Assembly (NCBI GenBank): GCA_934401915.1
Contig: CAKRSV010000006.1
Coordinates: forward strand, 124,001-188,000
Length of the DNA: 64,000 nucleotides
Direction of reading: 5' to 3'
Source of the DNA: an uncultured Lachnospiraceae bacterium
GTDB taxonomy: Bacteria > Bacillota > Clostridia > Lachnospirales > Lachnospiraceae
A program made the translations under genes and the position numbers. This document shows, one piece after another, positions 1-64,000 of this stretch (position 1 is the first letter of the stretch; the number at the start of each line of letters is the position of its first letter). The notes beneath the pieces were generated by a model that worked only from the letters and a program-made list of their open reading frames with translations, searched no databases and was not told the DNA's origin.

Positions 1-528
1 CTCTGTCTCAACAAAGGTAAATCCATTGATTCTGGAAATGATCTTTGCAGCGTCTTTTCCAAGACCGTTCAGGATAACTCTTAAGGGTTTCTGACGAACC
101 TTGTTTGCCTTCTCTGCGATACCGATCGCGCCCTCTGCTGCTGCGAAGGACTCATGACCAGCCAGAAATGCGAAACAGTCTGTCTCTTCCTCAAGAAGCA
201 TCTTTCCTAAGTTACCGTGACCAAGACCAACCTTACGGGTGTCTGCAACGGATCCGGGAATACAGAATGCCTGAAGACCTTCACCGATTGCTGCCGCAGC
301 CTCAGATGCCTTCTTGCATCCCTTCTTGATTGCGATTGCAGCACCTACTGTATAAGCCCAGCAAGCGTTCTCGAAGCAGATAGGCTGAATCTTCTTAACC
401 TGCTCATATACGTCAAGGCCAGCATCTTTTGTGATTTTCTCAGCTTCTTCGATAGAAGAAATGCCATAACTGTTTAATACGGAATTGATCTTGTCAATTC
501 TTCTTTCATATGATTCAAATAAAGCCAT
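1..528 (-). CDS. GGGtGRT family protein, C-terminal part cut by window edge
   Basis: The minus-strand frame starts at an ATG at 526-528 and runs open to the window edge, giving 176 residues with no stop, so the 3' end is missing. An AGGAGG ribosome site lies just upstream (about 533-547), which fixes the start. The protein begins MALFESYERRIDKIN. It has an alanine/glycine-rich middle with the segment VGLGHGNLGKM and a later AGHESFAAAEGAIGIAEKAN stretch, which matches my recall of the GGGtGRT protein family. No catalytic role is established for that family. It lies 30 bp after a NifU-like scaffold gene on the same strand. That pairing is commonly seen in clostridia and suggests a job in iron-sulfur or metal handling, but this is inference. 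Confidence 0.75.
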   Translation of the reverse strand, partial: MALFESYERRIDKINSVLNSYGISSIEEAEKITKDAGLDVYEQVKKIQPICFENACWAYTVGAAIAIKKGCKKASEAAAAIGEGLQAFCIPGSVADTRKVGLGHGNLGKMLLEEETDCFAFLAGHESFAAAEGAIGIAEKANKVRQKPLRVILNGLGKDAAKIISRINGFTFVETE

Positions 529-558
529 CTTATCTTTTCCTCCTGTTTCTTTTTCGGA

Positions 559-1251
559 CTACTCGCATCTGGGATCGATAATCTTAACAGCATCATCTAC
601 ACGGCCATACTGACCACATGCCTTATCGTATGCTGTTTTCGGATCATCACCTTTTTTGATGAAGTCTGTCATTTTACCAAGGCTTACAAACTTGTAACCG
701 ATAATCTCATCGTTTGCATCGAGTGCGATACCTGTAACATATCCTTCAGCCATTTCAAGGTAACGAGGACCTTTTTTCAGAGTACCATACATAGTACCAA
801 CCTGGCTTCTTAAGCCTTTTCCTAAATCCTCCAGACCTGCACCGATCGGAAGTCCTTCCTCGGAGAAAGCAGACTGTGTACGACCATATACGATCTGTAA
901 GAACAGCTCTCTCATTGCTGTGTTGATCGCGTCGCAGACAAGGTCTGTATTGAGCGCTTCCATAACAGTCAGACCCGGAAGGATCTCAGCTGCCATAGCT
1001 GCGGAGTGTGTCATACCGGAGCATCCGATCGTCTCAACCAGAGCTTCCTGAATGATACCCTCTTTTACATTCAGAGTCAGCTTACATGCGCCCTGCTGAG
1101 GAGCACACCAGCCGACACCGTGTGTCAAACCGGAAATATCTTTTACTTCTTTTGCCTGCACCCATTTTGCTTCTTCTGGGATAGGAGCACAGCCATGATG
1201 AACGCCCTGTGCTACTGTACACATTTCTTCAACTTCTTTTGAATAAATCAT
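559..1251 (-). CDS. NifU-like iron-sulfur cluster assembly scaffold protein
   Basis: A 230-residue protein. I start it at the ATG 1249-1251 because AAGGAG sits 7 bases upstream. An in-frame start 20 codons further out has no ribosome site and lies in the promoter region. The middle resembles the NifU/IscU N-terminal fold. It has a GWCAPQQGAC segment near residues 47-56, then a GCSGMTHSAA motif like the GCGA helix of IscU, and further single cysteines at VCDAI, KACGQ and RCE near the C-terminus. The Cys spacing is not that of classical IscU, so a specialised scaffold or metal-binding role is likelier than housekeeping Fe-S assembly. It is the first gene of a pair with the GGGtGRT gene and is insulated from the upstream ABC operon by the terminator at 1345-1373. 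Confidence 0.75.
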   Translation of the reverse strand: MIYSKEVEEMCTVAQGVHHGCAPIPEEAKWVQAKEVKDISGLTHGVGWCAPQQGACKLTLNVKEGIIQEALVETIGCSGMTHSAAMAAEILPGLTVMEALNTDLVCDAINTAMRELFLQIVYGRTQSAFSEEGLPIGAGLEDLGKGLRSQVGTMYGTLKKGPRYLEMAEGYVTGIALDANDEIIGYKFVSLGKMTDFIKKGDDPKTAYDKACGQYGRVDDAVKIIDPRCE

Positions 1252-1344
1252 GTGATAACTCCTTTCGATTATGTAGATATTATTTGCTAACAGACCAGTG
1301 TAGTCTGTCATAACCGCTGTTCCTATTCTCTCATATTGTCGAAA

Positions 1345-1373
1345 AAAAATCTAGTCCCTAAGACTAGATTTTT
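1345..1373 (-). terminator. Rho-independent terminator after the ABC importer operon
   Basis: Perfect 12-bp inverted repeat AAAAATCTAGTC / GACTAGATTTTT with a 5-base loop. On the minus strand it is followed by a run of T (the A-run at 1342-1349 on the plus strand). It lies 33 bp past the stop of the ATPase gene ending at 1407. Confidence 0.85.
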
Positions 1374-1406
1374 CTTCTTGTTCTTTATTTTGTACGTTCT
1401 TTTTTT

Positions 1407-2210
1407 CTATCCGAGCATCATTCGGTCATTGGCAAATTCTCCGCCGCTCGCTTCCTCAAATTTCTTGAGCAGATCTGATACGTGAAGGCTCTTTTTCTCC
1501 TCGCCGCTGACGTCGTAGATCACTCTTCCTTCGTGCATCATGATCAGACGGTTGCCGTGGGCGATCGCGTCCTTCATATTGTGCGTTACCATCATGGCTG
1601 TCAGTCCATTCTCCGCGATGATCTTGTCGGAAAGGGCAAGCACCTTTGCTGCAGTCTTGGGATCCAGCGCTGCGGTGTGCTCATCGAGCAGCAGAAGCTC
1701 CGGCTTTTGCAGGGATGCCATCAGAAGGGTTACTGCCTGTCTCTGTCCTCCGGACAGCAGTCCAACCTTCGAAGTCAGTCTGTCCTCCAGACCGAGCTCC
1801 AGTGTCCCGAGCATCTGTCTGTATTTTTCACGCTCTGCTTTGGTGACGCCCCATTTCAGGTTTCTCCGTTTTCCTCTTCTTGCCGCGATCGCCATATTTT
1901 CTTCGATGGACATGGTCGCCGCTGTTCCGGTCATCGGATCCTGGAACACTCTTCCGAGAAACTTCGCCCGCTTATGCTCTGGCAGTCCGGTCACATCGTT
2001 TCCGCCAATGATGATGGAGCCGCTGTCTATCGGCCACACGCCTGCCACAGCGTTAAGAGTCGTCGATTTGCCGGCGCCGTTTCCGCCGATGATCGTGACG
2101 AAATCCCCTTCGTTGAGGAGCAGGTTCACACCATCCAGCGCAACCTTCTCATTGATCGTGCCGGGATTGAACGTTTTATGCACATCTTTGATCTCCAATG
2201 CGTAAGCCAT
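1407..2210 (-). CDS. ABC importer ATP-binding protein (TrpXYZ/ABC_sub_bind class)
   Basis: A 267-residue nucleotide-binding subunit. Walker A is GGNGAGKS near residues 42-49. The Q-loop region reads GRVFQDP, the signature is LLSGGQRQA, and Walker B is LLLLDEH followed by TAALDPKT. The switch His is in VTHNMKDA. The FVTIIGGNGAGKSTTLNAVAG style matches the ATPases that pair with ABC_sub_bind substrate proteins (COG1101-like), some of which carry tryptophan or related solutes. The ATG overlaps the permease stop by one base (TAATG), so translation is probably coupled. It is the last gene of a substrate-binder, permease, ATPase operon. The exact substrate cannot be read from the sequence. Confidence 0.9.
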   Translation of the reverse strand: MAYALEIKDVHKTFNPGTINEKVALDGVNLLLNEGDFVTIIGGNGAGKSTTLNAVAGVWPIDSGSIIIGGNDVTGLPEHKRAKFLGRVFQDPMTGTAATMSIEENMAIAARRGKRRNLKWGVTKAEREKYRQMLGTLELGLEDRLTSKVGLLSGGQRQAVTLLMASLQKPELLLLDEHTAALDPKTAAKVLALSDKIIAENGLTAMMVTHNMKDAIAHGNRLIMMHEGRVIYDVSGEEKKSLHVSDLLKKFEEASGGEFANDRMMLG

Positions 2211-3151
2211 TATTTTGCCACCCCTTTCTTCTTTCCATATTTACCCTTGAGATAAGGGATCGACAGGAATATTGCCACGACGATCGCTGAGAACAGCTTC
2301 ATATCGTCTGAAGGCATCTTCAGCCAGAGTACAAAGGCAATGACAATATAGTACAGGATCGCGCCACAGATAACAGAGATCATCGTGTAAGCGAACGCGA
2401 TCTTCTTTCCTGCGCACAGCTTTCCAAAAAGGACTTCTCCTATGATGACTGCCGCAAGACCGATGACGATCGCTCCTCTTCCCATGTTGACATCCGCCGC
2501 GCCCTGGTACTGTGCATACAGACCGCCGCACAGTCCTACCAGACCGTTGGAGATCATCAGCGCGAGCACTGTGTGAAAATTCGTGTTAATTCCCTGCGCC
2601 TTGGCCATGCTCTTGTTACATCCAGTCGCACGGATCGCCTGTCCCTGCTCTGTTCCAAAATAGCAGTACAGGATCGCAACCAGAACCAGACAGCCGACGA
2701 TCACGCCGCCGTAAAAGCCGATCTTCGTCGACGTCTCCCCGGATATATAACGGAGGGATACTACCAGATGATACTGATCTACATTGATCGCCTGATTCGA
2801 CTTTCCCATGATATTCAGATTGATGGAATAAAGGGATATCTGCGTCAGGATACTGGACAGGATCCCCGGGATCCCAAGCGCCGTATGCAGAAGTCCGGTG
2901 ATCATTCCGGCCAGCATACCCACTCCGAACGCCGCCAGAAGCGAAATCCACGGATTGACTCCCGCACGGATCAGCATAACAGCCGTCGCTCCTCCTGTCG
3001 CAAGAGAACCGTCGACTGTCAGATCGGCGAAATCCAGCAGACGGAATGTAATGTACACGCCGATCGCCATGATTCCCCAGATCAGTCCCTGCGCCACCGC
3101 ACCCGGCATCGCTCTGAATAAGGACAAAGGATTTAGTGTTAGTAGTATCAT
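2210..3151 (-). CDS. ABC importer permease (BPD_transp_2-like)
   Basis: A 313-residue polytopic membrane protein with about eight or nine hydrophobic segments. It has a glycine-rich FADLTVDGSLATGGA stretch and a GLAAVIIGEVLFG stretch, both typical of the LivH/COG4120 permease group that works with ABC_sub_bind proteins. The start ATG at 3151 has a GGAGG ten bases upstream. It sits between the substrate-binding lipoprotein gene and the ATPase gene on the same strand, so it is the membrane channel of this importer. It acts in the cytoplasmic membrane. The substrate is unknown; amino-acid-like compounds are most likely by family. Confidence 0.9.
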   Translation of the reverse strand: MILLTLNPLSLFRAMPGAVAQGLIWGIMAIGVYITFRLLDFADLTVDGSLATGGATAVMLIRAGVNPWISLLAAFGVGMLAGMITGLLHTALGIPGILSSILTQISLYSINLNIMGKSNQAINVDQYHLVVSLRYISGETSTKIGFYGGVIVGCLVLVAILYCYFGTEQGQAIRATGCNKSMAKAQGINTNFHTVLALMISNGLVGLCGGLYAQYQGAADVNMGRGAIVIGLAAVIIGEVLFGKLCAGKKIAFAYTMISVICGAILYYIVIAFVLWLKMPSDDMKLFSAIVVAIFLSIPYLKGKYGKKKGVAK

Positions 3152-3214
3152 CTTGTTGAACCCTCCATAAATAAAACTCTTCTCTCTTTGTGTGTATCTG
3201 CTAAATCAAAGATA

Positions 3215-3235
3215 AGGGGTGACAAAGTCACCCCT
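3215..3235 (-). other. Intercistronic stem-loop between binding-protein and permease genes
   Basis: Perfect 9-bp stem AGGGGTGAC / GTCACCCCT with a 3-base loop, located 16 bp past the binding-protein stop. The bases after it on the minus strand are TTATCTTTGATTT rather than a strong T-run. It looks like a partial terminator or mRNA-protecting hairpin that would keep binding-protein message in excess. Confidence 0.7.
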
Positions 3236-3250
3236 GTAAGAACCTGACGC

Positions 3251-4318
3251 TTACTCTGCAGCGATCGCTACATAATCTTCGGGTACTGTAATGCCAAGAG
3301 CACTGCAGATTGCTTCGTTATACTCTTTGGTAACCTGCGGAGCATACTTGACATCCATATCTGTGATATCTGCTCCGTTTGCAAGGATATCATATGCCAT
3401 CTCACCAGCGGTATATCCGATATCGTAGTAACTGATGGAAAGTGTTGCCACGCCGCAGCCTGCACAGATACCTTCCTCACCGGCGATGATCGGTACGCCT
3501 GCCGGCTGTGCTACGTTGTTGATCGTCTCGGTGTTGGCAGCCATCGTGTTATCCGTAGGGATATAGAGAACATCGCAAGCCTCAACTGCGCTGGTCATAA
3601 CTGCCTGAATTTCGTTGGAATCTGCTGCGGAAAACTCTTCCCATGCAATGCCGTCTGCATCCAGATAGCTTTCAAACATCTGTGCCTGGTATACGGAGTT
3701 TGCCTCTGCGGAACAGTAAATGATGCCGACCTTCTGTACATCCGGGAACAGCTCCTTGAGCATCTTCTCCTGCTCGTCGAGCGGAGCCAGATCGGAAGTA
3801 CCGGATACATTGGTTCCAGTCTTTCCTGTCCAGTCGGAAATATCCAGTGCCGTTGCAAAATCGGTAACGGATGTTCCGAGGATCGGGATGGTGTTGGTTG
3901 CTGCTGCAGCCGCCTGAAGCGGTGCTGTTGCGTTGGCAAGGATCAGATCCACATCATCGGCAACGAACTGGGTACAGATCGTTGCGCAGTTGGTCTGCTC
4001 GCCCTGTGCATTCTGGAAATCAAAGGTTACATTTTCTTCTCCGAGCTTCTCTACCAGGGCGTCTTCAAATCCCTGTGTGGCAGCATCCAGAGCTGCGTGC
4101 TCAAGAAGCTGGCAGATACCGATCTTATAGACCTTGTCTCCTGCCGCGGTATCCTCTGCTGCTGTGTCTTCTGCCGCTTCTGCCGTTTCGTCTGCGGTCT
4201 CCGTTGTCTCTGCCGTATCTGCTGCAGAATCTGTCGTTGTCTCAGCGGATCCACAGCCTGCCAGCATGGAGACAGTCATCGCTGTTGCCATGAGTGTTGC
4301 AAATACTTTCTTTTTCAT
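3251..4318 (-). CDS. ABC importer substrate-binding lipoprotein (ABC_sub_bind family)
   Basis: A 355-residue exported protein. The N-terminus is a lipoprotein signal peptide: MKKK, a hydrophobic core, then the lipobox LAGC with the lipidated Cys near residue 22. An acidic, threonine/alanine-rich linker follows to about residue 60. The mature domain begins YKIGICQLLEHAALD and contains LILANATAPLQAA, GTSVTDFATALD, VGIIYCSAEANS and DVLYIPTDNTMA, all characteristic of the ABC_sub_bind family (COG2984, TrpX-like). It would sit on the outer face of the membrane and deliver a solute to the permease encoded next. GAGGAG lies just before the ATG. It is the first gene of the operon, behind the promoter at 4444-4472 and a leader of roughly 120 nt. 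Confidence 0.93.
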   Translation of the reverse strand: MKKKVFATLMATAMTVSMLAGCGSAETTTDSAADTAETTETADETAEAAEDTAAEDTAAGDKVYKIGICQLLEHAALDAATQGFEDALVEKLGEENVTFDFQNAQGEQTNCATICTQFVADDVDLILANATAPLQAAAAATNTIPILGTSVTDFATALDISDWTGKTGTNVSGTSDLAPLDEQEKMLKELFPDVQKVGIIYCSAEANSVYQAQMFESYLDADGIAWEEFSAADSNEIQAVMTSAVEACDVLYIPTDNTMAANTETINNVAQPAGVPIIAGEEGICAGCGVATLSISYYDIGYTAGEMAYDILANGADITDMDVKYAPQVTKEYNEAICSALGITVPEDYVAIAAE

Positions 4319-4443
4319 AATGCTCCTCGTTTCTGCGCACGTTCTTCAAGATACGGGCCTGTGCCACGCGCGCTCGGACACAATACTGACGCCCGCCGTT
4401 TGCTCACACGATTTAACGTGGTAAAGCAACTTACTTCTTTAAA

Positions 4444-4472
4444 AATATACACGAAAACAGAGCATCCGTCAA
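4444..4472 (-). promoter_or_regulatory. Sigma-A type promoter of the ABC importer operon
   Basis: On the minus strand: TTGACG, 17-base spacer, TATATT. The -35 hexamer directly abuts the stop codon of the upstream cyclase gene (4473-4475). Confidence 0.7.
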
Positions 4473-6677
4473 CTATCCGATAAAATATTCCGAAATATCG
4501 ATGGCGCTGACCAGTGCAAGCCGGTTGTCCTCTTTGTGCTCGAGCCAGCTTGCGCTGCATCTGCTCCAGCAGCGGAGCGAATAATTAAACATCTCCTCCG
4601 TGCAGCGGCTGTGCGGATCTTTGGGATCCAGCTTCTTTAAGATACAGTTCTCGCATGGACTGTCCCTGTGCTGCAGCGCCTTGTAGCAAATGTCGCCGAT
4701 CTTGACCTCCGGCGTCTTCATCAGCACCTTCTTATTGATAAAGCTGATCGCATAGGTGTCCTCGTTGATGATATAGATATAGTTGTCCATATTGTCAAAG
4801 ACGGCGATCTGTGTCACGAAATCCTGCAGTCTGTCCATCAGGCCGATCTGCAGTACGTGCGCCTCAATGATCCGCAGAAGGGAACGGATCTCTTCCATCT
4901 CGCCCTCCGGGAATTCCATCTGCACGTCCTCATGGTTTTCAAAGACGATCGCACCCTTGAACTGTCCCTGTACCGTGACCGGATAATAGAGCATGCTCCT
5001 TATCCCTTCTGCCTGCAGATAGTCATGCAGTTCATTCGCCGGCAGATCATAGTCGTGGATGATCGCAAAGTTCTTGTAGGATTCATAGAGCACTTCGCTG
5101 ACGATCCTGCGGAGCTCATAGTGTTCCTGACTCTCCTTGCCCATCTCGTATCCGTCCGCTGCGAAGAATACATTTTTCAGATCCGCAAGCTCCTCGTTTC
5201 CGCAAAGATACGCCCGGTGGAACTTGTAGCGTGAGATCATCAGCTCCATGGAGGATTTGAGCGCGGATTCTACCTGCTTGTCCTCGAAAAGGATCTGCAT
5301 CACAAGATCCTCGATATTCTTATTCATCTCCATACCTCTGTCCGGATTGTAGACAGAGTCCCTGCGGTTTGCATGGTACGCCATCGTGGTCGCCGCATCG
5401 TAGATCCGGTAGCCGTTCTTTCCGTTCGCCTTCGCCGTGTAGACCGCTTTATCCGCCTTGTTAAACAGCTCTTCGTACACGGTTCCGTGATACGGGTAGA
5501 TCGCCACGCCGATACTACAGGTCACATTGATGACCGCATCGCCGTTTGGCAGCTTGAAATCCAGCTTATTGACTACCTTGGTCGCCAGAATATCTGCGTT
5601 GGATATAGAATTTAAATTCTGCATATATACAACGAACTCGTCGCCGCCGATCCTTCCGACGATGTCGCCGCCCTTGAAAATGCTGCTGAGCGCAGCGGCG
5701 GTATCCACCAGCACCTTATCCCCCTGGGCATGACCAAGCGTATCGTTGACCGTCTTGAAATTGTCCAGATCGATGATCATCAGGGCGTTCAGTCCATCTC
5801 CCTTGCACTCGGCTATGGCGTTCTCGATCAGCTGGACCGTCGCCCCTTTATTGTACAGCCCGGTCAGAGCGTCCTTCTCCGCCCGAAGCAGCAGATCCAG
5901 CTCCTTGAGCTTTCTTTCATGGATATTGAGCATTCTTCCGACAATACGCGTCACATACCCCTCCGAACCCAGAAGGGAGGTTAAGTTTGCCTGATACCAT
6001 CTATAACCTTTTTCAAAGCGGTTCGTCCGGAACTCTACCGAATCGTGCTTGGGAGACTTCAAAAGTCCCTCCAGGACATTGCGGTAACATTCCCTGTCCT
6101 CCGCCGCCATTTTGTCTCCGGTGAAATTTTGCAGATAACGGTTCAGGATAATGTCCTTATCCGAGCTGTAGCCAACCGCAGAGGTCTTGATGATCAGCAC
6201 ATCTGTCTTGGCATTATAGTCAATGATCTTTTCACCCTCTGCCTCGGAGAGGATGTGCAGACGCTCCGCCTGCTGTCGCAGCTCCTCTTCGATGCTCTTG
6301 CGCTCCGTGATGTCCTGAATGACCGCCAGTATGATCTCTTTGCCGCCCTCTCTGGAATACAGATTTCCCTGCGCATGAAGCCATCTGAGTCCGCCGCTTC
6401 CGGTAACGGTACGGAATTCCACCTCCACGGAACCGTTATCCTGAAGCACCTCGTCGATCGCATGCTCAAACACCGGCAGATCATCCGGGATCAGACTCCT
6501 TCTGACGTCCTGAAAGAATTTCATGCCCTGTGTTCTGGAGTAGCCGAGCATCCGGAAGAATCCTTCGTTGATGAAAAACGGAGTCAGCTTTCCCCTCTCA
6601 TGCTCCATGAAGCAAATGCCGGTTATCATGTTGTCAATCATTGAACTGAAGTTTTCCAGATTTAAATCCTTAACCAT
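4473..6677 (-). CDS. Diguanylate cyclase with PAS sensors, GAF-like domain and Cys-rich C-terminus
   Basis: A 734-residue soluble protein. It has an N-terminal PAS domain (about 8-125, ending in the PAC-like VIQDITERK) and a second PAS-like domain (about 145-255). The GGDEF domain (about 260-420) has an intact GGDEF at 344-348 and DLDNFKTVND. A GAF-like region follows (about 450-620), then a last PAS-like segment rich in cysteine (DICYKAL, SPCENCILKKL, SRC, RCWSRC). It should make c-di-GMP from two GTP. The product-inhibition site is KGGD (335-338) instead of RxxD, so feedback inhibition may be weak. No membrane segment is seen, so inputs are probably cytoplasmic. It is the last gene of the run that starts at 12583, 26 bp after the beta-helix gene. 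Confidence 0.9.
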   Translation of the reverse strand: MVKDLNLENFSSMIDNMITGICFMEHERGKLTPFFINEGFFRMLGYSRTQGMKFFQDVRRSLIPDDLPVFEHAIDEVLQDNGSVEVEFRTVTGSGGLRWLHAQGNLYSREGGKEIILAVIQDITERKSIEEELRQQAERLHILSEAEGEKIIDYNAKTDVLIIKTSAVGYSSDKDIILNRYLQNFTGDKMAAEDRECYRNVLEGLLKSPKHDSVEFRTNRFEKGYRWYQANLTSLLGSEGYVTRIVGRMLNIHERKLKELDLLLRAEKDALTGLYNKGATVQLIENAIAECKGDGLNALMIIDLDNFKTVNDTLGHAQGDKVLVDTAAALSSIFKGGDIVGRIGGDEFVVYMQNLNSISNADILATKVVNKLDFKLPNGDAVINVTCSIGVAIYPYHGTVYEELFNKADKAVYTAKANGKNGYRIYDAATTMAYHANRRDSVYNPDRGMEMNKNIEDLVMQILFEDKQVESALKSSMELMISRYKFHRAYLCGNEELADLKNVFFAADGYEMGKESQEHYELRRIVSEVLYESYKNFAIIHDYDLPANELHDYLQAEGIRSMLYYPVTVQGQFKGAIVFENHEDVQMEFPEGEMEEIRSLLRIIEAHVLQIGLMDRLQDFVTQIAVFDNMDNYIYIINEDTYAISFINKKVLMKTPEVKIGDICYKALQHRDSPCENCILKKLDPKDPHSRCTEEMFNYSLRCWSRCSASWLEHKEDNRLALVSAIDISEYFIG

Positions 6678-6703
6678 ATCCCTGTATCTCCGAAGTCTGT
6701 CTT

Positions 6704-7384
6704 TTATCTGCTTTCCTTCTGTACGATCTCGCCCTGTTTCTTATAGATGCTCTGTGCCGGTATAAAGCCCCGCACCATCGAGGTCGGATATACGTTGGCA
6801 TATTTTCCGATCACGGTTCCCGGATTCAGCACGCTGTTGCAGCCTACCTCTACCTGATCGCCAAGCATGGCTCCGAATTTTTTCAGTCCTGTCTCGCACT
6901 GTTCTTCCCCGGCGCGAACGATGACCAGCGTCTTGTCGCTCTTTACATTGGAAGTGATCGAACCGGCTCCCATATGTGCCTTATAGCCGAGGATACTGTC
7001 TCCGACGTAATTGTAATGAGGCACCTGCACCTTGTTAAAGAGAATGACATTTTTCAGCTCGGTGGAGTTGCCGACTACCGCTCCTTTTCCCACGATAGCA
7101 TTGCCTCTGATGAAAGCGCAGTGTCTGACCTCCGCCTCCTCGTCAATGATCGCCGGTCCGTTGATATATGCGCTCGGGAACACCTTCGCCGACTTTGCGA
7201 TCCAGACATTCTCGCCTCTCTTTTCATACTTATCTTCCGGAAGCGTATTGCCGAGCTTCACGATAAACTCGCCGATCTTCGGAAGCAGCTCCCACGGGTA
7301 GATTGCTCCGTCGAACAGCTCTGCCGCGATCGTCTCCTCCAGTGTGTACAATTCGCGGATCGTCGTATTTTGTAATCCTGCCAT
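6704..7384 (-). CDS. Left-handed beta-helix protein (GlmU C-terminal-like; acyltransferase or sugar-nucleotide related)
   Basis: A 226-residue protein. An N-terminal helical part (about 1-55) is followed by hexapeptide repeats from about residue 65, such as VWIAKSAKVFPSAYINGPAIIDEEA, AFIRGNAIVGKGAVVGNSTELKNVILF and SVLNPGTVIGKYANVYPTSMVRG (quoted as separate short pieces of the repeat series). The NYVGDSILGYKAHMGAGSITSN stretch resembles the acetyltransferase half of GlmU. There is no pyrophosphorylase half, so the reaction is uncertain; an acetyl or acyl transfer to a sugar is plausible. AAAGGTGG precedes the ATG. The gene lies between topB and the cyclase with short gaps, so it probably shares their transcript. 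Confidence 0.75.
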   Translation of the reverse strand: MAGLQNTTIRELYTLEETIAAELFDGAIYPWELLPKIGEFIVKLGNTLPEDKYEKRGENVWIAKSAKVFPSAYINGPAIIDEEAEVRHCAFIRGNAIVGKGAVVGNSTELKNVILFNKVQVPHYNYVGDSILGYKAHMGAGSITSNVKSDKTLVIVRAGEEQCETGLKKFGAMLGDQVEVGCNSVLNPGTVIGKYANVYPTSMVRGFIPAQSIYKKQGEIVQKESR

Positions 7385-7438
7385 ATCTGTTTTCCACCTT
7401 TCCTGACCGTCCCTGTGCCATGCGCCCAGGGCAGCCCT

Positions 7439-9460
7439 CTATTTTTTATAAAACTGTGCCGCGTACTGGAATCTCTGATACAGGGCAGACTGATTATTCA
7501 TCTGCTTCACTGCGTTGGTCCTGCGCGTCACAAAGTCATCGAGCTTCACCATATACTCGTCGCCGGATATCTCACCGTTGGCGACAAGCGTAAGTCCTTT
7601 TTCCCAGCTTGCCGTAAGCCTCGGATCCAGCAGGGGGCGGATCGATCCCGCTACCACTTCGTAGATCATTTCCCCGAGCAGCGTCGGCGTGATGATCTGT
7701 GTCTTTTTATTCAGATTCAGATACTTGATATTGACCAGCTTCTTCAAGATCTCCGCTCTGGTCGCGGATGTGCCGATCCCGCTACCCTTGATCTGGGCAC
7801 GAAGCTCCTCGTCCTCTATGAACTGCCCGGCGTTTTCCATCGTAAGGATCATCGTCCCGGAATTGTAACGCTTGGGTGGGGATGTCTCTCCCTCTTTTTT
7901 CTCATAGGTGGCAGGCTCCAGCGTATCTCCCTTTTTCAGGACCTTCAGCACCTCCATAAAGGAGTTGTCGCAGGTTTCCTCCGCCTCTTCCTTGTCGTCC
8001 CCGCTCTTTTCTTCCGCCGTCTCCTCCGACTTTTTCCTGGCAAAGGAATTCTGGGCAACCTTCAGATAACCAGGCTCCGCCAGCACCTTGAAATTCGAGA
8101 GGAACGTTTCTCCTTTTATCTTCGCCTGCAGACCGATCTTCTGATAGATTGCCGCCGGGTAAAAGATGCTCAGGAAACGTCTGACGATGATCTCATATAC
8201 CTTCGCGGACGTCGGGTGCAGGCTGTTCAGACTGCCAAAGCCCTGCCCGGTCGGGATGATCGCATAGTGATCCGTGATCTGCTTGTCGTTGACATATCTC
8301 GTCTTGGCGATCCCTTTATAGCTCCCGTTTGTCAGGATCTCCTGCGCAAACGGCTTCGCCAGCTCGTAATTTCTCAGCCCGCCGATATTCTTGTGGATCT
8401 CCTTGGCGACTGCGCTCGACAGAACGCGCGCGTCCGTTCGGGGATAAGTCGTCAGCTTCTTCTCGTACAATTCCTGCACGATGCGGAGCGTCTCATCCGG
8501 GCTGATCTTGAAAAATCGGGAACAGTCATTCTGAAGCTCCGCCAGATTGTAGAGCAGCGGCGGATTCTTTGTTTCCTTCTTCTTCTCGATCTTTTCAAGG
8601 ACCGGTGGCTCTACCGGTTCTTCCTTGAGAAATGCTATGAAATCATCGGCATCCTGCTCTTTCAGAAAACCGTTGTCTTTATACAGAAGCGGCGACTGGT
8701 AATAGCGGGAACCTTCCACTGCCTTCCACTCAAAGCGGCACTCATGGCCGCGGATATTGCTGATCGCAGCTATCTTATAAAACGGAATCTTCACAAATTC
8801 CCGTATCTCCCGTTCGCGGTTCACGACCATCCCAAGCACGCAGGTCATCACGCGGCCGACTGAGACGACCGCCCGGTCTGCCTTCAGGTAGGACTTGATC
8901 GGTGCGCTGTACTTGAGAGTCAACGCTCTGGAAAAATTGATTCCCATCAGATAATCTTCTTTGGCGCGCAGATAGGCGGCGTCGGAAAGATTGTCATATG
9001 CCGAGAGATCCTTTGCCTCGCGGATCCCACGCAGGATCTCCTCCTCCGTCTGGGAGTCGATCCACACGCGCTTGCGCGTTTTGCCCTGTACCTGCGCCTG
9101 CTGTTCCACCAGACGGTATATGTATTCTCCCTCGCGCCCGGAGTCTGTGCAGACATAGATCGTCTCCACATCCTGCCGGTTCAGAAGACCGCTTACGATC
9201 TGAAACTGCTTTTTGACGCTGCCGATCACCTCGTACTTGAACTGCTCCGGGATAAAAGGGATCGTGTTTAGCGACCATCTTTTATACTTTTCATCGTAGG
9301 CTTCCGGGTAACTCATCGTGATAAGATGACCGACGCACCAGGTAACAACGGCCTCCTCGGATTCCATATAGCCGTCGTTGTTTCTCATATGATATTTTAA
9401 AGCCTTTGCAAATTCCTTTGCAACGCTTGGCTTCTCTGCAATAAATAAACTTTTTCCCAT
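7439..9460 (-). CDS. topB: DNA topoisomerase III (type IA)
   Basis: A 673-residue type IA topoisomerase that relaxes and decatenates DNA through a 5'-phosphotyrosyl intermediate. The TOPRIM domain starts at residue 2 (SLFIAEKPSVAKEFA) and includes CTDSGREGE near 105-111. Firmicute TopB proteins commonly have G at the second acidic position. VVSVGRVMTCVLGMVV (about 198-213) matches the SVGR/SAGR motif. The active-site Tyr is in LTTYPRTDAR, at Y339. A charged linker near 470-490 and a final GIGTSATRAEIL segment are typical. No C-terminal zinc fingers are seen, as expected for TopB. Chromosomal TopB next to c-di-GMP genes is unusual company. Confidence 0.95.
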   Translation of the reverse strand: MGKSLFIAEKPSVAKEFAKALKYHMRNNDGYMESEEAVVTWCVGHLITMSYPEAYDEKYKRWSLNTIPFIPEQFKYEVIGSVKKQFQIVSGLLNRQDVETIYVCTDSGREGEYIYRLVEQQAQVQGKTRKRVWIDSQTEEEILRGIREAKDLSAYDNLSDAAYLRAKEDYLMGINFSRALTLKYSAPIKSYLKADRAVVSVGRVMTCVLGMVVNREREIREFVKIPFYKIAAISNIRGHECRFEWKAVEGSRYYQSPLLYKDNGFLKEQDADDFIAFLKEEPVEPPVLEKIEKKKETKNPPLLYNLAELQNDCSRFFKISPDETLRIVQELYEKKLTTYPRTDARVLSSAVAKEIHKNIGGLRNYELAKPFAQEILTNGSYKGIAKTRYVNDKQITDHYAIIPTGQGFGSLNSLHPTSAKVYEIIVRRFLSIFYPAAIYQKIGLQAKIKGETFLSNFKVLAEPGYLKVAQNSFARKKSEETAEEKSGDDKEEAEETCDNSFMEVLKVLKKGDTLEPATYEKKEGETSPPKRYNSGTMILTMENAGQFIEDEELRAQIKGSGIGTSATRAEILKKLVNIKYLNLNKKTQIITPTLLGEMIYEVVAGSIRPLLDPRLTASWEKGLTLVANGEISGDEYMVKLDDFVTRRTNAVKQMNNQSALYQRFQYAAQFYKK

Positions 9461-9477
9461 AAAACACTATCCGCCTG

Positions 9478-10842
9478 TCACAGATCCGTGAGCCGTATCA
9501 GGCGCAGATCCTTTTCTGCTCTGGCTTTCGCCAGAAGGCGCTCGTCAAATCCGGTCGCCGTATACAAATAGATATAGTCTGCCTTGATCCTTGCCTTTTG
9601 CGCCAGCTCAAGCAGGCTCTCGTAGTTTTCATATGTCATCGTCCGATTGCGCCAGTTGCAAAGAGCGATCAGCGTTCTGCCCTGCTCATCCTGAGCCACG
9701 ATATCGATCGTTCCCTGTTTACCGACCCATTCCCCTGTATTTTCCAGATGCAGCGGAAGCTCGCCGTTCTCATTTCTGCGTTCCAGATCCTGAACACAGA
9801 TCTGCCGGAAGCAGTCCGAGACAAACCTTCGGAAATCCGGTCTGATATAGCGCTCATAAAAGCGTTCCCCGGACAGAGTCGCCTTTGCACTCATATGCGG
9901 GTACAGGTATGTGAAATAAAAGGATACGAGCGGATGACAAATCCGGTAGATGCCCTTCTGTACATTCTCGCGTCCCTCCGTGTCGTACGAAAAGACCTTT
10001 TCCACCACTTCAAGCTCCATCAGGCTCTTCAGATAGACGCTGATCTTCGCTCTGGAAAATCCGGTGTGCAGATACAGCTCGTTGAGCTTGTGGTTGCCCG
10101 CCGCCATCGAAGCAAGAATCGTATTGTACACGGCTGGCTCCCGGAGCTGTTCCGATACAAGGCGTTCTCCTTCCTCGCAGAGAAGGCTTTCATCCCTCAG
10201 GATCGCCTTACAGATATTTTCATGGATGCTCCTCCTGTCGTCAAAATGCTGCCACAGCCCGGGGATTCCCCCGAGGATCGCATAAGCTTCCACACTCTGT
10301 TCGATGTCGAAAGCCTTAAAGAACTCGCGCATGCAGTTAAAAGACAGCTCGCGGATCTTCAAAAAGCCGGACAGCTCATAAGCCGCCTCTCCGATCCTCG
10401 TCACCATGCTGTTCTCGACCCATCCAATCGAGGAACTGCTCAGGATCACGAGAATCTCCGGCGTGCGCTCCTGCTCCCTTACGAAAGCTGCCAGTTCTTT
10501 CATAAAGCCGCTGCCAGCCCTGACCAGATTCTGAAATTCATCGATCACCAGCACCTGCTTTTGCTGCCGCTCTCCGACTGCCGTCTGCAAAATGTCCCGG
10601 TAGGTTTCCGGCGTGTGTTCAAGCGTATTCTCCTCTGCAAGCTGTCTGCCCCACTGGTACAGATGCTCCCGCTCCGAGCACGCCCTCGCCAGATAATAAT
10701 GCCCTTCCTTGCCGGTAAGGAATTCCTTCAAAAGCGCCGTCTTTCCGATATGCTTCTTTCCATATACGACAACGATCCGGCTTCCTTCCCTGATATAGCA
10801 ATTATTCAGATAGTTTAATTCCGATGCTCTGCCAATCAACAT
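9478..10842 (-). CDS. P-loop ATPase of the archaeal ATPase_2/DUF234 type with degenerate nuclease-like tail
   Basis: A 454-residue protein. I prefer the ATG at 10842 because AAGAGGA lies 7 bases before it. The in-frame ATG at 10860 has no good site and would overlap the upstream gene by 8 bp. Walker A is VVYGKKHIGKTALL, Walker B is VLVIDEFQNLV and a sensor-like LVILSSSSIG follows. This order fits the ATPase_2 (PF01637) family. A winged-helix-like middle (LNELYLHTGFSRAKISVYLKSL, in part) comes before a C-terminal DUF234-like domain. In related proteins that domain carries a D...ECK nuclease motif. Here the segment reads IDIVA...LIALCNW, so the E and K are gone. The cellular role is not known. 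Confidence 0.8.
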   Translation of the reverse strand: MLIGRASELNYLNNCYIREGSRIVVVYGKKHIGKTALLKEFLTGKEGHYYLARACSEREHLYQWGRQLAEENTLEHTPETYRDILQTAVGERQQKQVLVIDEFQNLVRAGSGFMKELAAFVREQERTPEILVILSSSSIGWVENSMVTRIGEAAYELSGFLKIRELSFNCMREFFKAFDIEQSVEAYAILGGIPGLWQHFDDRRSIHENICKAILRDESLLCEEGERLVSEQLREPAVYNTILASMAAGNHKLNELYLHTGFSRAKISVYLKSLMELEVVEKVFSYDTEGRENVQKGIYRICHPLVSFYFTYLYPHMSAKATLSGERFYERYIRPDFRRFVSDCFRQICVQDLERRNENGELPLHLENTGEWVGKQGTIDIVAQDEQGRTLIALCNWRNRTMTYENYESLLELAQKARIKADYIYLYTATGFDERLLAKARAEKDLRLIRLTDL

Positions 10843-10852
10843 AGAAATCCTC

Positions 10853-12583
10853 TTACTCATTTGTTCTTTCGATCAAAAGTTTCTCGATCTCTTCCGCAGG
10901 CATGGGCTTTCCAAGATAAAAGCCCTGGATATTGTCGCAGCCGATCTTATACAGATAGTCATACTGTTCCTGGACTTCCACGCCTTCTGCAATCGTCTCA
11001 AATCCCAGCTTCTTCACCATATAAATGATGGATTCGGTGATGATCCTTGTATTCTCATCCGAAGTCACGGTATCGATAAAGGATTTGTCGATCTTGAGCG
11101 TATCGATCGGCAGTCCCTTGAGATACGACAGGGAGGAATACCCGGTTCCGAAATCATCCAGAGAAATTTTGATCCCGATATCGCGCAGGATGATCAGCTT
11201 ATCTACGATCTCCTGGAAGTCGTCGATCAGGATCGATTCAGTGATCTCCAGCTCCACCTTGGAGGGAGACACATCGTATTTTTTCATAATGGAAATCATC
11301 TTATCAATGAAATCAGCCTGTTTGTACTGGATCGCTGAAATGTTCAGGGAGATGATCATCGGATAATGATACGTTTTCTGCCATTTTGAAAAGGCGCGCA
11401 GACTCTCCTCGATCACCCAGGTTCCGATCGGTACGATCGTCCCGTTCTTCTCTGCGATCGGGATGAAGACCGCAGGACTGATCATCTTGCCCTTCTCATC
11501 CTTCCAGCGGATCAGCGCCTCCACGCCGCGCAGCGATTTGTCTTCGGTGCGGAACTGCGGCTGGAAGTACATGACGAAATTCTGATCAAAGATCGCGTTC
11601 TTGAGCTTGTTTTCGATCGTCACATTCTGTAGGAAATCCTCCAGGATCGCGCCATCGAAATACAGGATCTTGTCCTTGCAGGATTTCTTCGCCTTAAACA
11701 TGACGATCTCCGCGCAGTTGATCAGTTCCAGTGTATTCGAAGCTGCCTCGGGATATTCCGATACCCCGACGCTCACGGAAATGATGATCTCCTGACCGGT
11801 CGACGACAGTCTGAACGGCTTTTTCAGCCGCTCCTGGATCGTCCGGAAGATCGTCTCCACGCTCCTTGCCCCGCAGGGATCATAAATGCCGATACAGTAG
11901 ATATCGCTGTTAAAATGCGAAACGATCACATTTTCGCCGATAAAGTCATGGAGAAACTGTCCAAACACCTGCACGATCTCATCGCCCACCACGATTCCAA
12001 GACCGTCGTTGATCCTGCGGAAGTCGTCCAGATCCAGGAACATCACAGCTACCGTCTCGCCGCGCTCGCCCGCTTTGCGCACAAACTCTCCCAGGAGCTT
12101 CACAAAATAATTCCGATTGTACAGCCCTGTGAGCACATCGTAATACGCCATATAGGTCAGCTCGTCGTTCTGCGAGTTTAGTTTGGTGATGTCTTTAAAG
12201 CATATGATCTTGTCGGTGGGTTTGTTAAAAGAATCGTAGATGACATTTGTCTCTACTTCAACAATAAGATTTTTGTCTTTCAGCTTAACTTCAATGACCT
12301 GACTCTTGATGCCTTCTTTTTCGATAAAAAAGACCTTGGAAAGCGCGATCGCATATTTCTCTTCCACACAGTCATAGAGTTTCGTAAGATCCCCCGTTGT
12401 CTCCACCGGGAAGTCAAAGTAGTGATCCCAGTTTGCGATCGTCCTGATCTTATCCTCTTCATAATTGTAGTAGAGAAATGCGCTGCTGGACGTCTCGCAG
12501 ATCAGACGAAGCATCCTTTCATCCTTCGCCAGTTTGCGATTCATCGCATTCAGCATATCAACCTGATATCTTAAATCATCCAT
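10853..12583 (-). CDS. c-di-GMP phosphodiesterase: PAS-like, degenerate GGDEF, intact EAL
   Basis: A 576-residue soluble protein. A coiled N-terminus and PAS-like region (about 20-135, ending ICFKDITKLN) lead into a GGDEF-type domain (about 145-310) and an EAL domain (about 325-570). The cyclase signature is replaced by NSDIY (225-229), so no cyclase activity is expected; it may act as a regulatory GTP-binding domain. The EAL domain keeps GVEALIRW (E355), LEITESIL, DDFGTGYSSLSYL, LKIDKSFI and AEGVE, so hydrolysis of c-di-GMP to pGpG is likely. GAGAAGG precedes the ATG. It is the first gene of a run that ends with an active-looking cyclase at 4473, so one transcript may carry both opposing activities. 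Confidence 0.92.
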   Translation of the reverse strand: MDDLRYQVDMLNAMNRKLAKDERMLRLICETSSSAFLYYNYEEDKIRTIANWDHYFDFPVETTGDLTKLYDCVEEKYAIALSKVFFIEKEGIKSQVIEVKLKDKNLIVEVETNVIYDSFNKPTDKIICFKDITKLNSQNDELTYMAYYDVLTGLYNRNYFVKLLGEFVRKAGERGETVAVMFLDLDDFRRINDGLGIVVGDEIVQVFGQFLHDFIGENVIVSHFNSDIYCIGIYDPCGARSVETIFRTIQERLKKPFRLSSTGQEIIISVSVGVSEYPEAASNTLELINCAEIVMFKAKKSCKDKILYFDGAILEDFLQNVTIENKLKNAIFDQNFVMYFQPQFRTEDKSLRGVEALIRWKDEKGKMISPAVFIPIAEKNGTIVPIGTWVIEESLRAFSKWQKTYHYPMIISLNISAIQYKQADFIDKMISIMKKYDVSPSKVELEITESILIDDFQEIVDKLIILRDIGIKISLDDFGTGYSSLSYLKGLPIDTLKIDKSFIDTVTSDENTRIITESIIYMVKKLGFETIAEGVEVQEQYDYLYKIGCDNIQGFYLGKPMPAEEIEKLLIERTNE

Positions 12584-12598
12584 ATTTGTACCTTCTCA

Positions 12599-12623
12599 CA
12601 TTCCCCGGAAATTCCGGGGAATG
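12599..12623 (-). other. GC-rich stem-loop in the leader of the EAL gene
   Basis: CATTCCCCGG / CCGGGGAATG with a 5-base AT loop; the palindrome extends almost to the centre. It lies between asd (start side 13746, stop 12661) and the EAL ATG at 12583, ending only a few bases before the GAGAAGG ribosome site. No T-run follows on the minus strand, so it may be a leader structure rather than a terminator. On the plus strand a T-rich stretch follows, but no plus-strand gene is present there. Confidence 0.6.
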
Positions 12624-12660
12624 TTACCCCTATTTTATTTTCCCCAAATTGTAATGCGTT

Positions 12661-13746
12661 TTATTTTTTGGTAATATAACCTTTTGCCTTTAATGTCTCT
12701 GCACAAAGAACAGCGCCCCCTGCCGCTCCTCGTACCGTATTGTGGGAAAGTCCGACGAACTTCCAGTCGTACACACTGTCCTCGCGGATCCGTCCTACAC
12801 TGATGCCCATACCCTTTTCATAGTCTACATCCAGCTTGACCTGCGGACGGTTGTCCTCCTCCATAACCTGGATGAACTGCTTGGGTGCGCTCGGAAGCTC
12901 CAGCTCCTGTGGAAGTCCCTTGAAGTTCACCAGCTTCTCAACAAGCTGCTCCTTCGTAGGTTTCTTGCGGAACTTTACAAATACGGCTGCTGTGTGGCCG
13001 TTCAGTACCGGAACACGGATACACTGGCAGGTGATGACCGGCTCTGTCGCAGGCACGATCTGTCCGTTCTCAACCTTACCCCAGATACGGAGCGGCTCTT
13101 TCTCGCTCTTCTCTTCCTCGCCGCCGATATACGGGATCACGTTCTCTACCATTTCCGGCCAGTCCTTAAAGGTCTTGCCTGCTCCGGAGATTGCCTGATA
13201 AGTGGTCGCTACCACCTCATACGGCTCGAATTCCTTCCATGCCGTCAGAACCGGCGCGTAGCTCTGGATCGAGCAGTTCGGCTTTACGGCGATGAAACCT
13301 CTTGTCGTGCCAAGACGCTTTTTCTGCGCCTCGATCACATCGAAATGCTCCGGGTTGATCTCCGGTACGACCATCGGTACATCCGGCGTCCAGCGATGCG
13401 CGCTGTTGTTCGACACAACCGGAGTCTCCGTCTTTGCATATTCTTCCTCGATCTTCTTGATCTCCTCTTTGGTCATATCCACTGCGGAAAAGACGAAATC
13501 AACCTCCGCTGCAACCTTTTCCACCTCGTTGACATTCTTTACCACGATATTTTTTACTGCCTCCGGCATGGGTGTCGTCATTTTCCAGCGGTCACCAACA
13601 GCCTCTGCATAGGTCTTGCCTGCCGATCTCGGACTTGCTGCGATCGTCGTCACCTCAAACCACGGATGGTTTTCCAGAAGAGAGATAAATCTCTGTCCTA
13701 CCATTCCTGTTCCACCTAAGATACCAACCCTTAATTTTTCACTCAT
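12661..13746 (-). CDS. asd: Aspartate-semialdehyde dehydrogenase
   Basis: A 361-residue NADPH-dependent enzyme that reduces L-4-aspartyl phosphate to aspartate semialdehyde, the branch point to lysine, threonine and methionine. The nucleotide-binding start is VGILGGTGMVGQRF. The catalytic Cys lies in VKPNCSIQSYAP, and the acyl-binding region has YQAISGAGK. The length and the VDFVFSAVDM and SNNSAHRW segments match the archaeal/fungal-like subgroup of the family, which also occurs in clostridia. It is 54 bp downstream of argH on the same strand and probably shares its promoter. Confidence 0.96.
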   Translation of the reverse strand: MSEKLRVGILGGTGMVGQRFISLLENHPWFEVTTIAASPRSAGKTYAEAVGDRWKMTTPMPEAVKNIVVKNVNEVEKVAAEVDFVFSAVDMTKEEIKKIEEEYAKTETPVVSNNSAHRWTPDVPMVVPEINPEHFDVIEAQKKRLGTTRGFIAVKPNCSIQSYAPVLTAWKEFEPYEVVATTYQAISGAGKTFKDWPEMVENVIPYIGGEEEKSEKEPLRIWGKVENGQIVPATEPVITCQCIRVPVLNGHTAAVFVKFRKKPTKEQLVEKLVNFKGLPQELELPSAPKQFIQVMEEDNRPQVKLDVDYEKGMGISVGRIREDSVYDWKFVGLSHNTVRGAAGGAVLCAETLKAKGYITKK

Positions 13747-13800
13747 CTTTCTTCTCCCTCGTTGTTTGTTTTATTCACTGTCATGCAAAATTGCTTTTGC

Positions 13801-15231
13801 TCAGTTATCCTTCTCATTTTCCGGTATGATGATTGCGTTCTCATCCTCAAACCAGTCCTTGCCCAGATATTCCTTCTCTGTCTCGATCACGCTGCGCATC
13901 GCTTCCGGCCCCGGTGCTCCGATGGTCAGGCGCTTTTCCACGCAGGTCTTTAGGCTGATGGCATCGTAAATGTCCTCCTCAAAGACCGGACTGATCTCTT
14001 TCAGCTCGTCGATCGACAGATCGTCAATGCTGCATCCCTTGTCGATACAGTACAGAACCAGTCTTCCGATAATGCTGTGCGCATCCCGGAACGGAACACC
14101 GTGTCCAACCAGATAATCCGCTGCATCCGTCGCGTTGGTAAAGCCCATCATCGCGCTCTTTTCCATAACGTCTTTATTAAACTTCATGGTGCGGATCATG
14201 CCCTCAAACAGGGCGAGACACCCTTTCACCGTATCGATGGCGTCAAAGGTCAGCTCCTTATCCTCCTGCATGTCCTTATTATAGGCGAGCGGGATTCCTT
14301 TCATCGTCGTGAGGATCGATACCAGCGCTCCGTATACACGGCCGGTCTTTCCTCTTACAAGCTCTGCAATGTCCGGATTTTTCTTCTGGGGCATGATGCT
14401 GCTTCCAGTGGAGTACGCATCGTCGATCTCGACAAAGCGGTACTCATTGGAGTTCCACAGGATGATCTCCTCGCAGAAGCGGCTCAGGTGCATCATGATC
14501 GTGCACAGCGCCGACAAAAACTCTATCACATAATCTCTGTCTGAAACCGAATCCATGCTGTTGAGCGTAGGCCCCTCAAATCCGAGGATCGAGGCGGTAT
14601 AATTCCGGTCGAGCGGATAGGTTGTTCCCGCCAGGGCGCCTGCGCCGAGCGGACAGTAATTCATGCGGTGATAAATATCTTTCAGCCGCGAACGGTCTCT
14701 CTTAAACATCTCGAAGTACGCACCGATGTGATGTGCCAGCGTGACCGGCTGGGCCTTCTGTAAATGGGTAAAGCCGGGCATATACGTCTCGATATTTTCT
14801 TCCATAATAGAAAGCAGCGTCTCCAGAAGCGTTTTGACCAGCTCGTCCACATGCAATACTTCCAGTCTTGTGTACAGACGCATATCCAGCGCCACCTGAT
14901 CGTTCCGGCTTCTTCCCGTGTGCAGCTTCTTGCCGGCGTCTCCGATCCGGTCGATCAGATTTGCTTCCACGAAGCTGTGGATGTCCTCATACTTATCTGT
15001 GATCTCCAGTTTTCCGGCTTCCACATCCTCACGGATTCCCGTCAGTCCCTTTAAAATAGCGTCCTTCTCCTCTTTCGTCAGGATCCCCTGCTTGGCGAGC
15101 ATGATCACATGCGCGATACTGCCCTCGATATCCTGTCTGAAAAATTTCTGGTCGAAAGAGATCGACGCATTGAAATTATAAACCAGTTGATCGGTCTCCT
15201 TTGTAAATCGACCGCCCCATAACTGTGCCAT
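13801..15231 (-). CDS. argH: Argininosuccinate lyase
   Basis: A 476-residue lyase that splits argininosuccinate into arginine and fumarate, the last step of arginine synthesis. I start at the ATG 15229-15231 ([12 protein letters not shown]) with GAGG 8 bases upstream. An in-frame ATG 18 codons earlier lies across the promoter and is not used. The family signature [12 protein letters not shown] is intact, as are [12 protein letters not shown] and [10 protein letters not shown]. No argG is nearby in this window. A good promoter sits at 15276-15304. The next gene downstream is asd. Confidence 0.97.
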
Positions 15232-15275
15232 CGCAAAACCTCGTCTTTCCTGTCCAAATATTAAATCTGAATTTG

Positions 15276-15304
15276 ATGATAGCATAAAATGAGTTTATTT
15301 TCAA
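15276..15304 (-). promoter_or_regulatory. Promoter of argH-asd
   Basis: On the minus strand: TTGAAA, 17-base spacer, TATCAT. It leads into a leader of about 35 nt before the argH ribosome site. Confidence 0.65.
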
Positions 15305-15319
15305 TTCAAAACACATTTT

Positions 15320-15348
15320 TTGCTTTCTTCCATAAAATATATTATATC
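15320..15348 (+). promoter_or_regulatory. Possible promoter of the divergent ABC ATPase gene
   Basis: TTGCTT, 17-base spacer, TATATC on the plus strand, in a very AT-rich stretch 20 bp before the ATPase start. Other -10-like hexamers overlap, so the exact register is uncertain. Confidence 0.4.
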
Positions 15349-15367
15349 ATTTCGGAGCGGATTGACC

Positions 15368-16156
15368 ATGAAACCTATTTTATCTTTGCAGGACATATCC
15401 TATTCTTATCACAATCTGAAAGGGGAAACGCCTGCACTTTCCCATATATCTTTTGATGTGATGCCGGGTGAATTTCTCGCGGTCGTCGGTCCGAGCGGAT
15501 GTGGAAAGTCCACCCTCCTGTCTGTCATATCCGGACTTCTTTCCCCGGAAAGCGGTTCTCTTTTCTACAAAGGCGCACAGATCGATTCCATCAAGACCGC
15601 CGATCTTCGCATCGGCTATATGCTCCAGCGCGACCATCTCTTTGAATGGCGCACCATCTACCAGAATGTCACGCTCGGACTGGAGCTGAATCATTCCCTG
15701 ACGCCGCAGGCCAGCGAGTATGTGCTGAACCTTCTCGACGACTACGGTCTGTCTGCCTTTAAGGACAAAAAGCCTTCCGAGCTCTCCGGCGGGATGCGCC
15801 AGCGGGCCGCCCTGATCCGCACGATGGCGATCCATCCCCAGCTTCTGCTTCTCGATGAACCCTTCAGCGCTCTCGATTTCCAAACAAGGCTCACGGTCTC
15901 GGCAGACATCGCGAACATCATCCGTGAGAAGCATATGACCGCCATCCTGATTACACACGATCTCTCCGAGGCGATCACGCTCGCCGACCGCGTTCTTGTC
16001 CTCTCGAAGCGCCCAGCCTCCGTCACCCGTGAAATGAAGGTCGTCTATCCGGTTGACCGTTCTGATCCTCTGGCGATCCGAAACACCTCTGAATACCAGG
16101 AATATTTTAATCAACTATGGGAGGTCTTATCCGATGGAACGCTATCACAGCAGTAA
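15368..16156 (+). CDS. ABC transporter ATP-binding protein (SsuB/TauB/ThiZ-like)
   Basis: A 262-residue ATPase. I start at ATG 15368 (MKPILSLQDISYSY), preceded by GGAG. The longer in-frame start at 15320 overlaps the promoter. Walker A is GPSGCGKST, the Q-loop reads YMLQRDHLFEW, the signature is ELSGGMRQR, Walker B is LLLLDEPFSALD and the switch His is in LITHDLSEA. The family energises uptake of nitrate, sulfonates, taurine or thiamine precursors. The permease start overlaps its end by 23 bp. No periplasmic-type binding protein gene is adjacent, so the substrate cannot be inferred from context. Confidence 0.92.
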   Translation: MKPILSLQDISYSYHNLKGETPALSHISFDVMPGEFLAVVGPSGCGKSTLLSVISGLLSPESGSLFYKGAQIDSIKTADLRIGYMLQRDHLFEWRTIYQNVTLGLELNHSLTPQASEYVLNLLDDYGLSAFKDKKPSELSGGMRQRAALIRTMAIHPQLLLLDEPFSALDFQTRLTVSADIANIIREKHMTAILITHDLSEAITLADRVLVLSKRPASVTREMKVVYPVDRSDPLAIRNTSEYQEYFNQLWEVLSDGTLSQQ

Positions 16157-16952
16157 TCCTTCTTTTTCCCCGGCGCAGCAGCGCTATCTGCGCAGCCACC
16201 GCCGGCACCATCACTGTATCAGTATCGCCCGCTTTGTCCTTCTTGCCCTTTTTCTTCTGGTCTGGGAAAGCGCAGCGCAACTTGGCTATATCGATCGCTT
16301 CTTTTTCAGCAGTCCATCCGCCATCCTGCTCTACCTTTATGAGATGTTCTGCAGCCATGCCTTTTTCGTGCACACCGGGATCACATTGGCGGAAACCGTC
16401 GTCAGCTTCCTTCTGGTGACAATCTGCAGTCTGCTCCTTGCCACCCTTCTGTGGTATCAGAAAAGTCTCTCGGAAATTCTGGAGCCGTACCTTGTCGTTC
16501 TGAATTCGCTCCCCAAGTCAGCGCTTGCCCCGCTCCTGATCGTATGGCTCGGCACCGGTACGGGAACGATCATCGTCGCCGGGATCTCCGTTGCGGTATT
16601 CGGTTCCATCATCAGCCTGTACACCGGATTCTGTCAGGCCGATCCGGAGATGCTGCGGCTGATCTACACCCTCGGTGGGAACAGGCGCGATGCCTTCCGC
16701 AAGGTCATTCTGCCAAGCTCCATCCCTCTGATCCTCAGCAATATGAAGATCAATATCGGATTGTCCCTGGTCGGCGTCATCATCGGCGAATTTCTCGCGG
16801 CACGCCGCGGCCTCGGCTACCTGATCATCTACGGCTCCCAGGTGTTCCAGCTCAACATGGTCATTACCTCCATCCTGATCCTCTGTGGGATCGCCATGAT
16901 ATTCTACAAGCTGATCCAGAGTCTGGAGCATTTCTACCGCAAGAAAGTATAA
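16134..16952 (+). CDS. ABC transporter permease (BPD_transp_1, SsuC-like)
   Basis: A 272-residue membrane protein with about six hydrophobic helices. The ATG at 16134 has GGGAGG about 9 bases upstream, inside the end of the ATPase gene. The coupling-helix (EAA) region reads GGNRRDAFRKVILPSSIP, and the later VGVIIGEFLAARRGLGYLI stretch is typical of sulfonate, taurine or pyrimidine-precursor permeases. It works with the ATPase immediately upstream. A strong terminator follows at 16969, closing a two-gene operon with no binding protein. Confidence 0.92.
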   Translation: MERYHSSNPSFSPAQQRYLRSHRRHHHCISIARFVLLALFLLVWESAAQLGYIDRFFFSSPSAILLYLYEMFCSHAFFVHTGITLAETVVSFLLVTICSLLLATLLWYQKSLSEILEPYLVVLNSLPKSALAPLLIVWLGTGTGTIIVAGISVAVFGSIISLYTGFCQADPEMLRLIYTLGGNRRDAFRKVILPSSIPLILSNMKINIGLSLVGVIIGEFLAARRGLGYLIIYGSQVFQLNMVITSILILCGIAMIFYKLIQSLEHFYRKKV

Positions 16953-16968
16953 GCACTTTTCATCCTAA

Positions 16969-17043
16969 AAAAGGTTCGTCTGCCGGGATCTGCGACGCCA
17001 CAAGGCCTGCCGCTCTCCTTACAGACGAACCTTTTCTATTTTT
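16969..17043. terminator. Bidirectional terminator between the ABC pair and nrdG
   Basis: 14-bp stem AAAAGGTTCGTCTG (16969-16982) / CAGACGAACCTTTT (17022-17035) with a 39-base loop. A T-rich tail follows on the plus strand and a TTTTTT run on the minus strand. The next gene, nrdG, ends convergently at 17046. Confidence 0.8.
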
Positions 17044-17045
17044 AT

Positions 17046-17567
17046 CTAATCTTCCCACAAGACGGTTCTTCCCTCACGCAGGGATTCCTGCACCCGTATG
17101 ATCCTCTGATTTTCCGATCCTCTGAACCGCAGGCTGATGTTTTTCTTCTCCAGCATAAATTCTCCATCTACCAGAACATCCAGAAAGCCCAGCATTTCCT
17201 TTGTCTCCGGAAAACGCCCACAAAAATCCTGCAGGATATCTTTTTCGAACAGATAGCCGGTGTAACACCAGATCGTCTTCTTCGGATACTTTTCTTTGAC
17301 CGTCCGAAGAAGCGGCAGAAGTCCCCGTTGGTTCACAGGTTCCATCGGCTCGCCTCCAAGCAGTGTAAACCCTGTGATATAATCCGGTTCAAGCCACGCA
17401 AGGATCTGCCGGGTGTCCTCCTCTGTATAAGGTCTGCCGTAGTGAAAATCCCAGGTCATCTCATTAAAGCAGCCCTCGCAGTGATGCGTACATCCGCTGA
17501 CGAACAGCGTGACGCGCACTCCCGGTCCATTCGCAATATCACAGTTTTTGACTTCCGACAGATACAT
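17046..17567 (-). CDS. nrdG: Anaerobic ribonucleotide reductase activating protein
   Basis: A 173-residue radical SAM enzyme that uses a [4Fe-4S] cluster and S-adenosylmethionine to put the glycyl radical on NrdD. The cluster motif CTHHCEGC (C-x3-C-x2-C) is intact near residues 24-31, followed by GFTLLGGEPMEP. I start at ATG 17565-17567, one base after the nrdD stop (TAA-T-ATG), which implies coupled translation. A start 31 codons earlier inside nrdD has no support. It forms an operon with nrdD and ends at the bidirectional terminator. Confidence 0.96.
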   Translation of the reverse strand: MYLSEVKNCDIANGPGVRVTLFVSGCTHHCEGCFNEMTWDFHYGRPYTEEDTRQILAWLEPDYITGFTLLGGEPMEPVNQRGLLPLLRTVKEKYPKKTIWCYTGYLFEKDILQDFCGRFPETKEMLGFLDVLVDGEFMLEKKNISLRFRGSENQRIIRVQESLREGRTVLWED

Positions 17568-17568
17568 A

Positions 17569-19731
17569 TTACAGATGTAACACCCTTTCTTTAATCTCCT
17601 GTGTCCTTCCCTGATTCCAGTACTGCGTGCCGATATAGCCGCAGGTACGTCTGGCCACATTCATCGTATTCTGATCGGTATTGCCGCAGTTCGGGCATTT
17701 CCAGATCAGCTTTCCGTCGTTGTCCTCGACGATCTGGATCTCTCCATGATAATCGCACTTCTGACAGTAATCGCTCTTGGTATTGAGCTCTGCATACATG
17801 ATATTTTCATAGATATACTGCATCACCGCAAGCACCGCGTCCAGATTGTTTTCCATGTTAGGCACTTCCACATAGCTGATCGCACCGCCGGGCGAAAGCT
17901 CCTGGAACTGCGCCTCGAATTTCAGCTTCTCAAATGCATTGATCTTCTCGGTTACATGGACATGATAGCTGTTCGTGATGTAATTTTTGTCCGTCACGCC
18001 CTCTATGATGCCGAACCGCTTCTGCAGACATTTGGAAAACTTGTAGGTCGTCGATTCCAGCGGCGTTCCATACAGACTGAAATCAATGTTGCTCTCCTCC
18101 CGCCATCTCTTGCAGGCATCGTTCAGGTAGCGCATCACCTGCAGGGCAAACGGCGTTGCCTCCGGATCCGTGTGCGACTTGCCCGTCATATATCTGGTAC
18201 ATTCGCAGAGTCCCGCATAGCCAAGCGAGATCGTTGAATAACCCCCATAGAGCAGCTTATCGATCTTTTCACCCTTCTTCAGACGGGCAAGCGCTCCGTT
18301 CTGCCAAAGGATCGGCGCTACGTCCGACAATGTTCCCTTGAGACGGTTGTGCCTGCACATCAGCGCGCGCCGGCAAAGCTCCAGCCGCTCATCCATCAGC
18401 TTCCAGAACCGGTCCATATCCCTGCCGGATGAGCAGGCGACGTCCACCAGATTCAGCGTAACCACGCCCTGATTGAACCTTCCGTAAAACTTCGGCTTTC
18501 CCTCCTCGTCGTGGTACACCGTCAAAAAGGAGCGGCATCCCATACAGGTATAGCAGTTGCCGTCCTTCAGTTTCTTCATGATCTTCTCTGATATATAATC
18601 CGGCACCATCCGCTTCGCTGTGCACTTGGCAGCCAGCTTCGTGAGATACCAGTATTTGCTTCCCTCCCGGATATTGTCTTCCTCTAGGACATAGATCAGC
18701 TTTGGAAAAGCCGGCGTGATGTAGACGCCCTTTTCATTCTTGACGCCCTGGATCCGCTGGTTTAACATCTCCTCGATGATCATCGCAAGGTCATCCCTGA
18801 GCTGTCCCTCCGGCACTTCGTCGATATACATAAACACCGTGATAAACGGCGCCTGTCCGTTCGTCGTCATCAGCGTGATCACCTGATACTGGATGATCTG
18901 CACGCCGCGCTTGATCTCGTCCTTGACCCGTCTTTCTGCCACCTGACAGACCTGCTCCTCCGTGATCGCGATGCCGGCCTCCTGCGCCTCCTCGCGGATC
19001 TCCTTTCGGAATTTTTCACGGCTCACCTGTACAAAAGGCGCCAGATGGGAAAGCGAGATGCTCTGCCCGCCGTACTGGGAGCTTGCGATCTGCGCGATGC
19101 TCTGCGTGGCGATGTTGCAGGCGGTCGAAAAGCTCTTGGGCGTGTCGATCATCGTCTCGCTGACCACCGTTCCGTTCTGCAGCATATCCTCCAGGTTCAC
19201 CAGACAGCAGTTGTGCATGTGCTGCGCAAAATAGTCTGCATCGTGAAAATGGATAATCCCCTTTTCATGCGCCTCCACAATATCCGGCGGCAGCAGGAAA
19301 CGCTTCGTGATATCCTTGCTCACCTCTCCCGCCATGTAATCCCGCTGTACGCTGTTGACCGTTGGATTTTTATTGGAATTCTCCTGTTTTACCTCCTCGT
19401 TATTGCACTCTAAGAGGCTCAGGATCTGTTGATCCGTCGAGTTGGACTTGCGGACAAGCGCTCTTTTGTAGCGATAGGTAATATAGTTCCGCGCCATATT
19501 GTATGCGCGGTACTTCATCAGCTGGTTCTCGACCATATCCTGAATCTCTTCCACGCTTGGAGAACGCTTCATATGCTCGCAGTTGTCGGCTACCACCTGT
19601 GAAATCTCGTCGATCTCCTCCTCCGACAGCTTTTCTTCTTCTTTGACGCTTTCGTTTGCCTTACGAATCGCTGCGATGATCTTCTTCATGTCAAAGGTCA
19701 CTTCCGCACCGCTTCTCTTGATAATCTTCAT
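17569..19731 (-). CDS. nrdD: Anaerobic (class III) ribonucleoside-triphosphate reductase
   Basis: A 720-residue glycyl-radical enzyme that reduces ribonucleoside triphosphates to dNTPs without oxygen. An ATP-cone regulatory domain lies at the N-terminus (about 1-95, MKIIKRSGAEVTFD). The catalytic barrel has CYTCMGCRSFL and the C-terminal zinc site has CQKCDYHG and CPNCG. The radical Gly lies in RRTCGYIG near the end. I use the ATG at 19731; a TTG 18 bases earlier is also in frame. The promoter at 19803-19830 carries two NrdR-like boxes, so repression by NrdR when dNTPs are plentiful is likely. Confidence 0.97.
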   Translation of the reverse strand: MKIIKRSGAEVTFDMKKIIAAIRKANESVKEEEKLSEEEIDEISQVVADNCEHMKRSPSVEEIQDMVENQLMKYRAYNMARNYITYRYKRALVRKSNSTDQQILSLLECNNEEVKQENSNKNPTVNSVQRDYMAGEVSKDITKRFLLPPDIVEAHEKGIIHFHDADYFAQHMHNCCLVNLEDMLQNGTVVSETMIDTPKSFSTACNIATQSIAQIASSQYGGQSISLSHLAPFVQVSREKFRKEIREEAQEAGIAITEEQVCQVAERRVKDEIKRGVQIIQYQVITLMTTNGQAPFITVFMYIDEVPEGQLRDDLAMIIEEMLNQRIQGVKNEKGVYITPAFPKLIYVLEEDNIREGSKYWYLTKLAAKCTAKRMVPDYISEKIMKKLKDGNCYTCMGCRSFLTVYHDEEGKPKFYGRFNQGVVTLNLVDVACSSGRDMDRFWKLMDERLELCRRALMCRHNRLKGTLSDVAPILWQNGALARLKKGEKIDKLLYGGYSTISLGYAGLCECTRYMTGKSHTDPEATPFALQVMRYLNDACKRWREESNIDFSLYGTPLESTTYKFSKCLQKRFGIIEGVTDKNYITNSYHVHVTEKINAFEKLKFEAQFQELSPGGAISYVEVPNMENNLDAVLAVMQYIYENIMYAELNTKSDYCQKCDYHGEIQIVEDNDGKLIWKCPNCGNTDQNTMNVARRTCGYIGTQYWNQGRTQEIKERVLHL

Positions 19732-19764
19732 CTTCCAACACCCACCCAATCATAATTCAACTCT

Positions 19765-19809
19765 ACACGATATATGGTTCTGTCATTTCACATATACTAT
19801 ATATTGTAT
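19765..19809 (-). promoter_or_regulatory. Pair of NrdR-like boxes at the nrdDG promoter
   Basis: Two partly palindromic 16-mers: ACACGATATATGGTTC (19765-19780) and ATACTATATATTGTAT (19794-19809). Both share the core AC-N-ATATAT-N-GT seen in NrdR boxes. Their centres are 29 bp apart, close to three helical turns. The second box covers the -10 element and the first lies just downstream of the probable start site. Confidence 0.65.
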
Positions 19810-19830
19810 CACCCTTCTATGTCGTGTCAA
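19803..19830 (-). promoter_or_regulatory. Promoter of nrdDG
   Basis: On the minus strand: TTGACA, 16-base spacer, TACAAT. The -10 element is embedded in an NrdR-like box. Confidence 0.75.
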
Positions 19831-19942
19831 GCGATAGCTGTGATGAAATTTCTACTAATTTGGGAGAAGTTTTTTATACAGATTTACTTTGACGCGTCAG
19901 AAACCGCAGAATACCCTTCGAACGGTGCAGGAAGCCTTACAC

Positions 19943-19972
19943 AACAAAACAGCATCTGATCATCAGATGCTG
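19943..19972 (-). terminator. Terminator of the tRNA-Thr gene
   Basis: 10-bp inverted repeat CAGCATCTGA / TCAGATGCTG with a 3-base loop. On the minus strand TTTTGTTGTG follows. It lies about 10 bp past the tRNA 3' end. Confidence 0.75.
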
Positions 19973-19981
19973 CTCTGTCTA

Positions 19982-20054
19982 AGCTGGAAAAGGGACTCGA
20001 ACCCTCGACCTACTGATTACGAATCAGTTGCGCTACCGACTGCGCTATTCCAGC
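19982..20054 (-). tRNA. tRNA-Thr (anticodon CGT)
   Basis: On the minus strand the gene folds as a full cloverleaf. The acceptor stem is GCTGGAA / TTCCAGC. The D arm is AGCGCAGTCGGTAGCGC. The anticodon stem is ACTGA / TCAGT with loop TTCGTAA, giving anticodon CGT. The T arm is GAGGGTTCGAGTCCCTT. Anticodon CGT reads ACG (threonine). CCA is not encoded. The discriminator base is T, as in Firmicute threonine tRNAs. It stands alone with its own promoter and terminator. Confidence 0.96.
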
Positions 20055-20075
20055 CTGTTTTCTCAAACAAATGTT

Positions 20076-20104
20076 ATTATAAAGGCTTATGACATATTTT
20101 GCAA
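20076..20104 (-). promoter_or_regulatory. Promoter of tRNA-Thr
   Basis: On the minus strand: TTGCAA, 17-base spacer, perfect TATAAT, about 15 bp before the tRNA start. Confidence 0.8.
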
Positions 20105-20119
20105 GAACAATTTTCTTTT

Positions 20120-20143
20120 CTTCGTATTTATCTTCGTATTTAT
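20120..20143. repeat. Tandem 12-bp duplication upstream of the tRNA promoter
   Basis: CTTCGTATTTAT occurs twice in direct succession (20120-20131 and 20132-20143). On the transcribed strand it lies 16 bp upstream of the -35 element as an A/T-rich, UP-element-like stretch. Confidence 0.7.
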
Positions 20144-20208
20144 TTTTGATCCGGACTGCTCCGCCCGAAAACAACGGCGCCTTTGCACAAATAAATCCCT
20201 AATTCATG

Positions 20209-21099
20209 TCACTTCGCCGCATCCATATGGACATCCATCTGCGGATACGGGATCGGAATGCCCGCCTCGTCCAGCGCATATTTGACTTCTTCAGTCAACC
20301 TCCATTTCGTATCCCAGTAATCCTCATTCTTCGTCCAGCACTGGATCGAGAGATTGACGCTGCTGTCTCCAAGCTCCGTGACAACCACACGCTTTATCTC
20401 CTTTTGCAACACCTTTTCATCCTTCTCAAGAAGCTGCATCAATGCCTGCCGCGCCTTGCGGATATCCGCGTTGTAGGAGATCCCCACCGTGATATCCAGC
20501 CTGCGCTCCGCCGCCATATTCATATTGGTTACATTGGCATTGGACAGAGCGCCGTTCGGCACAATGATGATATTCTTGTCGTAAGTCTGCAGCTTGGTAT
20601 AAAATAGCTGGATCTCCGTCACCGTTCCCTCATTTCCCGCGCTGTCTTTGATATAATCTCCAACAACAAACGGCTTCAGGATCAGTATCAGCACACCCCC
20701 TGCAAAATTGGAAAGGCTGCCCTGTATCGCAAGACCGATGGCTACGCCGGCAGAGCCGACAAGCGCCGCCACTCCCGCTGCATCCAGTCCAAAGCCGGAC
20801 GCAATCATAAAGAGCATGAAGATATACAGGATCCCTTTGATAAAGGAATCGATAAACTGGATCGCGCCCCTCTCCGCATTTCTCCGCTGAAGCGACTTGC
20901 GCACGATCTTGCGGATCAGCTTGATCAGCTGGGTTCCGATGAAAAAGACCACCACGGCGAGCAGCACCCGGATTCCCAGATGGAACGCTTTCTCCGGGAG
21001 CTCCTGCAGATAGGACTGGATCAGTCCGACATCCACCTGCTCTCCTGTGATATTTTCAATTTCCGATATTGCATCGCTCGTCAATACATCGCCTGTCAT
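20209..21099 (-). CDS. Small-conductance mechanosensitive channel, MscS family
   Basis: A 296-residue membrane channel that opens under membrane tension to release solutes. There are three hydrophobic segments (about 42-62, 88-105 and 113-135). The pore-lining third helix reads VGSAGVAIGLAIQGSLSNFAGG (Gly/Ala-rich, as in MscS), followed by the beta domain start KPFVVGDYI and VPNGALSNANVTN. The C-terminal cytoplasmic alpha-beta domain follows. Its ATG overlaps the glgB stop as ATGA, so it is translationally coupled to the branching-enzyme gene. A partner role in osmotic balance during polyglucan storage is speculative. Confidence 0.93.
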   Translation of the reverse strand: MTGDVLTSDAISEIENITGEQVDVGLIQSYLQELPEKAFHLGIRVLLAVVVFFIGTQLIKLIRKIVRKSLQRRNAERGAIQFIDSFIKGILYIFMLFMIASGFGLDAAGVAALVGSAGVAIGLAIQGSLSNFAGGVLILILKPFVVGDYIKDSAGNEGTVTEIQLFYTKLQTYDKNIIIVPNGALSNANVTNMNMAAERRLDITVGISYNADIRKARQALMQLLEKDEKVLQKEIKRVVVTELGDSSVNLSIQCWTKNEDYWDTKWRLTEEVKYALDEAGIPIPYPQMDVHMDAAK

Positions 21100-23603
21100 G
21101 ATTTTTCACTCCGTCCGGTCGTCTTTAACTGGCTTTCCTTCATTTTCTGGTAAGTCTGCGCTGCCTTCTGCGCCTTCTTCACCTTCTCCTGGACATTCTT
21201 TTCCTGTCGCTTGGCCTCCTCGGCAGCTTTTCTGGCAAGCTCTTTCGCCTCTTCTACCGCCTGCTTTGCCCTCTCCTTGGCTTCTTCGGCTTCCCTTGCC
21301 GCCTGTTCAGCCTCTTCCTGCGCGGCTCTCCGCTCCATCTCCTCGCGGATCCTGCGCTCTTCCTCCAGCCGTTTTTTCCGGATCTGCGCTTTTTCTTCCC
21401 TTGTGTAAGGGCAATAGCTGAAAATGCTGATCGAGAGCGGCGCGCTGACCATATCAATCGCGTAGGGTTTTCCATCCCACTCTGTATTGATCGTATGGCA
21501 GATTTCCGTATTTACCTCTCCTCCGCCGCCATAGCAGGCTGCGTCGGAGTTCATGATCTCCGTATATTTTCCCTCATAGGGAACACCTACGCGGAACTGC
21601 TGGCGCACATTGGCAAAGTTCGCCACAACGACCAGCGTATCCTCCTTTTTCTGTGCCTTTCTGAGGTAACTCAGCATACACCGGTCCGGTGTGATGCAGT
21701 TGATCCACTCAAAGCCGTCCCAGGAAGTATCCATGGCATACAGCGCCGGTCTGGAAGTGTACAGCCGGTTCATATCCGCCACGAACTTTTGCAGTCCCTT
21801 GTGTTCCTCATACTGCAAAAGCTCCCATTCTACCGCGCGCTTTTCACAGAATTCATCGTATTCGCCGATGTCCTGTCCCATAAAGATCAGCTTCTTTCCG
21901 GGATGTGTCATGTGATAACCGTATGTCAGCCTCATATTGCCAAACTGATCGGCCCTCTCTCCCGGCATTTTGGCGAGCAGCGTCGCCTTGCCGTGCACTA
22001 CCTCGTCGTGGGAAAATACGAGCATAAACTTTTCACTGTAGGCGTACACCATGCTGAAGGTCAGCTCGTTGTGACAGCCCGAGCGGAAGTACGGATCGAT
22101 CTTGATATAGCTCAGATAATCGTTCATAAAGCCCATATTCCACTTGAGGTCAAACCCAAGTCCGTCATCGTCCAGCTCTCCCGTAACCTTCGGCCATGCC
22201 GTAGATTCCTCGGCGATCATCAGCACACCCTCGTTCCGCTTCTTCATAATGGAATTGAGATGCTTCAAAAATTCGACCGCCTCCAGGTTTTCATTGCCTC
22301 CATACAGGTTGGCGACCCACTCTCCGTCCCTTCTTCCATAGTCCAGATAAAGCATGGACGCCACCGCATCCATACGGATTCCGTCCGCGTGGTATTTTTC
22401 TACCCAGTAGAGCGCGTTGGCGATCAGATAGTTCTTCACCTCGGGTCTTCCATAGTTGTAGATCAGCGTCCCCCAGTCCGGATGAAAGCCCTGTCTCGGA
22501 TCCTGATGCTCATACAGGCAGGTTCCGTCAAAGCCGGACAAGCCCTGTACATCTCTTGGAAAATGTGCCGGAACCCAGTCGAGGATCACACCGATCCCTG
22601 CCTTGTGCAGCTCGTTCATAAAATACATGAAATCCTCTGCCGTTCCATATCTCGCCGTAGGCGCATAGTAGCCGATCACCTGATATCCCCAGGACTCATC
22701 CAGCGGATGCTCCATCACCGGCATCAGTTCAACGTGCGTATATCCCATCTTCTGCACATACTCTATCAGAAGGGGCGCCAGTTCCCTGTAAGTATAGAAT
22801 TCTCTTCCGTCATCGGGTTTCGCAAAGGAACCTAGATACACCTCGTAGACATTGATCGGCTCATCCTGTGCCTGCACTCTGGCACGGTTTTTCAGCCACT
22901 TTGCATCTTCCCAGGCAAAGCCTTCGATCTCCCGCACGACCGAAGCCGTCTCCGGCCGCAGCTGCGCTCCGAAGCCATATGGATCTGCCTTCATAAAGGT
23001 CAGTCCACCCTTCGCCTTGATCTCAAATTTATAGCAGTCTCCCTCTTTGACATCCGGGATAAAAAGCTCAAAGATCCCGGAATCCCAGAGGCGGTTCATC
23101 TGATTCACGCGTCCATCCCAGTCGTTGAAATCGCCGACCACGCTGACGCGGATCGCATTGGGCGCCCAGACAGCGAAGCGCACGCCCGAAACGCCGTCGA
23201 TCGTCACCGGATGCGCTCCCAGCTTTTCATAGATCGTATAGTGGATCCCGGCGCGGAACAGTTCGGTGTCCTCCTGCGTGATCTGTGGCTGGAAATTGTA
23301 GGCATCCTTCGCTTTTTTCAGCGTGCCGTCCTCATACTCCACAACATATTCGTAAGCCGGAATAGTCTTGCCCGGCAGGAGAAGTGCAAAATACCCTTCC
23401 TCGTCCGCCTGCTCCATCTTATAGCTCTTATCCTCCTCCACAAGCTGCAGTCTGACCGATACCGCTCCCGGCCAAAAGGTCTGGATCAACACAGAATTTC
23501 CTGTCACATGGGCTCCAAGAAGTTCGCCCGGTCTGTCCGATTCTGAATATACAATTCCTTCAATTTCAGGCCAATTCATAAGCCTGTACAGTTTTTTTGT
23601 CAT
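21096..23603 (-). CDS. glgB: 1,4-alpha-glucan branching enzyme with C-terminal charged helical tail
   Basis: An 835-residue GH13 enzyme that makes alpha-1,6 branches in glycogen. The carbohydrate-binding N-terminal part includes the CBM48 domain (about 118-215, VRFAVWAPNAIRVSVVGDFNDW). The catalytic barrel has the nucleophile D412 (DGIRMDAVAS), acid/base E465 (MIAEES) and D533 (FSHDEVVHGK). The C-terminal beta domain ends near 730. After it come about 100 residues (733-835, 21099-21407) made almost only of E, K, R, A and Q, predicted to be one long helix or coiled coil. Ordinary GlgB lacks such a tail. AAGGAAGG precedes the ATG. The gene lies 35 bp after the DUF1015 gene and overlaps mscS. 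Confidence 0.93.
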   Translation of the reverse strand: MTKKLYRLMNWPEIEGIVYSESDRPGELLGAHVTGNSVLIQTFWPGAVSVRLQLVEEDKSYKMEQADEEGYFALLLPGKTIPAYEYVVEYEDGTLKKAKDAYNFQPQITQEDTELFRAGIHYTIYEKLGAHPVTIDGVSGVRFAVWAPNAIRVSVVGDFNDWDGRVNQMNRLWDSGIFELFIPDVKEGDCYKFEIKAKGGLTFMKADPYGFGAQLRPETASVVREIEGFAWEDAKWLKNRARVQAQDEPINVYEVYLGSFAKPDDGREFYTYRELAPLLIEYVQKMGYTHVELMPVMEHPLDESWGYQVIGYYAPTARYGTAEDFMYFMNELHKAGIGVILDWVPAHFPRDVQGLSGFDGTCLYEHQDPRQGFHPDWGTLIYNYGRPEVKNYLIANALYWVEKYHADGIRMDAVASMLYLDYGRRDGEWVANLYGGNENLEAVEFLKHLNSIMKKRNEGVLMIAEESTAWPKVTGELDDDGLGFDLKWNMGFMNDYLSYIKIDPYFRSGCHNELTFSMVYAYSEKFMLVFSHDEVVHGKATLLAKMPGERADQFGNMRLTYGYHMTHPGKKLIFMGQDIGEYDEFCEKRAVEWELLQYEEHKGLQKFVADMNRLYTSRPALYAMDTSWDGFEWINCITPDRCMLSYLRKAQKKEDTLVVVANFANVRQQFRVGVPYEGKYTEIMNSDAACYGGGGEVNTEICHTINTEWDGKPYAIDMVSAPLSISIFSYCPYTREEKAQIRKKRLEEERRIREEMERRAAQEEAEQAAREAEEAKERAKQAVEEAKELARKAAEEAKRQEKNVQEKVKKAQKAAQTYQKMKESQLKTTGRSEKS

Positions 23604-23638
23604 AGTTTTCCTTCCTTTTGCACACCTGTAACGTGCAT

Positions 23639-24874
23639 CTATATCAAATGAATAAGTATTCCGCTGCGCAGCTTCGGCTCAAACCATGTCGATTTGGGCG
23701 GCATGAGTTTTCCGGCGTCGGATACGGAAAACAGCTCTTTGATGTCCGTCGGATACATGGCGAACGCCACTTCTGCGTCTGTGCCGACCCGCCGCTCCAG
23801 TTCCTCCAGCCCCCGGATCCCACCGACAAAATCGATCCTTTCATCGACCTTGGGATCAGCGATGCCAAGAAGAGGCTCCAGCACCTCTCGCTGTAAGATC
23901 GCCACATCCAGATCCTCCACCGGATCTCCCGTATAGCAGGCATCCGGGATGGTCAGACCGTACCATTTCCCCCGCAGATACATACCGATCTGCCCTTTCT
24001 TGAGCGGATGATACGGCTTGCTTCCTGCCTCTTCTATCGAAAAGAGTTCCCCCAGCCGGTTCAGAAACGTCTCTGCGCTCATCCCGTTCAGGGTTTTGAC
24101 CACGCGGTTATAATCCATGATCATCAACTGGTCATCCGGAAACAGCACCGACAGGAAATAGTTGAACTCCTCCGACCCGTCGTACGCCGGATTCTGCGCT
24201 CTCCTGTTCATCGATACCTTTACTGCGGAGGCGCACCGGTGATGTCCGTCTGCAATATAAACAGAATCCACCTGCTCAAATTCCCTGCGGATCTCTTCGA
24301 CGTCTGCCGGCTCTTCGATGATCCAAAGCCGGTGTGTGACGCCGTCCTCCGCTGTGAAATCGTAGACCGGCGGCTTTCCCATCGCCTTGTTGACCGCCGC
24401 CTCCAGTCCGTCTCTTCTCCGGTAGGCGAGAAAGATCGGCCCAGTCTGCGCACTGCACGCATCCACATGGCGGATCCTGTCCAGTTCCTTTTCCTCTCTG
24501 GTATTCTCATGGCGTTTGATCGTCTGATCCTGATAGTCATCCACGGAAGCGCAGGCTGCGATCCCCGTCTGGGAACGTCCGTCCATCACAAGCTGATAAA
24601 CGTAATACGCCGGACGCTCCTCCTTCAGCAATTCGCCGTTCTTTAACATCCCGTCCAGCATACTGCTCGCTTTTTCGTACACCTCCGGCGCATACATATC
24701 GTAATCCCTCGGGAACTGTGTCTCCGGTCTGTCGATCCGCAGAAAGCTGTAATCGTCTCCCTGCACTTTCTCGTACGCCTCTTTCCGGTTATAGACGTCG
24801 TAGGGAAGCGCTGCGATCTTCGATACCAGATCTGGCCTTGGCCTGACGGCGCAAAAAGGTACTATCTTTGCCAT
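23639..24874 (-). CDS. DUF1015 family protein, possible SerK-like kinase
   Basis: A 411-residue protein with no signal peptide or membrane segment. I start at ATG 24874 (MAKIVPFCAVRP), preceded by GGAG 7 bases away; an ATG 12 bases earlier lacks a site. It has the DUF1015 landmarks: ALPYDVYN at 22-29, a conserved KRHENTREEKELDR block (120-133), GPIFLAYR and the hallmark ADGHHRCASA (208-217). The DGHHR motif recalls the GxxR-type motif of the ParB-like fold used by free-serine kinases such as SerK. With serA and serC next door, a role in serine or phosphoserine metabolism is an attractive but untested idea. It has its own promoter at 24908-24936 and leads into glgB. Confidence 0.85.
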   Translation of the reverse strand: MAKIVPFCAVRPRPDLVSKIAALPYDVYNRKEAYEKVQGDDYSFLRIDRPETQFPRDYDMYAPEVYEKASSMLDGMLKNGELLKEERPAYYVYQLVMDGRSQTGIAACASVDDYQDQTIKRHENTREEKELDRIRHVDACSAQTGPIFLAYRRRDGLEAAVNKAMGKPPVYDFTAEDGVTHRLWIIEEPADVEEIRREFEQVDSVYIADGHHRCASAVKVSMNRRAQNPAYDGSEEFNYFLSVLFPDDQLMIMDYNRVVKTLNGMSAETFLNRLGELFSIEEAGSKPYHPLKKGQIGMYLRGKWYGLTIPDACYTGDPVEDLDVAILQREVLEPLLGIADPKVDERIDFVGGIRGLEELERRVGTDAEVAFAMYPTDIKELFSVSDAGKLMPPKSTWFEPKLRSGILIHLI

Positions 24875-24907
24875 AGGAATCTCCATTCTGTAAATTTTAT
24901 TACTTTT

Positions 24908-24936
24908 ATTCTATCAAAACAGCCTAGTCAGCACAA
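24908..24936 (-). promoter_or_regulatory. Promoter of the DUF1015-glgB-mscS run
   Basis: On the minus strand: TTGTGC, 17-base spacer, TAGAAT, about 35 bp before the DUF1015 start. Confidence 0.6.
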
Positions 24937-25053
24937 GCCGGAAGTGATAAAATATAACCACTTGCAGTCGGCAGACGGCCGTTCCCATCTCTTCTGTATG
25001 CGGACAGCTCCGTGTTTCCGGCTGAAAAAAATGCAAACAAAGGAAGTGCAGAT

Positions 25054-25338
25054 ATGAGTCCAGATGAGAAAAAAATCCTAGACCGGATCAATGCTTACGC
25101 CAAGAAGGCATTCGCCGATATAGATCCTAAGAAAACAAAGATCTCGGTACAGCTTGATCTGCTCAAGCCCATCATGCAGGAGATCGCCGACGAGCGCGGT
25201 CAGTCTATTGAGGACATTTTCGTCCTGTATATGGATCTGACGAGCAAGGCGTCTGTCCGGGCAGCGGCCGATTTTGAAGCCGGTGTGTTTGGCAAAGACG
25301 GCGGTACCTTTTCGTCCATCGCAGACAACCTTCAATAA
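25054..25338 (+). CDS. Small conserved-looking protein of unknown function
   Basis: A 94-residue soluble, mainly helical protein. I start at ATG 25054 (MSPDEKKILDRINAYA), with GGAAG 8 bases before it. An ATG 14 codons earlier has no site. The sequence is charged, with a KTKISVQLDLLKPIMQEIADERG core and a C-terminal glycine-rich end. I do not recognise a family. It is the only plus-strand gene in a minus-strand neighbourhood, faces serA tail to tail and ends at a strong shared terminator. Normal codon use and its own ribosome site make it likely to be a real gene. Confidence 0.7.
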   Translation: MSPDEKKILDRINAYAKKAFADIDPKKTKISVQLDLLKPIMQEIADERGQSIEDIFVLYMDLTSKASVRAAADFEAGVFGKDGGTFSSIADNLQ

Positions 25339-25374
25339 TCAACGGCAAACATGCGCTGCATGGCGCGAGAGATC

Positions 25375-25409
25375 AAAAAAGTGTCCGATAGCACACCGGA
25401 CACTTTTTT
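25375..25409. terminator. Bidirectional terminator between the small gene and serA
   Basis: 13-bp stem AAAAAAGTGTCCG / CGGACACTTTTTT with a 9-base loop. It has a T-run on either strand, serving both converging transcripts. Confidence 0.9.
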
Positions 25410-25429
25410 GTTCCCTTATAATAACATTT

Positions 25430-26593
25430 TTATTTCACAACGCGTACCCGGAACACTCCGTCTACCGCCTGCAGTTTGCTGATGATCTCGTCAGAAGCCG
25501 GCGTCTCGATATCGATCATCGTGTACGCAACCTCTCCCTTGGATTTGTTCATCATATCGGAAATGTTGATCCCGTTGTCGCCGAAGCATGCTGTAAACTT
25601 GGTGATCATGTTTGCGATATTCTTATGGAAGATCGCTACACGACCTGCCTGGGTACAAACGCCCATGTCGCACTTGGGATAGTTGACACTGTTCACAATG
25701 TTTCCGTTCTCGAGATAATCCATCATTTCCTTGACAGCCATCACTGCACAGTTATCCTCGGACTCCTCCGTGGAAGCTCCCAGATGAGGGATAACGATAC
25801 AGCCATCCTGCCCTGCAGTCGTCGGGTTCGCAAAATCCGAAACGTATTTACGGATTTTGCCGGACTTCAGTCCTTCCAGCACCGCCTGCTCATCCATCAG
25901 AAGATCTCTTGCAAAGTTCAGAAGGATCACGCCATCCTTCATCTTGCTGATCGCTTCCTTGTCTACCATGCCCTTTGTGGAATCCATCAGCGGAACATGG
26001 ATCGTGATGATATCACACTCTGCATAGATATCCTCCACATTCAGCACGTGCTTTACATCACGGCTCAGATTCCATGCAGCGTCTACCGATACATAGGGAT
26101 CGAAGCCATACACCTCCATGCCGAGATGCTTTGCCACATTGGCAACCTTTACGCCGATGGCGCCAAGTCCGATGATACCCAGCTTCTTTCCCTGGATCTC
26201 CGTACCGGCAAAATTCTTCTTTGCCTTCTCTGCCGTCTTGGCAATATTCTCATCGTCCTTGTTCTCTTTTACCCATTCGATACCGCCGACAACGTCGCGG
26301 GATGCGAGAAGCATACCGGCGATCACAAGCTCCTTGACGCCGTTTGCATTGGCTCCCGGCGTATTAAATACGACAATTCCCTTCTCAGCACATTTGTCAA
26401 GCGGAATATTGTTCACGCCTGCACCCGCTCTCGCGATCGCGAGAAGCTGATCCGGCAGCTCCATATCGTGCATGGCGGCGCTTCTCACAAGAATACCGTC
26501 CGCTTCGTTGATATCGTCTGTCTTAACATACTGTCCGCTGAATTTCTCAAGGCCTACTCCGGCGATCGGATTTAAACAATGATACTTAAACAT
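25430..26593 (-). CDS. serA: D-3-phosphoglycerate dehydrogenase, short ACT form
   Basis: A 387-residue NAD-dependent enzyme that oxidises 3-phosphoglycerate, the first step of serine synthesis. I start at ATG 26593 (MFKYHCLNPIAGVG), with GAGGA upstream. The Rossmann motif is GIIGLGAIGVKVANVA near 150. The substrate and catalytic residues lie in ARAGAGVNNIP, NFARDLLMDE and the HLGASTEESEDN segment. A C-terminal ACT-like domain (about 315-387, GINISDMMNKSKG) suggests feedback control by an amino acid, probably serine. It follows serC with a 77-bp gap that holds a small stem-loop, and both should run from the serC promoter. Confidence 0.96.
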   Translation of the reverse strand: MFKYHCLNPIAGVGLEKFSGQYVKTDDINEADGILVRSAAMHDMELPDQLLAIARAGAGVNNIPLDKCAEKGIVVFNTPGANANGVKELVIAGMLLASRDVVGGIEWVKENKDDENIAKTAEKAKKNFAGTEIQGKKLGIIGLGAIGVKVANVAKHLGMEVYGFDPYVSVDAAWNLSRDVKHVLNVEDIYAECDIITIHVPLMDSTKGMVDKEAISKMKDGVILLNFARDLLMDEQAVLEGLKSGKIRKYVSDFANPTTAGQDGCIVIPHLGASTEESEDNCAVMAVKEMMDYLENGNIVNSVNYPKCDMGVCTQAGRVAIFHKNIANMITKFTACFGDNGINISDMMNKSKGEVAYTMIDIETPASDEIISKLQAVDGVFRVRVVK

Positions 26594-26642
26594 CCTACAT
26601 TCCTCTTTTCTTCTCTCTATTTCGTATCCATACAAACTACGC

Positions 26643-26660
26643 CGGACCGTTTCCGGTCCG
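26643..26660 (-). other. Stem-loop between serC and serA
   Basis: CGGACCG / CGGTCCG, 7 bp with a 4-base loop and no T-run after it. Probably an mRNA-processing or stability element rather than a full terminator. Confidence 0.5.
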
Positions 26661-26670
26661 GACCTGCCTG

Positions 26671-27753
26671 TTATCGGTTCTTCTCTTCAAAATCCTTCAT
26701 GAAGGCTACAAGCTTCTCTACGCCCTCTACCGGCATTGCATTGTAGATGCTGGCTCTCATACCGCCTACGGTACGATGACCCTTCAGGTTTACAAATCCG
26801 GCTGCTGTCGCCTCCTTGATGAACTTGGCGTCCATCTCCTCGTCTCCGGTCACGAACGGAACATTCATCAGGGAACGATCCTCTTTTCTTACCGTGCCCT
26901 TAAACAGCTCGCTCTGATCGAGGAAATCATACAAAATGCCTGCCTTCTTCTCGTTGACCTTCTTCATCTCTTCCAGTCCGCCGTTTTTCAGCAGCCACTT
27001 GAATACCTTGCCACAGATATAGATACCATAGCAGGGAGGGGTGTTGTACAACGAACCATTGTCTGCATGAATCTTATACTTCATCATGGTAGGAGTTCCC
27101 GGAAGGACATCATCTGTAAGAAGATCTTCCCGGATGATGACAACCTGTGTTCCCGCGGGGCCCACGTTCTTCTGCACGCCTGCATAGATCATACCGTATT
27201 GGGTCACATCCATAGGCTCTGACAGGAAGCAGGAGGATACGTCAGACACCAGGATCTTTCCTTTGGTATTCGGCAGTGTGTGATACTTGGTTCCGTAGAT
27301 CGTGTTGTTTTCACATATGTACACATAATCCATATCATCCGTGATCGGCAGATCCGAACAATCCGGGATATAGGAAAATGTCTTATCCGCAGAGGATGCC
27401 AGCTCTACTGCCTCGCCGTAGATCTTCGCCTCCGCAAATGCCTTCTTGGCCCACTGACCGGTCAGAATGTAGCCTGCTTTACGATTTTTCATCAGGTTCA
27501 TCGGTACGGACGCAAAGATCAGGCTTGCTCCGCCCTGTAAGAACAGAACTTTATAATTGTCCGGGATCCCGAGCAGTGTTCTGAGATCTGCCTCTGCCTC
27601 CTTGATGATCGCATCGTATGCCTTGGATCGATGGCTCATCTCCATAACGGACATTCCTGTGCCCTTATAATCTAACATTTCTTCTGCAGCTTCTTTCAGA
27701 ACTTCCTCTGGCAGCACTGCAGGGCCTGCTGAAAAATTATACACTCTTGCCAC
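26671..27753 (-). CDS. serC: Phosphoserine aminotransferase
   Basis: A 360-residue class V aminotransferase that uses PLP to convert 3-phosphohydroxypyruvate and glutamate to O-phosphoserine. It begins VARVYNFSAGPAVLPEEVL with a GTG start at 27751-27753, placed 7 bases after GGAGGAG. The PLP lysine lies in IYAGVQKNVGPAG and the phosphate site has SLIFASVPMNL. The C-terminal LKGHRTVGGMRASIYNA is the family signature. It is the first gene of serC-serA, behind the promoter at 27799-27827 with an overlapping inverted repeat. No serB is seen nearby. Confidence 0.97.
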   Translation of the reverse strand: MARVYNFSAGPAVLPEEVLKEAAEEMLDYKGTGMSVMEMSHRSKAYDAIIKEAEADLRTLLGIPDNYKVLFLQGGASLIFASVPMNLMKNRKAGYILTGQWAKKAFAEAKIYGEAVELASSADKTFSYIPDCSDLPITDDMDYVYICENNTIYGTKYHTLPNTKGKILVSDVSSCFLSEPMDVTQYGMIYAGVQKNVGPAGTQVVIIREDLLTDDVLPGTPTMMKYKIHADNGSLYNTPPCYGIYICGKVFKWLLKNGGLEEMKKVNEKKAGILYDFLDQSELFKGTVRKEDRSLMNVPFVTGDEEMDAKFIKEATAAGFVNLKGHRTVGGMRASIYNAMPVEGVEKLVAFMKDFEEKNR

Positions 27754-27792
27754 TTTCTTCTCCTCCAGTTTTTATTAAAATTTTATAAACTA

Positions 27793-27821
27793 AATCCCAT
27801 TGTACCTTTTTCTATGGGATT
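27793..27821 (-). promoter_or_regulatory. Inverted-repeat operator candidate at the serC promoter
   Basis: AATCCCAT (27793-27800) and ATGGGATT (27814-27821), a perfect 8-bp inverted repeat with a 13-base spacer. One half overlaps the -10 element; the other fills the end of the spacer next to the -35 element. The position is ideal for a repressor. Confidence 0.55.
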
Positions 27822-27827
27822 CGTCAA
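27799..27827 (-). promoter_or_regulatory. Promoter of serC-serA
   Basis: On the minus strand: TTGACG, 17-base spacer, TACAAT. Confidence 0.75.
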
Positions 27828-27889
27828 TTCCCATCATCCTGTTTTCTGTGCACAGGCACCCCGGCACAGCTTACAAAGCGTACTGTTTC

Positions 27890-29296
27890 CTAGTAAAACA
27901 TCACAACCGGCGTTCCGACCTCCACCAGCTCATACATCTGCACCATGACATCCCGCGGCGTATTGATGCAGCCGTGGGAACCGTTGGTCTTGTAGATCGT
28001 TCCACCGTACTTACTCCGCCAGGCAGAATCGTGAATCCCGATCCCGCCGTTTACCGGCATCCAGAAATCTACGTGGGAGGCGTATCCAGGTCCCCGCAGG
28101 ATGCGGTTCGTCTGCTTTAAGTACACATAGTTCACGCCCTCCGGCGTTCCCCGCCTCAGCGAGGTGTTTCCTGTGACGACCGGGGTCTCCAACACCTTTT
28201 TGCCTGCCTGGTAATAGTACATCATCTGCTCTCCCATATCCACTTCCACATAGGTGTCGCCGATGTCCTCCTTGCCGGTCCTTTGCGCCCTCTGTTTATA
28301 TTCCGGCTCGCGCACTTCCTGTTTCCGCCTCGTAAACGCATCGATCAGATACGCCGTCTCTGCCTCCTGGTCCAGCTGGTTTCCATAGATACCGCCCTGT
28401 ACCGTCACAGTCCTTCCGCTCGTCGCCTGAAACTGCCTTGCGCATCCTACGGTGTCGTACTCCTGCGCCAGCTCCTTTATGAACGCGCCAACCGCTTCCT
28501 CGTCCAGCTCCGGCTCTCCCTGTGCATCCAGCGCAAACTGTCCGTCCTCATCCAGTCTTATCCACTGGCTGACCACTGCGGCATCCACCGGCACGAGGTC
28601 ATCTCCCATCTGGTAGACGATCCTGCAGTCCTGAAACTCACTGATCTTCTCCCAGAGCGCAAGCGTCTCTTCCATCTCCTCTGACAGGGCAAGATCATGG
28701 TAACAGCCTGCGTCCTGCAACGCGACCTCCTCCTCTGACTGCGCGACCGCATCCCGGACCGCCTGCTTAGCCTCCTCCACATCGAGGACTCCGGTTCTCT
28801 CGTTGAGAAGCTCATATCCGTGATCCGTCTCGATAATCGCGATCTTGCGATCCTCCTCCGGGATCACCGTCTGTTCCTGCAAAAACGAAATCTTCTCCAG
28901 CGCCTTATCCAGCGCTGCCTCGTCATAGGAAACCGCCGGCGCCAGCTGGATCACCTTGCTCCGGAAGATACTTTCGATCCACAGCATGGAATTTTGCTGC
29001 TTCTGAAAAATTTCGAGCGCCTTTGCAAAATCATATTCATATCCGATCTCCTGCGCCGTGATCGTGCCGGTGTTTCCATCCTTGTCTCGCACCGTCACCC
29101 CTTCATAGGTAAAATCAGCGGCAAGCTCCCGGTTCACATCCTCGATGCTCCGCCCGGTGCAGTACACACCATTGATCCATGTACCGTACTCAAACGCGTT
29201 GTGGTAATAGATGGCCAGTCCGATATAGGCAGCCATCAGACTCACCAGAACGATACATATGATCACCGCAAAATGTTTCCAAAATCTCTTTCCCAT
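27890..29296 (-). CDS. L,D-transpeptidase (YkuD family) with N-terminal peptidoglycan-binding-like region
   Basis: A 468-residue membrane-anchored enzyme. One transmembrane helix (about 8-30) is followed by an extracytoplasmic region (about 35-330) with PG_binding_4-like segments (YGTWINGVYCTGRSIEDV, and a second copy-like part ending GGIYGNQLDQEAE). The C-terminal YkuD catalytic domain (about 340-468) has IGIHDSAWR and the active-site SHGCINTP motif. It would form 3-3 cross-links in peptidoglycan or attach proteins to it, giving beta-lactam-tolerant cross-linking. The start has GGAA upstream. It lies between the ilv genes and serC on the same strand, with separate promoters likely. Confidence 0.92.
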   Translation of the reverse strand: MGKRFWKHFAVIICIVLVSLMAAYIGLAIYYHNAFEYGTWINGVYCTGRSIEDVNRELAADFTYEGVTVRDKDGNTGTITAQEIGYEYDFAKALEIFQKQQNSMLWIESIFRSKVIQLAPAVSYDEAALDKALEKISFLQEQTVIPEEDRKIAIIETDHGYELLNERTGVLDVEEAKQAVRDAVAQSEEEVALQDAGCYHDLALSEEMEETLALWEKISEFQDCRIVYQMGDDLVPVDAAVVSQWIRLDEDGQFALDAQGEPELDEEAVGAFIKELAQEYDTVGCARQFQATSGRTVTVQGGIYGNQLDQEAETAYLIDAFTRRKQEVREPEYKQRAQRTGKEDIGDTYVEVDMGEQMMYYYQAGKKVLETPVVTGNTSLRRGTPEGVNYVYLKQTNRILRGPGYASHVDFWMPVNGGIGIHDSAWRSKYGGTIYKTNGSHGCINTPRDVMVQMYELVEVGTPVVMFY

Positions 29297-29360
29297 AGAA
29301 CGCTTCCATTCATCCGAGCCTTATTTCATCTTCTGTGCTCCGGATCATCCTGCGCCGGGA

Positions 29361-31034
29361 TCACTCTTTCAGATCCCCTGCGTCAAATGCCTCACTGATC
29401 GGAGCTCCTGCCGGAACCATCGGAAATACCTTATCGTCCTCCGGAATCCTGCAGTCGATCATAACCGGCTTCTTCAGAGAAAGGGCCTTCTCCAATGCAG
29501 GAGCCACCTCTTCCTTCGTTGTCACACGGATCGCTTCACAGCCAAGTCCCTCTGCCACCTTACAGAAGTCTACCCCGTCGTCCAGGACTGTCTGCGAGTA
29601 GCGTTTGCCGTAGAAAAGCGTCTGCCACTGTCTTACCATTCCCAGAACATGGTTGTTGATCACCACCTGGATGATCGGGATATTGTACCGGCCCGCCGTT
29701 GCCAGCTCATTCATATTCATACGGAAACACCCGTCTCCGGCAATGTTGATGCAGATCTTATCCGGTCTTCCCATTTTGGCTCCGATGCAGGCTCCCAGAC
29801 CGTAGCCCATCGTGCCAAGACCGCCGGATGAAAGAAAGGTTCTGGGCATGGAGTACTTATAATACTGCGCCGCCCACATCTGATGCTGCCCGACGTCGGT
29901 CGTGATGATCGCCTCCCCCTTTGTCACACGGTCGATCTCCTCCATTATGTAAGGACAGGAAAGTTCCGAGTGATCGTAGGTAAGTGGATATTTTTCCTTC
30001 ATTTCCAGGATATGATCCATCCACTCTTTATGATCCTGCGTCTCAAGCAACGCGTTGACCTTTGTCAGGACCTCTTTCAGATCGCCAACGACCGACACAT
30101 CCGTCTTGATGTTCTTATTGATCTCCGCCGCGTCGATATCGATATGGAGCACTTTCGCATTCTCCGCAAACTTCTTCGGATTTCCCACCACACGGTCGGA
30201 GAATCTCGCACCGAGCGCGATCAGAAGGTCACATTCGCTCACCCCGAAGTTGGAGGTCTTGGTTCCGTGCATTCCGATCATTCCGGTATAGCGTGGATCG
30301 TGTCCGTCAAAGACGCCCTTGCCCATCAGCGTATCACACACCGGCGCATCCGCCTTCTTCGCAAGCTCCCGCACCTCCTGATAAGCACCGGAGATCACGG
30401 CTCCGCCTCCCACATAGATAAAGGGTTTGCGGGACTGTCTGATCAGCTCTGCCGCCGTCTCGATATCCTGCTCTGTATAACGCTTTTTGCCCGCCACAGC
30501 AGCCGGTTTCTGGAATTCATATTCACAGGTGTTTGCTGTCACATCCTTCGTGATGTCGACTAGCACCGGACCCGGTCTGCCGCTTCCCGCGATCTGAAAA
30601 GCCTTGCGCAGGGTGTCCGCAAGGATACGGATATCCTTTACAATATAATTATGCTTGGTGATCGGCATGGTCACACCGGCGATATCCACTTCCTGAAAAG
30701 AATCCTTCCCGAGCGCCGGAAGATTCACATTACAGGTGATCGCAACAATGGGAACCGAATCCATATAAGCCGTCGCAATACCGGTGACCAGGTTGGTCGC
30801 TCCCGGACCGCTCGTAGCAAGGCAGACGCCGACTTTGCCGGTCGCCCGCGCATATCCGTCCGCCGCATGGGCTGCCCCCTGTTCATGTGAAGTCAGAATA
30901 TGGTTTATTTCATTACTATGCTTATACAGCGCGTCATATACATTCAGGATCGTACCGCCCGGGTAGCCAAATACCGTATCTACTCCCTGTTCCTTCAGAC
31001 ATTCCACTACGATCTCTGCACCTGTCAACAACAT
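29361..31034 (-). CDS. ilvB: Acetolactate synthase, large (catalytic) subunit
   Basis: A 557-residue thiamine-diphosphate enzyme that joins two pyruvates, or pyruvate and 2-oxobutyrate, at the first common step of valine, leucine and isoleucine synthesis. The catalytic Glu lies in LTSHEQGAAHAADGYARATG near residue 50. The TPP site is IAGDGCFRMNMNEL...VVINN. A FAD-binding middle is present (MIGMHGTKTSNFG). GGAGGAAG precedes the ATG. The small regulatory subunit ilvN is not in the window. It follows ilvD by 21 bp, in the order leuB, membrane protein, ilvD, ilvB. Confidence 0.96.
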   Translation of the reverse strand: MLLTGAEIVVECLKEQGVDTVFGYPGGTILNVYDALYKHSNEINHILTSHEQGAAHAADGYARATGKVGVCLATSGPGATNLVTGIATAYMDSVPIVAITCNVNLPALGKDSFQEVDIAGVTMPITKHNYIVKDIRILADTLRKAFQIAGSGRPGPVLVDITKDVTANTCEYEFQKPAAVAGKKRYTEQDIETAAELIRQSRKPFIYVGGGAVISGAYQEVRELAKKADAPVCDTLMGKGVFDGHDPRYTGMIGMHGTKTSNFGVSECDLLIALGARFSDRVVGNPKKFAENAKVLHIDIDAAEINKNIKTDVSVVGDLKEVLTKVNALLETQDHKEWMDHILEMKEKYPLTYDHSELSCPYIMEEIDRVTKGEAIITTDVGQHQMWAAQYYKYSMPRTFLSSGGLGTMGYGLGACIGAKMGRPDKICINIAGDGCFRMNMNELATAGRYNIPIIQVVINNHVLGMVRQWQTLFYGKRYSQTVLDDGVDFCKVAEGLGCEAIRVTTKEEVAPALEKALSLKKPVMIDCRIPEDDKVFPMVPAGAPISEAFDAGDLKE

Positions 31035-31055
31035 ATCTTCTTCCTCCGGATCTTC

Positions 31056-32729
31056 TTATTTATTCTTGGGTATTTCAAGGATTGCTCCACGGTTTCCGCT
31101 CGTTACCATCTCACGGTATCTTGCAAGATAACCGGTCGTAACCTTCGGCTCTCTCGGCTGCCATTTTGCCTTGCGCGCAGCCAGCTCCTCCTCGCTCACC
31201 TTCATATTGAGCGTCATGTTCGGGATATCGATGCTGATGATGTCGCCCTCTTCCACAAGCGCGATCGGACCGCCCACCGCAGCCTCTGGGGAGACATGGC
31301 CGATCGAAGCGCCTCTGGACGCACCCGAAAATCTGCCGTCCGTGATCAGCGCAACGCTGGAACCAAGTCCCATTCCAGCGATCGCCGAAGTCGGATTCAG
31401 CATTTCCCGCATACCCGGGCCGCCCTTCGGCCCTTCATAGCGGATAACGACCACATCGCCTGCTACGATCTTTCCGCCCTTGATCGCAGCAATGGCGTCC
31501 TCTTCACACTCAAATACTCTTGCCGGTCCTTCATGTACCATCATCTCCGGCACGACAGCCGAGCGCTTCACAACGCTGCCGTCCGGCGCCAGATTTCCTT
31601 TTAAGACAGCCAGACCGCCCGTCTTGCTGTACGCGTTATCTACCGTTCGGATCACCTCAGGATTGCGGTTGACTGCATCCGCGATATTTTCACCGACTGT
31701 CTTTCCGGTGACGGTCATACAATCTGTATGAAGCAGCCCGATATCTGCCAGCTCCTTCATCACCGCGTACACGCCTCCGGCCTCGTTCAGATCTTCCATA
31801 TAAGTCGGGCCTGCCGGGGCAAGATGACATACGTTCGGTGTCTTTTCACTGATCTCGTTTGCAAATGCAATATCAAAATCAAATCCGACCTCATGCGCGA
31901 TCGCCGGGAGATGGAGCATCGAGTTGGTCGAGCATCCGAGCGCCATATCCACGGTCAGCGCGTTCAGGATCGCATCCTTTGTCATGATGTCTCTCGGACG
32001 GATGTCCTTTTTCAGCATTTCCATTACCGCCATGCCGGCATGCTTTGCCAGCTTGATACGCTCCGAGTAGACCGCAGGGATCGTGCCGTTGCCGCGAAGT
32101 CCCATTCCAAGCGCCTCCGTCAGGCAGTTCATGGAATTGGCAGTGTACATTCCGGAGCAGGAACCGCAGGTCGGACAAACCTTCTCCTCAAACTCCTTCA
32201 GCTCCTCATCTGTCATCGTTCCCGCCGCATGAGATCCGACTGCCTCAAACATGGAGGAAAGGCTTCGCTTCTGTCCATGCACGTGTCCTGCCAGCATCGG
32301 GCCTCCCGATACGAATACGGTCGGCACATTGATGCGCGCAGCCGCCATCAAAAGCCCCGGCACGTTTTTGTCACAGTTCGGCACCATCACCAGCGCGTCA
32401 AACTGATGGGCAAGAGCCATACACTCTGTAGAATCCGCGATCAGATCTCTTGTCACCAGCGAGTATTTCATGCCGATATGTCCCATCGCAATGCCATCGC
32501 AGACCGCGATCGCCGGAAATACCACCGGCACGCCTCCGGCCTCTGCCACGCCCAGCTTGACCGCATTGACGATCTTGTCCAGATTCATATGCCCCGGCAC
32601 GATCTCGTTGTAGGAGCTGACGATACCGACCATAGGCTTCTTCATCTCTTCTTCTGTAAATCCCAGTGCATTAAACAGACTTCTGTGGGGTGCCTGCTGA
32701 ACCCCGGCTTTTACGTTGTCGCTTCTCAT
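31056..32729 (-). CDS. ilvD: Dihydroxy-acid dehydratase
   Basis: A 557-residue Fe-S dehydratase that makes 2-oxoisovalerate and 2-oxo-3-methylvalerate. The cluster cysteines are visible in [12 protein letters not shown] and [18 protein letters not shown]. The Mg/active-site region has [15 protein letters not shown], and [19 protein letters not shown] is the family signature near the C-terminus. AAGGAG lies just upstream of the ATG. It sits between the GT-C-type membrane protein gene (52 bp upstream) and ilvB (21 bp downstream) and is probably in one operon with them. Confidence 0.97.
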
Positions 32730-32781
32730 GCTTATTCTCCTTTATCCCTTCTTATATCTTCCGGTTCCGTTTCAGACACCT

Positions 32782-34374
32782 TTACTTCTTTTTCTGAAAC
32801 AGAACAAAGTAATCATTTTCATAAAACGGCGTCATCGATCCTTCCAGATACTCTGCCGGCACCTCTTCCCTCGCAAGATACAGCTTCCACAGCTCCGGCT
32901 CTTCCTGCTTATCCGCATAACCCTCTGTGCCGAGAAGATATTTATCCAGAACAACCCAGTCTGCCTCCTCCAGCGCCCGCGTGGTCCGCTCACCGTCTAT
33001 ACCAAGCTGATACAGCAGCAGATATTCCTGGTCACAGTCCGTGACAGCAATCTTCTCCGTCTGCGCCGCCGGCATATTGCGGTAGACATCCGCGAGCATC
33101 GCATCCCTGTGGCTGTACTGTCCGCTTCCGCGCCCAATCGCTGCCACGCAAAGCAGAAACGCAAGCACGGTTCCCGCCGTGCGGGCGATCCTGCCCGTCC
33201 GGTCAGAGAGCAGCCTGCTCTCCTGCACCCATACCACAAGCTGACCGCTCATCAGGCAAAGCAGCGCCGCCGCAAAGGAAAAGACGCGGTAATACGGCAG
33301 TTTGCACTGTGCGATCAGCATCCCCGGCAGCATCAGCGCCGAAATGAGGAAAAAGATCGCAAAAAAATCCGGCCGAAACTTTCTTCCCACTCTCCGGTAT
33401 CCTCTTATCAGAAAAAACAGGCAGAGCAGACAGGTCGCTGCCACCACCGCGATCCAGAACAGGAGACTTCCCCAAAAGGAAAGATACCGGTACTGCGTTC
33501 CAAGAAGCGTCTGCAGCCAGGCCGCAAAACTCGCCAAAAAGCCTTCTCTCGGCACGCTCTGGATATAGGGGCTGGCAAGCATATAGTCGATCCCTTCCCG
33601 CAAGGCCTGAATCGGCGCCTTTCGCAGGATCTGAAAATGCCCCATCCCGTAGTACAGGCTTCCCTCCGTCTTTGCCAGCAGGTTCGAACCGATGGCAAGC
33701 CACAGAAGACCGTACAGGAAAGCTGTGCCTGCCGCGCTGGCAAGCGATGCCAGAATGAGGTGAAACAGCTTTTTCTTTTTCCCGGAAAGCAGAAAGTAAA
33801 ACCCTCCCGCGATGCAGACCGGCAAAACCATATACACGCTGCTCGGTATCGCCCAAAGCGCCATTAGAAGCGCCCCGGAAAACAGGACGTAACCGGAAAG
33901 CCGCTCCTCTTTTTCCTCTGCCATTTTCTGCAATTCATAAACCGCCATCAGATAACAGAAGGTTACCAGCGCATATCCTCTGCCCTGTACCGCAAGCTGG
34001 TTGACGATGTTGATCCCGGCAAACAGAAACACCGGTATCAGTGCTGCAGCTCCTTTTATCCGCTTCTTTCCGATCCGGTAAAGCAGCGTCAGACTAAAGA
34101 GACTGCACAGATACGATACGCCCCTCAGAGCGACCGCAGGGCTGCCAAAAACCGTCAGGCACGCCGACAGCACCGAATATCCCACATGGTTGTTCGGAAG
34201 CGGCCAGTGGATTGCCGCGTACACCGGTCCCCGGCTGATAAAATAATAGTAGGTATACAGTTCGTCATACCACGGAACCAGCGCGAACATGCGCCATCCA
34301 TAGTAGATCGCCATTCCCAGCAAAAACAGGAGGAACACTCCGTTTTCCCTGAGGTTTATGCCGCGTTTTTCCAT
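32782..34374 (-). CDS. Polytopic membrane protein, GT39/GT-C glycosyltransferase-like
   Basis: A 530-residue protein with roughly ten to twelve hydrophobic helices and a soluble C-terminus (about 420-530). The first loop reads ALVPWYDELYTYYYF, with the acidic DE pair expected in GT-C enzymes that use lipid-linked sugars (PMT/ArnT/GT39). Later WPLPNNHVGYSVLSA and the TEGSLYYGMGHF loop fit that topology. Donor and acceptor are unknown. Its ATG overlaps the leuB stop by one base (TGATG), and ilvD follows after 52 bp, so it is embedded in a branched-chain amino-acid operon without an evident functional link. Confidence 0.75.
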   Translation of the reverse strand: MEKRGINLRENGVFLLFLLGMAIYYGWRMFALVPWYDELYTYYYFISRGPVYAAIHWPLPNNHVGYSVLSACLTVFGSPAVALRGVSYLCSLFSLTLLYRIGKKRIKGAAALIPVFLFAGINIVNQLAVQGRGYALVTFCYLMAVYELQKMAEEKEERLSGYVLFSGALLMALWAIPSSVYMVLPVCIAGGFYFLLSGKKKKLFHLILASLASAAGTAFLYGLLWLAIGSNLLAKTEGSLYYGMGHFQILRKAPIQALREGIDYMLASPYIQSVPREGFLASFAAWLQTLLGTQYRYLSFWGSLLFWIAVVAATCLLCLFFLIRGYRRVGRKFRPDFFAIFFLISALMLPGMLIAQCKLPYYRVFSFAAALLCLMSGQLVVWVQESRLLSDRTGRIARTAGTVLAFLLCVAAIGRGSGQYSHRDAMLADVYRNMPAAQTEKIAVTDCDQEYLLLYQLGIDGERTTRALEEADWVVLDKYLLGTEGYADKQEEPELWKLYLAREEVPAEYLEGSMTPFYENDYFVLFQKKK

Positions 34375-35459
34375 CAGCCGACTCTCTCCACCAGAAGATC
34401 TCCCATCTGCGAGCAGCCGACCTGGGTACAGCCCTCCGACATAATATCAACGGTGCGGTAGCCGTCCTGCAAAACCTTCTTTACCGCTGCCTCGATCGCT
34501 GCCGCCTCTGCGTCCAGATCAAAGCTGTACCGGAGCATCATCGCCGCAGATAATACCGTTGCGATCGGATTCGCGATATCCTTTCCCGCAATATCCGGCG
34601 CGGAACCATGACTCGGCTCGTACAGTCCGAATTTGGTATCGTTCAGGGACGCCGAAGCCAACATTCCGATGGATCCGGTCACCATGCTCGCCTCATCGGA
34701 CAAAATATCTCCAAACATATTCTCTGTCAGGATCACATCAAACTGTGACGGATCTTTGACGAGCTGCATCGCGCAGTTGTCCACCAGCATATGCTCCAGC
34801 GTCACATCCGGGTAATCCGCTGCGACTTCCTCCACCACTTTTCTCCAGAGTCTGGAAGAGTCAAGAACGTTCGCCTTGTCCACACTGGTGACTTTTTTCT
34901 TTCTCTTGCGTGCAATGTCAAAGCCTTTGATCGCAATACGGCGGATCTCATTTTCATCGTAGGTCAGCGTGTCGGTCGCCTTTAAAACACCGTTTTCCTC
35001 CACCGTCTTCCGCTCTCCGAAATACAGGCCGCCGGTAAGCTCCCGCATGATCATCATGTCAAAGCCTGCGTCCGAGATCTCTTCCTTCAGGGGACAGGCG
35101 CCTGCCAGCTCCTGGTATAACACCGCCGGTCTGAGGTTTGCAAAGAGATTCAGCGCCTTCCGGATCGCAAGAAGTCCTGCCTCCGGTCTTAAATTGGGGG
35201 GAAGTTTATACCACGGCGAGGTCGAAGTATTTCCGCCGATGGATCCCATCAGGACAGCGTCCGCGCTCTTTGCCGTCTCGACCGCCTCCTCTGTCAGCGG
35301 AACTCCGTGTACGTCGATCGAAGCGCCGCCCATCAGGATATCTGTATAGTGCATCGTGTGACCGTACTTCTTAGCGACCGCATCCAGCACCTTCTTCGCC
35401 TCTGTCACGATCTCCGGACCGATCCCGTCGCCCGGAATGCAGGTTATCTTTAATTCCAT
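34374..35459 (-). CDS. leuB: 3-isopropylmalate dehydrogenase
   Basis: A 361-residue NAD-dependent enzyme of leucine synthesis that decarboxylates 3-isopropylmalate to 2-oxoisocaproate. I start at ATG 35459 ([16 protein letters not shown]), with GGAGG about 10 bases upstream. The track start 17 codons earlier runs through the spacer behind the yajC terminator. Signatures include GDGIGPEI, the arginine region [14 protein letters not shown], the catalytic [13 protein letters not shown], and [16 protein letters not shown] with the Mg-binding acids. No leuA, leuC or leuD occurs in the window. It is the first gene of the leuB-ilvD-ilvB run. Confidence 0.96.
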
Positions 35460-35515
35460 CTTCTCTGTTCCTCCATCCTGTATTGCTTTTTTTGTGTCAC
35501 CTTGACTCATAGCTT

Positions 35516-35544
35516 AACAAAAAGGTTCGCCGTATGGCGAACCT
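35516..35544 (-). terminator. Terminator of yajC
   Basis: 9-bp stem AGGTTCGCC / GGCGAACCT with a 4-base loop, followed on the minus strand by TTTTTGTT. It lies 21 bp past the yajC stop. Confidence 0.85.
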
Positions 35545-35564
35545 CTTAATCTCTGTACACTGTT

Positions 35565-35879
35565 TTACTCGGCGTCTGCTTTTTCAACCTGTGCAACAGC
35601 AGATTTCTGCATCGGAATACGGCAATTCTTGTTACTTCCAAATTCCACGATCAGAGTATCGTCGGAAATATCGATCACGACCCCGTAAAACCCGCTTGTT
35701 GTGAGCACGCAGTCTCCTACGCTCAGATCAGCCAGCATGGCAGACATTCTTTTCTGCTCCTTTTTCTGCGGTCTTACCATCATAAAATAAATAAATACAC
35801 CGAAGATGATGATATAGGCGATCATAATGATACCACTGCCGCCCGCCGTTGCTGCATCAGCACTTAACAAAAGATTCAT
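35565..35879 (-). CDS. yajC: Preprotein translocase subunit YajC
   Basis: A 104-residue protein that supports the SecYEG/SecDF translocase. There is one membrane helix (about 17-34, IIMIAYIIIFGVFIYFM), immediately followed by the family hallmark RPQKKEQKR. A small cytoplasmic beta domain then has LSVGDCVLTTSGFYGVV. GGAGG precedes the ATG. It is downstream of tgt, the usual partner, but has its own promoter at 35922-35950 and its own terminator. secD/secF are not in the window. Confidence 0.95.
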   Translation of the reverse strand: MNLLLSADAATAGGSGIIMIAYIIIFGVFIYFMMVRPQKKEQKRMSAMLADLSVGDCVLTTSGFYGVVIDISDDTLIVEFGSNKNCRIPMQKSAVAQVEKADAE

Positions 35880-35921
35880 GTTTACTCCTCCATAGATTTT
35901 CTTTAATCTTAACTATATTGT

Positions 35922-35950
35922 ATCATACACAAAAGAACGGATAAAAACAA
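35922..35950 (-). promoter_or_regulatory. Promoter of yajC
   Basis: On the minus strand: TTGTTT, 17-base spacer, TATGAT, with an overlapping TACAAT four bases further on that could also serve as the -10. Confidence 0.6.
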
Positions 35951-35956
35951 GCATTT

Positions 35957-37129
35957 TTATGCAGGATCCACCTTTTCCTGGTTCTTAGGCTTCATTCCTT
36001 CCAGCTTCCTTTTTTTGTAGGAAGCGAACTCTCCCGCATCCAGCGCATCCCTGATCTCCTGCATCATCGTATTATAAAAATACAGATTATGCAGGACGCA
36101 GAGCCGCATGCCGAGCATTTCCCCCGCCTTGAGCAGGTGGCGGATATAGGCCCTTGAGTATCTCCGGCACGCAGGACAGGCACAGCCCTCTTCGATTGGC
36201 CTGTCGTCCAGCTCATATTTGGCGTTGAAGAGATTGATCTTGCCCTCGTTCGTATACAGATGCCCGTGCCGTCCGTTTCTGGTCGGGTACACGCAGTCAA
36301 AAAAGTCAACTCCGCGCTCCACCGCCTCCAGAATATTGGCAGGCGTTCCAACCCCCATCAGATACGTAGGCTTGTCCTTTGGCAGATATGGTGTCGTCTC
36401 TTCGATGATATGGTACATCTGCTCATGGCTTTCGCCCACCGCAAGTCCGCCGATAGCGTAGCCGTCGCAGTCCATCTCGGAAATACGCTTGGCGTGTTCT
36501 ATCCGGATATCGTCAAAGATCGCCCCCTGGTTGATCCCGAAAAGAAGCTGCTTCGGGTTGATCGTATCCTCCAGCCCGTTGAGCCGGTCCATCTCTTTCC
36601 GGCACCGTTCCAGCCATCTGGTCGTTCTCGCCACCGAATTTTCCACGTAGCTTCTCTCCGCTACGCTGGACGGGCACTCATCAAATGCCATCGCGATCGT
36701 CGACGCGAGGTTCGACTGGATCTGCATACTCTCCTCCGGTCCCATGAAGATCTTCCTGCCGTCGATATGGGAATGAAAATAGACGCCCTCCTCTTTGATC
36801 TTCCTCAGTCCCGCAAGGGAAAATACCTGAAAACCGCCCGAATCCGTCAGGATCGGTCTGTTCCACGACATAAATTTATGCAGACCGCCCAGCTTGCGGA
36901 TCACCTGGTCTCCCGGTCTTACATGGAGATGGTAGGTGTTGGAAAGCTCCACCTGCGTTCCGATCCCCTCCAGATCTTCCGTGGAAACGGCTCCCTTGAT
37001 CGCTGCCACCGTTCCGACATTCATAAACACCGGCGTCTGTATCACTCCGTGAACGGTCTGAAGTTCGGCGCGCTTGGCGCTTCCTTCCTGCTTTAAAATA
37101 CGATAACTGCTTTTCTTTTCCTGTTCCAT
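35957..37129 (-). CDS. tgt: tRNA-guanine transglycosylase
   Basis: A 390-residue TIM-barrel enzyme that exchanges guanine-34 of GUN-anticodon tRNAs for the queuosine precursor preQ1. Signatures include LTDSGGFQVFSL with the first catalytic Asp, GINQGAIFDDIR, GGLAVGE, and DFFDCVYPTRNGRHG with the nucleophile Asp. The zinc site CACPACRRYSRAYIRHLLKAGE supplies Cys, Cys, Cys and a later His. AAGG lies just before the ATG. It lies 23 bp after the VanY-like gene, with yajC following. Confidence 0.97.
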   Translation of the reverse strand: MEQEKKSSYRILKQEGSAKRAELQTVHGVIQTPVFMNVGTVAAIKGAVSTEDLEGIGTQVELSNTYHLHVRPGDQVIRKLGGLHKFMSWNRPILTDSGGFQVFSLAGLRKIKEEGVYFHSHIDGRKIFMGPEESMQIQSNLASTIAMAFDECPSSVAERSYVENSVARTTRWLERCRKEMDRLNGLEDTINPKQLLFGINQGAIFDDIRIEHAKRISEMDCDGYAIGGLAVGESHEQMYHIIEETTPYLPKDKPTYLMGVGTPANILEAVERGVDFFDCVYPTRNGRHGHLYTNEGKINLFNAKYELDDRPIEEGCACPACRRYSRAYIRHLLKAGEMLGMRLCVLHNLYFYNTMMQEIRDALDAGEFASYKKRKLEGMKPKNQEKVDPA

Positions 37130-37152
37130 GATCCTTATATATCCTTTACAAT

Positions 37153-38208
37153 CTATAAATACTTTTCCCAGAATTCCTCGAGGCAGATTCCCTCCTGCGT
37201 CATGACCGCAGCCGCCTCCTTGCCGACATAGCGGAAATGCCAGGGTTCAAATTCGATACTGGTGATGTCCTCTTTTCCCTCCGGATAGCGCAGCACGAAG
37301 CCGTATTCACAGCTATGCTCGGCAAGCCATCTGCCCGCCTCCGTATCTGCAAAGCCCTCGTCCAGCGAGGTGTAGGTATCGCTGAAGATATCCAGTGCCA
37401 GTCCCATCTGATGTTCGCTCGCTCCCGGAATGGTGACAGCCTGTGAGGCAATCTTATACGCCTCCATATAGCTCATGCCCTGTCCCATATAAAGTTTGAT
37501 CTTCTTATTAAAAAGTGCCTCCTGCCTTCCAAGATTACGGTACGGCGAGCAGATCGCCAGATTGACGCCATCGCTCTTTGCCTTCTGCAGCATGAGCAGC
37601 AGATCCTCTATGATCCGTTCGTCGCACTGCATGCTTCCTGTAATCGTCCCTAAGGTAAATTCGTAGTCCTCCGGTATCGGATGCTGCTTATTGACAAGGA
37701 TCAGCCGCCAGTCGGACGCGTCAAACGCATAGGTCTGGACATCCTCCGGCTCCGCCGCGGCGCTGTCCGTCTGCTCGATCACATCCGCCTGGCTTTCCAG
37801 AATATCATCCACCGTATAGGTGTCGACCTGATCCAGATTTTCTTCCGCAGCGCAGCTCTCCACCGCCTGTTCTCCGCTGAGGAGCTCCTGACTCTCGGGC
37901 GAGATCGTCTGCTCGACTGCCAGCGTGACATCGGAATCTGCAACTACGGCGCTGTAAGTCTCCTGCGCCTTGATAAATCCTGTCTTTTCTGCAAAGACAG
38001 CGAAGGAAAAGCTGCAACTGTTGATAAAAAATATCATAACAAGTGCTATGCTTGCATATCTCTTTCCATTCCCTGCGAAGTGGGCACCGATTCCGTGCAC
38101 CCCGAGAATGAGTGACATCAGCAGCAGGCACGGATATTTCAATAACTTGTGTTTTTTTATTGTTTTGCTGAAATTATAAATGATCTTTTCCCGAAAAGTC
38201 TTTTTCAT
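37153..38208 (-). CDS. D-alanyl-D-alanine carboxypeptidase, VanY/M15B type
   Basis: A 351-residue membrane-anchored peptidase. The N-terminus is basic with two hydrophobic segments (about 24-45 and 51-72). An acidic Glu/Asp/Ala-rich linker follows (about 80-165), then the M15 catalytic domain (about 165-350). Zinc-binding residues are in SEHQMGLALDIF (His and Asp) and EPWHFRYV (His), and the ICSPYRNLGRQEALF part is typical of VanY. It would trim the terminal D-Ala of peptidoglycan peptides outside the cell. It is not next to vanHAX-type genes, so it is likely a housekeeping cell-wall enzyme rather than a resistance gene. Confidence 0.9.
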   Translation of the reverse strand: MKKTFREKIIYNFSKTIKKHKLLKYPCLLLMSLILGVHGIGAHFAGNGKRYASIALVMIFFINSCSFSFAVFAEKTGFIKAQETYSAVVADSDVTLAVEQTISPESQELLSGEQAVESCAAEENLDQVDTYTVDDILESQADVIEQTDSAAAEPEDVQTYAFDASDWRLILVNKQHPIPEDYEFTLGTITGSMQCDERIIEDLLLMLQKAKSDGVNLAICSPYRNLGRQEALFNKKIKLYMGQGMSYMEAYKIASQAVTIPGASEHQMGLALDIFSDTYTSLDEGFADTEAGRWLAEHSCEYGFVLRYPEGKEDITSIEFEPWHFRYVGKEAAAVMTQEGICLEEFWEKYL

Positions 38209-38554
38209 TTGTCTCTGGCACCATATTCTTAAATATAGATTTAATTTCTCAATTCGTTTCGAGGTGCATAGCGCATTTCACCCTATTTATCCATCATAAC
38301 ATACAAATTTGATTTGTACATTACTTTTTTATGTAAATCTCCCTTTTCTCTTTCCGCAGTCCATTTCTTATGTTATTATATAACATATTGTTATATGATG
38401 ATTCAGAGCCGGGCAGCGTTCTTCTGTCTATTATCTGAATCATTACTGATCATCTATCACAGATTCTCACCGATTCATCTTTATTCTTAACCTGATTCTT
38501 AAGCTGAGAATTTCTGTGAACCCAAACAGAACGATAGAAATGGAGACGTTTTTT
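38209..38554. other. Long divergent intergenic region with dyads and a structured aroC leader
   Basis: A 346-bp AT-rich stretch without a gene. It holds two perfect short palindromes: TACAAAT-TTG-ATTTGTA (38302-38318) and ATATAACA-TAT-TGTTATAT (38378-38396). It also holds a 10-bp inverted repeat, ATGATTCAGA (38398-38407) with TCTGAATCAT (38434-38443). Near the gene is a further imperfect pairing of CAGATTCTCA with TGAGAATTTCTG (about 38460-38517). No TTGACA-like box at good spacing was found; TTTCCG-17-TATTAT ending in the second palindrome is a weak candidate. Confidence 0.6.
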
Positions 38555-39655
38555 ATGGCTGGATCATCTTTTGGAACCATTTTTCGAATTACGACCTGGG
38601 GTGAGTCGCACGGCGCGGCTCTCGGCGTTGTCATCGACGGCTGTCCCGCAGGACTTGCACTGACCGCTTCGGATATTCAGGCTTTTCTCGACCGGCGCAA
38701 GCCCGGTCAGTCCAAAATCTCAACGCCCCGCAAGGAGGCAGACGCCGTTGAGATCCTTTCCGGCGTGTTTGAGGACCGTACCACCGGAACGCCGATCTCC
38801 CTGCTGGTGCGCAACACTTCCCAGCACTCTGCGGACTACAGCGAGATCGCGAACTACTACCGCCCCGGTCACGCAGACTATACCTTTGACGCCAAATACG
38901 GTTTCCGGGATTACCGCGGCGGCGGGCGCTCTTCCGGCCGTGAGACGATCGGCCGCGTGGCAGCCGGCGCCATCGCATCGAAACTTCTCTCCGAGCTTGG
39001 CATCACAGTCACCGCCTACACCCGTTCGATCGGACCCGTCAGCGCAGATATGGACTCTTTCGACCCCGCTGCTGTCCGTGAAACGATCACCTGCATGCCT
39101 GACCGCGCCGCCTCAGAAAAGGCGGAAGCCTATCTGCAGGAATGTATGCAGAATCACGACTCTGCCGGCGGCGTTGTGGAATGTATCGCAGACGGCGTTC
39201 CTGCCGGTCTGGGAGATCCGGTATTTGAAAAGCTGGACGCCAACCTTTCCAAGGCGATGATGTCGATCGGCGCTGTAAAGGCGATCGAGATCGGGGACGG
39301 CATTTCTGTCTCCAGAGCACTTGGCTCGGAGAACAACGATCCATTCCATATGCAGGATGGCTCTGTTATTAAGACCACCAATCATTCCGGAGGGATTCTC
39401 GGCGGCATCAGCGACGGCTCCCGCATCCTTCTGCGCGCCCATATCAAGCCGACACCTTCGATCTTCTCACCGCAGCAGACCGTCAATAAACAGGGGGAAA
39501 ACATAGAAGTCTCTATCAAAGGAAGACACGACCCTGTCATAGTGCCCAGGGCCGTGGTTGTGGTTGAATCGATGATGGCTGTCACTCTGCTCGACGCCTT
39601 GATGCTGAATGCTTCCGCAAAGCTCGACAGCCTGAAGAAAATCTACAATATCTGA
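38555..39655 (+). CDS. aroC: Chorismate synthase
   Basis: A 366-residue FMN-dependent enzyme that makes chorismate from EPSP, the last common step to aromatic amino acids and folate. I start at ATG 38555 (MAGSSFGTIFRITTWGESHG), with GGAG upstream. An ATG 13 codons earlier lacks a site. Signatures are GESHGAALGVVIDG, the FMN site YRGGGRSSGRETIGRVAAGA and the near-C-terminal GRHDPVIVPRAVVVVESM. It is the only plus-strand gene in the region. It ends 4 bp before the stop of the convergent aldolase gene with no terminator between them, so the two transcripts should overlap. Confidence 0.97.
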   Translation: MAGSSFGTIFRITTWGESHGAALGVVIDGCPAGLALTASDIQAFLDRRKPGQSKISTPRKEADAVEILSGVFEDRTTGTPISLLVRNTSQHSADYSEIANYYRPGHADYTFDAKYGFRDYRGGGRSSGRETIGRVAAGAIASKLLSELGITVTAYTRSIGPVSADMDSFDPAAVRETITCMPDRAASEKAEAYLQECMQNHDSAGGVVECIADGVPAGLGDPVFEKLDANLSKAMMSIGAVKAIEIGDGISVSRALGSENNDPFHMQDGSVIKTTNHSGGILGGISDGSRILLRAHIKPTPSIFSPQQTVNKQGENIEVSIKGRHDPVIVPRAVVVVESMMAVTLLDALMLNASAKLDSLKKIYNI

Positions 39656-39659
39656 TCTT

Positions 39660-40643
39660 TTAGAAGTTATCCAGCAGTTCCAGATAGAAATTGTTGTAAT
39701 CTTTTCTCTTTTCTTTCTGGAACTGTATTGCTGTCTTCGGGTGCTGATTCAGAATACCCGTCAGCAGATAGGGCACATCATATCCCCATTCCACACCGGA
39801 CTCCTTCAGCGGAACAATAAACTCCTCAATAAATTTCAGGATCGGATTGATATTGTACTTGGGATTTTTCAAAAAGCCAAGGAGCAGTTCACTCGGGCAG
39901 TTTCCGCATCCCCGTCCCAGACTGCTGACGGTGGCGTCGAGATAGCTTACGCCATTTCGCAGCGCCTCGATCGTGTTTGCAAAGGCAAGCTGCTGATTGT
40001 TGTGCGCGTGGATTCCCACCTTCTTGCCGTGCTTTTCTGCCATTTCCAGATACTTTCCAGAAAGCCGGTGGATCTGCTCCGGGTAAAGGGAACCGTAGCT
40101 GTCTACCAGATAGATAGTCCCGACGCTGCTCTTGCACAGAAGCTCCAGCGCCGCATCAATGTCCACCTCGTTGGATTTGGAGATTGCCATGATGTTGACC
40201 GTCGTCTCATATCCCTTTTTCGTGCAGTCCTCGATCATTTCCATCGCCGCCGGGATCGTATTGATATAGGTGGCAACCCGGACAAGATCGATCGGGCTGT
40301 CCTTTTTGTTTACGATATCCTTTTTGAAATCACAGCGTCCGACGTCCGCCATGACCGAGATCTTCATATCGGTCTTGTTGTCGCCGACCACCGCACGGAT
40401 ATCCTTCTCATCGCAGAATTTCCATTTTCCGAACTTGTTCACATCAAACAGATCCTTGGAGGCTTTATAGCCAAACTCCATGTAGTCGACGCCCGCTTTG
40501 ATGTTCGCATGATAGAGGCTCTTCACAAATTCATCCGTAAAATAAAAGTCGTTTACCAGTCCTCCATCGCGGAGCGTACAGTCCATCACCTTGATATCCG
40601 GCGTGTACGACATCAGTGTTCTTTCTTTCGCTTTGTTATCCAT
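39660..40643 (-). CDS. DRE-TIM metallolyase-type aldolase (HMGL-like) of unknown substrate
   Basis: A 327-residue protein of the HMG-CoA lyase/4-hydroxy-2-oxovalerate aldolase superfamily. The hallmark DCTLRDGG (near 21-28) supplies the DRE-type Arg-Asp pair and a metal ligand. IHAHNNQQLAFANT supplies the two metal-binding His residues, and a GRGCGNCPSELLLGF loop follows. The family performs retro-aldol or Claisen-type C-C chemistry with a divalent metal. AGGAGG precedes the ATG. It is shorter than isopropylmalate or homocitrate synthases and lacks their C-terminal domains. It stands alone between convergent aroC and tyrS, so the pathway is unclear. Confidence 0.85.
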   Translation of the reverse strand: MDNKAKERTLMSYTPDIKVMDCTLRDGGLVNDFYFTDEFVKSLYHANIKAGVDYMEFGYKASKDLFDVNKFGKWKFCDEKDIRAVVGDNKTDMKISVMADVGRCDFKKDIVNKKDSPIDLVRVATYINTIPAAMEMIEDCTKKGYETTVNIMAISKSNEVDIDAALELLCKSSVGTIYLVDSYGSLYPEQIHRLSGKYLEMAEKHGKKVGIHAHNNQQLAFANTIEALRNGVSYLDATVSSLGRGCGNCPSELLLGFLKNPKYNINPILKFIEEFIVPLKESGVEWGYDVPYLLTGILNQHPKTAIQFQKEKRKDYNNFYLELLDNF

Positions 40644-40767
40644 GCTGTAAATCCTCCTGTTCTCTGTCCTTTTTCGTTATATTGCTCTTCGCTTCTTATC
40701 AGCCTGCTGCGATTTTACTCCGAAAAGATAACCGCAAGATCGTGTCCGCCTCAAACGAGCGCAGGCG

Positions 40768-41994
40768 CTACTCTACGACGATCTTTTTGAAACTCTTCTT
40801 GCCTTTCTTTATGACAAACTCTGCCGAGCCGATCTCATCCTTCGTATAGGTCTTTCTGACATCGGTCACCTTGTCTCCGTTGACCGATACGCCGCCCTGC
40901 TCTACGGCACGGCGCGCCTCGGAACGGGAAGCTGCCAGACCGGAAGCTGCCATGATCCCCAGAATGTCGATGCTTCCCTCCTGGAAATTCTCATCCTTTA
41001 AGACTGCGGTCGGCATATTTTCGCTGCTTCCGCCTCCGGCAAACAGAGCAACCGAAGCCTCTTTTGCCTTCTCTGCCTCCTCGTCGCCGTGAACCAGTTT
41101 TGTCAGCTCATATGCAAGGATATCCTTCGCCTGGTTGAGCTGGCTGCCCTCCCACTTGTCCATCTCGTCGATCTGCTCGATGGGAAGGAAGGTCAGCATA
41201 CGTAAGCACTTAAGAACATCGGCATCCCCGACATTTCTCCAGTACTGGTAGAACTCGAACGGAGAGGTCTTATTGGGATCCAGCCATACGGCGCCCTTCT
41301 GTGTCTTGCCCATCTTCTTGCCCTCGGAATTCATCAGCAGCGTGATGGTCATTGCGTAGGCGTCCTTGCCGAGCTTACGTCTGATCAGATCCGTACCGCC
41401 TAGCATGTTGCTCCACTGGTCGTCTCCACCGAACTGCATGTTGCAGCCGTATCTTTCGTAGAGCTGCAGGAAATCGTAACTCTGCATGATCATATAGTTG
41501 AACTCCAGAAAGCTCAGTCCCTTTTCCATTCTCTGCTTGTAGCACTCTGCCCGGAGCATATTGTTGACGCTGAAGCAGGCGCCGATGTCACGGATAAATT
41601 CAATATAATTGAGATCCAGAAGCCACTCTGCATTGTTGACCATCATGGCTTTTCCCTCGGAGAAATCGATGAAACGGCTCATCTGTTTCTTAAAGCACTC
41701 GCAGTTGTGCTCGATCGTCTCCTTTGTCATCATGGAACGCATATCTGTTCTGCCGGAGGGATCTCCGATCATTCCGGTTCCGCCGCCGATCAGTGCGATC
41801 GGCTTGTTTCCTGCCTCCTGCAGTCTTTTCATCAGGCACAGCGCCATAAAATGTCCTACGTGAAGGCTGTCCGCCGTCGGGTCAAACCCGATATAGAAAG
41901 TTGCCTTTCCGTGATTGATCAGCTCCCGGATCTCCTCCGCATCGGTAAGCTGTGCAAGAAGTCCTCTTGCCTGAAGTTCTTCATAAATTCCCAT
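40768..41994 (-). CDS. tyrS: Tyrosyl-tRNA synthetase
   Basis: A 408-residue class Ic synthetase that charges tRNA-Tyr. The HIGH-type motif is LHVGH near residue 44. The tyrosine pocket includes [22 protein letters not shown]. The KMSKS-type loop is GKKMGKTQ near 225. The C-terminal S4 RNA-binding domain (about 340-400) has [25 protein letters not shown] lies before the ATG. Expression is controlled by the T-box leader at 42049-42343 behind its own promoter. Confidence 0.97.
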
Positions 41995-42048
41995 TTTCTT
42001 AATCTCCCTTTCTCTCTGTCCTTTCCGATTTCACCTGCGCGAAACGCG

Positions 42049-42343
42049 TAAAAAAACCTCGTCCCATACATAGGACGAGGTTAAAACCCGTGTTACCACC
42101 TAACTTCACAGACGACTCACACCGCCTGTCTCACCAAGTACAATCCGCTGTAAAAGCTGTGCCGATAATACTCTCCTGCTATAACGTGCATTCCTCCGTC
42201 ATGACTTACTAGGTTTCCCATTCTGCCATGAAGCTCCGAGATGTATTCACAAAAGGATTCCCGTGCGCCTCTCATCATCCGGCAACTTTCTGTACGTTCC
42301 ACGATCTGCTACTTGTTCTCATCAACGCTTTCGCTTTATCTGT
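42049..42343 (-). promoter_or_regulatory. T-box riboswitch leader of tyrS (tyrosine-specific)
   Basis: On the minus strand the conserved T-box reads AAGTTAGGTGGTAACACGGG (42087-42106). An intrinsic terminator follows: AACCTCGTCC / GGACGAGGTT with an 8-base loop (42055-42082) and a T-run at 42049-42056. About 150 nt upstream, within a Stem I-like region, GAATACATC supplies a TAC tyrosine codon as probable specifier (42243-42245). Uncharged tRNA-Tyr should stabilise the antiterminator and turn on tyrS. The transcript start would be near 42344. Confidence 0.92.
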
Positions 42344-42350
42344 TGAAATC

Positions 42351-42379
42351 AATGTACCCGATATTTTCCGATTTGTCAA
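42351..42379 (-). promoter_or_regulatory. Promoter of the tyrS T-box transcript
   Basis: On the minus strand: TTGACA, 17-base spacer, TACATT. The -35 box overlaps the TGA stop of the upstream phosphorelay gene (42376-42378). Confidence 0.75.
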
Positions 42380-45126
42380 TCTATTTTTTCCATCATTTCT
42401 GCCAATACGGCTTTCACCTGATGGAAATCGAACATATCGTACGCTTCCTTCATCGCTTTTACCTGTCTGTTCCATTCCGCTCCGAAGTTCTTCGTCGCAA
42501 GTTCTGCCATCAATGTATCTGTGACTTTCAGATTCATCTTGTCGAGCTCTGTCTTCAGCACAAGAAGCTGTTCGCCGGTAAGCTCCTGCGCCTCCTGCTC
42601 TTCCAGATTGTCCTCCGTCTCTACCTTGCCGGCAAACTTGCCGTTGTGGATCAGATAGTCCTTCACAAGCTCCAGGATCTCACGGAATTTTGCAAGATAA
42701 CCTTCAAACTTCTGGTTGATCTCGTCGATCCGGTTATCTTTTCCTGCAAATTCCAACTCCTTAAAGAGCGCGGAAACCTCCATGGCCCCGATACTCGCGC
42801 TGGAACTCTTGATGCCGTGCACGTTGGTTGTAAAGAGCTGGATATTCCCCGCTTCCAGAAGCGCCGGAAGCTGCTCCAGATATTTCAGTCCCTCGGAATA
42901 GTAGGTGTTCAGGATCGCCGCGTAGGCATCCTGATTGAAGCCGATGTTAAGTAGTCCCTTGTCTGTATTCAGACCGCCTTCTATCTTTGTCTCCGGCGCA
43001 TCCGGCTTTTTGGTCTCTTTCTCCGTCACGACGCGCTCGATCATCTCTTCCGGCAGGAACGACAGCAGGCACTTCTCCAGATAGCGCCTCTTGATCGGCT
43101 TGGCAAGATACTCCTGGAAGCCGAGTGCGATCATTTCCTCCCTCACGCTGGCTCCGTTCTGGGCCGTCAGCGCAATGATCGGAACCTCCTGGAAATACTG
43201 ATCCTTCTTCTCCCGGATCAGCGAAAGGATCTCATCGCCGCGGTAGTCCGGCATGGCCATATCGAGCAGGATCAGATCGTATTTTTCATTCTCGATCTTC
43301 TTGAGCCCTTCCTGGCCGCTCGTCGCCACCGCGATATTGATCCCGTACTTTGCAAAGATCGCCGCTGCAACCTTTAGATTGACTACATTGTCATCCACGA
43401 CAAGCACTCTGGCGTTCTTCGCCTCAAAGGTTTCCGCCGTCGCGCTCTTCTTGTAATCTTCCAGCTTCCAGCGGTGGTTCAGTACCTCTGTGATCTCGAT
43501 CGCCGAGAACGGTCTTCTGAGGATCCTGCATTTGCCAAAGTCCCCGTAGATTGCGTTGTTTTGGGCGCTGACATAAGTATATTCCTCACACTGGTACAGC
43601 CTGATGATGTTTTCCACGCTCTCGTAGACATCGTCCGTGATAAAGATAAAATCAAAGCGCTGATCTCTGACCAGCCGGTCAAACCCGTAATAGTTCCTTC
43701 CAAAGACCGGACGGATTCCAAACCCTTCCATGAAGTTCTGCCATTTGGAAATTTTCTCTTCTCCTGTATAGATCAGAACCCTGGGCGGGATCTCATCCTC
43801 CAGTGAGAGCATCGGCGTTGCGTCGACCACCTCGTTGCAGAAGGTAAAACTGGTGCACAAGCCTACATCCTCAATACTTTTTACCTCAATCTCACCGCCC
43901 ATCATTCCCAAAAGCTCTTTGCAGATCGAATACTTCAGCGCAATACCCTTCAGATTGCTCGACTGTCTGGAATCATAGGTGCTGTACATACCGAACAGGG
44001 ACTGGATATCGATCTCGGAAAGCCCTCTTCCGGTGTCTGCGATCCGGCAGAAAAACTTCGCTGTCTGCGCCGCTTCGTCTCTTTCGCAACGGATCTCCAG
44101 CACGATACGCCCCGTCGTCGTACTGTCGATCGCGATAAACAGCAGATACAGGAAAATCTGACGGATCGCCACGCTGTCGCCGATCAGCGTTTTGGGGATA
44201 TCATGGTCAATGCGGATATCGAGAAGAAGATTCTTTTTCTGCAGCTCCTCCGACACCGACCGGACGATCATCTTCTGCAGCTTTTCAAAGCTGTACGCTT
44301 CCTTGATCAGGTGCATCTCCCCGGCATCGATCTTGGCGTAGGTCAGCACATCGTCGATGATAGAGAGCAGGTCGTACGACGCCTCACGGATTGTTCCCAC
44401 TTGTGTCTTTATCTCTCCGTCAAGCTGATCCTTCATCATGATCTCCGACAGGTTGATGATCGAATTCATCGGCGTCCGGATCTCATAGGACATATTGGCA
44501 AGGAACTGGCTCTTCGCATTGCCGGCACATTCGATCTTGCTGCTGCTCTTGACGATCTTTTTCTTCTGGTAGCTGTAAAATGCCTCCTGCGCATAGACCG
44601 GGATCAGCATAAAGACTGCCACTCCGATAAAGCTGGCCGCCATCTTCGGGAAATTCAAGTCGTTGCTGTGCGTGATGTTCATCTGAATACTGTGAAAAAA
44701 GTAATTGCTGTACAGATAGCTGTATTCAAAAATAAAGCACACCAGAACCGTCAGAAAATATACCCGCTCCAGCAACGCATAGATGATCGTCATGCTCACA
44801 GCCAGCCACAGGATCGCCACGCTGTACCCGAAGCAGCCGCGCAGCAGCATTGCCGGGATCAGCAGACCGTCAAAGACTGCGATCGTCAGTATGGTAAAAA
44901 GCGTACACTTCCGAAACCGGAAATTCAGAGAAAGGAGGGTGACCCCACAGATCAGCGCGATCACAAGGAATACTTCCCTCTCCCGGTTCTTACTTGAAAT
45001 AAGATCGACGATCAGCATCAGGAACGTTTCCGTTGCCATCATCGCCAGAAAAAGATTCAGGATAAACTCCGGGATCTGCATATCTCTCAGCAGTTCTTCA
45101 AAGGATGTTCTCAGTTTACGCATCAT
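42376..45126 (-). CDS. Hybrid histidine-kinase-like protein with Tyr in the H-box, receiver and HPt domains
   Basis: A 916-residue membrane protein. Six or so membrane helices (about 18-185) lead to a HisKA-like domain whose H-box reads NMSYEIRTPM. The phosphoacceptor His is Tyr214 (codon at 44485-44487). The ATPase domain lacks the N-box asparagines (IRQIFLYLLFIAID, 321-334) but keeps DTGRG (364-368). A receiver-like segment with no clear acceptor (about 449-550) comes before an intact receiver (about 573-690, LLDMAMP, D622). An HPt domain follows with VHGIKSSSASIG (H770). It probably relays phosphate instead of making phosphohistidine itself. AAGGAGG precedes the ATG, which lies 11 bp inside the neighbouring kinase gene. 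Confidence 0.88.
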   Translation of the reverse strand: MMRKLRTSFEELLRDMQIPEFILNLFLAMMATETFLMLIVDLISSKNREREVFLVIALICGVTLLSLNFRFRKCTLFTILTIAVFDGLLIPAMLLRGCFGYSVAILWLAVSMTIIYALLERVYFLTVLVCFIFEYSYLYSNYFFHSIQMNITHSNDLNFPKMAASFIGVAVFMLIPVYAQEAFYSYQKKKIVKSSSKIECAGNAKSQFLANMSYEIRTPMNSIINLSEIMMKDQLDGEIKTQVGTIREASYDLLSIIDDVLTYAKIDAGEMHLIKEAYSFEKLQKMIVRSVSEELQKKNLLLDIRIDHDIPKTLIGDSVAIRQIFLYLLFIAIDSTTTGRIVLEIRCERDEAAQTAKFFCRIADTGRGLSEIDIQSLFGMYSTYDSRQSSNLKGIALKYSICKELLGMMGGEIEVKSIEDVGLCTSFTFCNEVVDATPMLSLEDEIPPRVLIYTGEEKISKWQNFMEGFGIRPVFGRNYYGFDRLVRDQRFDFIFITDDVYESVENIIRLYQCEEYTYVSAQNNAIYGDFGKCRILRRPFSAIEITEVLNHRWKLEDYKKSATAETFEAKNARVLVVDDNVVNLKVAAAIFAKYGINIAVATSGQEGLKKIENEKYDLILLDMAMPDYRGDEILSLIREKKDQYFQEVPIIALTAQNGASVREEMIALGFQEYLAKPIKRRYLEKCLLSFLPEEMIERVVTEKETKKPDAPETKIEGGLNTDKGLLNIGFNQDAYAAILNTYYSEGLKYLEQLPALLEAGNIQLFTTNVHGIKSSSASIGAMEVSALFKELEFAGKDNRIDEINQKFEGYLAKFREILELVKDYLIHNGKFAGKVETEDNLEEQEAQELTGEQLLVLKTELDKMNLKVTDTLMAELATKNFGAEWNRQVKAMKEAYDMFDFHQVKAVLAEMMEKID

Positions 45127-47200
45127 GCTCTGCCTCCTTTCCGGACTTGAAAAGGATCTTTTCCTGGGGCAGATACTTCCTCAGCAGCTTTTCAAATTTA
45201 TCCAGCTCGATCGGCTTCGAAATATATTCATCAAAGCCTGCCTCCAGAAACATTTCCCGCGCGCCACTCACCGCATTTGCTGTCAGCGCGATCACCGGCA
45301 GCTCTTTCATCTCCTGCCGGTCCATTGCACGGATATTCTTCAGCGTGTCGATACCGTCCATCTCCGGCATCATATAATCCAAAAAGATCAGGTCAACCTT
45401 GTCATGCGCCAGGGTATTGAGACACTCTGCCCCGCTGGACGCCACCAGCACCTGCGCTTTGTAGCGGCTGAGTATGCCTCCTGCAACCTCCAGATTGATG
45501 AGATTGTCGTCCACCACCATGACTCTGGCGTCCGGACATTCAAAATTGCCATGATAGCCGACCTTGATGATCGCACTGTTCGACCGGTTTGCAAACAGGG
45601 CGTCCAGGCTGATGCAGTTGACTGGTCTGGAAAATGTCATCCGGATCAGATCGTCGTCATAGCTGAGCATATCCGGGCTGATGAGGATCAGACTCTGCGG
45701 CGGCATAAGCGCCGTCAGACGTTCCCGCAGTCCCTCGTAGCGCTCCGCCGCGATCATAATATAACGGTAATCCTTATTCGTACATTCATGCATAAACTCT
45801 TCGTCTGTGCTGACCATATGGAAAGAAACGCCCATCCACCGCAGGATCTCGCCCATAAAGTCTGCCTGCACCCTGTTGTTCTCAAAATACAGCACGTTCA
45901 TTCCAGGCTCGTATTTTCCTACGATCTTCTTCTCACTGCGGTATTCCTGTGAAACCGAAAACTCATATTTTCTTTGCCTGGGATTCTCTTCAATCGCGAG
46001 ATTTCCGTCAAGCACCTGGATGATTCGCTCCACCAGCGGCTCCTTGTTGTCCCTGGAGATCTCCCTTGCATAGATCAACTCTTTATAGGAGTGCTGGAAC
46101 GCTCCTTTTGCATGAATGACGGTACTTAACTGTATCGTGCCTTCTCCGTTCTTCCTGCCGTCGATGCAGAACACGACCGTTCCTTCCTGCATGCTTCTCA
46201 CGACGCCTGTCACAAGCCCCATCACGACCTGCTTGATCAGCGTCGGATCGCCCACCAGATCCTCCGGCAGCTCCGGATCGATATGCACAAAGAATTCGAT
46301 ACAGTTATCTGCGAGCCGCACCGACAGCATATTGATCATATCCTCCATAAAAAACCGTATGGAATAGTCGGACTTTTCCACCTTCATATTCTCATAGTCC
46401 AGTCTGGAAAAACTCATCAGATCGTTGGTGATAGAAAGAAGTGCCTTGCTGGAATTGTTGATGTGCATCGCGCTTTCTCTTACATTCTCTGCCGCATCGC
46501 TGTCGAGCAGCATCTCCGCGGTTCCCATAATCGCATTGAGCGGCGTACGGATCTCATGCGACACATTGACCAGAAACATATCCTTCGCATAGTTGACCTG
46601 CTCCGCCTGCTGTTCCATCTCCGTACAGTTCCGCATCTCCTTGCGCAGGATCTTGTTCCGGTACGTGATGAGGATCCCGCACACGGATCCGGTGATCACA
46701 AGCGACAGGATAATCCTTGCGTAGAGCGTCGCGTTATAGCTCTGGAATTCGTTAAAATCCGTATATGCACCGGTTGTCTGCGCTACCATGCGGTACAGGC
46801 AGAAGACATCCATCGCCAGCTCTGTCAGAATAAAGAGAATCGCCTGTCTTCCTTTGAACAGAACTGCCGCGATAATGATACCGGTAATGAAATAGAGGGA
46901 AAAATCATAGATCGCATTGGGCACAAGCTGGGAAAGAGCCGGAACAATGCCCAGATACACGATACCCATATAAATATTGGACAGCACCTCCCTGTGCCCG
47001 TACCGCTTTTCCAGGACGATCGCCGCCACTGTGAGCGCAGTGGCGGCAAGCAGAAGCACCGAAATGACTGCATCCATTCGTAGCAGCACCGAAAACATGA
47101 ACATCAGGATCAGTTCTCCCAGTCCCAGCACCATGGAGATCCGGAAAGACCGACATTCCACGCGCAGCTCGTCCGAAATATATTTTCTCAGCATACCCAT
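45116..47200 (-). CDS. Hybrid histidine-kinase-like protein with intact H-box, degenerate ATPase domain and receiver
   Basis: A 694-residue membrane protein with about six helices (20-180), then HisKA with a normal NVSHEIRTPLN (H215). The region where an ATP-binding domain should be (about 310-420) shows none of the usual boxes: the N-box position reads LIKQVVMGLVTGVV and no DxGxG or GLGL motif is visible. A receiver-like segment (about 433-545) and a canonical receiver (about 558-675, DLIFLDYMMPEMDG, D608) follow. It may need another kinase for phosphorylation, or act as a phosphatase or scaffold. It overlaps the next gene by 11 bp and follows the HD-GYP regulator by 86 bp. Confidence 0.88.
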   Translation of the reverse strand: MGMLRKYISDELRVECRSFRISMVLGLGELILMFMFSVLLRMDAVISVLLLAATALTVAAIVLEKRYGHREVLSNIYMGIVYLGIVPALSQLVPNAIYDFSLYFITGIIIAAVLFKGRQAILFILTELAMDVFCLYRMVAQTTGAYTDFNEFQSYNATLYARIILSLVITGSVCGILITYRNKILRKEMRNCTEMEQQAEQVNYAKDMFLVNVSHEIRTPLNAIMGTAEMLLDSDAAENVRESAMHINNSSKALLSITNDLMSFSRLDYENMKVEKSDYSIRFFMEDMINMLSVRLADNCIEFFVHIDPELPEDLVGDPTLIKQVVMGLVTGVVRSMQEGTVVFCIDGRKNGEGTIQLSTVIHAKGAFQHSYKELIYAREISRDNKEPLVERIIQVLDGNLAIEENPRQRKYEFSVSQEYRSEKKIVGKYEPGMNVLYFENNRVQADFMGEILRWMGVSFHMVSTDEEFMHECTNKDYRYIMIAAERYEGLRERLTALMPPQSLILISPDMLSYDDDLIRMTFSRPVNCISLDALFANRSNSAIIKVGYHGNFECPDARVMVVDDNLINLEVAGGILSRYKAQVLVASSGAECLNTLAHDKVDLIFLDYMMPEMDGIDTLKNIRAMDRQEMKELPVIALTANAVSGAREMFLEAGFDEYISKPIELDKFEKLLRKYLPQEKILFKSGKEAEHDA

Positions 47201-47286
47201 CTGACATTTCCCCTCACCTTCTCGTTCTTCAAGCCCCGGCTCTGCCCGTTCTTTCTCTTTCCCTGTCTCAGACAGGTTCCCCGTTC

Positions 47287-48351
47287 TTAGCCTGCGGCCT
47301 TCTCTATTTCGCTTTCCACGGCGAGGAAAATGTCTACGATCCCTGCGTCAAAGCTGGTAAACTTCATAAACTTGATCTTCCTGCACGCTTCCTGATGGCT
47401 GAGCACCTTGCCGCCCACGCTGATCGTCCGCAGATTGTCGTAGGTATTCACGATCGCAAGCGCTCTCGCCTCCACCGGGATGTTCTCTCCGGCAAGTTTC
47501 TCCGGATATCCGTTTCCATCCCATCTTTCATGGTGGCTCTTGCACATATTATAAGCGTAATTCATAAAGTTATTGCTGCCGGCGCTGAGCTGCGTCACCT
47601 TGGACAGAATGTCCGCTCCCAGCGTTGTGTGTGTTTTCACTGCCTCGCGCTCAAATTCGCTCTCGCTGCTGAACTTCGTCTTGTTCAGATACTGATCCGC
47701 GATGCAGAGCTTTCCGATGTCATGGATCTTGGATGCAAAACAGATTGTGATCCCATCATCCGCCGTCAGTCCGTATTTCCCGGAACGTACCATCTCGCTG
47801 ATCAGGATATCCATGTACTTTTCTACTCTTCTCGCGTGATCTCCGCAAAAAGCGTCTCTCTTGGAGAGCAGATCCACGAACATCTCCACGATGGAATACT
47901 GAAGCTCCAGATTCTTTTTATTCTTTTCCTGTACCAGGTTATTCAGGGACTTGTTAAGATCGGTGAGTTTATTCTGCTGTGCCAGAAGCTGGATCTGGAT
48001 ATCCACCCGCTTGCGCAGAAGATTTGCCGTGTATGGTTTGCGTATGTAATCCATAGCGCCCAGATTGTAGCTTTCCAGCTCCGTCGTATCGTCGTCCTGG
48101 GCAGTCAGAAAGATGATCGGTATATTCTCCAGCTTGGGAATATTCTTCATCTCCGAGATTACCTGAAATCCATTTACATTCGGCATATCGACGTCTAAAA
48201 GCACCAGATCCGGAAGCTCCGGCATATCGTTGAGACATTCCAGTGCGGAGATGCCGGACGATACCGGTATCACCTCATACTCTTCTTCCAGCGTCTTTCT
48301 TGCCATGATCAGATTCGCCATGTTGTCATCTACGATCATTACACGATACAT
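47287..48351 (-). CDS. Response regulator with HD-GYP domain
   Basis: A 354-residue cytoplasmic protein. The N-terminal receiver (about 1-120) has the phosphoacceptor D53 in LVLLDVDMPN and the KP pair in YIRKPY. A short coiled linker leads to an HD-GYP domain (about 150-350) with SKIHDIGK and SHHERWDGNGYP. HD-GYP proteins hydrolyse c-di-GMP. Here the early Glu expected before RD is Ser (LLSKRDAFCGDH), and the late Asp in the usual ADxxDA is Asn (IVNTYDNL), so metal binding and activity could be altered. AGGGGG precedes the ATG. It is the likely output of the two kinase-like proteins encoded directly downstream. Confidence 0.9.
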   Translation of the reverse strand: MYRVMIVDDNMANLIMARKTLEEEYEVIPVSSGISALECLNDMPELPDLVLLDVDMPNVNGFQVISEMKNIPKLENIPIIFLTAQDDDTTELESYNLGAMDYIRKPYTANLLRKRVDIQIQLLAQQNKLTDLNKSLNNLVQEKNKKNLELQYSIVEMFVDLLSKRDAFCGDHARRVEKYMDILISEMVRSGKYGLTADDGITICFASKIHDIGKLCIADQYLNKTKFSSESEFEREAVKTHTTLGADILSKVTQLSAGSNNFMNYAYNMCKSHHERWDGNGYPEKLAGENIPVEARALAIVNTYDNLRTISVGGKVLSHQEACRKIKFMKFTSFDAGIVDIFLAVESEIEKAAG

Positions 48352-48398
48352 AACACATTTCCCCCTTTTCCCCGCCCTGTCAGCGATTTATCATCCTG

Positions 48399-49412
48399 TT
48401 ATTCTTCCCACGGAATCAGCGGATTTTCAATCTTTTTGTCTCTGAGCATCAGATTTCTGACCGCCTCATCTGCCGGTTTCCCCTCAAAAAGCACTGCGTT
48501 TACCTGTTCGATGATCGGAATCTGCACCTGATATTTCTTCGCCAGCTCCATAGCCGCCTTCGCCGAATACACACCCTCGACCACCATCTTTACCTCTGCC
48601 ATCGCTTCTTCCATGGAATAGCCCTTTCCGATCAGGATCCCGGCTCTGCGGTTTCTGGAGTGCATGGATGCGCAGGTCACGATCAGATCACCGATCCCGG
48701 TCAGACCGCTGAACGTCTCCGCCTTGCCGCCCATCGCTGTTCCAAGCCTGGCGATCTCCGCGATCCCTCTTGTGATCAGAGCTGCCTTCGTGTTGTCTCC
48801 ATATCCCAGCCCGTCGGCAATTCCCGCCGCAAGCGCAACCACGTTTTTCAGCGCTGCTCCCAGCTCAATCCCAAGTACATCCGGACTGATGTAGACGCGG
48901 AACACCTCATTCATAAAGATATTCTGAAGATACTCTGCCGTCTCTTTCTTTCTCGCTCCGACAACGATCGTCGTCGGGATCCCGCGGCCGACCTCCTCCG
49001 CATGGGACGGTCCGGACAAAACAGCCACCTCCGCCTGCGGGATCTCCTCCTCGATGATCTGGGAAAGCGTCAGCAGACTATGCTCCTCGATTCCCTTTGC
49101 CACATTGACGATGATCTGCCCCTCTTTTACAAACGGCGCCATGCTGTGCGACGTGCTTCTCGTATAAGGCGACGGAACTGCCAGCACCAGAACGTCCTTT
49201 CCTGTCAGCGCCTTTTCCAGATCCGTTGTGAACTCCATATCCTCCGGCAGCTTCACTCCCGGCAGTTTTTCCTTATGCTCATGCTCTCGCTGGAGCATTT
49301 CGATCTCATCCTTCATAATGGACCATACGGTCACCTTATGTCCGTTCTTGTAAAGCAGCAGTGCCAGAGCCGTTCCCCAGCTTCCTGCGCCGATCACACT
49401 GATAGTTGCCAT
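48399..49412 (-). CDS. gpsA: Glycerol-3-phosphate dehydrogenase [NAD(P)+]
   Basis: A 337-residue enzyme that reduces dihydroxyacetone phosphate to sn-glycerol 3-phosphate for phospholipid synthesis. The Rossmann motif is SVIGAGSWGTALA. The catalytic Lys lies in GAALKNVVALAAGIADGLGYGDN, and SGLTGIGDLIVTC is a family signature. AGGAGG lies 6 bases before the ATG. It follows plsY by 21 bp and der in one operon, so supply of the PlsY substrate and its acylation are encoded together. The HD-GYP regulator starts 47 bp downstream with no terminator visible between. Confidence 0.97.
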   Translation of the reverse strand: MATISVIGAGSWGTALALLLYKNGHKVTVWSIMKDEIEMLQREHEHKEKLPGVKLPEDMEFTTDLEKALTGKDVLVLAVPSPYTRSTSHSMAPFVKEGQIIVNVAKGIEEHSLLTLSQIIEEEIPQAEVAVLSGPSHAEEVGRGIPTTIVVGARKKETAEYLQNIFMNEVFRVYISPDVLGIELGAALKNVVALAAGIADGLGYGDNTKAALITRGIAEIARLGTAMGGKAETFSGLTGIGDLIVTCASMHSRNRRAGILIGKGYSMEEAMAEVKMVVEGVYSAKAAMELAKKYQVQIPIIEQVNAVLFEGKPADEAVRNLMLRDKKIENPLIPWEE

Positions 49413-49433
49413 AAGTTCCTCCTGCTCTGCGCC

Positions 49434-50099
49434 TCATTGCTCCTGCTGCGCATTTTCTTTCTTTTTCTTCGATAAATAGGTCTTCCGCTCCGTACCGCTC
49501 AGAAGCCGCTTGATATTCTCTCTGTGCTTATAGTATGCCATCACGGTAAGCAGTCCTGCGATCACGTACATCTCCGTCAGAAGAGGCTGCGACATGCCAA
49601 ACACGCCTTTCTGCCCCAGGATCACCAGCTCGATCATAAACCCGGCGTAGACTAAGAGCGACCCCAGCGACACATAATGCGTCAGGAAAAAGGCTCCGAA
49701 AAACAGGACGACGCCGACCGGGATCAGATATGGATGAAACGACAGGATCAGTCCTCCCGTAGCCGCGATCCCCTTTCCTCCTTTAAAGTGAAGATAAAAT
49801 GGAAAGTCGTGTCCGAGGATCGCACCCGCCGCCGTATACATTTTCAGCAGATACAGCTCATCCGGATAAATTCCGCCGAAGATCCAGGTCGTGACGAGCA
49901 CTGCAAGGATACATTTGGCAATGTCCACTACCAGAACGATCATTCCCGCCCTGGTTCCGAGTACGCGCAGCGTGTTGGTCGTCCCGGCGTTTCCGCTGCC
50001 GTGCTCCCGGATGTCGATCCCGTGGAGTTTTCCATAAAAATACGCCGTCTGAAACAAACCGAAAGCATAACCGATAATAAGACAAATAACCCGTTCCAC
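49434..50099 (-). CDS. plsY: Acyl-phosphate:glycerol-3-phosphate acyltransferase
   Basis: A 221-residue membrane enzyme that adds the first acyl chain to glycerol 3-phosphate. The conserved cytoplasmic motifs are REHGSGNAGTTNTLRVLG near 32-49 and HFKGGKGIAATGG near 105-117. There are five hydrophobic helices and a basic C-terminal tail. The start codon is GTG at 50097-50099, one base after the der stop, so translation is coupled. gpsA, which makes its substrate, follows after 21 bp. Confidence 0.96.
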   Translation of the reverse strand: MERVICLIIGYAFGLFQTAYFYGKLHGIDIREHGSGNAGTTNTLRVLGTRAGMIVLVVDIAKCILAVLVTTWIFGGIYPDELYLLKMYTAAGAILGHDFPFYLHFKGGKGIAATGGLILSFHPYLIPVGVVLFFGAFFLTHYVSLGSLLVYAGFMIELVILGQKGVFGMSQPLLTEMYVIAGLLTVMAYYKHRENIKRLLSGTERKTYLSKKKKENAQQEQ

Positions 50100-50100
50100 T

Positions 50101-51438
50101 TTACTTATTTTCCTTTCGTTCCCTTATGATAAATTTCAGGGGAGTGCCCGAAAATCCAAAGGTATCCCTGATCTGGTTCTCTAAATATCTCGTATAGGAG
50201 AAGTGCATCAGTTCCTTATCGTTCACAAAAATGACGAAGGTCGGCGGCTTGACCGCAACCTGCGTTATATAGTATAGTCTCAGTCTTTTTCCCTTATCGG
50301 TCGGGGGCTGCTGCATCGCAACTGCCTCCGCCATGATCTCATTGAGCACACCGGTCGCCACACGCATGGAGTGGTTCTGGTATACCGCATCGATCATGTC
50401 AAACAGCTTGGGAAGACGCTGTCCGGTAGCTGCTGAGACAAACAGGATCTCCGCATAGCTCATAAAGGAAAGCACCTGTCTCACCTTCGCGGTATACTCA
50501 TTGACCGTCTTATTGCCCTTTTCAATGGCGTCCCACTTGTTCACTGCGATGATGACCGCCTTGCCTCTGTCGTGCGCGATCCCCGCGATCTTTGCATCCT
50601 GTTCGGTGACGCCCTCCACCGCATCAATGACCAGCACGACGATGTCTGCCCGCTCCACGGCCGCAACCGTACGGATGATCATATAGCGTTCCAGTTCCTC
50701 TTTGATCTTATTTTTTCTCCGGAGTCCCGCCGTATCGATCAGCACATACTCTTTTCCATTGTGCGTGATCTCCGTGTCGATCGCATCCCTTGTCGTTCCT
50801 GCAATGTCCGAGACGATCAACCGGTTCTCGCCGATCAGCTTGTTGATAATGGAAGATTTACCCACGTTCGGTTTGCCGACGATCGCTACCCTGACGCGCT
50901 CATCCTCCTCTTCCTCCGCTGCGCTCTTATCAAAATAAGAGATCACTTCGTCCAGCAGTTCTCCAAATCCCAGTCTGTTGACGGATGAGATCGGGTAAGG
51001 TTCTCCGATCCCCAGATTATAAAATTCATAGACGTCCGCCATATACTTCTTGAAATCATCCACCTTGTTGACCGCAAGGACGATGGGCTTCTTGGATCTT
51101 CTCAGCATATCTGCGACCTTGGAATCCGAGTCGACCAGCCCCTGTTTTACATCCACCAGGAAAATGATCACATCCGCCGTATCGATAGCGATCTGCGCCT
51201 GTTCCCGCATCTGGGAAAGGATGACGTCCCTGCTCTCCGGCTCGATTCCGCCGGTGTCCACCAGTGTAAAGTTACAGTCCAGCCAGGTCACGTCGGTATA
51301 GATCCGGTCTCTTGTAATCCCCGGCGTATCCTTGACGATCGATATTTTCTCGCCAGCCAGTGCATTGAACAGCGTCGACTTCCCAACATTCGGGCGTCCC
51401 ACCACTGCCACGATCGGCTTACGCTTTTTCTTAGCCAT
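50101..51438 (-). CDS. der: Ribosome-associated GTPase Der (EngA)
   Basis: A 445-residue protein with two tandem GTPase domains, needed for 50S ribosomal subunit assembly. G1 motifs are GRPNVGKS near residue 13 and GKPNVGKSS near 185. G3 motifs are DTGG and DTAGL, and G4 motifs are NKVD and NKWD. A C-terminal KH-like domain ends with LKFIIRERKENK. I start at ATG 51438 (MAKKKRKPIV) because GGAGGA sits directly before it; an ATG 4 codons earlier overlaps that site. It heads the der-plsY-gpsA operon. Confidence 0.97.
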   Translation of the reverse strand: MAKKKRKPIVAVVGRPNVGKSTLFNALAGEKISIVKDTPGITRDRIYTDVTWLDCNFTLVDTGGIEPESRDVILSQMREQAQIAIDTADVIIFLVDVKQGLVDSDSKVADMLRRSKKPIVLAVNKVDDFKKYMADVYEFYNLGIGEPYPISSVNRLGFGELLDEVISYFDKSAAEEEEDERVRVAIVGKPNVGKSSIINKLIGENRLIVSDIAGTTRDAIDTEITHNGKEYVLIDTAGLRRKNKIKEELERYMIIRTVAAVERADIVVLVIDAVEGVTEQDAKIAGIAHDRGKAVIIAVNKWDAIEKGNKTVNEYTAKVRQVLSFMSYAEILFVSAATGQRLPKLFDMIDAVYQNHSMRVATGVLNEIMAEAVAMQQPPTDKGKRLRLYYITQVAVKPPTFVIFVNDKELMHFSYTRYLENQIRDTFGFSGTPLKFIIRERKENK

Positions 51439-51603
51439 ATACTCCTCCATAGTCTTTTAATAAAATATGCAAACAGTTCAGCAACCCACCTGCGAAATCG
51501 GTTTCCTCCCACTCCTGCGGCAGTCTCTGAATCGTTACTTTCCATTTTACAATATCACAGAGCAAATGTAAAATCTCTCCTTTTCTAATGTATCAGAAAT
51601 TTC

Positions 51604-51632
51604 TTGACGTGTCACTAGCATAATGATATAAA
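51604..51632 (+). promoter_or_regulatory. Promoter of the PRPP synthetase gene
   Basis: TTGACG, 17-base spacer, TATAAA on the plus strand, about 40 bp before the gene. Confidence 0.8.
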
Positions 51633-51671
51633 ATAAATGACGCATTTCTATCGATAATACAGGAGGTTTTT

Positions 51672-52862
51672 ATGCCCAATATAGAACAGTTGGAGCATTC
51701 CATGCCGGTTGCCCCAATGAAACTACTCACGACCAAATCCGCAATGAATCTGGCATCTAAAGTCAACAGCTATCTTGTAGATTTCCGAAAAACACTGAAC
51801 AATAACGTGAAGGGTGATCCGGCCTTTCACGGATACATGGAGGACAACTATCTCATTGAGGTGGACTGTCCGAGATTCGGCAGCGGCGAAGCCAAAGCCA
51901 CTTTGAGCACCTCCGTCCGGGGAAAAGATATTTTCATCCTGATGGATGTCTGCAATCACAGCATCACCTATCAGATGAACGGCTATACCAACCATATGTC
52001 GCCGGACGACCACTATCAGGATCTTAAGCGGATCATCGCCGCCATCAACGGCAAGGCCCACCGTGTCAACGTGATCATGCCCTTCCTCTATGAAGGCAGA
52101 CAGCACAAGCGCGCAGGCCGCGAATCGCTCGACTGTGCCTACGCGATCAAAGAGCTGATGGACATGGGCGTTTCCAATTTCATCACCTTCGACGCGCATG
52201 ATCCCCGTGTCCAGAATTCGGTGCCGCTCCATGGCTTTGACAACTTCACGCCTCCCTATCAGTTCGTACGCGCTCTGCTGCGCACCGAGAAGGAGCTTAC
52301 CATCGACAAAGACCATATCATCGTTATCAGTCCCGACGAAGGCGCTCTTGACCGCGCCGTGTACTTTGCAAACGTTCTCGGTGTCGATACCGGAATGTTC
52401 TACAAGCGCCGCGACTACTCCACGATCATCAACGGCAAAAATCCGATCGTGGCACATGAATTTCTGGGAGACAACATTGCCGGCAAAGACGTGATCGTCA
52501 TCGACGATATGATCTCCTCCGGCGGAAGCATGATCGACACGGCAAAACAGCTCAAGAAGATGGACGCCAACCGCGTGTTCGTCTGCTGTACCTTCGGTCT
52601 CTTCACCGATGGTCTGGACGCCTTTGACGCCGCGTACGATCAGGGCTTTATCGACAAGATCGTGACGACGAACCTCTGCTATCAGCCGCCGGAGCTGAAG
52701 GGAAAACCGTATTATGTAGAGGCGGACATGAGCAAATTCATCGCATCGATCATCGACTTTATGAACCACGACGCGTCGATGTCCAACATCTACACACCGA
52801 CCGATAAGATCCATCAGATTCTTGCCAAGTATAACCGGCATGAAGGAAACGTTGAGTTTTAA
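51672..52862 (+). CDS. prs: Ribose-phosphate pyrophosphokinase, long variant
   Basis: A 396-residue PRPP synthetase homologue that would transfer pyrophosphate from ATP to ribose 5-phosphate. The PRPP loop DVIVIDDMISSGGSMIDTA (near 275-293) is intact. FDAHDPRVQNSVP replaces the usual DLHAxQIQGFF, and FLYEGRQHKRAGRESL replaces the usual FGYARQDRK. It is about 80 residues longer than a standard Prs, with a distinct N-terminus and extra loops. Activity is probable but specificity could differ. AGGAGG lies before the ATG. It stands alone with its own promoter and terminator, divergent from der. Confidence 0.85.
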   Translation: MPNIEQLEHSMPVAPMKLLTTKSAMNLASKVNSYLVDFRKTLNNNVKGDPAFHGYMEDNYLIEVDCPRFGSGEAKATLSTSVRGKDIFILMDVCNHSITYQMNGYTNHMSPDDHYQDLKRIIAAINGKAHRVNVIMPFLYEGRQHKRAGRESLDCAYAIKELMDMGVSNFITFDAHDPRVQNSVPLHGFDNFTPPYQFVRALLRTEKELTIDKDHIIVISPDEGALDRAVYFANVLGVDTGMFYKRRDYSTIINGKNPIVAHEFLGDNIAGKDVIVIDDMISSGGSMIDTAKQLKKMDANRVFVCCTFGLFTDGLDAFDAAYDQGFIDKIVTTNLCYQPPELKGKPYYVEADMSKFIASIIDFMNHDASMSNIYTPTDKIHQILAKYNRHEGNVEF

Positions 52863-52882
52863 TTGAATTTTTAATACATACG

Positions 52883-52917
52883 AAAAGGTTTGGTCATTGC
52901 GGCCAAACCTTTTTTTG
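52883..52917 (+). terminator. Terminator of the PRPP synthetase gene
   Basis: Stem AAAAGGTTTGG / CCAAACCTTTT, extended by two inner pairs, with a 5-base loop and T-run (52910-52917). The A-run on the other side may let it also stop the converging kinase transcript. Confidence 0.9.
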
Positions 52918-52940
52918 TATATTGAAACTTATTTCCTTTT

Positions 52941-55628
52941 TTATTTTGCCAGTGGAAATGTCATAACCACCTTGAACAGGTCTCCGTCCAGAAGGATCTC
53001 AAACGTTCCTCCCTGAGCCTCTGTCAGATTCTTAGCGATCGACAGTCCCAGACCGCTTCCTTCCGTGGTTCTGGACACATCTCCCCGGATAAAACGCTCG
53101 GTAAGCTCTTCCGGATTGCAGTTCAGCGGCGATGCGGAGATATTCTTGATCGAGATCCCGATGCTCTCCATCTCGCCCTCACAGGGATCGATCGCCACAT
53201 ACACGCGCGTTCCGTCCATCGCGTACTTGAATATATTGTTGAACAGGTTTTCCATCACGCGCCATATCCTGCGGCTGTCTGCCTCGATCACCGTGTTGGA
53301 AGCATTTACATTCATCACCGTCGTCAGGTTTTTCTGCTCAAATTTCTCAGAGAACTCTCCGATCGTCTGGTTCATCAGTTCCGTAAGATTGATCTTTTCA
53401 AAGGAAAGCTGGATATTCCCCGAGGAGATCTTGCTCGCCTCCACCAGATCGTCCGTGAGCTGTTTCAGACGCTGGGACTTTTCATCCAGAACCTTGATAT
53501 ATCCCTTCACCTTCTCATTGTCCACATTCTCACGCTTGATCAGATCCACGTAGTTGATGATCGAAGTCAGCGGCGTCTTGATGTCGTGCGATACGTTAGT
53601 GATCAGATCCGCCTTCATCCGTTCGTCCTTCATGCTGATCTCGACGGCGTCCTTGATCCCTTTTCCGATACTGTTTACCGAGTGGGCGAGCGCCAGATTA
53701 TCTCCGTGAAGCTCTTTGGTATCCACCTGGTATTCCAGCTCTCCCGCAGCGATGTTCTCAATTCCGTCCACGATTCCCTGCCGTTCTTTGGTATCTCGGT
53801 AAAGGAGCACGCCGACTGCAAGATCCATCACTCCGGCGATCAGAAGCGGCAATACCGACCCTGCGCTCGCTGTCCAGAACAGCATCAGTCCGTTGAAAAG
53901 CAGGAAAATGCAGTAAGGGATCCAGGTTCTTATCACGATATTCCCATTGTCATAGACCTGCCACAATAATTTCTTTACTCTCCGCGTCAGTCTGCGCAGA
54001 TAACTGTTTTTCCACAGCGTTCCCGCCTTGATCCTGCGCACCAGACTGTAAAAGAAGAACATGGCGATCGCATCCATCGCAAACGCGATCAGTCCCAGCG
54101 CGAGCTTGAATTCATCCGTATAGATGACCGTCTCGTACCATGAAGAACTGTCCTGATTTCCGTTCCCTATGGCAACGGAAGAGATCATCAGGATCCAGGC
54201 GCATATCCCCGCTGTGAAAAACGCGATTCCGAGCGCCGCCTCTGTCGGGATCCGGTCGAAGCCGTTCATGCGGATCTCTCTTCTGCCGTCTGCATCCACA
54301 TACACGCCGGTTCCCCAGATCGAATAGATCAAAAGTCCAAAGTATAAGAGAAAGGCTGCACAGGTGACTAAAATCCACTGCCAGAAATGCGGAAGGTAAT
54401 TCCGGAATCCTGCCTCCCCCTGCGTGAAGGAGTCGTTCACCGGATACTGCGTATCGACGCCCATCCATATCTTCACGGTCTCCGGATATGCGTAATCATA
54501 CTTTGAGATAAGATCCCGCACCGTCCCCTTGGCGATCTTGGTGTTAGTCTTGTAGGTCATCTCCGCCGGACTGTAATACAGATACTTTTCTGCCGGAATA
54601 TCTCCGCTGTCAAAGCCACTCTCTCCCTTCTCCATCGCATTGACCACGGCGTCCACATCTGCCTGCTTCTTCATATTCGTATAATATTGGACATCGTCCC
54701 CGACCTGCTTGGCGATCAGAAAACGCACGTTGGATTTCTCCGTGCTGTAATAGTCCCGGCAGGTCAGATATTCATTGTAATTGTAGGTCAGGCTTCCCGC
54801 CGCCTTCTCCAGGTTCTGCAGAAGTCCGTAGTACAGATCCCAGTCCGATACATACTCTTCCAGATTCTTTCCTTCGACCGTCTTATAGCGGTTCACAAGG
54901 ATCTCGTACGGATCCCAGCTGTTATCCGCCTCTGTATACTGTTCCTCCACGATCACGTTTCCGTCTTCATCCGTCATCACATAAGACTCGCCCTCTGTCA
55001 CCTGTGAAAGCGTGTCGTCGCCTCCAAGCTGGACCATATTGGCCGAAACGTCATTTACAAAGGTATATTTATTGATATCCGATTTCAGATAATTTGCGTC
55101 CGATGTATTGTAATAGGCGCTGCTCTGATCGATCGACGTCACCCTCGTCCTATCCGCCAGGAACGAATCCGCATCCGTTTCAAGCAACGTTGTCTCGAAG
55201 CCGTAGCTGTCCCATTTCAGCAGATCTTCCAGATAATAATCAGCTGTCACATAATGCTCGGGCAGTCCTGCCTCACGATAGTTGTAGGCGGTGATGTCGA
55301 TCACCTTCCCGCCGTCAAATTTACCGTCCGTCTCAAGCTGGCTGCTGATCACCCCGAACCGGATGATATCGGCAAGTGAAAACCCAAAAATATTGTTAAA
55401 AAGCTCCGATTCCTCATATTCCTTGTTCTGATCCGATTCATACAGGTCATAGGTCACATAATATTTCAGTCCTTTGATCCGCATCTGTGAACCGATCGTC
55501 ACGACAAACAGGGACACGACCCCCACTGCCAGCGCGATGTGCTGCAGGATGCGCAGCGCCACCGGGACGCCCTTTCGCTTCTTCACCGGCTTTTTTTCTC
55601 TTTGCTCTTCTCCCATCTTCTCTTCCAT
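52941..55628 (-). CDS. Sensor histidine kinase with very large extracellular domain (VanS-like catalytic part)
   Basis: An 895-residue membrane kinase. The first helix (about 26-47) is followed by an extracellular domain of about 360 residues, then five or so more helices (about 410-610) and a HAMP-like linker. HisKA has NVSHDIKTPLTSI (His near 677). The ATPase domain has the N-box MENLFNNIFKYA and GSGLGLSIAKNL. The usual DxGxG is replaced by KNISAS, as often seen in clostridial VanS-like kinases. GGAGG precedes the ATG. The partner regulator gene lies 59 bp upstream on the same strand. The ligand is unknown. Confidence 0.92.
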   Translation of the reverse strand: MEEKMGEEQREKKPVKKRKGVPVALRILQHIALAVGVVSLFVVTIGSQMRIKGLKYYVTYDLYESDQNKEYEESELFNNIFGFSLADIIRFGVISSQLETDGKFDGGKVIDITAYNYREAGLPEHYVTADYYLEDLLKWDSYGFETTLLETDADSFLADRTRVTSIDQSSAYYNTSDANYLKSDINKYTFVNDVSANMVQLGGDDTLSQVTEGESYVMTDEDGNVIVEEQYTEADNSWDPYEILVNRYKTVEGKNLEEYVSDWDLYYGLLQNLEKAAGSLTYNYNEYLTCRDYYSTEKSNVRFLIAKQVGDDVQYYTNMKKQADVDAVVNAMEKGESGFDSGDIPAEKYLYYSPAEMTYKTNTKIAKGTVRDLISKYDYAYPETVKIWMGVDTQYPVNDSFTQGEAGFRNYLPHFWQWILVTCAAFLLYFGLLIYSIWGTGVYVDADGRREIRMNGFDRIPTEAALGIAFFTAGICAWILMISSVAIGNGNQDSSSWYETVIYTDEFKLALGLIAFAMDAIAMFFFYSLVRRIKAGTLWKNSYLRRLTRRVKKLLWQVYDNGNIVIRTWIPYCIFLLFNGLMLFWTASAGSVLPLLIAGVMDLAVGVLLYRDTKERQGIVDGIENIAAGELEYQVDTKELHGDNLALAHSVNSIGKGIKDAVEISMKDERMKADLITNVSHDIKTPLTSIINYVDLIKRENVDNEKVKGYIKVLDEKSQRLKQLTDDLVEASKISSGNIQLSFEKINLTELMNQTIGEFSEKFEQKNLTTVMNVNASNTVIEADSRRIWRVMENLFNNIFKYAMDGTRVYVAIDPCEGEMESIGISIKNISASPLNCNPEELTERFIRGDVSRTTEGSGLGLSIAKNLTEAQGGTFEILLDGDLFKVVMTFPLAK

Positions 55629-55687
55629 TCCTTCATGCCTCCGTACCGGGGATCCCCCGTCTTTCCTGCGCTCTCTTTAAAAAGCTC

Positions 55688-56380
55688 CTACTGCTTTTCG
55701 ATCTTGTAGCCGACGCCCCAGACCACTTTCAGATACCGTGGTTCTTTCGGATTGATCTCAATCTTCTCGCGAATGTGCCGGATATGTACCGCTACCGTGT
55801 TGTCAGCGCCGATCGCCTCCTCATTCCAGATGCTTTCATAGATCTGGTTGATGGAAAACACCCTGCCGCAGTTCTTCACCAGAAGAAGCAGGATATTGTA
55901 TTCGATCGGCGTCAGCTTGACCGGCTCCTCATCGACCGTAACCTCTTTGGTATCGTCGTTGATGCAAAGCCCGCCGACGCGAAACAGCGCGTTGTTCTCC
56001 ACATTGAGATTGCCAAGCGTCGTATAACGGCGCAGATTTGACTTCACTCTGGCCACCAGCTCCAGCGGATTAAAGGGTTTGGTGATATAGTCGTCCGCTC
56101 CGATGTTCAACCCCAGGATCTTGTCATTATCCTCCGACTTGGCCGAGAGAAAAATGATCGGTATGCTGGAATATTCCCTGATCTTCAAGGTCGCATGGAT
56201 CCCGTCCAGCTTCGGCATCATAATATCGATCAGAAGAAGCTGGATGTCATTCTCCTTCAGCATCCGGATCGCCTGCTCTCCGTCATAGGCCTTAAAAATA
56301 TGATACCCTTCCTGCAACAGATAGATCTCTATCGCGTCCACGATCTCTTTGTCATCATCACATACCAGAATATTTGCCAT
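55688..56380 (-). CDS. OmpR-family response regulator (VanR-like)
   Basis: A 230-residue DNA-binding regulator. The receiver (about 1-118) has the acidic pair in CDDDKEI, the acceptor Asp in LLLIDIMMPKLDG (near 52) and Lys in ITKPF. The C-terminal winged helix (about 130-228) has LTPIEYNILLLLVKN and NTVAVHIRHIREKIE. It is encoded directly upstream of the large kinase at 52941-55628, so the two form one two-component system. Targets cannot be told from the sequence; it may regulate its own operon. Confidence 0.95.
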   Translation of the reverse strand: MANILVCDDDKEIVDAIEIYLLQEGYHIFKAYDGEQAIRMLKENDIQLLLIDIMMPKLDGIHATLKIREYSSIPIIFLSAKSEDNDKILGLNIGADDYITKPFNPLELVARVKSNLRRYTTLGNLNVENNALFRVGGLCINDDTKEVTVDEEPVKLTPIEYNILLLLVKNCGRVFSINQIYESIWNEEAIGADNTVAVHIRHIREKIEINPKEPRYLKVVWGVGYKIEKQ

Positions 56381-56465
56381 TTGTATTCACCTCTCTCATA
56401 CTCTGCACAATACTATTCAAACATGGAAACATAAAGGAATAGCTAGGAATTTCTTTAAAATTTTC

Positions 56466-57326
56466 TTAATTGTCCATCAGTCCGAGGAACGCCCCCAGAT
56501 TGCCGCGTCTGCCCTGACTCGCCCGGTGCGAGAACAGGTACTCGCTGTTATGACAGGTACACACATCCGTGACCTGGATCTGTTCCCCCGGGATTCCTGC
56601 CTCTTTAAGCACCAGCTCGTTTGCCGCCCAAAGATCCAGCAGATATTTTCCCTGTCCTTTCGCCTGCAGGATCCTGTCCCGCTGTCCTTCTCCCCGGAAT
56701 TCTTCTGCAAACGCATCGGCGACATCCTCGCTCACCTCATAGCAGGTCTGGCAGATCGACGGTCCGATCGCCGCGACCAGATCCTCCGGTCTGGTGCCGA
56801 AGCATTCTCCCATGCGGTCTACCACACATTGTCCCATACGCGCCACCGTGCCCCGCCAGCCGGAATGGGCAAGCGCGACCGCCTTTCTTTTTGTGTCGAC
56901 AAAGTACAGCGGCACACAGTCTGCATAGAACGTCGCCAGCACGATTCCCGGCTCCTGTGTCAAAAGTCCGTCCACATCCCGATAGTCCTTCGGGTACAGC
57001 ACGCCCTTTCCGCGATCCTCCCTCGTCACGACGCGCAGGTTGGTCGTGTGCGTCTGATCCGAACAGACGAAGTCCTCCACGGTGCACCCCAGGACCTCAG
57101 CGATCCTTCGATAGTTCTCGTCCACCGCCGCCTTTTCATCTCCTCTGGTATAGCTGAGATTCATAGACCGGTAGATTCCTTCGCTGACTCCTCCCTCACG
57201 GGTGGAAAAAAGATGCCTCACAAGTCCGGTCTGCTCCAGGATCGGAAAAGTCAGATACTCAACCGCTCCTTTTTTATTCTCTTTGATCTGCGCGCTCCCC
57301 GCATTTCCCTGTCTTATCAGCTTCAT
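56466..57326 (-). CDS. pgeF: PgeF/YfiH family multicopper-like purine nucleosidase (polyphenol oxidase family)
   Basis: A 286-residue protein of the PgeF/YfiH/LACC1 family. Members have been reported as peptidoglycan-editing factors and as purine nucleoside phosphorylase/adenosine deaminase enzymes. The family metal-site residues are visible: QTHTTN near 97 (His), YADCVPLYF near 134 (Cys) and AHSGWRGTVARM near 153 (His). The C-terminal CTCHNSEYLFSHRASQGRRGN is also typical. GGAGG lies before the ATG. It is the last gene of the rimM-to-pgeF run. Confidence 0.92.
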   Translation of the reverse strand: MKLIRQGNAGSAQIKENKKGAVEYLTFPILEQTGLVRHLFSTREGGVSEGIYRSMNLSYTRGDEKAAVDENYRRIAEVLGCTVEDFVCSDQTHTTNLRVVTREDRGKGVLYPKDYRDVDGLLTQEPGIVLATFYADCVPLYFVDTKRKAVALAHSGWRGTVARMGQCVVDRMGECFGTRPEDLVAAIGPSICQTCYEVSEDVADAFAEEFRGEGQRDRILQAKGQGKYLLDLWAANELVLKEAGIPGEQIQVTDVCTCHNSEYLFSHRASQGRRGNLGAFLGLMDN

Positions 57327-57344
57327 CTGCCCTGGCTCCTCCTT

Positions 57345-57701
57345 CTAATCTCCCACGTAGTCAAACGCATTTTTGATCCACTTCCGCTCTTCCCCGTCGA
57401 TCGCCACCACATCAAAGCGGATCGGCGTATCCTCCGGACAGCCGTGCAGATATCTGTAAAAATCCGCCACGCGGCATATCCTCTGCTGCTTCGCATAGCC
57501 GACCGCCTGCGCCGCCCATCCTTTGGACGCCGTTCTCCGGTATTTCACTTCAAAAAATACCAGATACGCCCCGTCATAGCCGATGATATCTACCTCTCCC
57601 TGTCTGCACCGGAAGTTTCTCTCCACAATCCGAACGTTTTCGGATAATAAATAGGCACAGACCTTCGCTTCCTTCTGTGCCCCTATTTCTCTGTTATTCA
57701 T
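57345..57701 (-). CDS. YraN/UPF0102 family endonuclease-like protein
   Basis: A 118-residue protein with the restriction-endonuclease-like core E...D...ExK: CRQGEVDIIGYDGAYLVFFEVKYRR near 38-60 contains the Asp and the EVK pair. I start at ATG 57701 (MNNREIGAQKEAKV), which matches the family N-terminus and has AGGAGG just upstream. The earlier ATG at 57722 overlaps the stop of the preceding gene (ATGA), so coupling from there is possible. The cellular role is unproven. It commonly follows rnhB in Firmicutes, as here after the FlhB-like gene. Confidence 0.88.
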   Translation of the reverse strand: MNNREIGAQKEAKVCAYLLSENVRIVERNFRCRQGEVDIIGYDGAYLVFFEVKYRRTASKGWAAQAVGYAKQQRICRVADFYRYLHGCPEDTPIRFDVVAIDGEERKWIKNAFDYVGD

Positions 57702-57718
57702 TTGCCTCCTGAAACCTG

Positions 57719-58012
57719 TCATGGCTTTTTGCCGATCTTTGCCCGGATCTTATCCATCGAATCGACAAATACCAGAATCTCTGCCACCACTTCGTAGAGC
57801 TCCGGCGGTATCATATCACCGATCTCCAGTCTGGAGAGCGTATCCGCCAGCTTATCGTCCCGATGGATCGGCACATCCGCTTCCTTTGCCCGTTCAATGA
57901 TCCTCTCTGCCAGTTCTCCCCGGCCAGACGCAATGACTCTCGGCGCTTCTTCCTCGGGATCGTACTCCAGTGCGATCGCCTGCTTTGGTTTTTCTGTCTC
58001 TGCTTTTGCCAT
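57719..58012 (-). CDS. Small FlhB C-terminal-domain-like protein (YlqH type)
   Basis: A 97-residue soluble protein resembling the cytoplasmic tail of FlhB/YscU export proteins: AIALEYDPEEEAPRVIASGRGELAERIIE and VPIHRDDKLADTLSRLEIGDMIPPELYEVVAEIL (in parts). The NPTH autocleavage site of true FlhB is absent and there are no membrane helices. Such proteins are called YlqH or FlhX and can partly stand in for the FlhB tail. GGAGAGGA precedes the ATG. It follows a YlqG/FliK-like gene by 14 bp, matching the rnhB-ylqG-ylqH order of Bacillus. Confidence 0.88.
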   Translation of the reverse strand: MAKAETEKPKQAIALEYDPEEEAPRVIASGRGELAERIIERAKEADVPIHRDDKLADTLSRLEIGDMIPPELYEVVAEILVFVDSMDKIRAKIGKKP

Positions 58013-58026
58013 CGTCCATCCTCTCC

Positions 58027-59745
58027 TTATGCCCTCATATCAAAAGAGGTGTGTCCAAGAACGGAAATATTTTTGCTCTGCTCCAACATCGTCTGCATGA
58101 CGCAGCCCTCCTCTGTGCCGGCTTCGCCACTCTTTTTTTCCATCCTGGCATTCAGCTCATACCCTCTGTCTGCCAGTCTCTTTTCCAAAATATCGATATG
58201 GGCGGCGATCAGGTTGAGTGCATCCTCGTCCTCCAGCGTAAAGTTCGTATTCACCTTCTGGTTTTTCATCGTGACATACACATCCACGCTGCCCAGATGC
58301 TCCATATCCAGATGCAGAAAGGCGCTCACATTGCCGTCCTTCGCCGCGAGACTTTTCTTATTGGTATAGACATAGAGATCTCCATGCGCCTTGTTTCCTG
58401 CCATTTTCAGCGGAAGCTGGATATAGGTGAACACATGGTTGAGCTGGTTCATGAATTCCAGATTATTCTGCACGTTCTGCACGCTCTTACCAAGCGAGCC
58501 CGCTGCCTTCCCCGCATGATCCAGTGCCTCCTGCATCCTGCCGGACTGCTCCCTTATCCGTTCGTAGAGCTGCTCTACTTTCTCGCGGTCAGCAACCTCT
58601 TCCGGCTGCAAAAGCCACTGTTCCAGCATCTCCTCTTTCAAAAGTCCCAAAAGCCCGTCTTTTCCAAGCAGACTGCGCAGCAATCCCATCTTCTCTGGCG
58701 ATACCCTCGCCGGGTCTGCCGCAAGATCTGCAAGCAGAGCTCCTGCCTGTTTCAGCACTTCCCCCGCAGGCAGCTTCTGATCCTTCACCGCCTGGGCAAA
58801 CTCTTCCTCCGCCCCCAGTTCTTTCAGAAGATTTCCGATCTCTTTCCAGAGAGCCTCCTTCCGGGGCTGTCCTTCCTGTATTTCCGCTTCCGGCACTGCC
58901 GCATTTGCAGGACTGCCCTGCACTCCTTCGGCGTCCTCCTGCTGGACCGGCTGTCCCTCCGGGTTCTCCGGCAGTACAGTCTCCTCTTTGACGATATTTT
59001 CTGCCGTCTGCGTCGTCTGTGCCTGCGCAGCGTCCGTCTCCGGCATATTTTCTCCAAAGATCTGCACCAGATCCAGATACAGCTTCACCGCTTCCTCCGT
59101 CTTTCCTTCCGCCAAAAGCTCCGCACAGACCTCCGGAAGACCATCTGCTATATCCTGCGCACTGTTGGCGAGCTGATGCTGCGCGCTTCTGTACTGTTCA
59201 AACTGTTCGATCCCCTCCGGTGTGACCGGGATCTGCAGTCTTGTCATCTGTATCATTGAGAGCGGATCCTGATCCGGAAATTCTGCAAAAAGACGGCTCA
59301 TATTTAAGATCGAATCCCTGTTGATCGGCATTCCCTCTTCCATCATGAGCGAAACCATCTGCATATTTTCCTTCGTCTGCATCAGCCCCGCCTCATTCAG
59401 CGCTCTCTGTATCGTTTCTCCGTTCGCCATGTTGGCGTACAGCGGAGAAAGGGAGAGCATCGATCCATTGTTGGTCATGATCTCAAAACACATGCTCTGC
59501 CCGGGCAGCACACTGACGTTCTGATCCAGCCTGGCGTTGACCAGCAGATCTCCGGCAAGGGCTATCTGCACCGAATTGCCGTTCCGCGAGACGATCTCAC
59601 CCTGTATCGTCTGCCCTGGCGCCATAGAGCGCATATCGCTCAAAATCCGGTCGCCGCGTCCCGCGCGAATCAGATTCTCTACATTCCTTACCGACGTACT
59701 CTCCGTGATACGACTGTCTTTTTTGAATATATTTCCCAGATTCAA
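58027..59745 (-). CDS. FliK-like/YlqG-type protein of unknown function
   Basis: A 572-residue soluble protein. The start codon is TTG at 59743-59745 (read MNLGNIFKKDSR), with AGAGGGA 6 bases upstream. Low-complexity Glu/Gln/Ala-rich stretches lie in the middle (about 240-300). The C-terminal part (about 430-555) resembles the Flg_hook domain of hook-length proteins: FIQLPLKM-type start, FLHLDMEHLGSVDVYVTMKNQKV and a final ILEKRLADRGYELNARME. No signal peptide or membrane helix is seen. It is followed by the FlhB-like gene. No other flagellar gene lies in the window, so the role may be non-flagellar. Confidence 0.72.
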   Translation of the reverse strand: MNLGNIFKKDSRITESTSVRNVENLIRAGRGDRILSDMRSMAPGQTIQGEIVSRNGNSVQIALAGDLLVNARLDQNVSVLPGQSMCFEIMTNNGSMLSLSPLYANMANGETIQRALNEAGLMQTKENMQMVSLMMEEGMPINRDSILNMSRLFAEFPDQDPLSMIQMTRLQIPVTPEGIEQFEQYRSAQHQLANSAQDIADGLPEVCAELLAEGKTEEAVKLYLDLVQIFGENMPETDAAQAQTTQTAENIVKEETVLPENPEGQPVQQEDAEGVQGSPANAAVPEAEIQEGQPRKEALWKEIGNLLKELGAEEEFAQAVKDQKLPAGEVLKQAGALLADLAADPARVSPEKMGLLRSLLGKDGLLGLLKEEMLEQWLLQPEEVADREKVEQLYERIREQSGRMQEALDHAGKAAGSLGKSVQNVQNNLEFMNQLNHVFTYIQLPLKMAGNKAHGDLYVYTNKKSLAAKDGNVSAFLHLDMEHLGSVDVYVTMKNQKVNTNFTLEDEDALNLIAAHIDILEKRLADRGYELNARMEKKSGEAGTEEGCVMQTMLEQSKNISVLGHTSFDMRA

Positions 59746-59768
59746 CGTTTTCCCTCTTGTCTCTGCCT

Positions 59769-60524
59769 TCAGATAAAATGTGTTATAAATGTCTTTCGGT
59801 GGATCGGACAGGGACCAAACTTCTGCAGCGCCTCGATATGCACCTTTGCGCCGTAGCCCTTATTTGATGCGAACCCGTACTGCGGGTAGATCTCATCGTA
59901 CTGCACCATCAGTCTGTCCCTCGTCACCTTTGCCACGATACTCGCCGCACCGATCGAAATGCTCTTCGCATCTCCCTTGATGATCGGGACCTGTCTGATC
60001 GGAACCTCCGGAATGGTGACAGCGTCGTTAAGCAGCAGATCCGGTCTAACCGCCAGCTCCCCGATCGCCTTTCGCATCGCCTCGTAGGTCGCCTGCAGGA
60101 TATTGATCTCGTCGATCCTCTCCGGTGTGCTGTAACCGAGTCCTACGGCAACCGCCTTTTCCATAATGACGTCATAAAGTTCCTCTCTCTTTTTTTCGGA
60201 CAGTTGCTTCGAATCATTGATATATAAAATGTCACAATCTTTCGGAAGGATCACCGCACCTGCCACTACCGGTCCGGCGAGCGGTCCTCTGCCCACCTCG
60301 TCTATTCCACAGATATTGGCGTACATCTGATACTCTTTTTCGTAACGCTTGAGTTCCTCGCATCTTGCCAGTTCCTTCTGATATGCCTCGATCCGCTTCT
60401 GCGCCCTCAGAAGTTCCTTCTGCACCCCGGCACGTTTATCCTCCCGATACCGGGCGATCACCTCCGGCAGCTGCTCTGTCCCGGCTGCCTGTATCACTTC
60501 CCTGATGCTGCTGATGCTTTCCAT
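59769..60524 (-). CDS. rnhB: Ribonuclease HII
   Basis: A 251-residue nuclease that cuts RNA in RNA-DNA hybrids and single ribonucleotides in DNA. I start at ATG 60524 (MESISSIREVIQ), with AAGGGAG upstream. A helical N-terminal extension (about 1-68), usual in Firmicute RnhB, precedes the catalytic core that begins ICGIDEVGRGPLAGPVVAGAVI (first acidic pair D/E). NDSKQLSEKKRE and later KGDAKSISIGAASIVAKVTRD follow. The C-terminal HRKTF completes the fold. It sits between lepB and the FliK-like gene. Confidence 0.96.
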   Translation of the reverse strand: MESISSIREVIQAAGTEQLPEVIARYREDKRAGVQKELLRAQKRIEAYQKELARCEELKRYEKEYQMYANICGIDEVGRGPLAGPVVAGAVILPKDCDILYINDSKQLSEKKREELYDVIMEKAVAVGLGYSTPERIDEINILQATYEAMRKAIGELAVRPDLLLNDAVTIPEVPIRQVPIIKGDAKSISIGAASIVAKVTRDRLMVQYDEIYPQYGFASNKGYGAKVHIEALQKFGPCPIHRKTFITHFI

Positions 60525-60554
60525 TTGTTCTCCCTTCCGGACCTTTCCCACATT

Positions 60555-61094
60555 CTACTGGTGTCTGATCATTCCGACCTTGTTAAAAGGCCAGATCCTT
60601 ACCCAGGCTCTTCCGATGATGTCCCTGCGCTTGATCTCGCCTACCGTTGGCGAGCGGCTGTCCGTGCTGTTGTTGCGGTTATCTCCCATTACAAAATACT
60701 CGTCGTCCGCAAGCTGTATCTCCTCCGCGGCGAGACCCGGATTCTGGATCACTTCTTTTCCGTAATGCTCATCCAGGATTTCACCGTCTATGTAGACATT
60801 TCCCTCTTCATCGATCTGAACTGTCTCTCCCGGCAGTCCTATGATCCGCTTGATATAGAAGGTATTGTCCTCGTACTGAAACGGAAAGACAATGATGTCA
60901 TACCGCTCCGGATCCCGGAAACGATAGGAGATCTTGTCCACGATAAGGTTGTCTCCGTTGCTCAGCATCGGCTCCATGGAACTGCCCTGCACCTGCGTTC
61001 TCTGTCCTACGTAGTGGATCAGAAGATAAACTGCACACAGCACCACCAGCAGATACAGACTCATACTCAGAATTTCTTTTAATGCCTTTTTCAT
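60555..61094 (-). CDS. lepB: Signal peptidase I (second copy)
   Basis: A 179-residue membrane serine protease that removes signal peptides from exported proteins. I start at ATG 61094 (MKKALKEILSMS), with GAGG 7 bases upstream. One N-terminal helix is present (about 10-30). The catalytic Ser lies in QGSSMEPML and the general-base Lys in FYIKRIIGLPGETV. GDNRNNSTDSR is the family box E. It is separated from a paralogue at 61997-62581 by rbgA. Confidence 0.96.
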   Translation of the reverse strand: MKKALKEILSMSLYLLVVLCAVYLLIHYVGQRTQVQGSSMEPMLSNGDNLIVDKISYRFRDPERYDIIVFPFQYEDNTFYIKRIIGLPGETVQIDEEGNVYIDGEILDEHYGKEVIQNPGLAAEEIQLADDEYFVMGDNRNNSTDSRSPTVGEIKRRDIIGRAWVRIWPFNKVGMIRHQ

Positions 61095-61117
61095 ACCAAT
61101 CCTCATTTCTGCAGGCT

Positions 61118-61987
61118 CTATGCGTCTGCCTGTGTTCCTTCCTCCGGAAGCTCCAGTGTGACCCTTCCGATCCTGCCACTGCGGAAATCGTCCACAAAAA
61201 GTGCCGACGCCTTCTCATAGTCCGGCTCCTGCCCCTTTTTATAGCACTTCCGGTTTTCGCAGATATGCTCGAGCACCCCCAGCGGATCGCCCAGCATCTC
61301 CGTCTCTATCTGATACCGCTCCGCTAAAAGCGCCGGGTACGTGGCTGTCAGGAAACGGATCAGATCCATTGCAAGCTCTGTCATCTGCAGGATCTCATCG
61401 TTCATCGAACCGATCATCGCCAGCTTCCGCCCAACGTCCTCACTCTCAAACTTAGGCCAGAGGATTCCGGGCGTGTCCAGCAGTTCCAGATCCTTGTTCA
61501 GCCGGATCCACTGTTTTCCCTTCGTCACCCCCGGCTTATTTCCGGTCTTGGCGCAGGCTTTTCCGGCAAAGGAATTGATAAAGGTAGACTTGCCGACGTT
61601 GGGGATCCCGACAACGATCGCCCGGATCGGTCTGTTTTTGATCCCGCGCTTTCTATCCCGCTCGATCTTCTCCCGGCACGCCTCCTGCACCGTTCCCTGT
61701 ATCGCCTTCAATCCCTGCTTGGTTCTGGCATTGATCTCCAGCACATGAAATCCCTTTTTCTGAAAATAGTCCATCCAGGCACGATTGCCCGCCGGATCTG
61801 CCAGATCCGACTTATTCAGCAGGATGATCCTCGACTTGTTTTTGCCAAGCTCGTCGATGTCCGGATTTCTGCTGCTCAGCGGAATCCTTGCGTCCACCAG
61901 CTCGATCACCAGATCGATCAGCCCGATATTTTCCTGCATCATACGTTTTGCCTTGGTCATATGACCGGGATACCATTGATAATTCAT
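61118..61987 (-). CDS. rbgA: Ribosome biogenesis GTPase RbgA (YlqF)
   Basis: A 289-residue circularly permuted GTPase needed for late 50S assembly. The G4 motif NKSDLAD (near 58-64) comes before G1 GIPNVGKST (near 125) and G3 DTPGILWP. A C-terminal ANTAR-like helical domain follows (about 190-289). GGAGA lies before the ATG at 61987. It sits between two signal peptidase genes and downstream of rplS. The linkage of L19 and RbgA fits shared ribosome-assembly demand. Confidence 0.96.
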   Translation of the reverse strand: MNYQWYPGHMTKAKRMMQENIGLIDLVIELVDARIPLSSRNPDIDELGKNKSRIILLNKSDLADPAGNRAWMDYFQKKGFHVLEINARTKQGLKAIQGTVQEACREKIERDRKRGIKNRPIRAIVVGIPNVGKSTFINSFAGKACAKTGNKPGVTKGKQWIRLNKDLELLDTPGILWPKFESEDVGRKLAMIGSMNDEILQMTELAMDLIRFLTATYPALLAERYQIETEMLGDPLGVLEHICENRKCYKKGQEPDYEKASALFVDDFRSGRIGRVTLELPEEGTQADA

Positions 61988-61996
61988 CTCTGTCTC

Positions 61997-62581
61997 CTAT
62001 TTTACGGTTCCCATGCCATCCTGCCCTGACGCCATGTGAAACCATGCTTTTCCGATAATTGTGTTCTTTTTCACCGGACCGATGTTGCCGGACCGGCTGT
62101 CCTCGCTGCTGTTGCGGTTGTCTCCCAACACAAAATATTCATCGTTTGCCAGCGTGATCTCATTTACAGCAATCCCCGAATCCGACATTCTGTCATACTG
62201 TTCGTCCTCTTCCAGAAGACTGCCGTCAATATAGACGCTCCCGTTCAGGATCTGCACCGTCTCTCCCGGAAGTCCGATCACCCGCTTGACATAGAGATGT
62301 GTATTCTGGTTTCCGTTCGGCAAAAAAACGATGACGTCCCCGCGCTTTGGCGAGGAAAGTTTATAGGCGAACCGGCTGATCAGGATCTCCTGCGCATTGT
62401 ACAGCGTCGGCTCCATGGAATCACCGATCACGCTCGTTCTCATCCCCACGGAAAAGATGATCACGAATGCCAGAAAGACAGCGACCACGCTTCCCACCAG
62501 GACTTCAAAGATATCCTTGATCAGTTTGGAATTCAGTTTTTTCTTCTTTTGATAAAAAGTCAGTCCCTTTCTTCTCGCCAT
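61997..62581 (-). CDS. lepB: Signal peptidase I (first copy)
   Basis: A 194-residue membrane serine protease. I start at ATG 62581 (MARRKGLTFYQKKKK), with AAGGAG 10 bases upstream. The longer frame would run through the rplS terminator. The N-terminal half is basic, with a membrane helix (about 27-47). The catalytic Ser lies in IGDSMEPTL and Lys in LYVKRVIGLPGE; GDNRNSSEDSR is box E. It differs clearly from the paralogue at 60555, so the two may have different clients. Confidence 0.95.
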   Translation of the reverse strand: MARRKGLTFYQKKKKLNSKLIKDIFEVLVGSVVAVFLAFVIIFSVGMRTSVIGDSMEPTLYNAQEILISRFAYKLSSPKRGDVIVFLPNGNQNTHLYVKRVIGLPGETVQILNGSVYIDGSLLEEDEQYDRMSDSGIAVNEITLANDEYFVLGDNRNSSEDSRSGNIGPVKKNTIIGKAWFHMASGQDGMGTVK

Positions 62582-62630
62582 GCAGACTGCTCTCCTTCTT
62601 TTCGATCTCCGGCGATCCGGCGATTCTTCT

Positions 62631-62661
62631 AAAAAAGGTTCGTCTTTTCTGACGAACCTTT
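62631..62661 (-). terminator. Terminator after rplS
   Basis: 11-bp stem AAAGGTTCGTC / GACGAACCTTT with a 6-base loop and T-run on the minus strand, 14 bp past the rplS stop. Read-through would be needed to supply the lepB-rbgA genes unless they have their own promoter. Confidence 0.85.
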
Positions 62662-62674
62662 CCAAATCTTTTTC

Positions 62675-63022
62675 TTATTTAACCAGCTCTTTAACCTTAG
62701 CTTTCTTACCGATACGATCTCTCAGGTAGTTCAGCTTAGCACGTCTTACTTTACCCTTTCTTACTACTTCCACCTTCTCAACGTTGGGGGAGTGCATCGG
62801 CCAGGTCTTTTCAACACCAACTCCGTTGGACATCTTTCTGACTGTGAAGGTTGCTCTGTTGCTTCCGCCCTGCTTCTTCAGGACAGTTCCCTCAAAAATC
62901 TGAACTCTCTCACGGTTACCCTCTTTGATCTTACCATATACTTTAACGGTATCACCTACCTCAAAGCTGTCTACGGTTTCCTTTAACTGTGCATCTTCGA
63001 TCTCTTTAATAATCTGGTTCAT
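62675..63022 (-). CDS. rplS: Ribosomal protein L19
   Basis: A 115-residue protein of the large ribosomal subunit at the 30S-50S interface. The sequence has the family features [26 protein letters not shown] and [21 protein letters not shown], and a basic end, [17 protein letters not shown] lies before the ATG. It follows trmD by 111 bp and has its own promoter at 63096-63124. Confidence 0.98.
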
Positions 63023-63095
63023 ATCTTCCTCCTAAAAACTATGGATGTTCTTAATACATAACGTAACAGAGGACCATCTTTCTTCGCAACAGTAG

Positions 63096-63124
63096 TAATT
63101 TACCATATCTGCATGGAAAAAGCA
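63096..63124 (-). promoter_or_regulatory. Promoter of rplS
   Basis: On the minus strand: TTGCTT, 17-base spacer, TAAATT, giving a leader of about 65 nt. Confidence 0.6.
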
Positions 63125-63133
63125 AGGGTTTTC

Positions 63134-63865
63134 TCACTTTTTCCTCTTTTTCTTTTCGACGGGCGGATGCTTCTCCATGTATGCCTGATACAGATCCGGT
63201 CTTCTCTGCTTTGTCCGCTCCAGCGACTGCTCATGACGCCACGCGTCCACCTTCGCGTGATCTCCGGAAAGGAGCACCGGCGGCACCTGCTTGTCATGCC
63301 AGATCTCCGGTCTGGAATACTGTGGATATTCCAGCAGTCCGTCATCAAAGGACTCCGTGACAGCCGATTCCCCGTTGTGTAATACCCCCGGCACCAGACG
63401 CGAGATCGCGTCGATCATCACCATCGCCGGAAGCTCGCCTCCTGTCAGGACATAATCGCCGATGGATATTTCATCGGTCACGATCTCCTCCAGAACGCGC
63501 TCGTCGATCCCCTCATAATGTCCGCAGAGGAAGATCAGCTTCTCCTCCCCGGCAAGCTCCTGTGCCAGCGCCTGGTCAAAGGTTTTTCCCTGCGGCGTCA
63601 CATAGATGACCCGCTTCTTTTTGTCCGCGCCGATCCGGCTCTCCACTGCCTTGTAGGCATCGTATACGGGCTGCGCCTGCATCAGCATTCCCGCGCCGCC
63701 CCCGTAGGTATAATCGTCCACCTTGCCGTGCTTGTTCTGTGTGTAGTCCCTGATATTGACTGCCTCGACAGAAATATAATTTCTCTCCGCCGCTTTTCCA
63801 AGAATACTGGTGCCAAGCCCCTGCATCACCATCTCCGGGAAAAGGGTCAGTACATAAAAATCCAT
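63134..63865 (-). CDS. trmD: tRNA (guanine-37-N1) methyltransferase
   Basis: A 243-residue SPOUT-class enzyme that methylates G37 of tRNAs to prevent frameshifting. I start at ATG 63865 (MDFYVLTLFPEMV), the family start, 4 bp after the rimM stop. A frame start 15 codons earlier lies inside rimM. The trefoil-knot AdoMet site has LCGHYEGIDERV and IGDYVLTGGELPAMVMIDA, followed by LLEYPQYSRPEIW and LLSGDHAKVDAWR. It is co-transcribed with rimM, and rplS follows. Confidence 0.97.
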   Translation of the reverse strand: MDFYVLTLFPEMVMQGLGTSILGKAAERNYISVEAVNIRDYTQNKHGKVDDYTYGGGAGMLMQAQPVYDAYKAVESRIGADKKKRVIYVTPQGKTFDQALAQELAGEEKLIFLCGHYEGIDERVLEEIVTDEISIGDYVLTGGELPAMVMIDAISRLVPGVLHNGESAVTESFDDGLLEYPQYSRPEIWHDKQVPPVLLSGDHAKVDAWRHEQSLERTKQRRPDLYQAYMEKHPPVEKKKRKK

Positions 63866-63869
63866 TCGT

Positions 63870-64000
63870 TTACTCAACCTTATCGTCCTCCAACAGTCCG
63901 TCCAGCACATGCACTGTCATGCAGCCCTTTTCCATATCGACCTGGAGGATACATTCCCTGATCGCCGGCAGAAGTACCTCCGCGCCGTTTTCCCGCTCTA
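63870..64000 (-). CDS. rimM: Ribosome maturation factor RimM, C-terminal fragment at window edge
   Basis: The minus-strand frame enters at the window edge and stops at TAA 63870-63872. The visible 42 or so residues end with LLPAIRECILQVDME, then KGCMTVHVLDGLLEDDKVE. This matches the PRC-barrel end of RimM (LVPA...VDxE...MTV..LEGLL). RimM assists 16S rRNA processing and 30S maturation. trmD starts 4 bp later, as in most bacteria. The N-terminal part is outside the window. Confidence 0.9.
   Translation of the reverse strand, partial: ERENGAEVLLPAIRECILQVDMEKGCMTVHVLDGLLEDDKVE

What the first reader, a model, noticed from the sequence alone, without database searches (positions are those of the whole stretch)
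42376..48351. Three-gene phosphorelay with two unusual hybrid histidine kinases and an HD-GYP output
The 694-aa protein keeps the H-box (SHEIRTP, H215), but its ATP-binding region shows no N-box or DxGxG motif. The overlapping 916-aa gene has Tyr214 in place of the phosphoacceptor His (SYEIRTP) and lost N-box asparagines, yet keeps DTGRG, an intact receiver (D622) and an HPt His (H770). Neither looks able to autophosphorylate by the standard route. They may form a hetero-assembly or a receiver-HPt relay, perhaps fed by an outside kinase, that controls the HD-GYP regulator encoded first. The 11-bp gene overlap and adjacent HD-GYP gene suggest a dedicated system. The missing motifs are seen in the sequence; the circuit is inference.
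Basis: partly seen in the sequence, partly recalled or inferred. Interest (0 to 1): 0.75.

Follow-up and report, generated by a model that had tools for sequence, protein, structure and literature searches.

The report
Two half-broken sensor kinases sharing work
In a group of gut bacteria, two neighbouring sensor kinases have each lost a different half of the kinase machinery yet are kept together, probably as one shared device that controls an enzyme for the signalling molecule cyclic di-GMP.

Summary
A (694 aa) keeps phospho-acceptor His215 but its ATP-binding domain has lost its motifs. B (916 aa) has Tyr214 for His and no N-box Asn, but keeps DTGRG, receiver D622 and HPt H770. R has intact HD-GYP motifs.

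It is not a strain quirk. A's His is 102 of 102 in close relatives; B lacks the His in 83 of 88 rows that cover it. R precedes A in 24 of 24 close loci with upstream DNA held. In sister lineages A is complete and B still has its His.

Over 90 A-B pairs, B's His is missing in 0 of 29 with intact A and in 55 of 61 with damaged A (a stricter rule gives two exceptions). The tree puts about seven losses, all on damaged-A branches. B's ATP-binding domain stays under strong purifying selection; A's is relaxed.

Best reading: an obligate A-B hetero-kinase whose parts were divided in order (A's ATP site, then B's His), feeding B's HPt and R. The phosphate donor for A's His is untested. New variant of a split kinase/phosphorelay.

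The parts
47287..48351 (-). R: response regulator, receiver plus HD-GYP (354 aa), first gene of the unit
   Evidence: directly upstream of A in 24 of 24 close loci with upstream held, window included
48193..48195 (-). R phospho-acceptor Asp53 (LLDVDMP)
   Evidence: LLDVDMP or LLDIDMP in 35 of 36 R rows; the 36th (L129) is a partial ORF that does not cover it
47302..47904 (-). R HD-GYP domain; H210-D211 and G281-Y282-P283 present
   Evidence: HD 36/36, G 36/36, Y 33/36 (F 3), P 36/36
45116..47200 (-). A: hybrid kinase-like protein (694 aa), TM-DHp-degenerate CA-pseudoreceiver-receiver
   Evidence: the pseudoreceiver is read from the model's secondary structure and the ShkA match
46556..46558 (-). 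A phospho-acceptor His215 (SHEIRTP)
   Evidence: 102 of 102 close relatives, 19 of 19 in the next group
45911..46378 (-). A degenerate CA domain (residues 275-430): no N-box Asn, no DxGxG, no G2 box; predicted fold kept
   Evidence: dN/dS 0.11-0.38 in 8 measurable of 9 in-group pairs against 0.02-0.06 in 5 measurable of 6 pairs with intact A
45176..45529 (-). A receiver with Asp608 (FLDYMMP)
   Evidence: D608 in 120 of 121 rows, one gap
42376..45126 (-). B: hybrid kinase-like protein (916 aa), TM-DHp(Tyr)-CA-pseudoreceiver-receiver-HPt
44485..44487 (-). B Tyr214 in place of the phospho-acceptor His
   Evidence: Tyr 76, His 5, Asp 4, Phe 1, Gln 1, Asn 1, gap 1 of 89
44119..44160 (-). B degenerate N-box (323-336): the Asn places are Y327 and I331; position 334 is acidic in 88 of 89
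43822..44304 (-). B CA domain (275-435) with D364TGRG and a G2-like box (K393-G394-I-A-L in the window) kept
43057..43413 (-). B receiver with Asp622
   Evidence: 89/89
42667..42924 (-). B HPt domain with His770 (VHGIKSSS)
   Evidence: 89/89; Pfam Hpt 1.1e-5
42055..42334 (-). T-box leader and terminator of the downstream tyrS gene: the likely downstream limit of the unit
   Evidence: RF00230 at 42068-42334, 103 bits; terminator-like site 42082-42055

Best explanation
R-A-B encodes one dedicated phosphorelay of a Lachnospiraceae lineage. A and B work together as an obligate hetero-kinase in which the parts of a kinase have been divided. A supplies the phospho-accepting DHp (His215) and a receiver (D608). 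B supplies the only remaining nucleotide-site-like CA domain, a receiver (D622) and the HPt (H770). In the ancestral form A was a complete kinase that also phosphorylated B's His inside the A-B complex. In the window's line B's N-box degraded first, then A's ATP site broke, and B's His, left without a donor, was replaced (Tyr in the window). The phosphoryl group is proposed to run A-His215 to a receiver (D608 or D622) to B-HPt H770 to R-Asp53, setting the c-di-GMP phosphodiesterase activity of R. SHOWN by sequence: the motif states, their conservation, co-inheritance, order of loss, and the differing selection on the two CA domains. INFERRED: physical A-B complex, trans-phosphorylation, B's CA as donor for A-His215, the relay order, and the enzyme activity of R.
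For: Dependence of B's His on A's ATP site: 90 A-B pairs give 29 (A intact, B His), 55 (A lesioned, B not His), 6 (A lesioned, B His) and 0 (A intact, B not His). Seven losses of B's His all map to lesioned branches, which make up 25% of at-risk branch length, P = 6e-5. With a stricter lesion rule it is 6 of 7, P = 7e-4, with two exceptions from one clade. On the 50-locus tree A's ATP-site state needs four changes, at least three forced by well-supported branches. The A and B halves of a joint tree show the same main groups. A's His215 is 102/102 although A has no ATP site, and A's DHp has dN/dS at most 0.07 in 8 measurable of 9 in-group pairs. A's CA is relaxed (0.11-0.38), while B's CA stays at 0.02-0.09, close to the receivers. 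B's CA keeps DxGxG and a G2-like box in the 89 close rows and is modelled as a CA fold. In L023-L025, a separate lineage, B has lost its His but keeps Asn331 and D364xGxG, while A keeps its His with a damaged CA (in L023 and L024 A's second N-box Asn, last G1 Gly and G2 are changed, in L025 only the first N-box Asn and G2). HPt and R are both missing in L138-L142; of those five genomes four have no R match at E <= 1e-35 and the fifth (G478) only a 143-bit paralogue. Precedent for a two-protein kinase: CheA3/CheA4 (PMC3591291, passages read).
Against: B's CA in the window's lineage lacks the N-box Asn (I331), recalled as the residue that holds Mg2+; such domains are usually dead, so B may not be a kinase at all. 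B lacks that Asn in the 32 outer rows too, including species where A is complete, so B's CA was under constraint for some reason other than replacing A. The rule that counts P0279 and P0280 as damaged was set after seeing them. The tool's own paired sign tests are not significant (p = 0.5, 0.125; too few pairs), and the branch-length test assumes losses scale with branch length. The dN/dS pairs share species and many have dS above 1. No complex was modelled or measured. R is absent from some A-B loci that keep an HPt motif (L023-L026, L037, L039), and in L023-L025 B's receiver Asp is Asn, so the relay is not the same everywhere. G083 lacks the HPt motif yet has an unlinked R-like protein. Phosphate could also be supplied by an outside kinase.
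Confidence: 0.45

Rival explanations
1. Relay without an in-house kinase: A's DHp is a phosphotransferase or phosphatase (Spo0B- or MaeK-like), B's CA is only a structural or ligand-sensing domain, and phosphate enters from another hybrid kinase of the cell, or from acetyl phosphate, through the receivers.
For: A keeps His and the E-x-x-T phosphatase pattern (HEIRT, 102/102) while its CA is gone. MaeK of L. casei is a studied protein with that combination and no nucleotide binding (PMC5457438, passages read). B lacks the N-box Asn. Other kinase-like genes exist in the same genomes (80 and 64 loose first-look candidates in G001 and G003).
Against: Does not explain why B's CA stays as constrained as a receiver with D364, G366, G368, K393 and G394 at 89/89, nor why in L023-L025 B keeps Asn331 after losing its His.
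Confidence: 0.33
2. Allosteric pseudokinase pair (DivL- or RetS-like): neither protein is phosphorylated from ATP; the DHp/CA parts bind receivers or each other and switch R by protein contact, perhaps with c-di-GMP or a nucleotide as ligand.
For: Tyr at the phospho-acceptor place is the DivL state (PMC4211667, passages read). Fold matches of both models include RetS, GacS and ShkA. ShkA has the same DHp-CA-pseudoreceiver-receiver order and is switched by c-di-GMP (PMC7010744, passages read).
Against: A's His, both receiver Asps, B's HPt His and R's Asp are conserved in the close set, which a purely allosteric device would not need. B214 is not fixed as Tyr (Asp, Gln, Asn, Phe, His occur), so a special Tyr role is unlikely.
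Confidence: 0.15
3. Slow decay: the kinase pair is losing function and the defects are relaxed drift.
For: A's CA evolves several times faster, relative to silent change, than in complete relatives. One relative (L145/G041) does look decayed: A in two ORFs, no HPt motif, no R match.
Against: A and B are open frames of similar length in the in-group loci that hold them whole (L011 and L018 are cut by contig ends). A-CA dN/dS is still well below 1, the other domains measured are strongly constrained, and the key residues are invariant in the close set.
Confidence: 0.05

Closest known systems
CheA3/CheA4 split histidine kinase (Rhodobacter sphaeroides), PMC3591291
   Same: Kinase parts divided between two proteins: one with the phospho-His and no catalytic domain, one with a catalytic domain and no His.
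   Different: CheA type with P1 domains, not HisKA hybrid kinases; CheA4's catalytic domain uses ATP, B's lacks the N-box Asn; no HPt or HD-GYP output (recalled); here the split appears to have arisen stepwise from a complete kinase and more than once.
DivL pseudokinase (Caulobacter), PMC4211667
   Same: Tyr where the phospho-acceptor His should be, in a network with a hybrid kinase (CckA).
   Different: DivL keeps N, G1, F and G2 boxes; B has no N-box Asn, carries its own receiver and HPt, has no PAS hit in Pfam, and Tyr is not strictly conserved.
RcsC/RcsD/RcsB relay
   Same: A kinase-like protein that has lost kinase function carries the HPt and sits between a hybrid kinase and the regulator (the RcsD model scores 86 bits with B).
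   Different: In Rcs the partner RcsC is a full kinase; here the partner A has also lost its ATP site; output is HD-GYP, not DNA binding (Rcs details recalled apart from one passage of PMC3762810).
RetS/GacS kinase pair (Pseudomonas)
   Same: Two hybrid kinases that interact (passages of PMC5992135 and PMC12189002); among the fold matches of both models; co-structure 7n0e of RetS and the GacS DHp listed.
   Different: RetS inhibits a working GacS; here neither partner is complete and both are in one operon.
MaeK (Lactobacillus casei), PMC5457438
   Same: Sensor with conserved His and degenerate CA that no longer binds nucleotide, like A.
   Different: A single sensor of the citrate family; no kinase-like partner gene of B's kind is described in the passages read.
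ShkA hybrid kinase (Caulobacter), PMC7010744
   Different: ShkA is a complete kinase; c-di-GMP binding by the A or B pseudoreceiver was not tested.

Membership tests
Autophosphorylating HisKA hybrid histidine kinase | Phospho-acceptor His in the H-box | tested here: met
   A: 102/102. B fails: His in 5 of 89.
Autophosphorylating HisKA hybrid histidine kinase | Complete CA with N-box Asn, DxGxG, G2 box | tested here: not met
   A of the window has none of the three; B has DTGRG and a G2-like box but no N-box Asn.
Split histidine kinase (CheA3/CheA4-like) | One partner with phospho-His and no catalytic CA, the other with CA and no phospho-His | tested here: inconclusive
   His side met (A). CA side only partly met in the window's lineage (N-box Asn missing); better met in L023-L025, where B keeps Asn331.
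Split histidine kinase (CheA3/CheA4-like) | ATP-dependent phosphorylation only when both proteins are mixed | not testable with these tools
   needs in vitro phosphorylation
DivL-type pseudokinase | Tyr conserved at the His position | tested here: inconclusive
   Tyr in 76 of 89 close relatives, otherwise His, Asp, Phe, Gln, Asn or gap.
DivL-type pseudokinase | All other kinase boxes kept | tested here: not met
   Asn331 absent in 89 of 89 close rows (I79, V10).
Multistep His-Asp-His-Asp phosphorelay | DHp His, receiver Asp, HPt His and regulator Asp all present | tested here: met
   A H215 and D608, B D622 and H770, R D53.
Multistep His-Asp-His-Asp phosphorelay | Phosphotransfer along these residues | not testable with these tools
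   needs in vitro phosphotransfer
HD-GYP response regulator (c-di-GMP phosphodiesterase class) | Receiver followed by HD domain with HD and GYP motifs | tested here: met
   Pfam PF00072 and PF13487; HD 36/36, GYP exact in 33/36, GFP in 3.
HD-GYP response regulator (c-di-GMP phosphodiesterase class) | c-di-GMP hydrolysis | not testable with these tools
   needs an enzyme assay

The most novel reading that the evidence does not exclude
Two hybrid kinases have become one obligate two-gene kinase by repeated, ordered, reciprocal loss (B's N-box, then A's ATP site, then B's His), and B's CA, although it lacks the canonical Mg2+-binding Asn, still phosphorylates A-His215 in trans. It would do so with an unconventional pocket; the acidic residue at 334 (88 of 89), one helical turn from the lost Asn, and invariant K393 are candidates. 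This would be a working histidine-kinase active site without an N-box.
Probability: 0.22. Interest if true: 0.82.

Novelty: new variant of a known kind. Interest (0 to 1): 0.6.

Why it matters
Split and pseudo-kinases are known as single cases. Here a living series of relatives shows the intermediate stages, with at least three separate losses of one partner's ATP site, and the other partner's His missing only where that site is damaged (two exceptions under a stricter rule). That makes the question 'how does a kinase become two interdependent halves?' directly testable with natural proteins from each stage. It also supplies a CA domain under strong selection without an N-box Asn, which tests whether that residue is truly indispensable.

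Tried and rejected
Strain-specific defect or frameshift: rejected. Tyr214 as a specific phospho-Tyr site: disfavoured, because Asp, Gln, Asn, Phe and His also occur. Acidic residue at 334 as a compensating gain after A's loss: not supported as a gain, since it also occurs in deeper lineages with intact A (L029, L030, L039, L052, L165). B's CA 'taking over' as shown by rising conservation: not shown; identity rose from 0.57 to 0.71 but so did B's receiver (0.67 to 0.79). Paired sign tests on the trees are underpowered (3 pairs, median p 0.5; 5 pairs, p 0.125). VIA-align for A listed receiver matches only, so it says nothing on A's CA; Foldseek gave HK-core matches. Own-genome search impossible. 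Promoter scan uninformative: 10 sites against 6.8 +/- 2.8 expected. Literature: no paper describing this operon was found in the searches 'Lachnospiraceae + HD-GYP + hybrid histidine kinase' (0 papers), at least three of 'MoxR, VWA, HD-GYP, hybrid histidine kinase' (1 paper, on jumbo phages, seen as listing only), 'pseudo-histidine kinase' (5 papers) and 'hybrid histidine kinase + heterodimer + catalytically inactive + conserved histidine' (0). The library is open-access PMC only. Hik36-Hik43 (PMC7656254) was seen only as one abstract passage.

Rows dropped: one search used 50 of 54 loci (L002 and L028 lack B, L136 and L145 lack A). In one search, saturated pairs gave no ratio. L002, L018 and L027 (no B, partial, N-containing) were left out of the identities, and L011 (partial B) was left out of its B rows. 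Searches list only the best 120 hits each (of 466, 2010 and 243). P0228, counted with the outer group, is a fragment that looks like a member of the close group. The close and outer groups were cut by rank in the hit lists. For the structure models 73 rows each were aligned out of the 121 available per protein.


Full report
WHAT IS THERE. Three minus-strand genes lie between gpsA (48399-49412) and the T-box-led tyrS (40768-41994): R, A, B. R is a receiver plus HD-GYP protein. A is TM-DHp-CA-pseudoreceiver-receiver. B is the same plus an HPt and a C-terminal helical tail. A also has an intact receiver Asp (D608).

CONSERVATION. In 102 A rows (window plus P0001-P0101) His215 is 102/102 and the N-box Asn column is mostly Gly or Glu; the printed in-group rows have no DxGxG or G2 box. 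In 89 B rows position 214 is Tyr76, His5, Asp4, Phe1, Gln1, Asn1, one gap; D364, G366, G368, K393, G394, D622 and H770 are 89/89. The next relatives differ. Of 19 outer A rows, 19 keep the His and the second N-box Asn, and of the 6 printed in full 5 have DxGxG and a G2 box; P0120 does not. Of 32 outer B rows 25 have the His, and none has Asn331.

NEIGHBOURHOOD. In the close group (25 loci with the window) R lies directly before A in 24 of 24 with upstream DNA held, and B directly behind A in 24 of 24 with downstream DNA held (L018 and L002 are the ones cut). MoxR and VWA genes precede R in 23 of 23 (window and L018 apart). The usual wider order is der-plsY-gpsA-metF-MoxR-VWA-R-A-B-tyrS. The window itself has no MoxR or VWA match anywhere in its 64 kb. 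In sister lineages R-A-B occurs with a complete A (L127-L129, L131-L135, L143, L144). In five genomes (L138-L142) both R and B's HPt are missing while MoxR-VWA-A-B remain; four of the five have no R match at E <= 1e-35, the fifth a 143-bit paralogue. Against a simple HPt-R rule: L023-L026, L037 and L039 have an HPt motif but no adjacent R. Genomes G002, G004 and G056, home of such loci, do have an unlinked R-like protein of 244-256 bits, but so does G083 (236 bits), whose B (L165) has no HPt motif. In L026, L030, L039, L052 and L165 a small receiver-like ORF stands in R's place (read by eye, Pfam not run). The system is patchy: 7 of 397 genomes in an even draw from the family of G001, 24 of 77 in that genus, 16 of 18 in the genus of G210.

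ORDER OF LOSS. On a tree of 50 loci built without A's CA and without the H-boxes, A's ATP-site state needs four changes, at least three of them forced by well-supported branches. B's His is present in 21 of 21 loci with intact A. Read as irreversible losses on this (quick) tree there are six A-site losses and seven B-His losses, and the seven all fall on lesioned branches (25% of at-risk length, P = 6e-5). The rule counts a single G2 change as a lesion, and two rows of one clade (P0279, P0280) depend on it. With at least two changes required, two exceptions appear and 6 of 7 losses fall on lesioned branches (P = 7e-4). The tool's paired sign tests do not reach significance. The six lesioned/His pairs (L011, L013, L137, P0085/P0203, P0096/P0206, P0100/P0207) look like the intermediate stage: A's site gone, B's His not yet. 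The simplest reading is that B's His was phosphorylated by A's ATP site, that is, A and B work in one complex.

SELECTION. Between related species A's CA has dN/dS 0.11-0.38 (8 measurable pairs of 9), against 0.02-0.06 where A is complete (5 measurable of 6). B's CA in the same in-group pairs has 0.02-0.09 (9 pairs), and A's DHp 0.00-0.07 (8 measurable). Pairs share species and many have dS above 1, so the figures are rough. A's ATP domain is thus relaxed but still a protein-coding fold; A's His domain and B's CA are under strong constraint. R's receiver has 97% mean identity over 231 in-group pairs against 78% for its HD-GYP part.

ORIGIN. In a tree of DHp plus receiver, A rows and B rows each form one side of a well-supported branch, with the same main groups inside (the place of the window beside L013 differs). 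One genome (L164) has, directly behind gpsA, a single complete kinase with receiver and an HPt-like motif, placed next to A (Pfam does not call the HPt). This fits, but does not prove, a tandem duplication followed by division of labour.

MECHANISM AND DOUBT. Shown: motif states, conservation, co-inheritance, order of loss, selection. Inferred: the complex, trans-phosphorylation, and the relay A-His215 to a receiver to H770 to R-D53. The weak link is the donor for A-His215. B's CA is the only candidate in the operon, but it lacks the N-box Asn in the window's lineage. In the separate L023-L025 lineage B keeps Asn331 and DxGxG after losing its His, beside an A with His and a damaged CA (L023 and L024 more than L025), which is the cleanest split; there B's receiver Asp is Asn, so the receiver step would have to be A's. 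MaeK shows that a His-bearing, ATP-dead sensor can be functional without an ATP site of its own, so the outside-donor rival stays close.

NOVELTY. Split kinases (CheA3/CheA4), Tyr pseudokinases (DivL) and HPt-bearing pseudokinases (RcsD) are known. A two-gene hybrid system in which both partners have lost complementary parts, repeatedly and in order, was not found in the searches named in Tried and rejected. I rate it a new variant of a known kind.

Noticed in passing
window 42068-42334 (-): T-box leader (RF00230, 103 bits) with a terminator-like site in front of tyrS; it marks the likely downstream border of the unit.
   Followed up: partly
L001:4777-6858 and equivalents; no match in the window: A MoxR-type AAA ATPase and a VWA (CoxE-like) gene precede R in 23 of 23 close loci with upstream held (window apart) and also stand before A where R is lost (L138-L142). 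The window has no match to either in its 64 kb.
   Followed up: partly
L026, L030, L039, L052, L165, just upstream of A: A small receiver-like ORF (129-190 aa, judged by eye) takes R's place in the deepest clade.
   Followed up: partly
L164:2407-5148 (-): A single complete hybrid kinase with HPt-like motif directly behind gpsA, with no second kinase in the stretch: a possible picture of the ancestor.
   Followed up: partly
window 47992-48351 (-), and 22 in-group R proteins with the window: R's receiver is 97% identical on average over 231 pairs, more than any other domain measured in the three proteins.
   Followed up: no
L145 (G041): Decaying relative: A split into two ORFs, B without HPt motif, no R and no MoxR-VWA in the stretch.
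   Followed up: no
L031-L036, L040, L044, L077, L078, L166, L167: Other pairs of adjacent hybrid kinases, with an R-like gene in the stretch held in all but L167, show N and G1 boxes by pattern in both members; the H-box pattern used found nothing in these pairs, which was not looked into.
   Followed up: no
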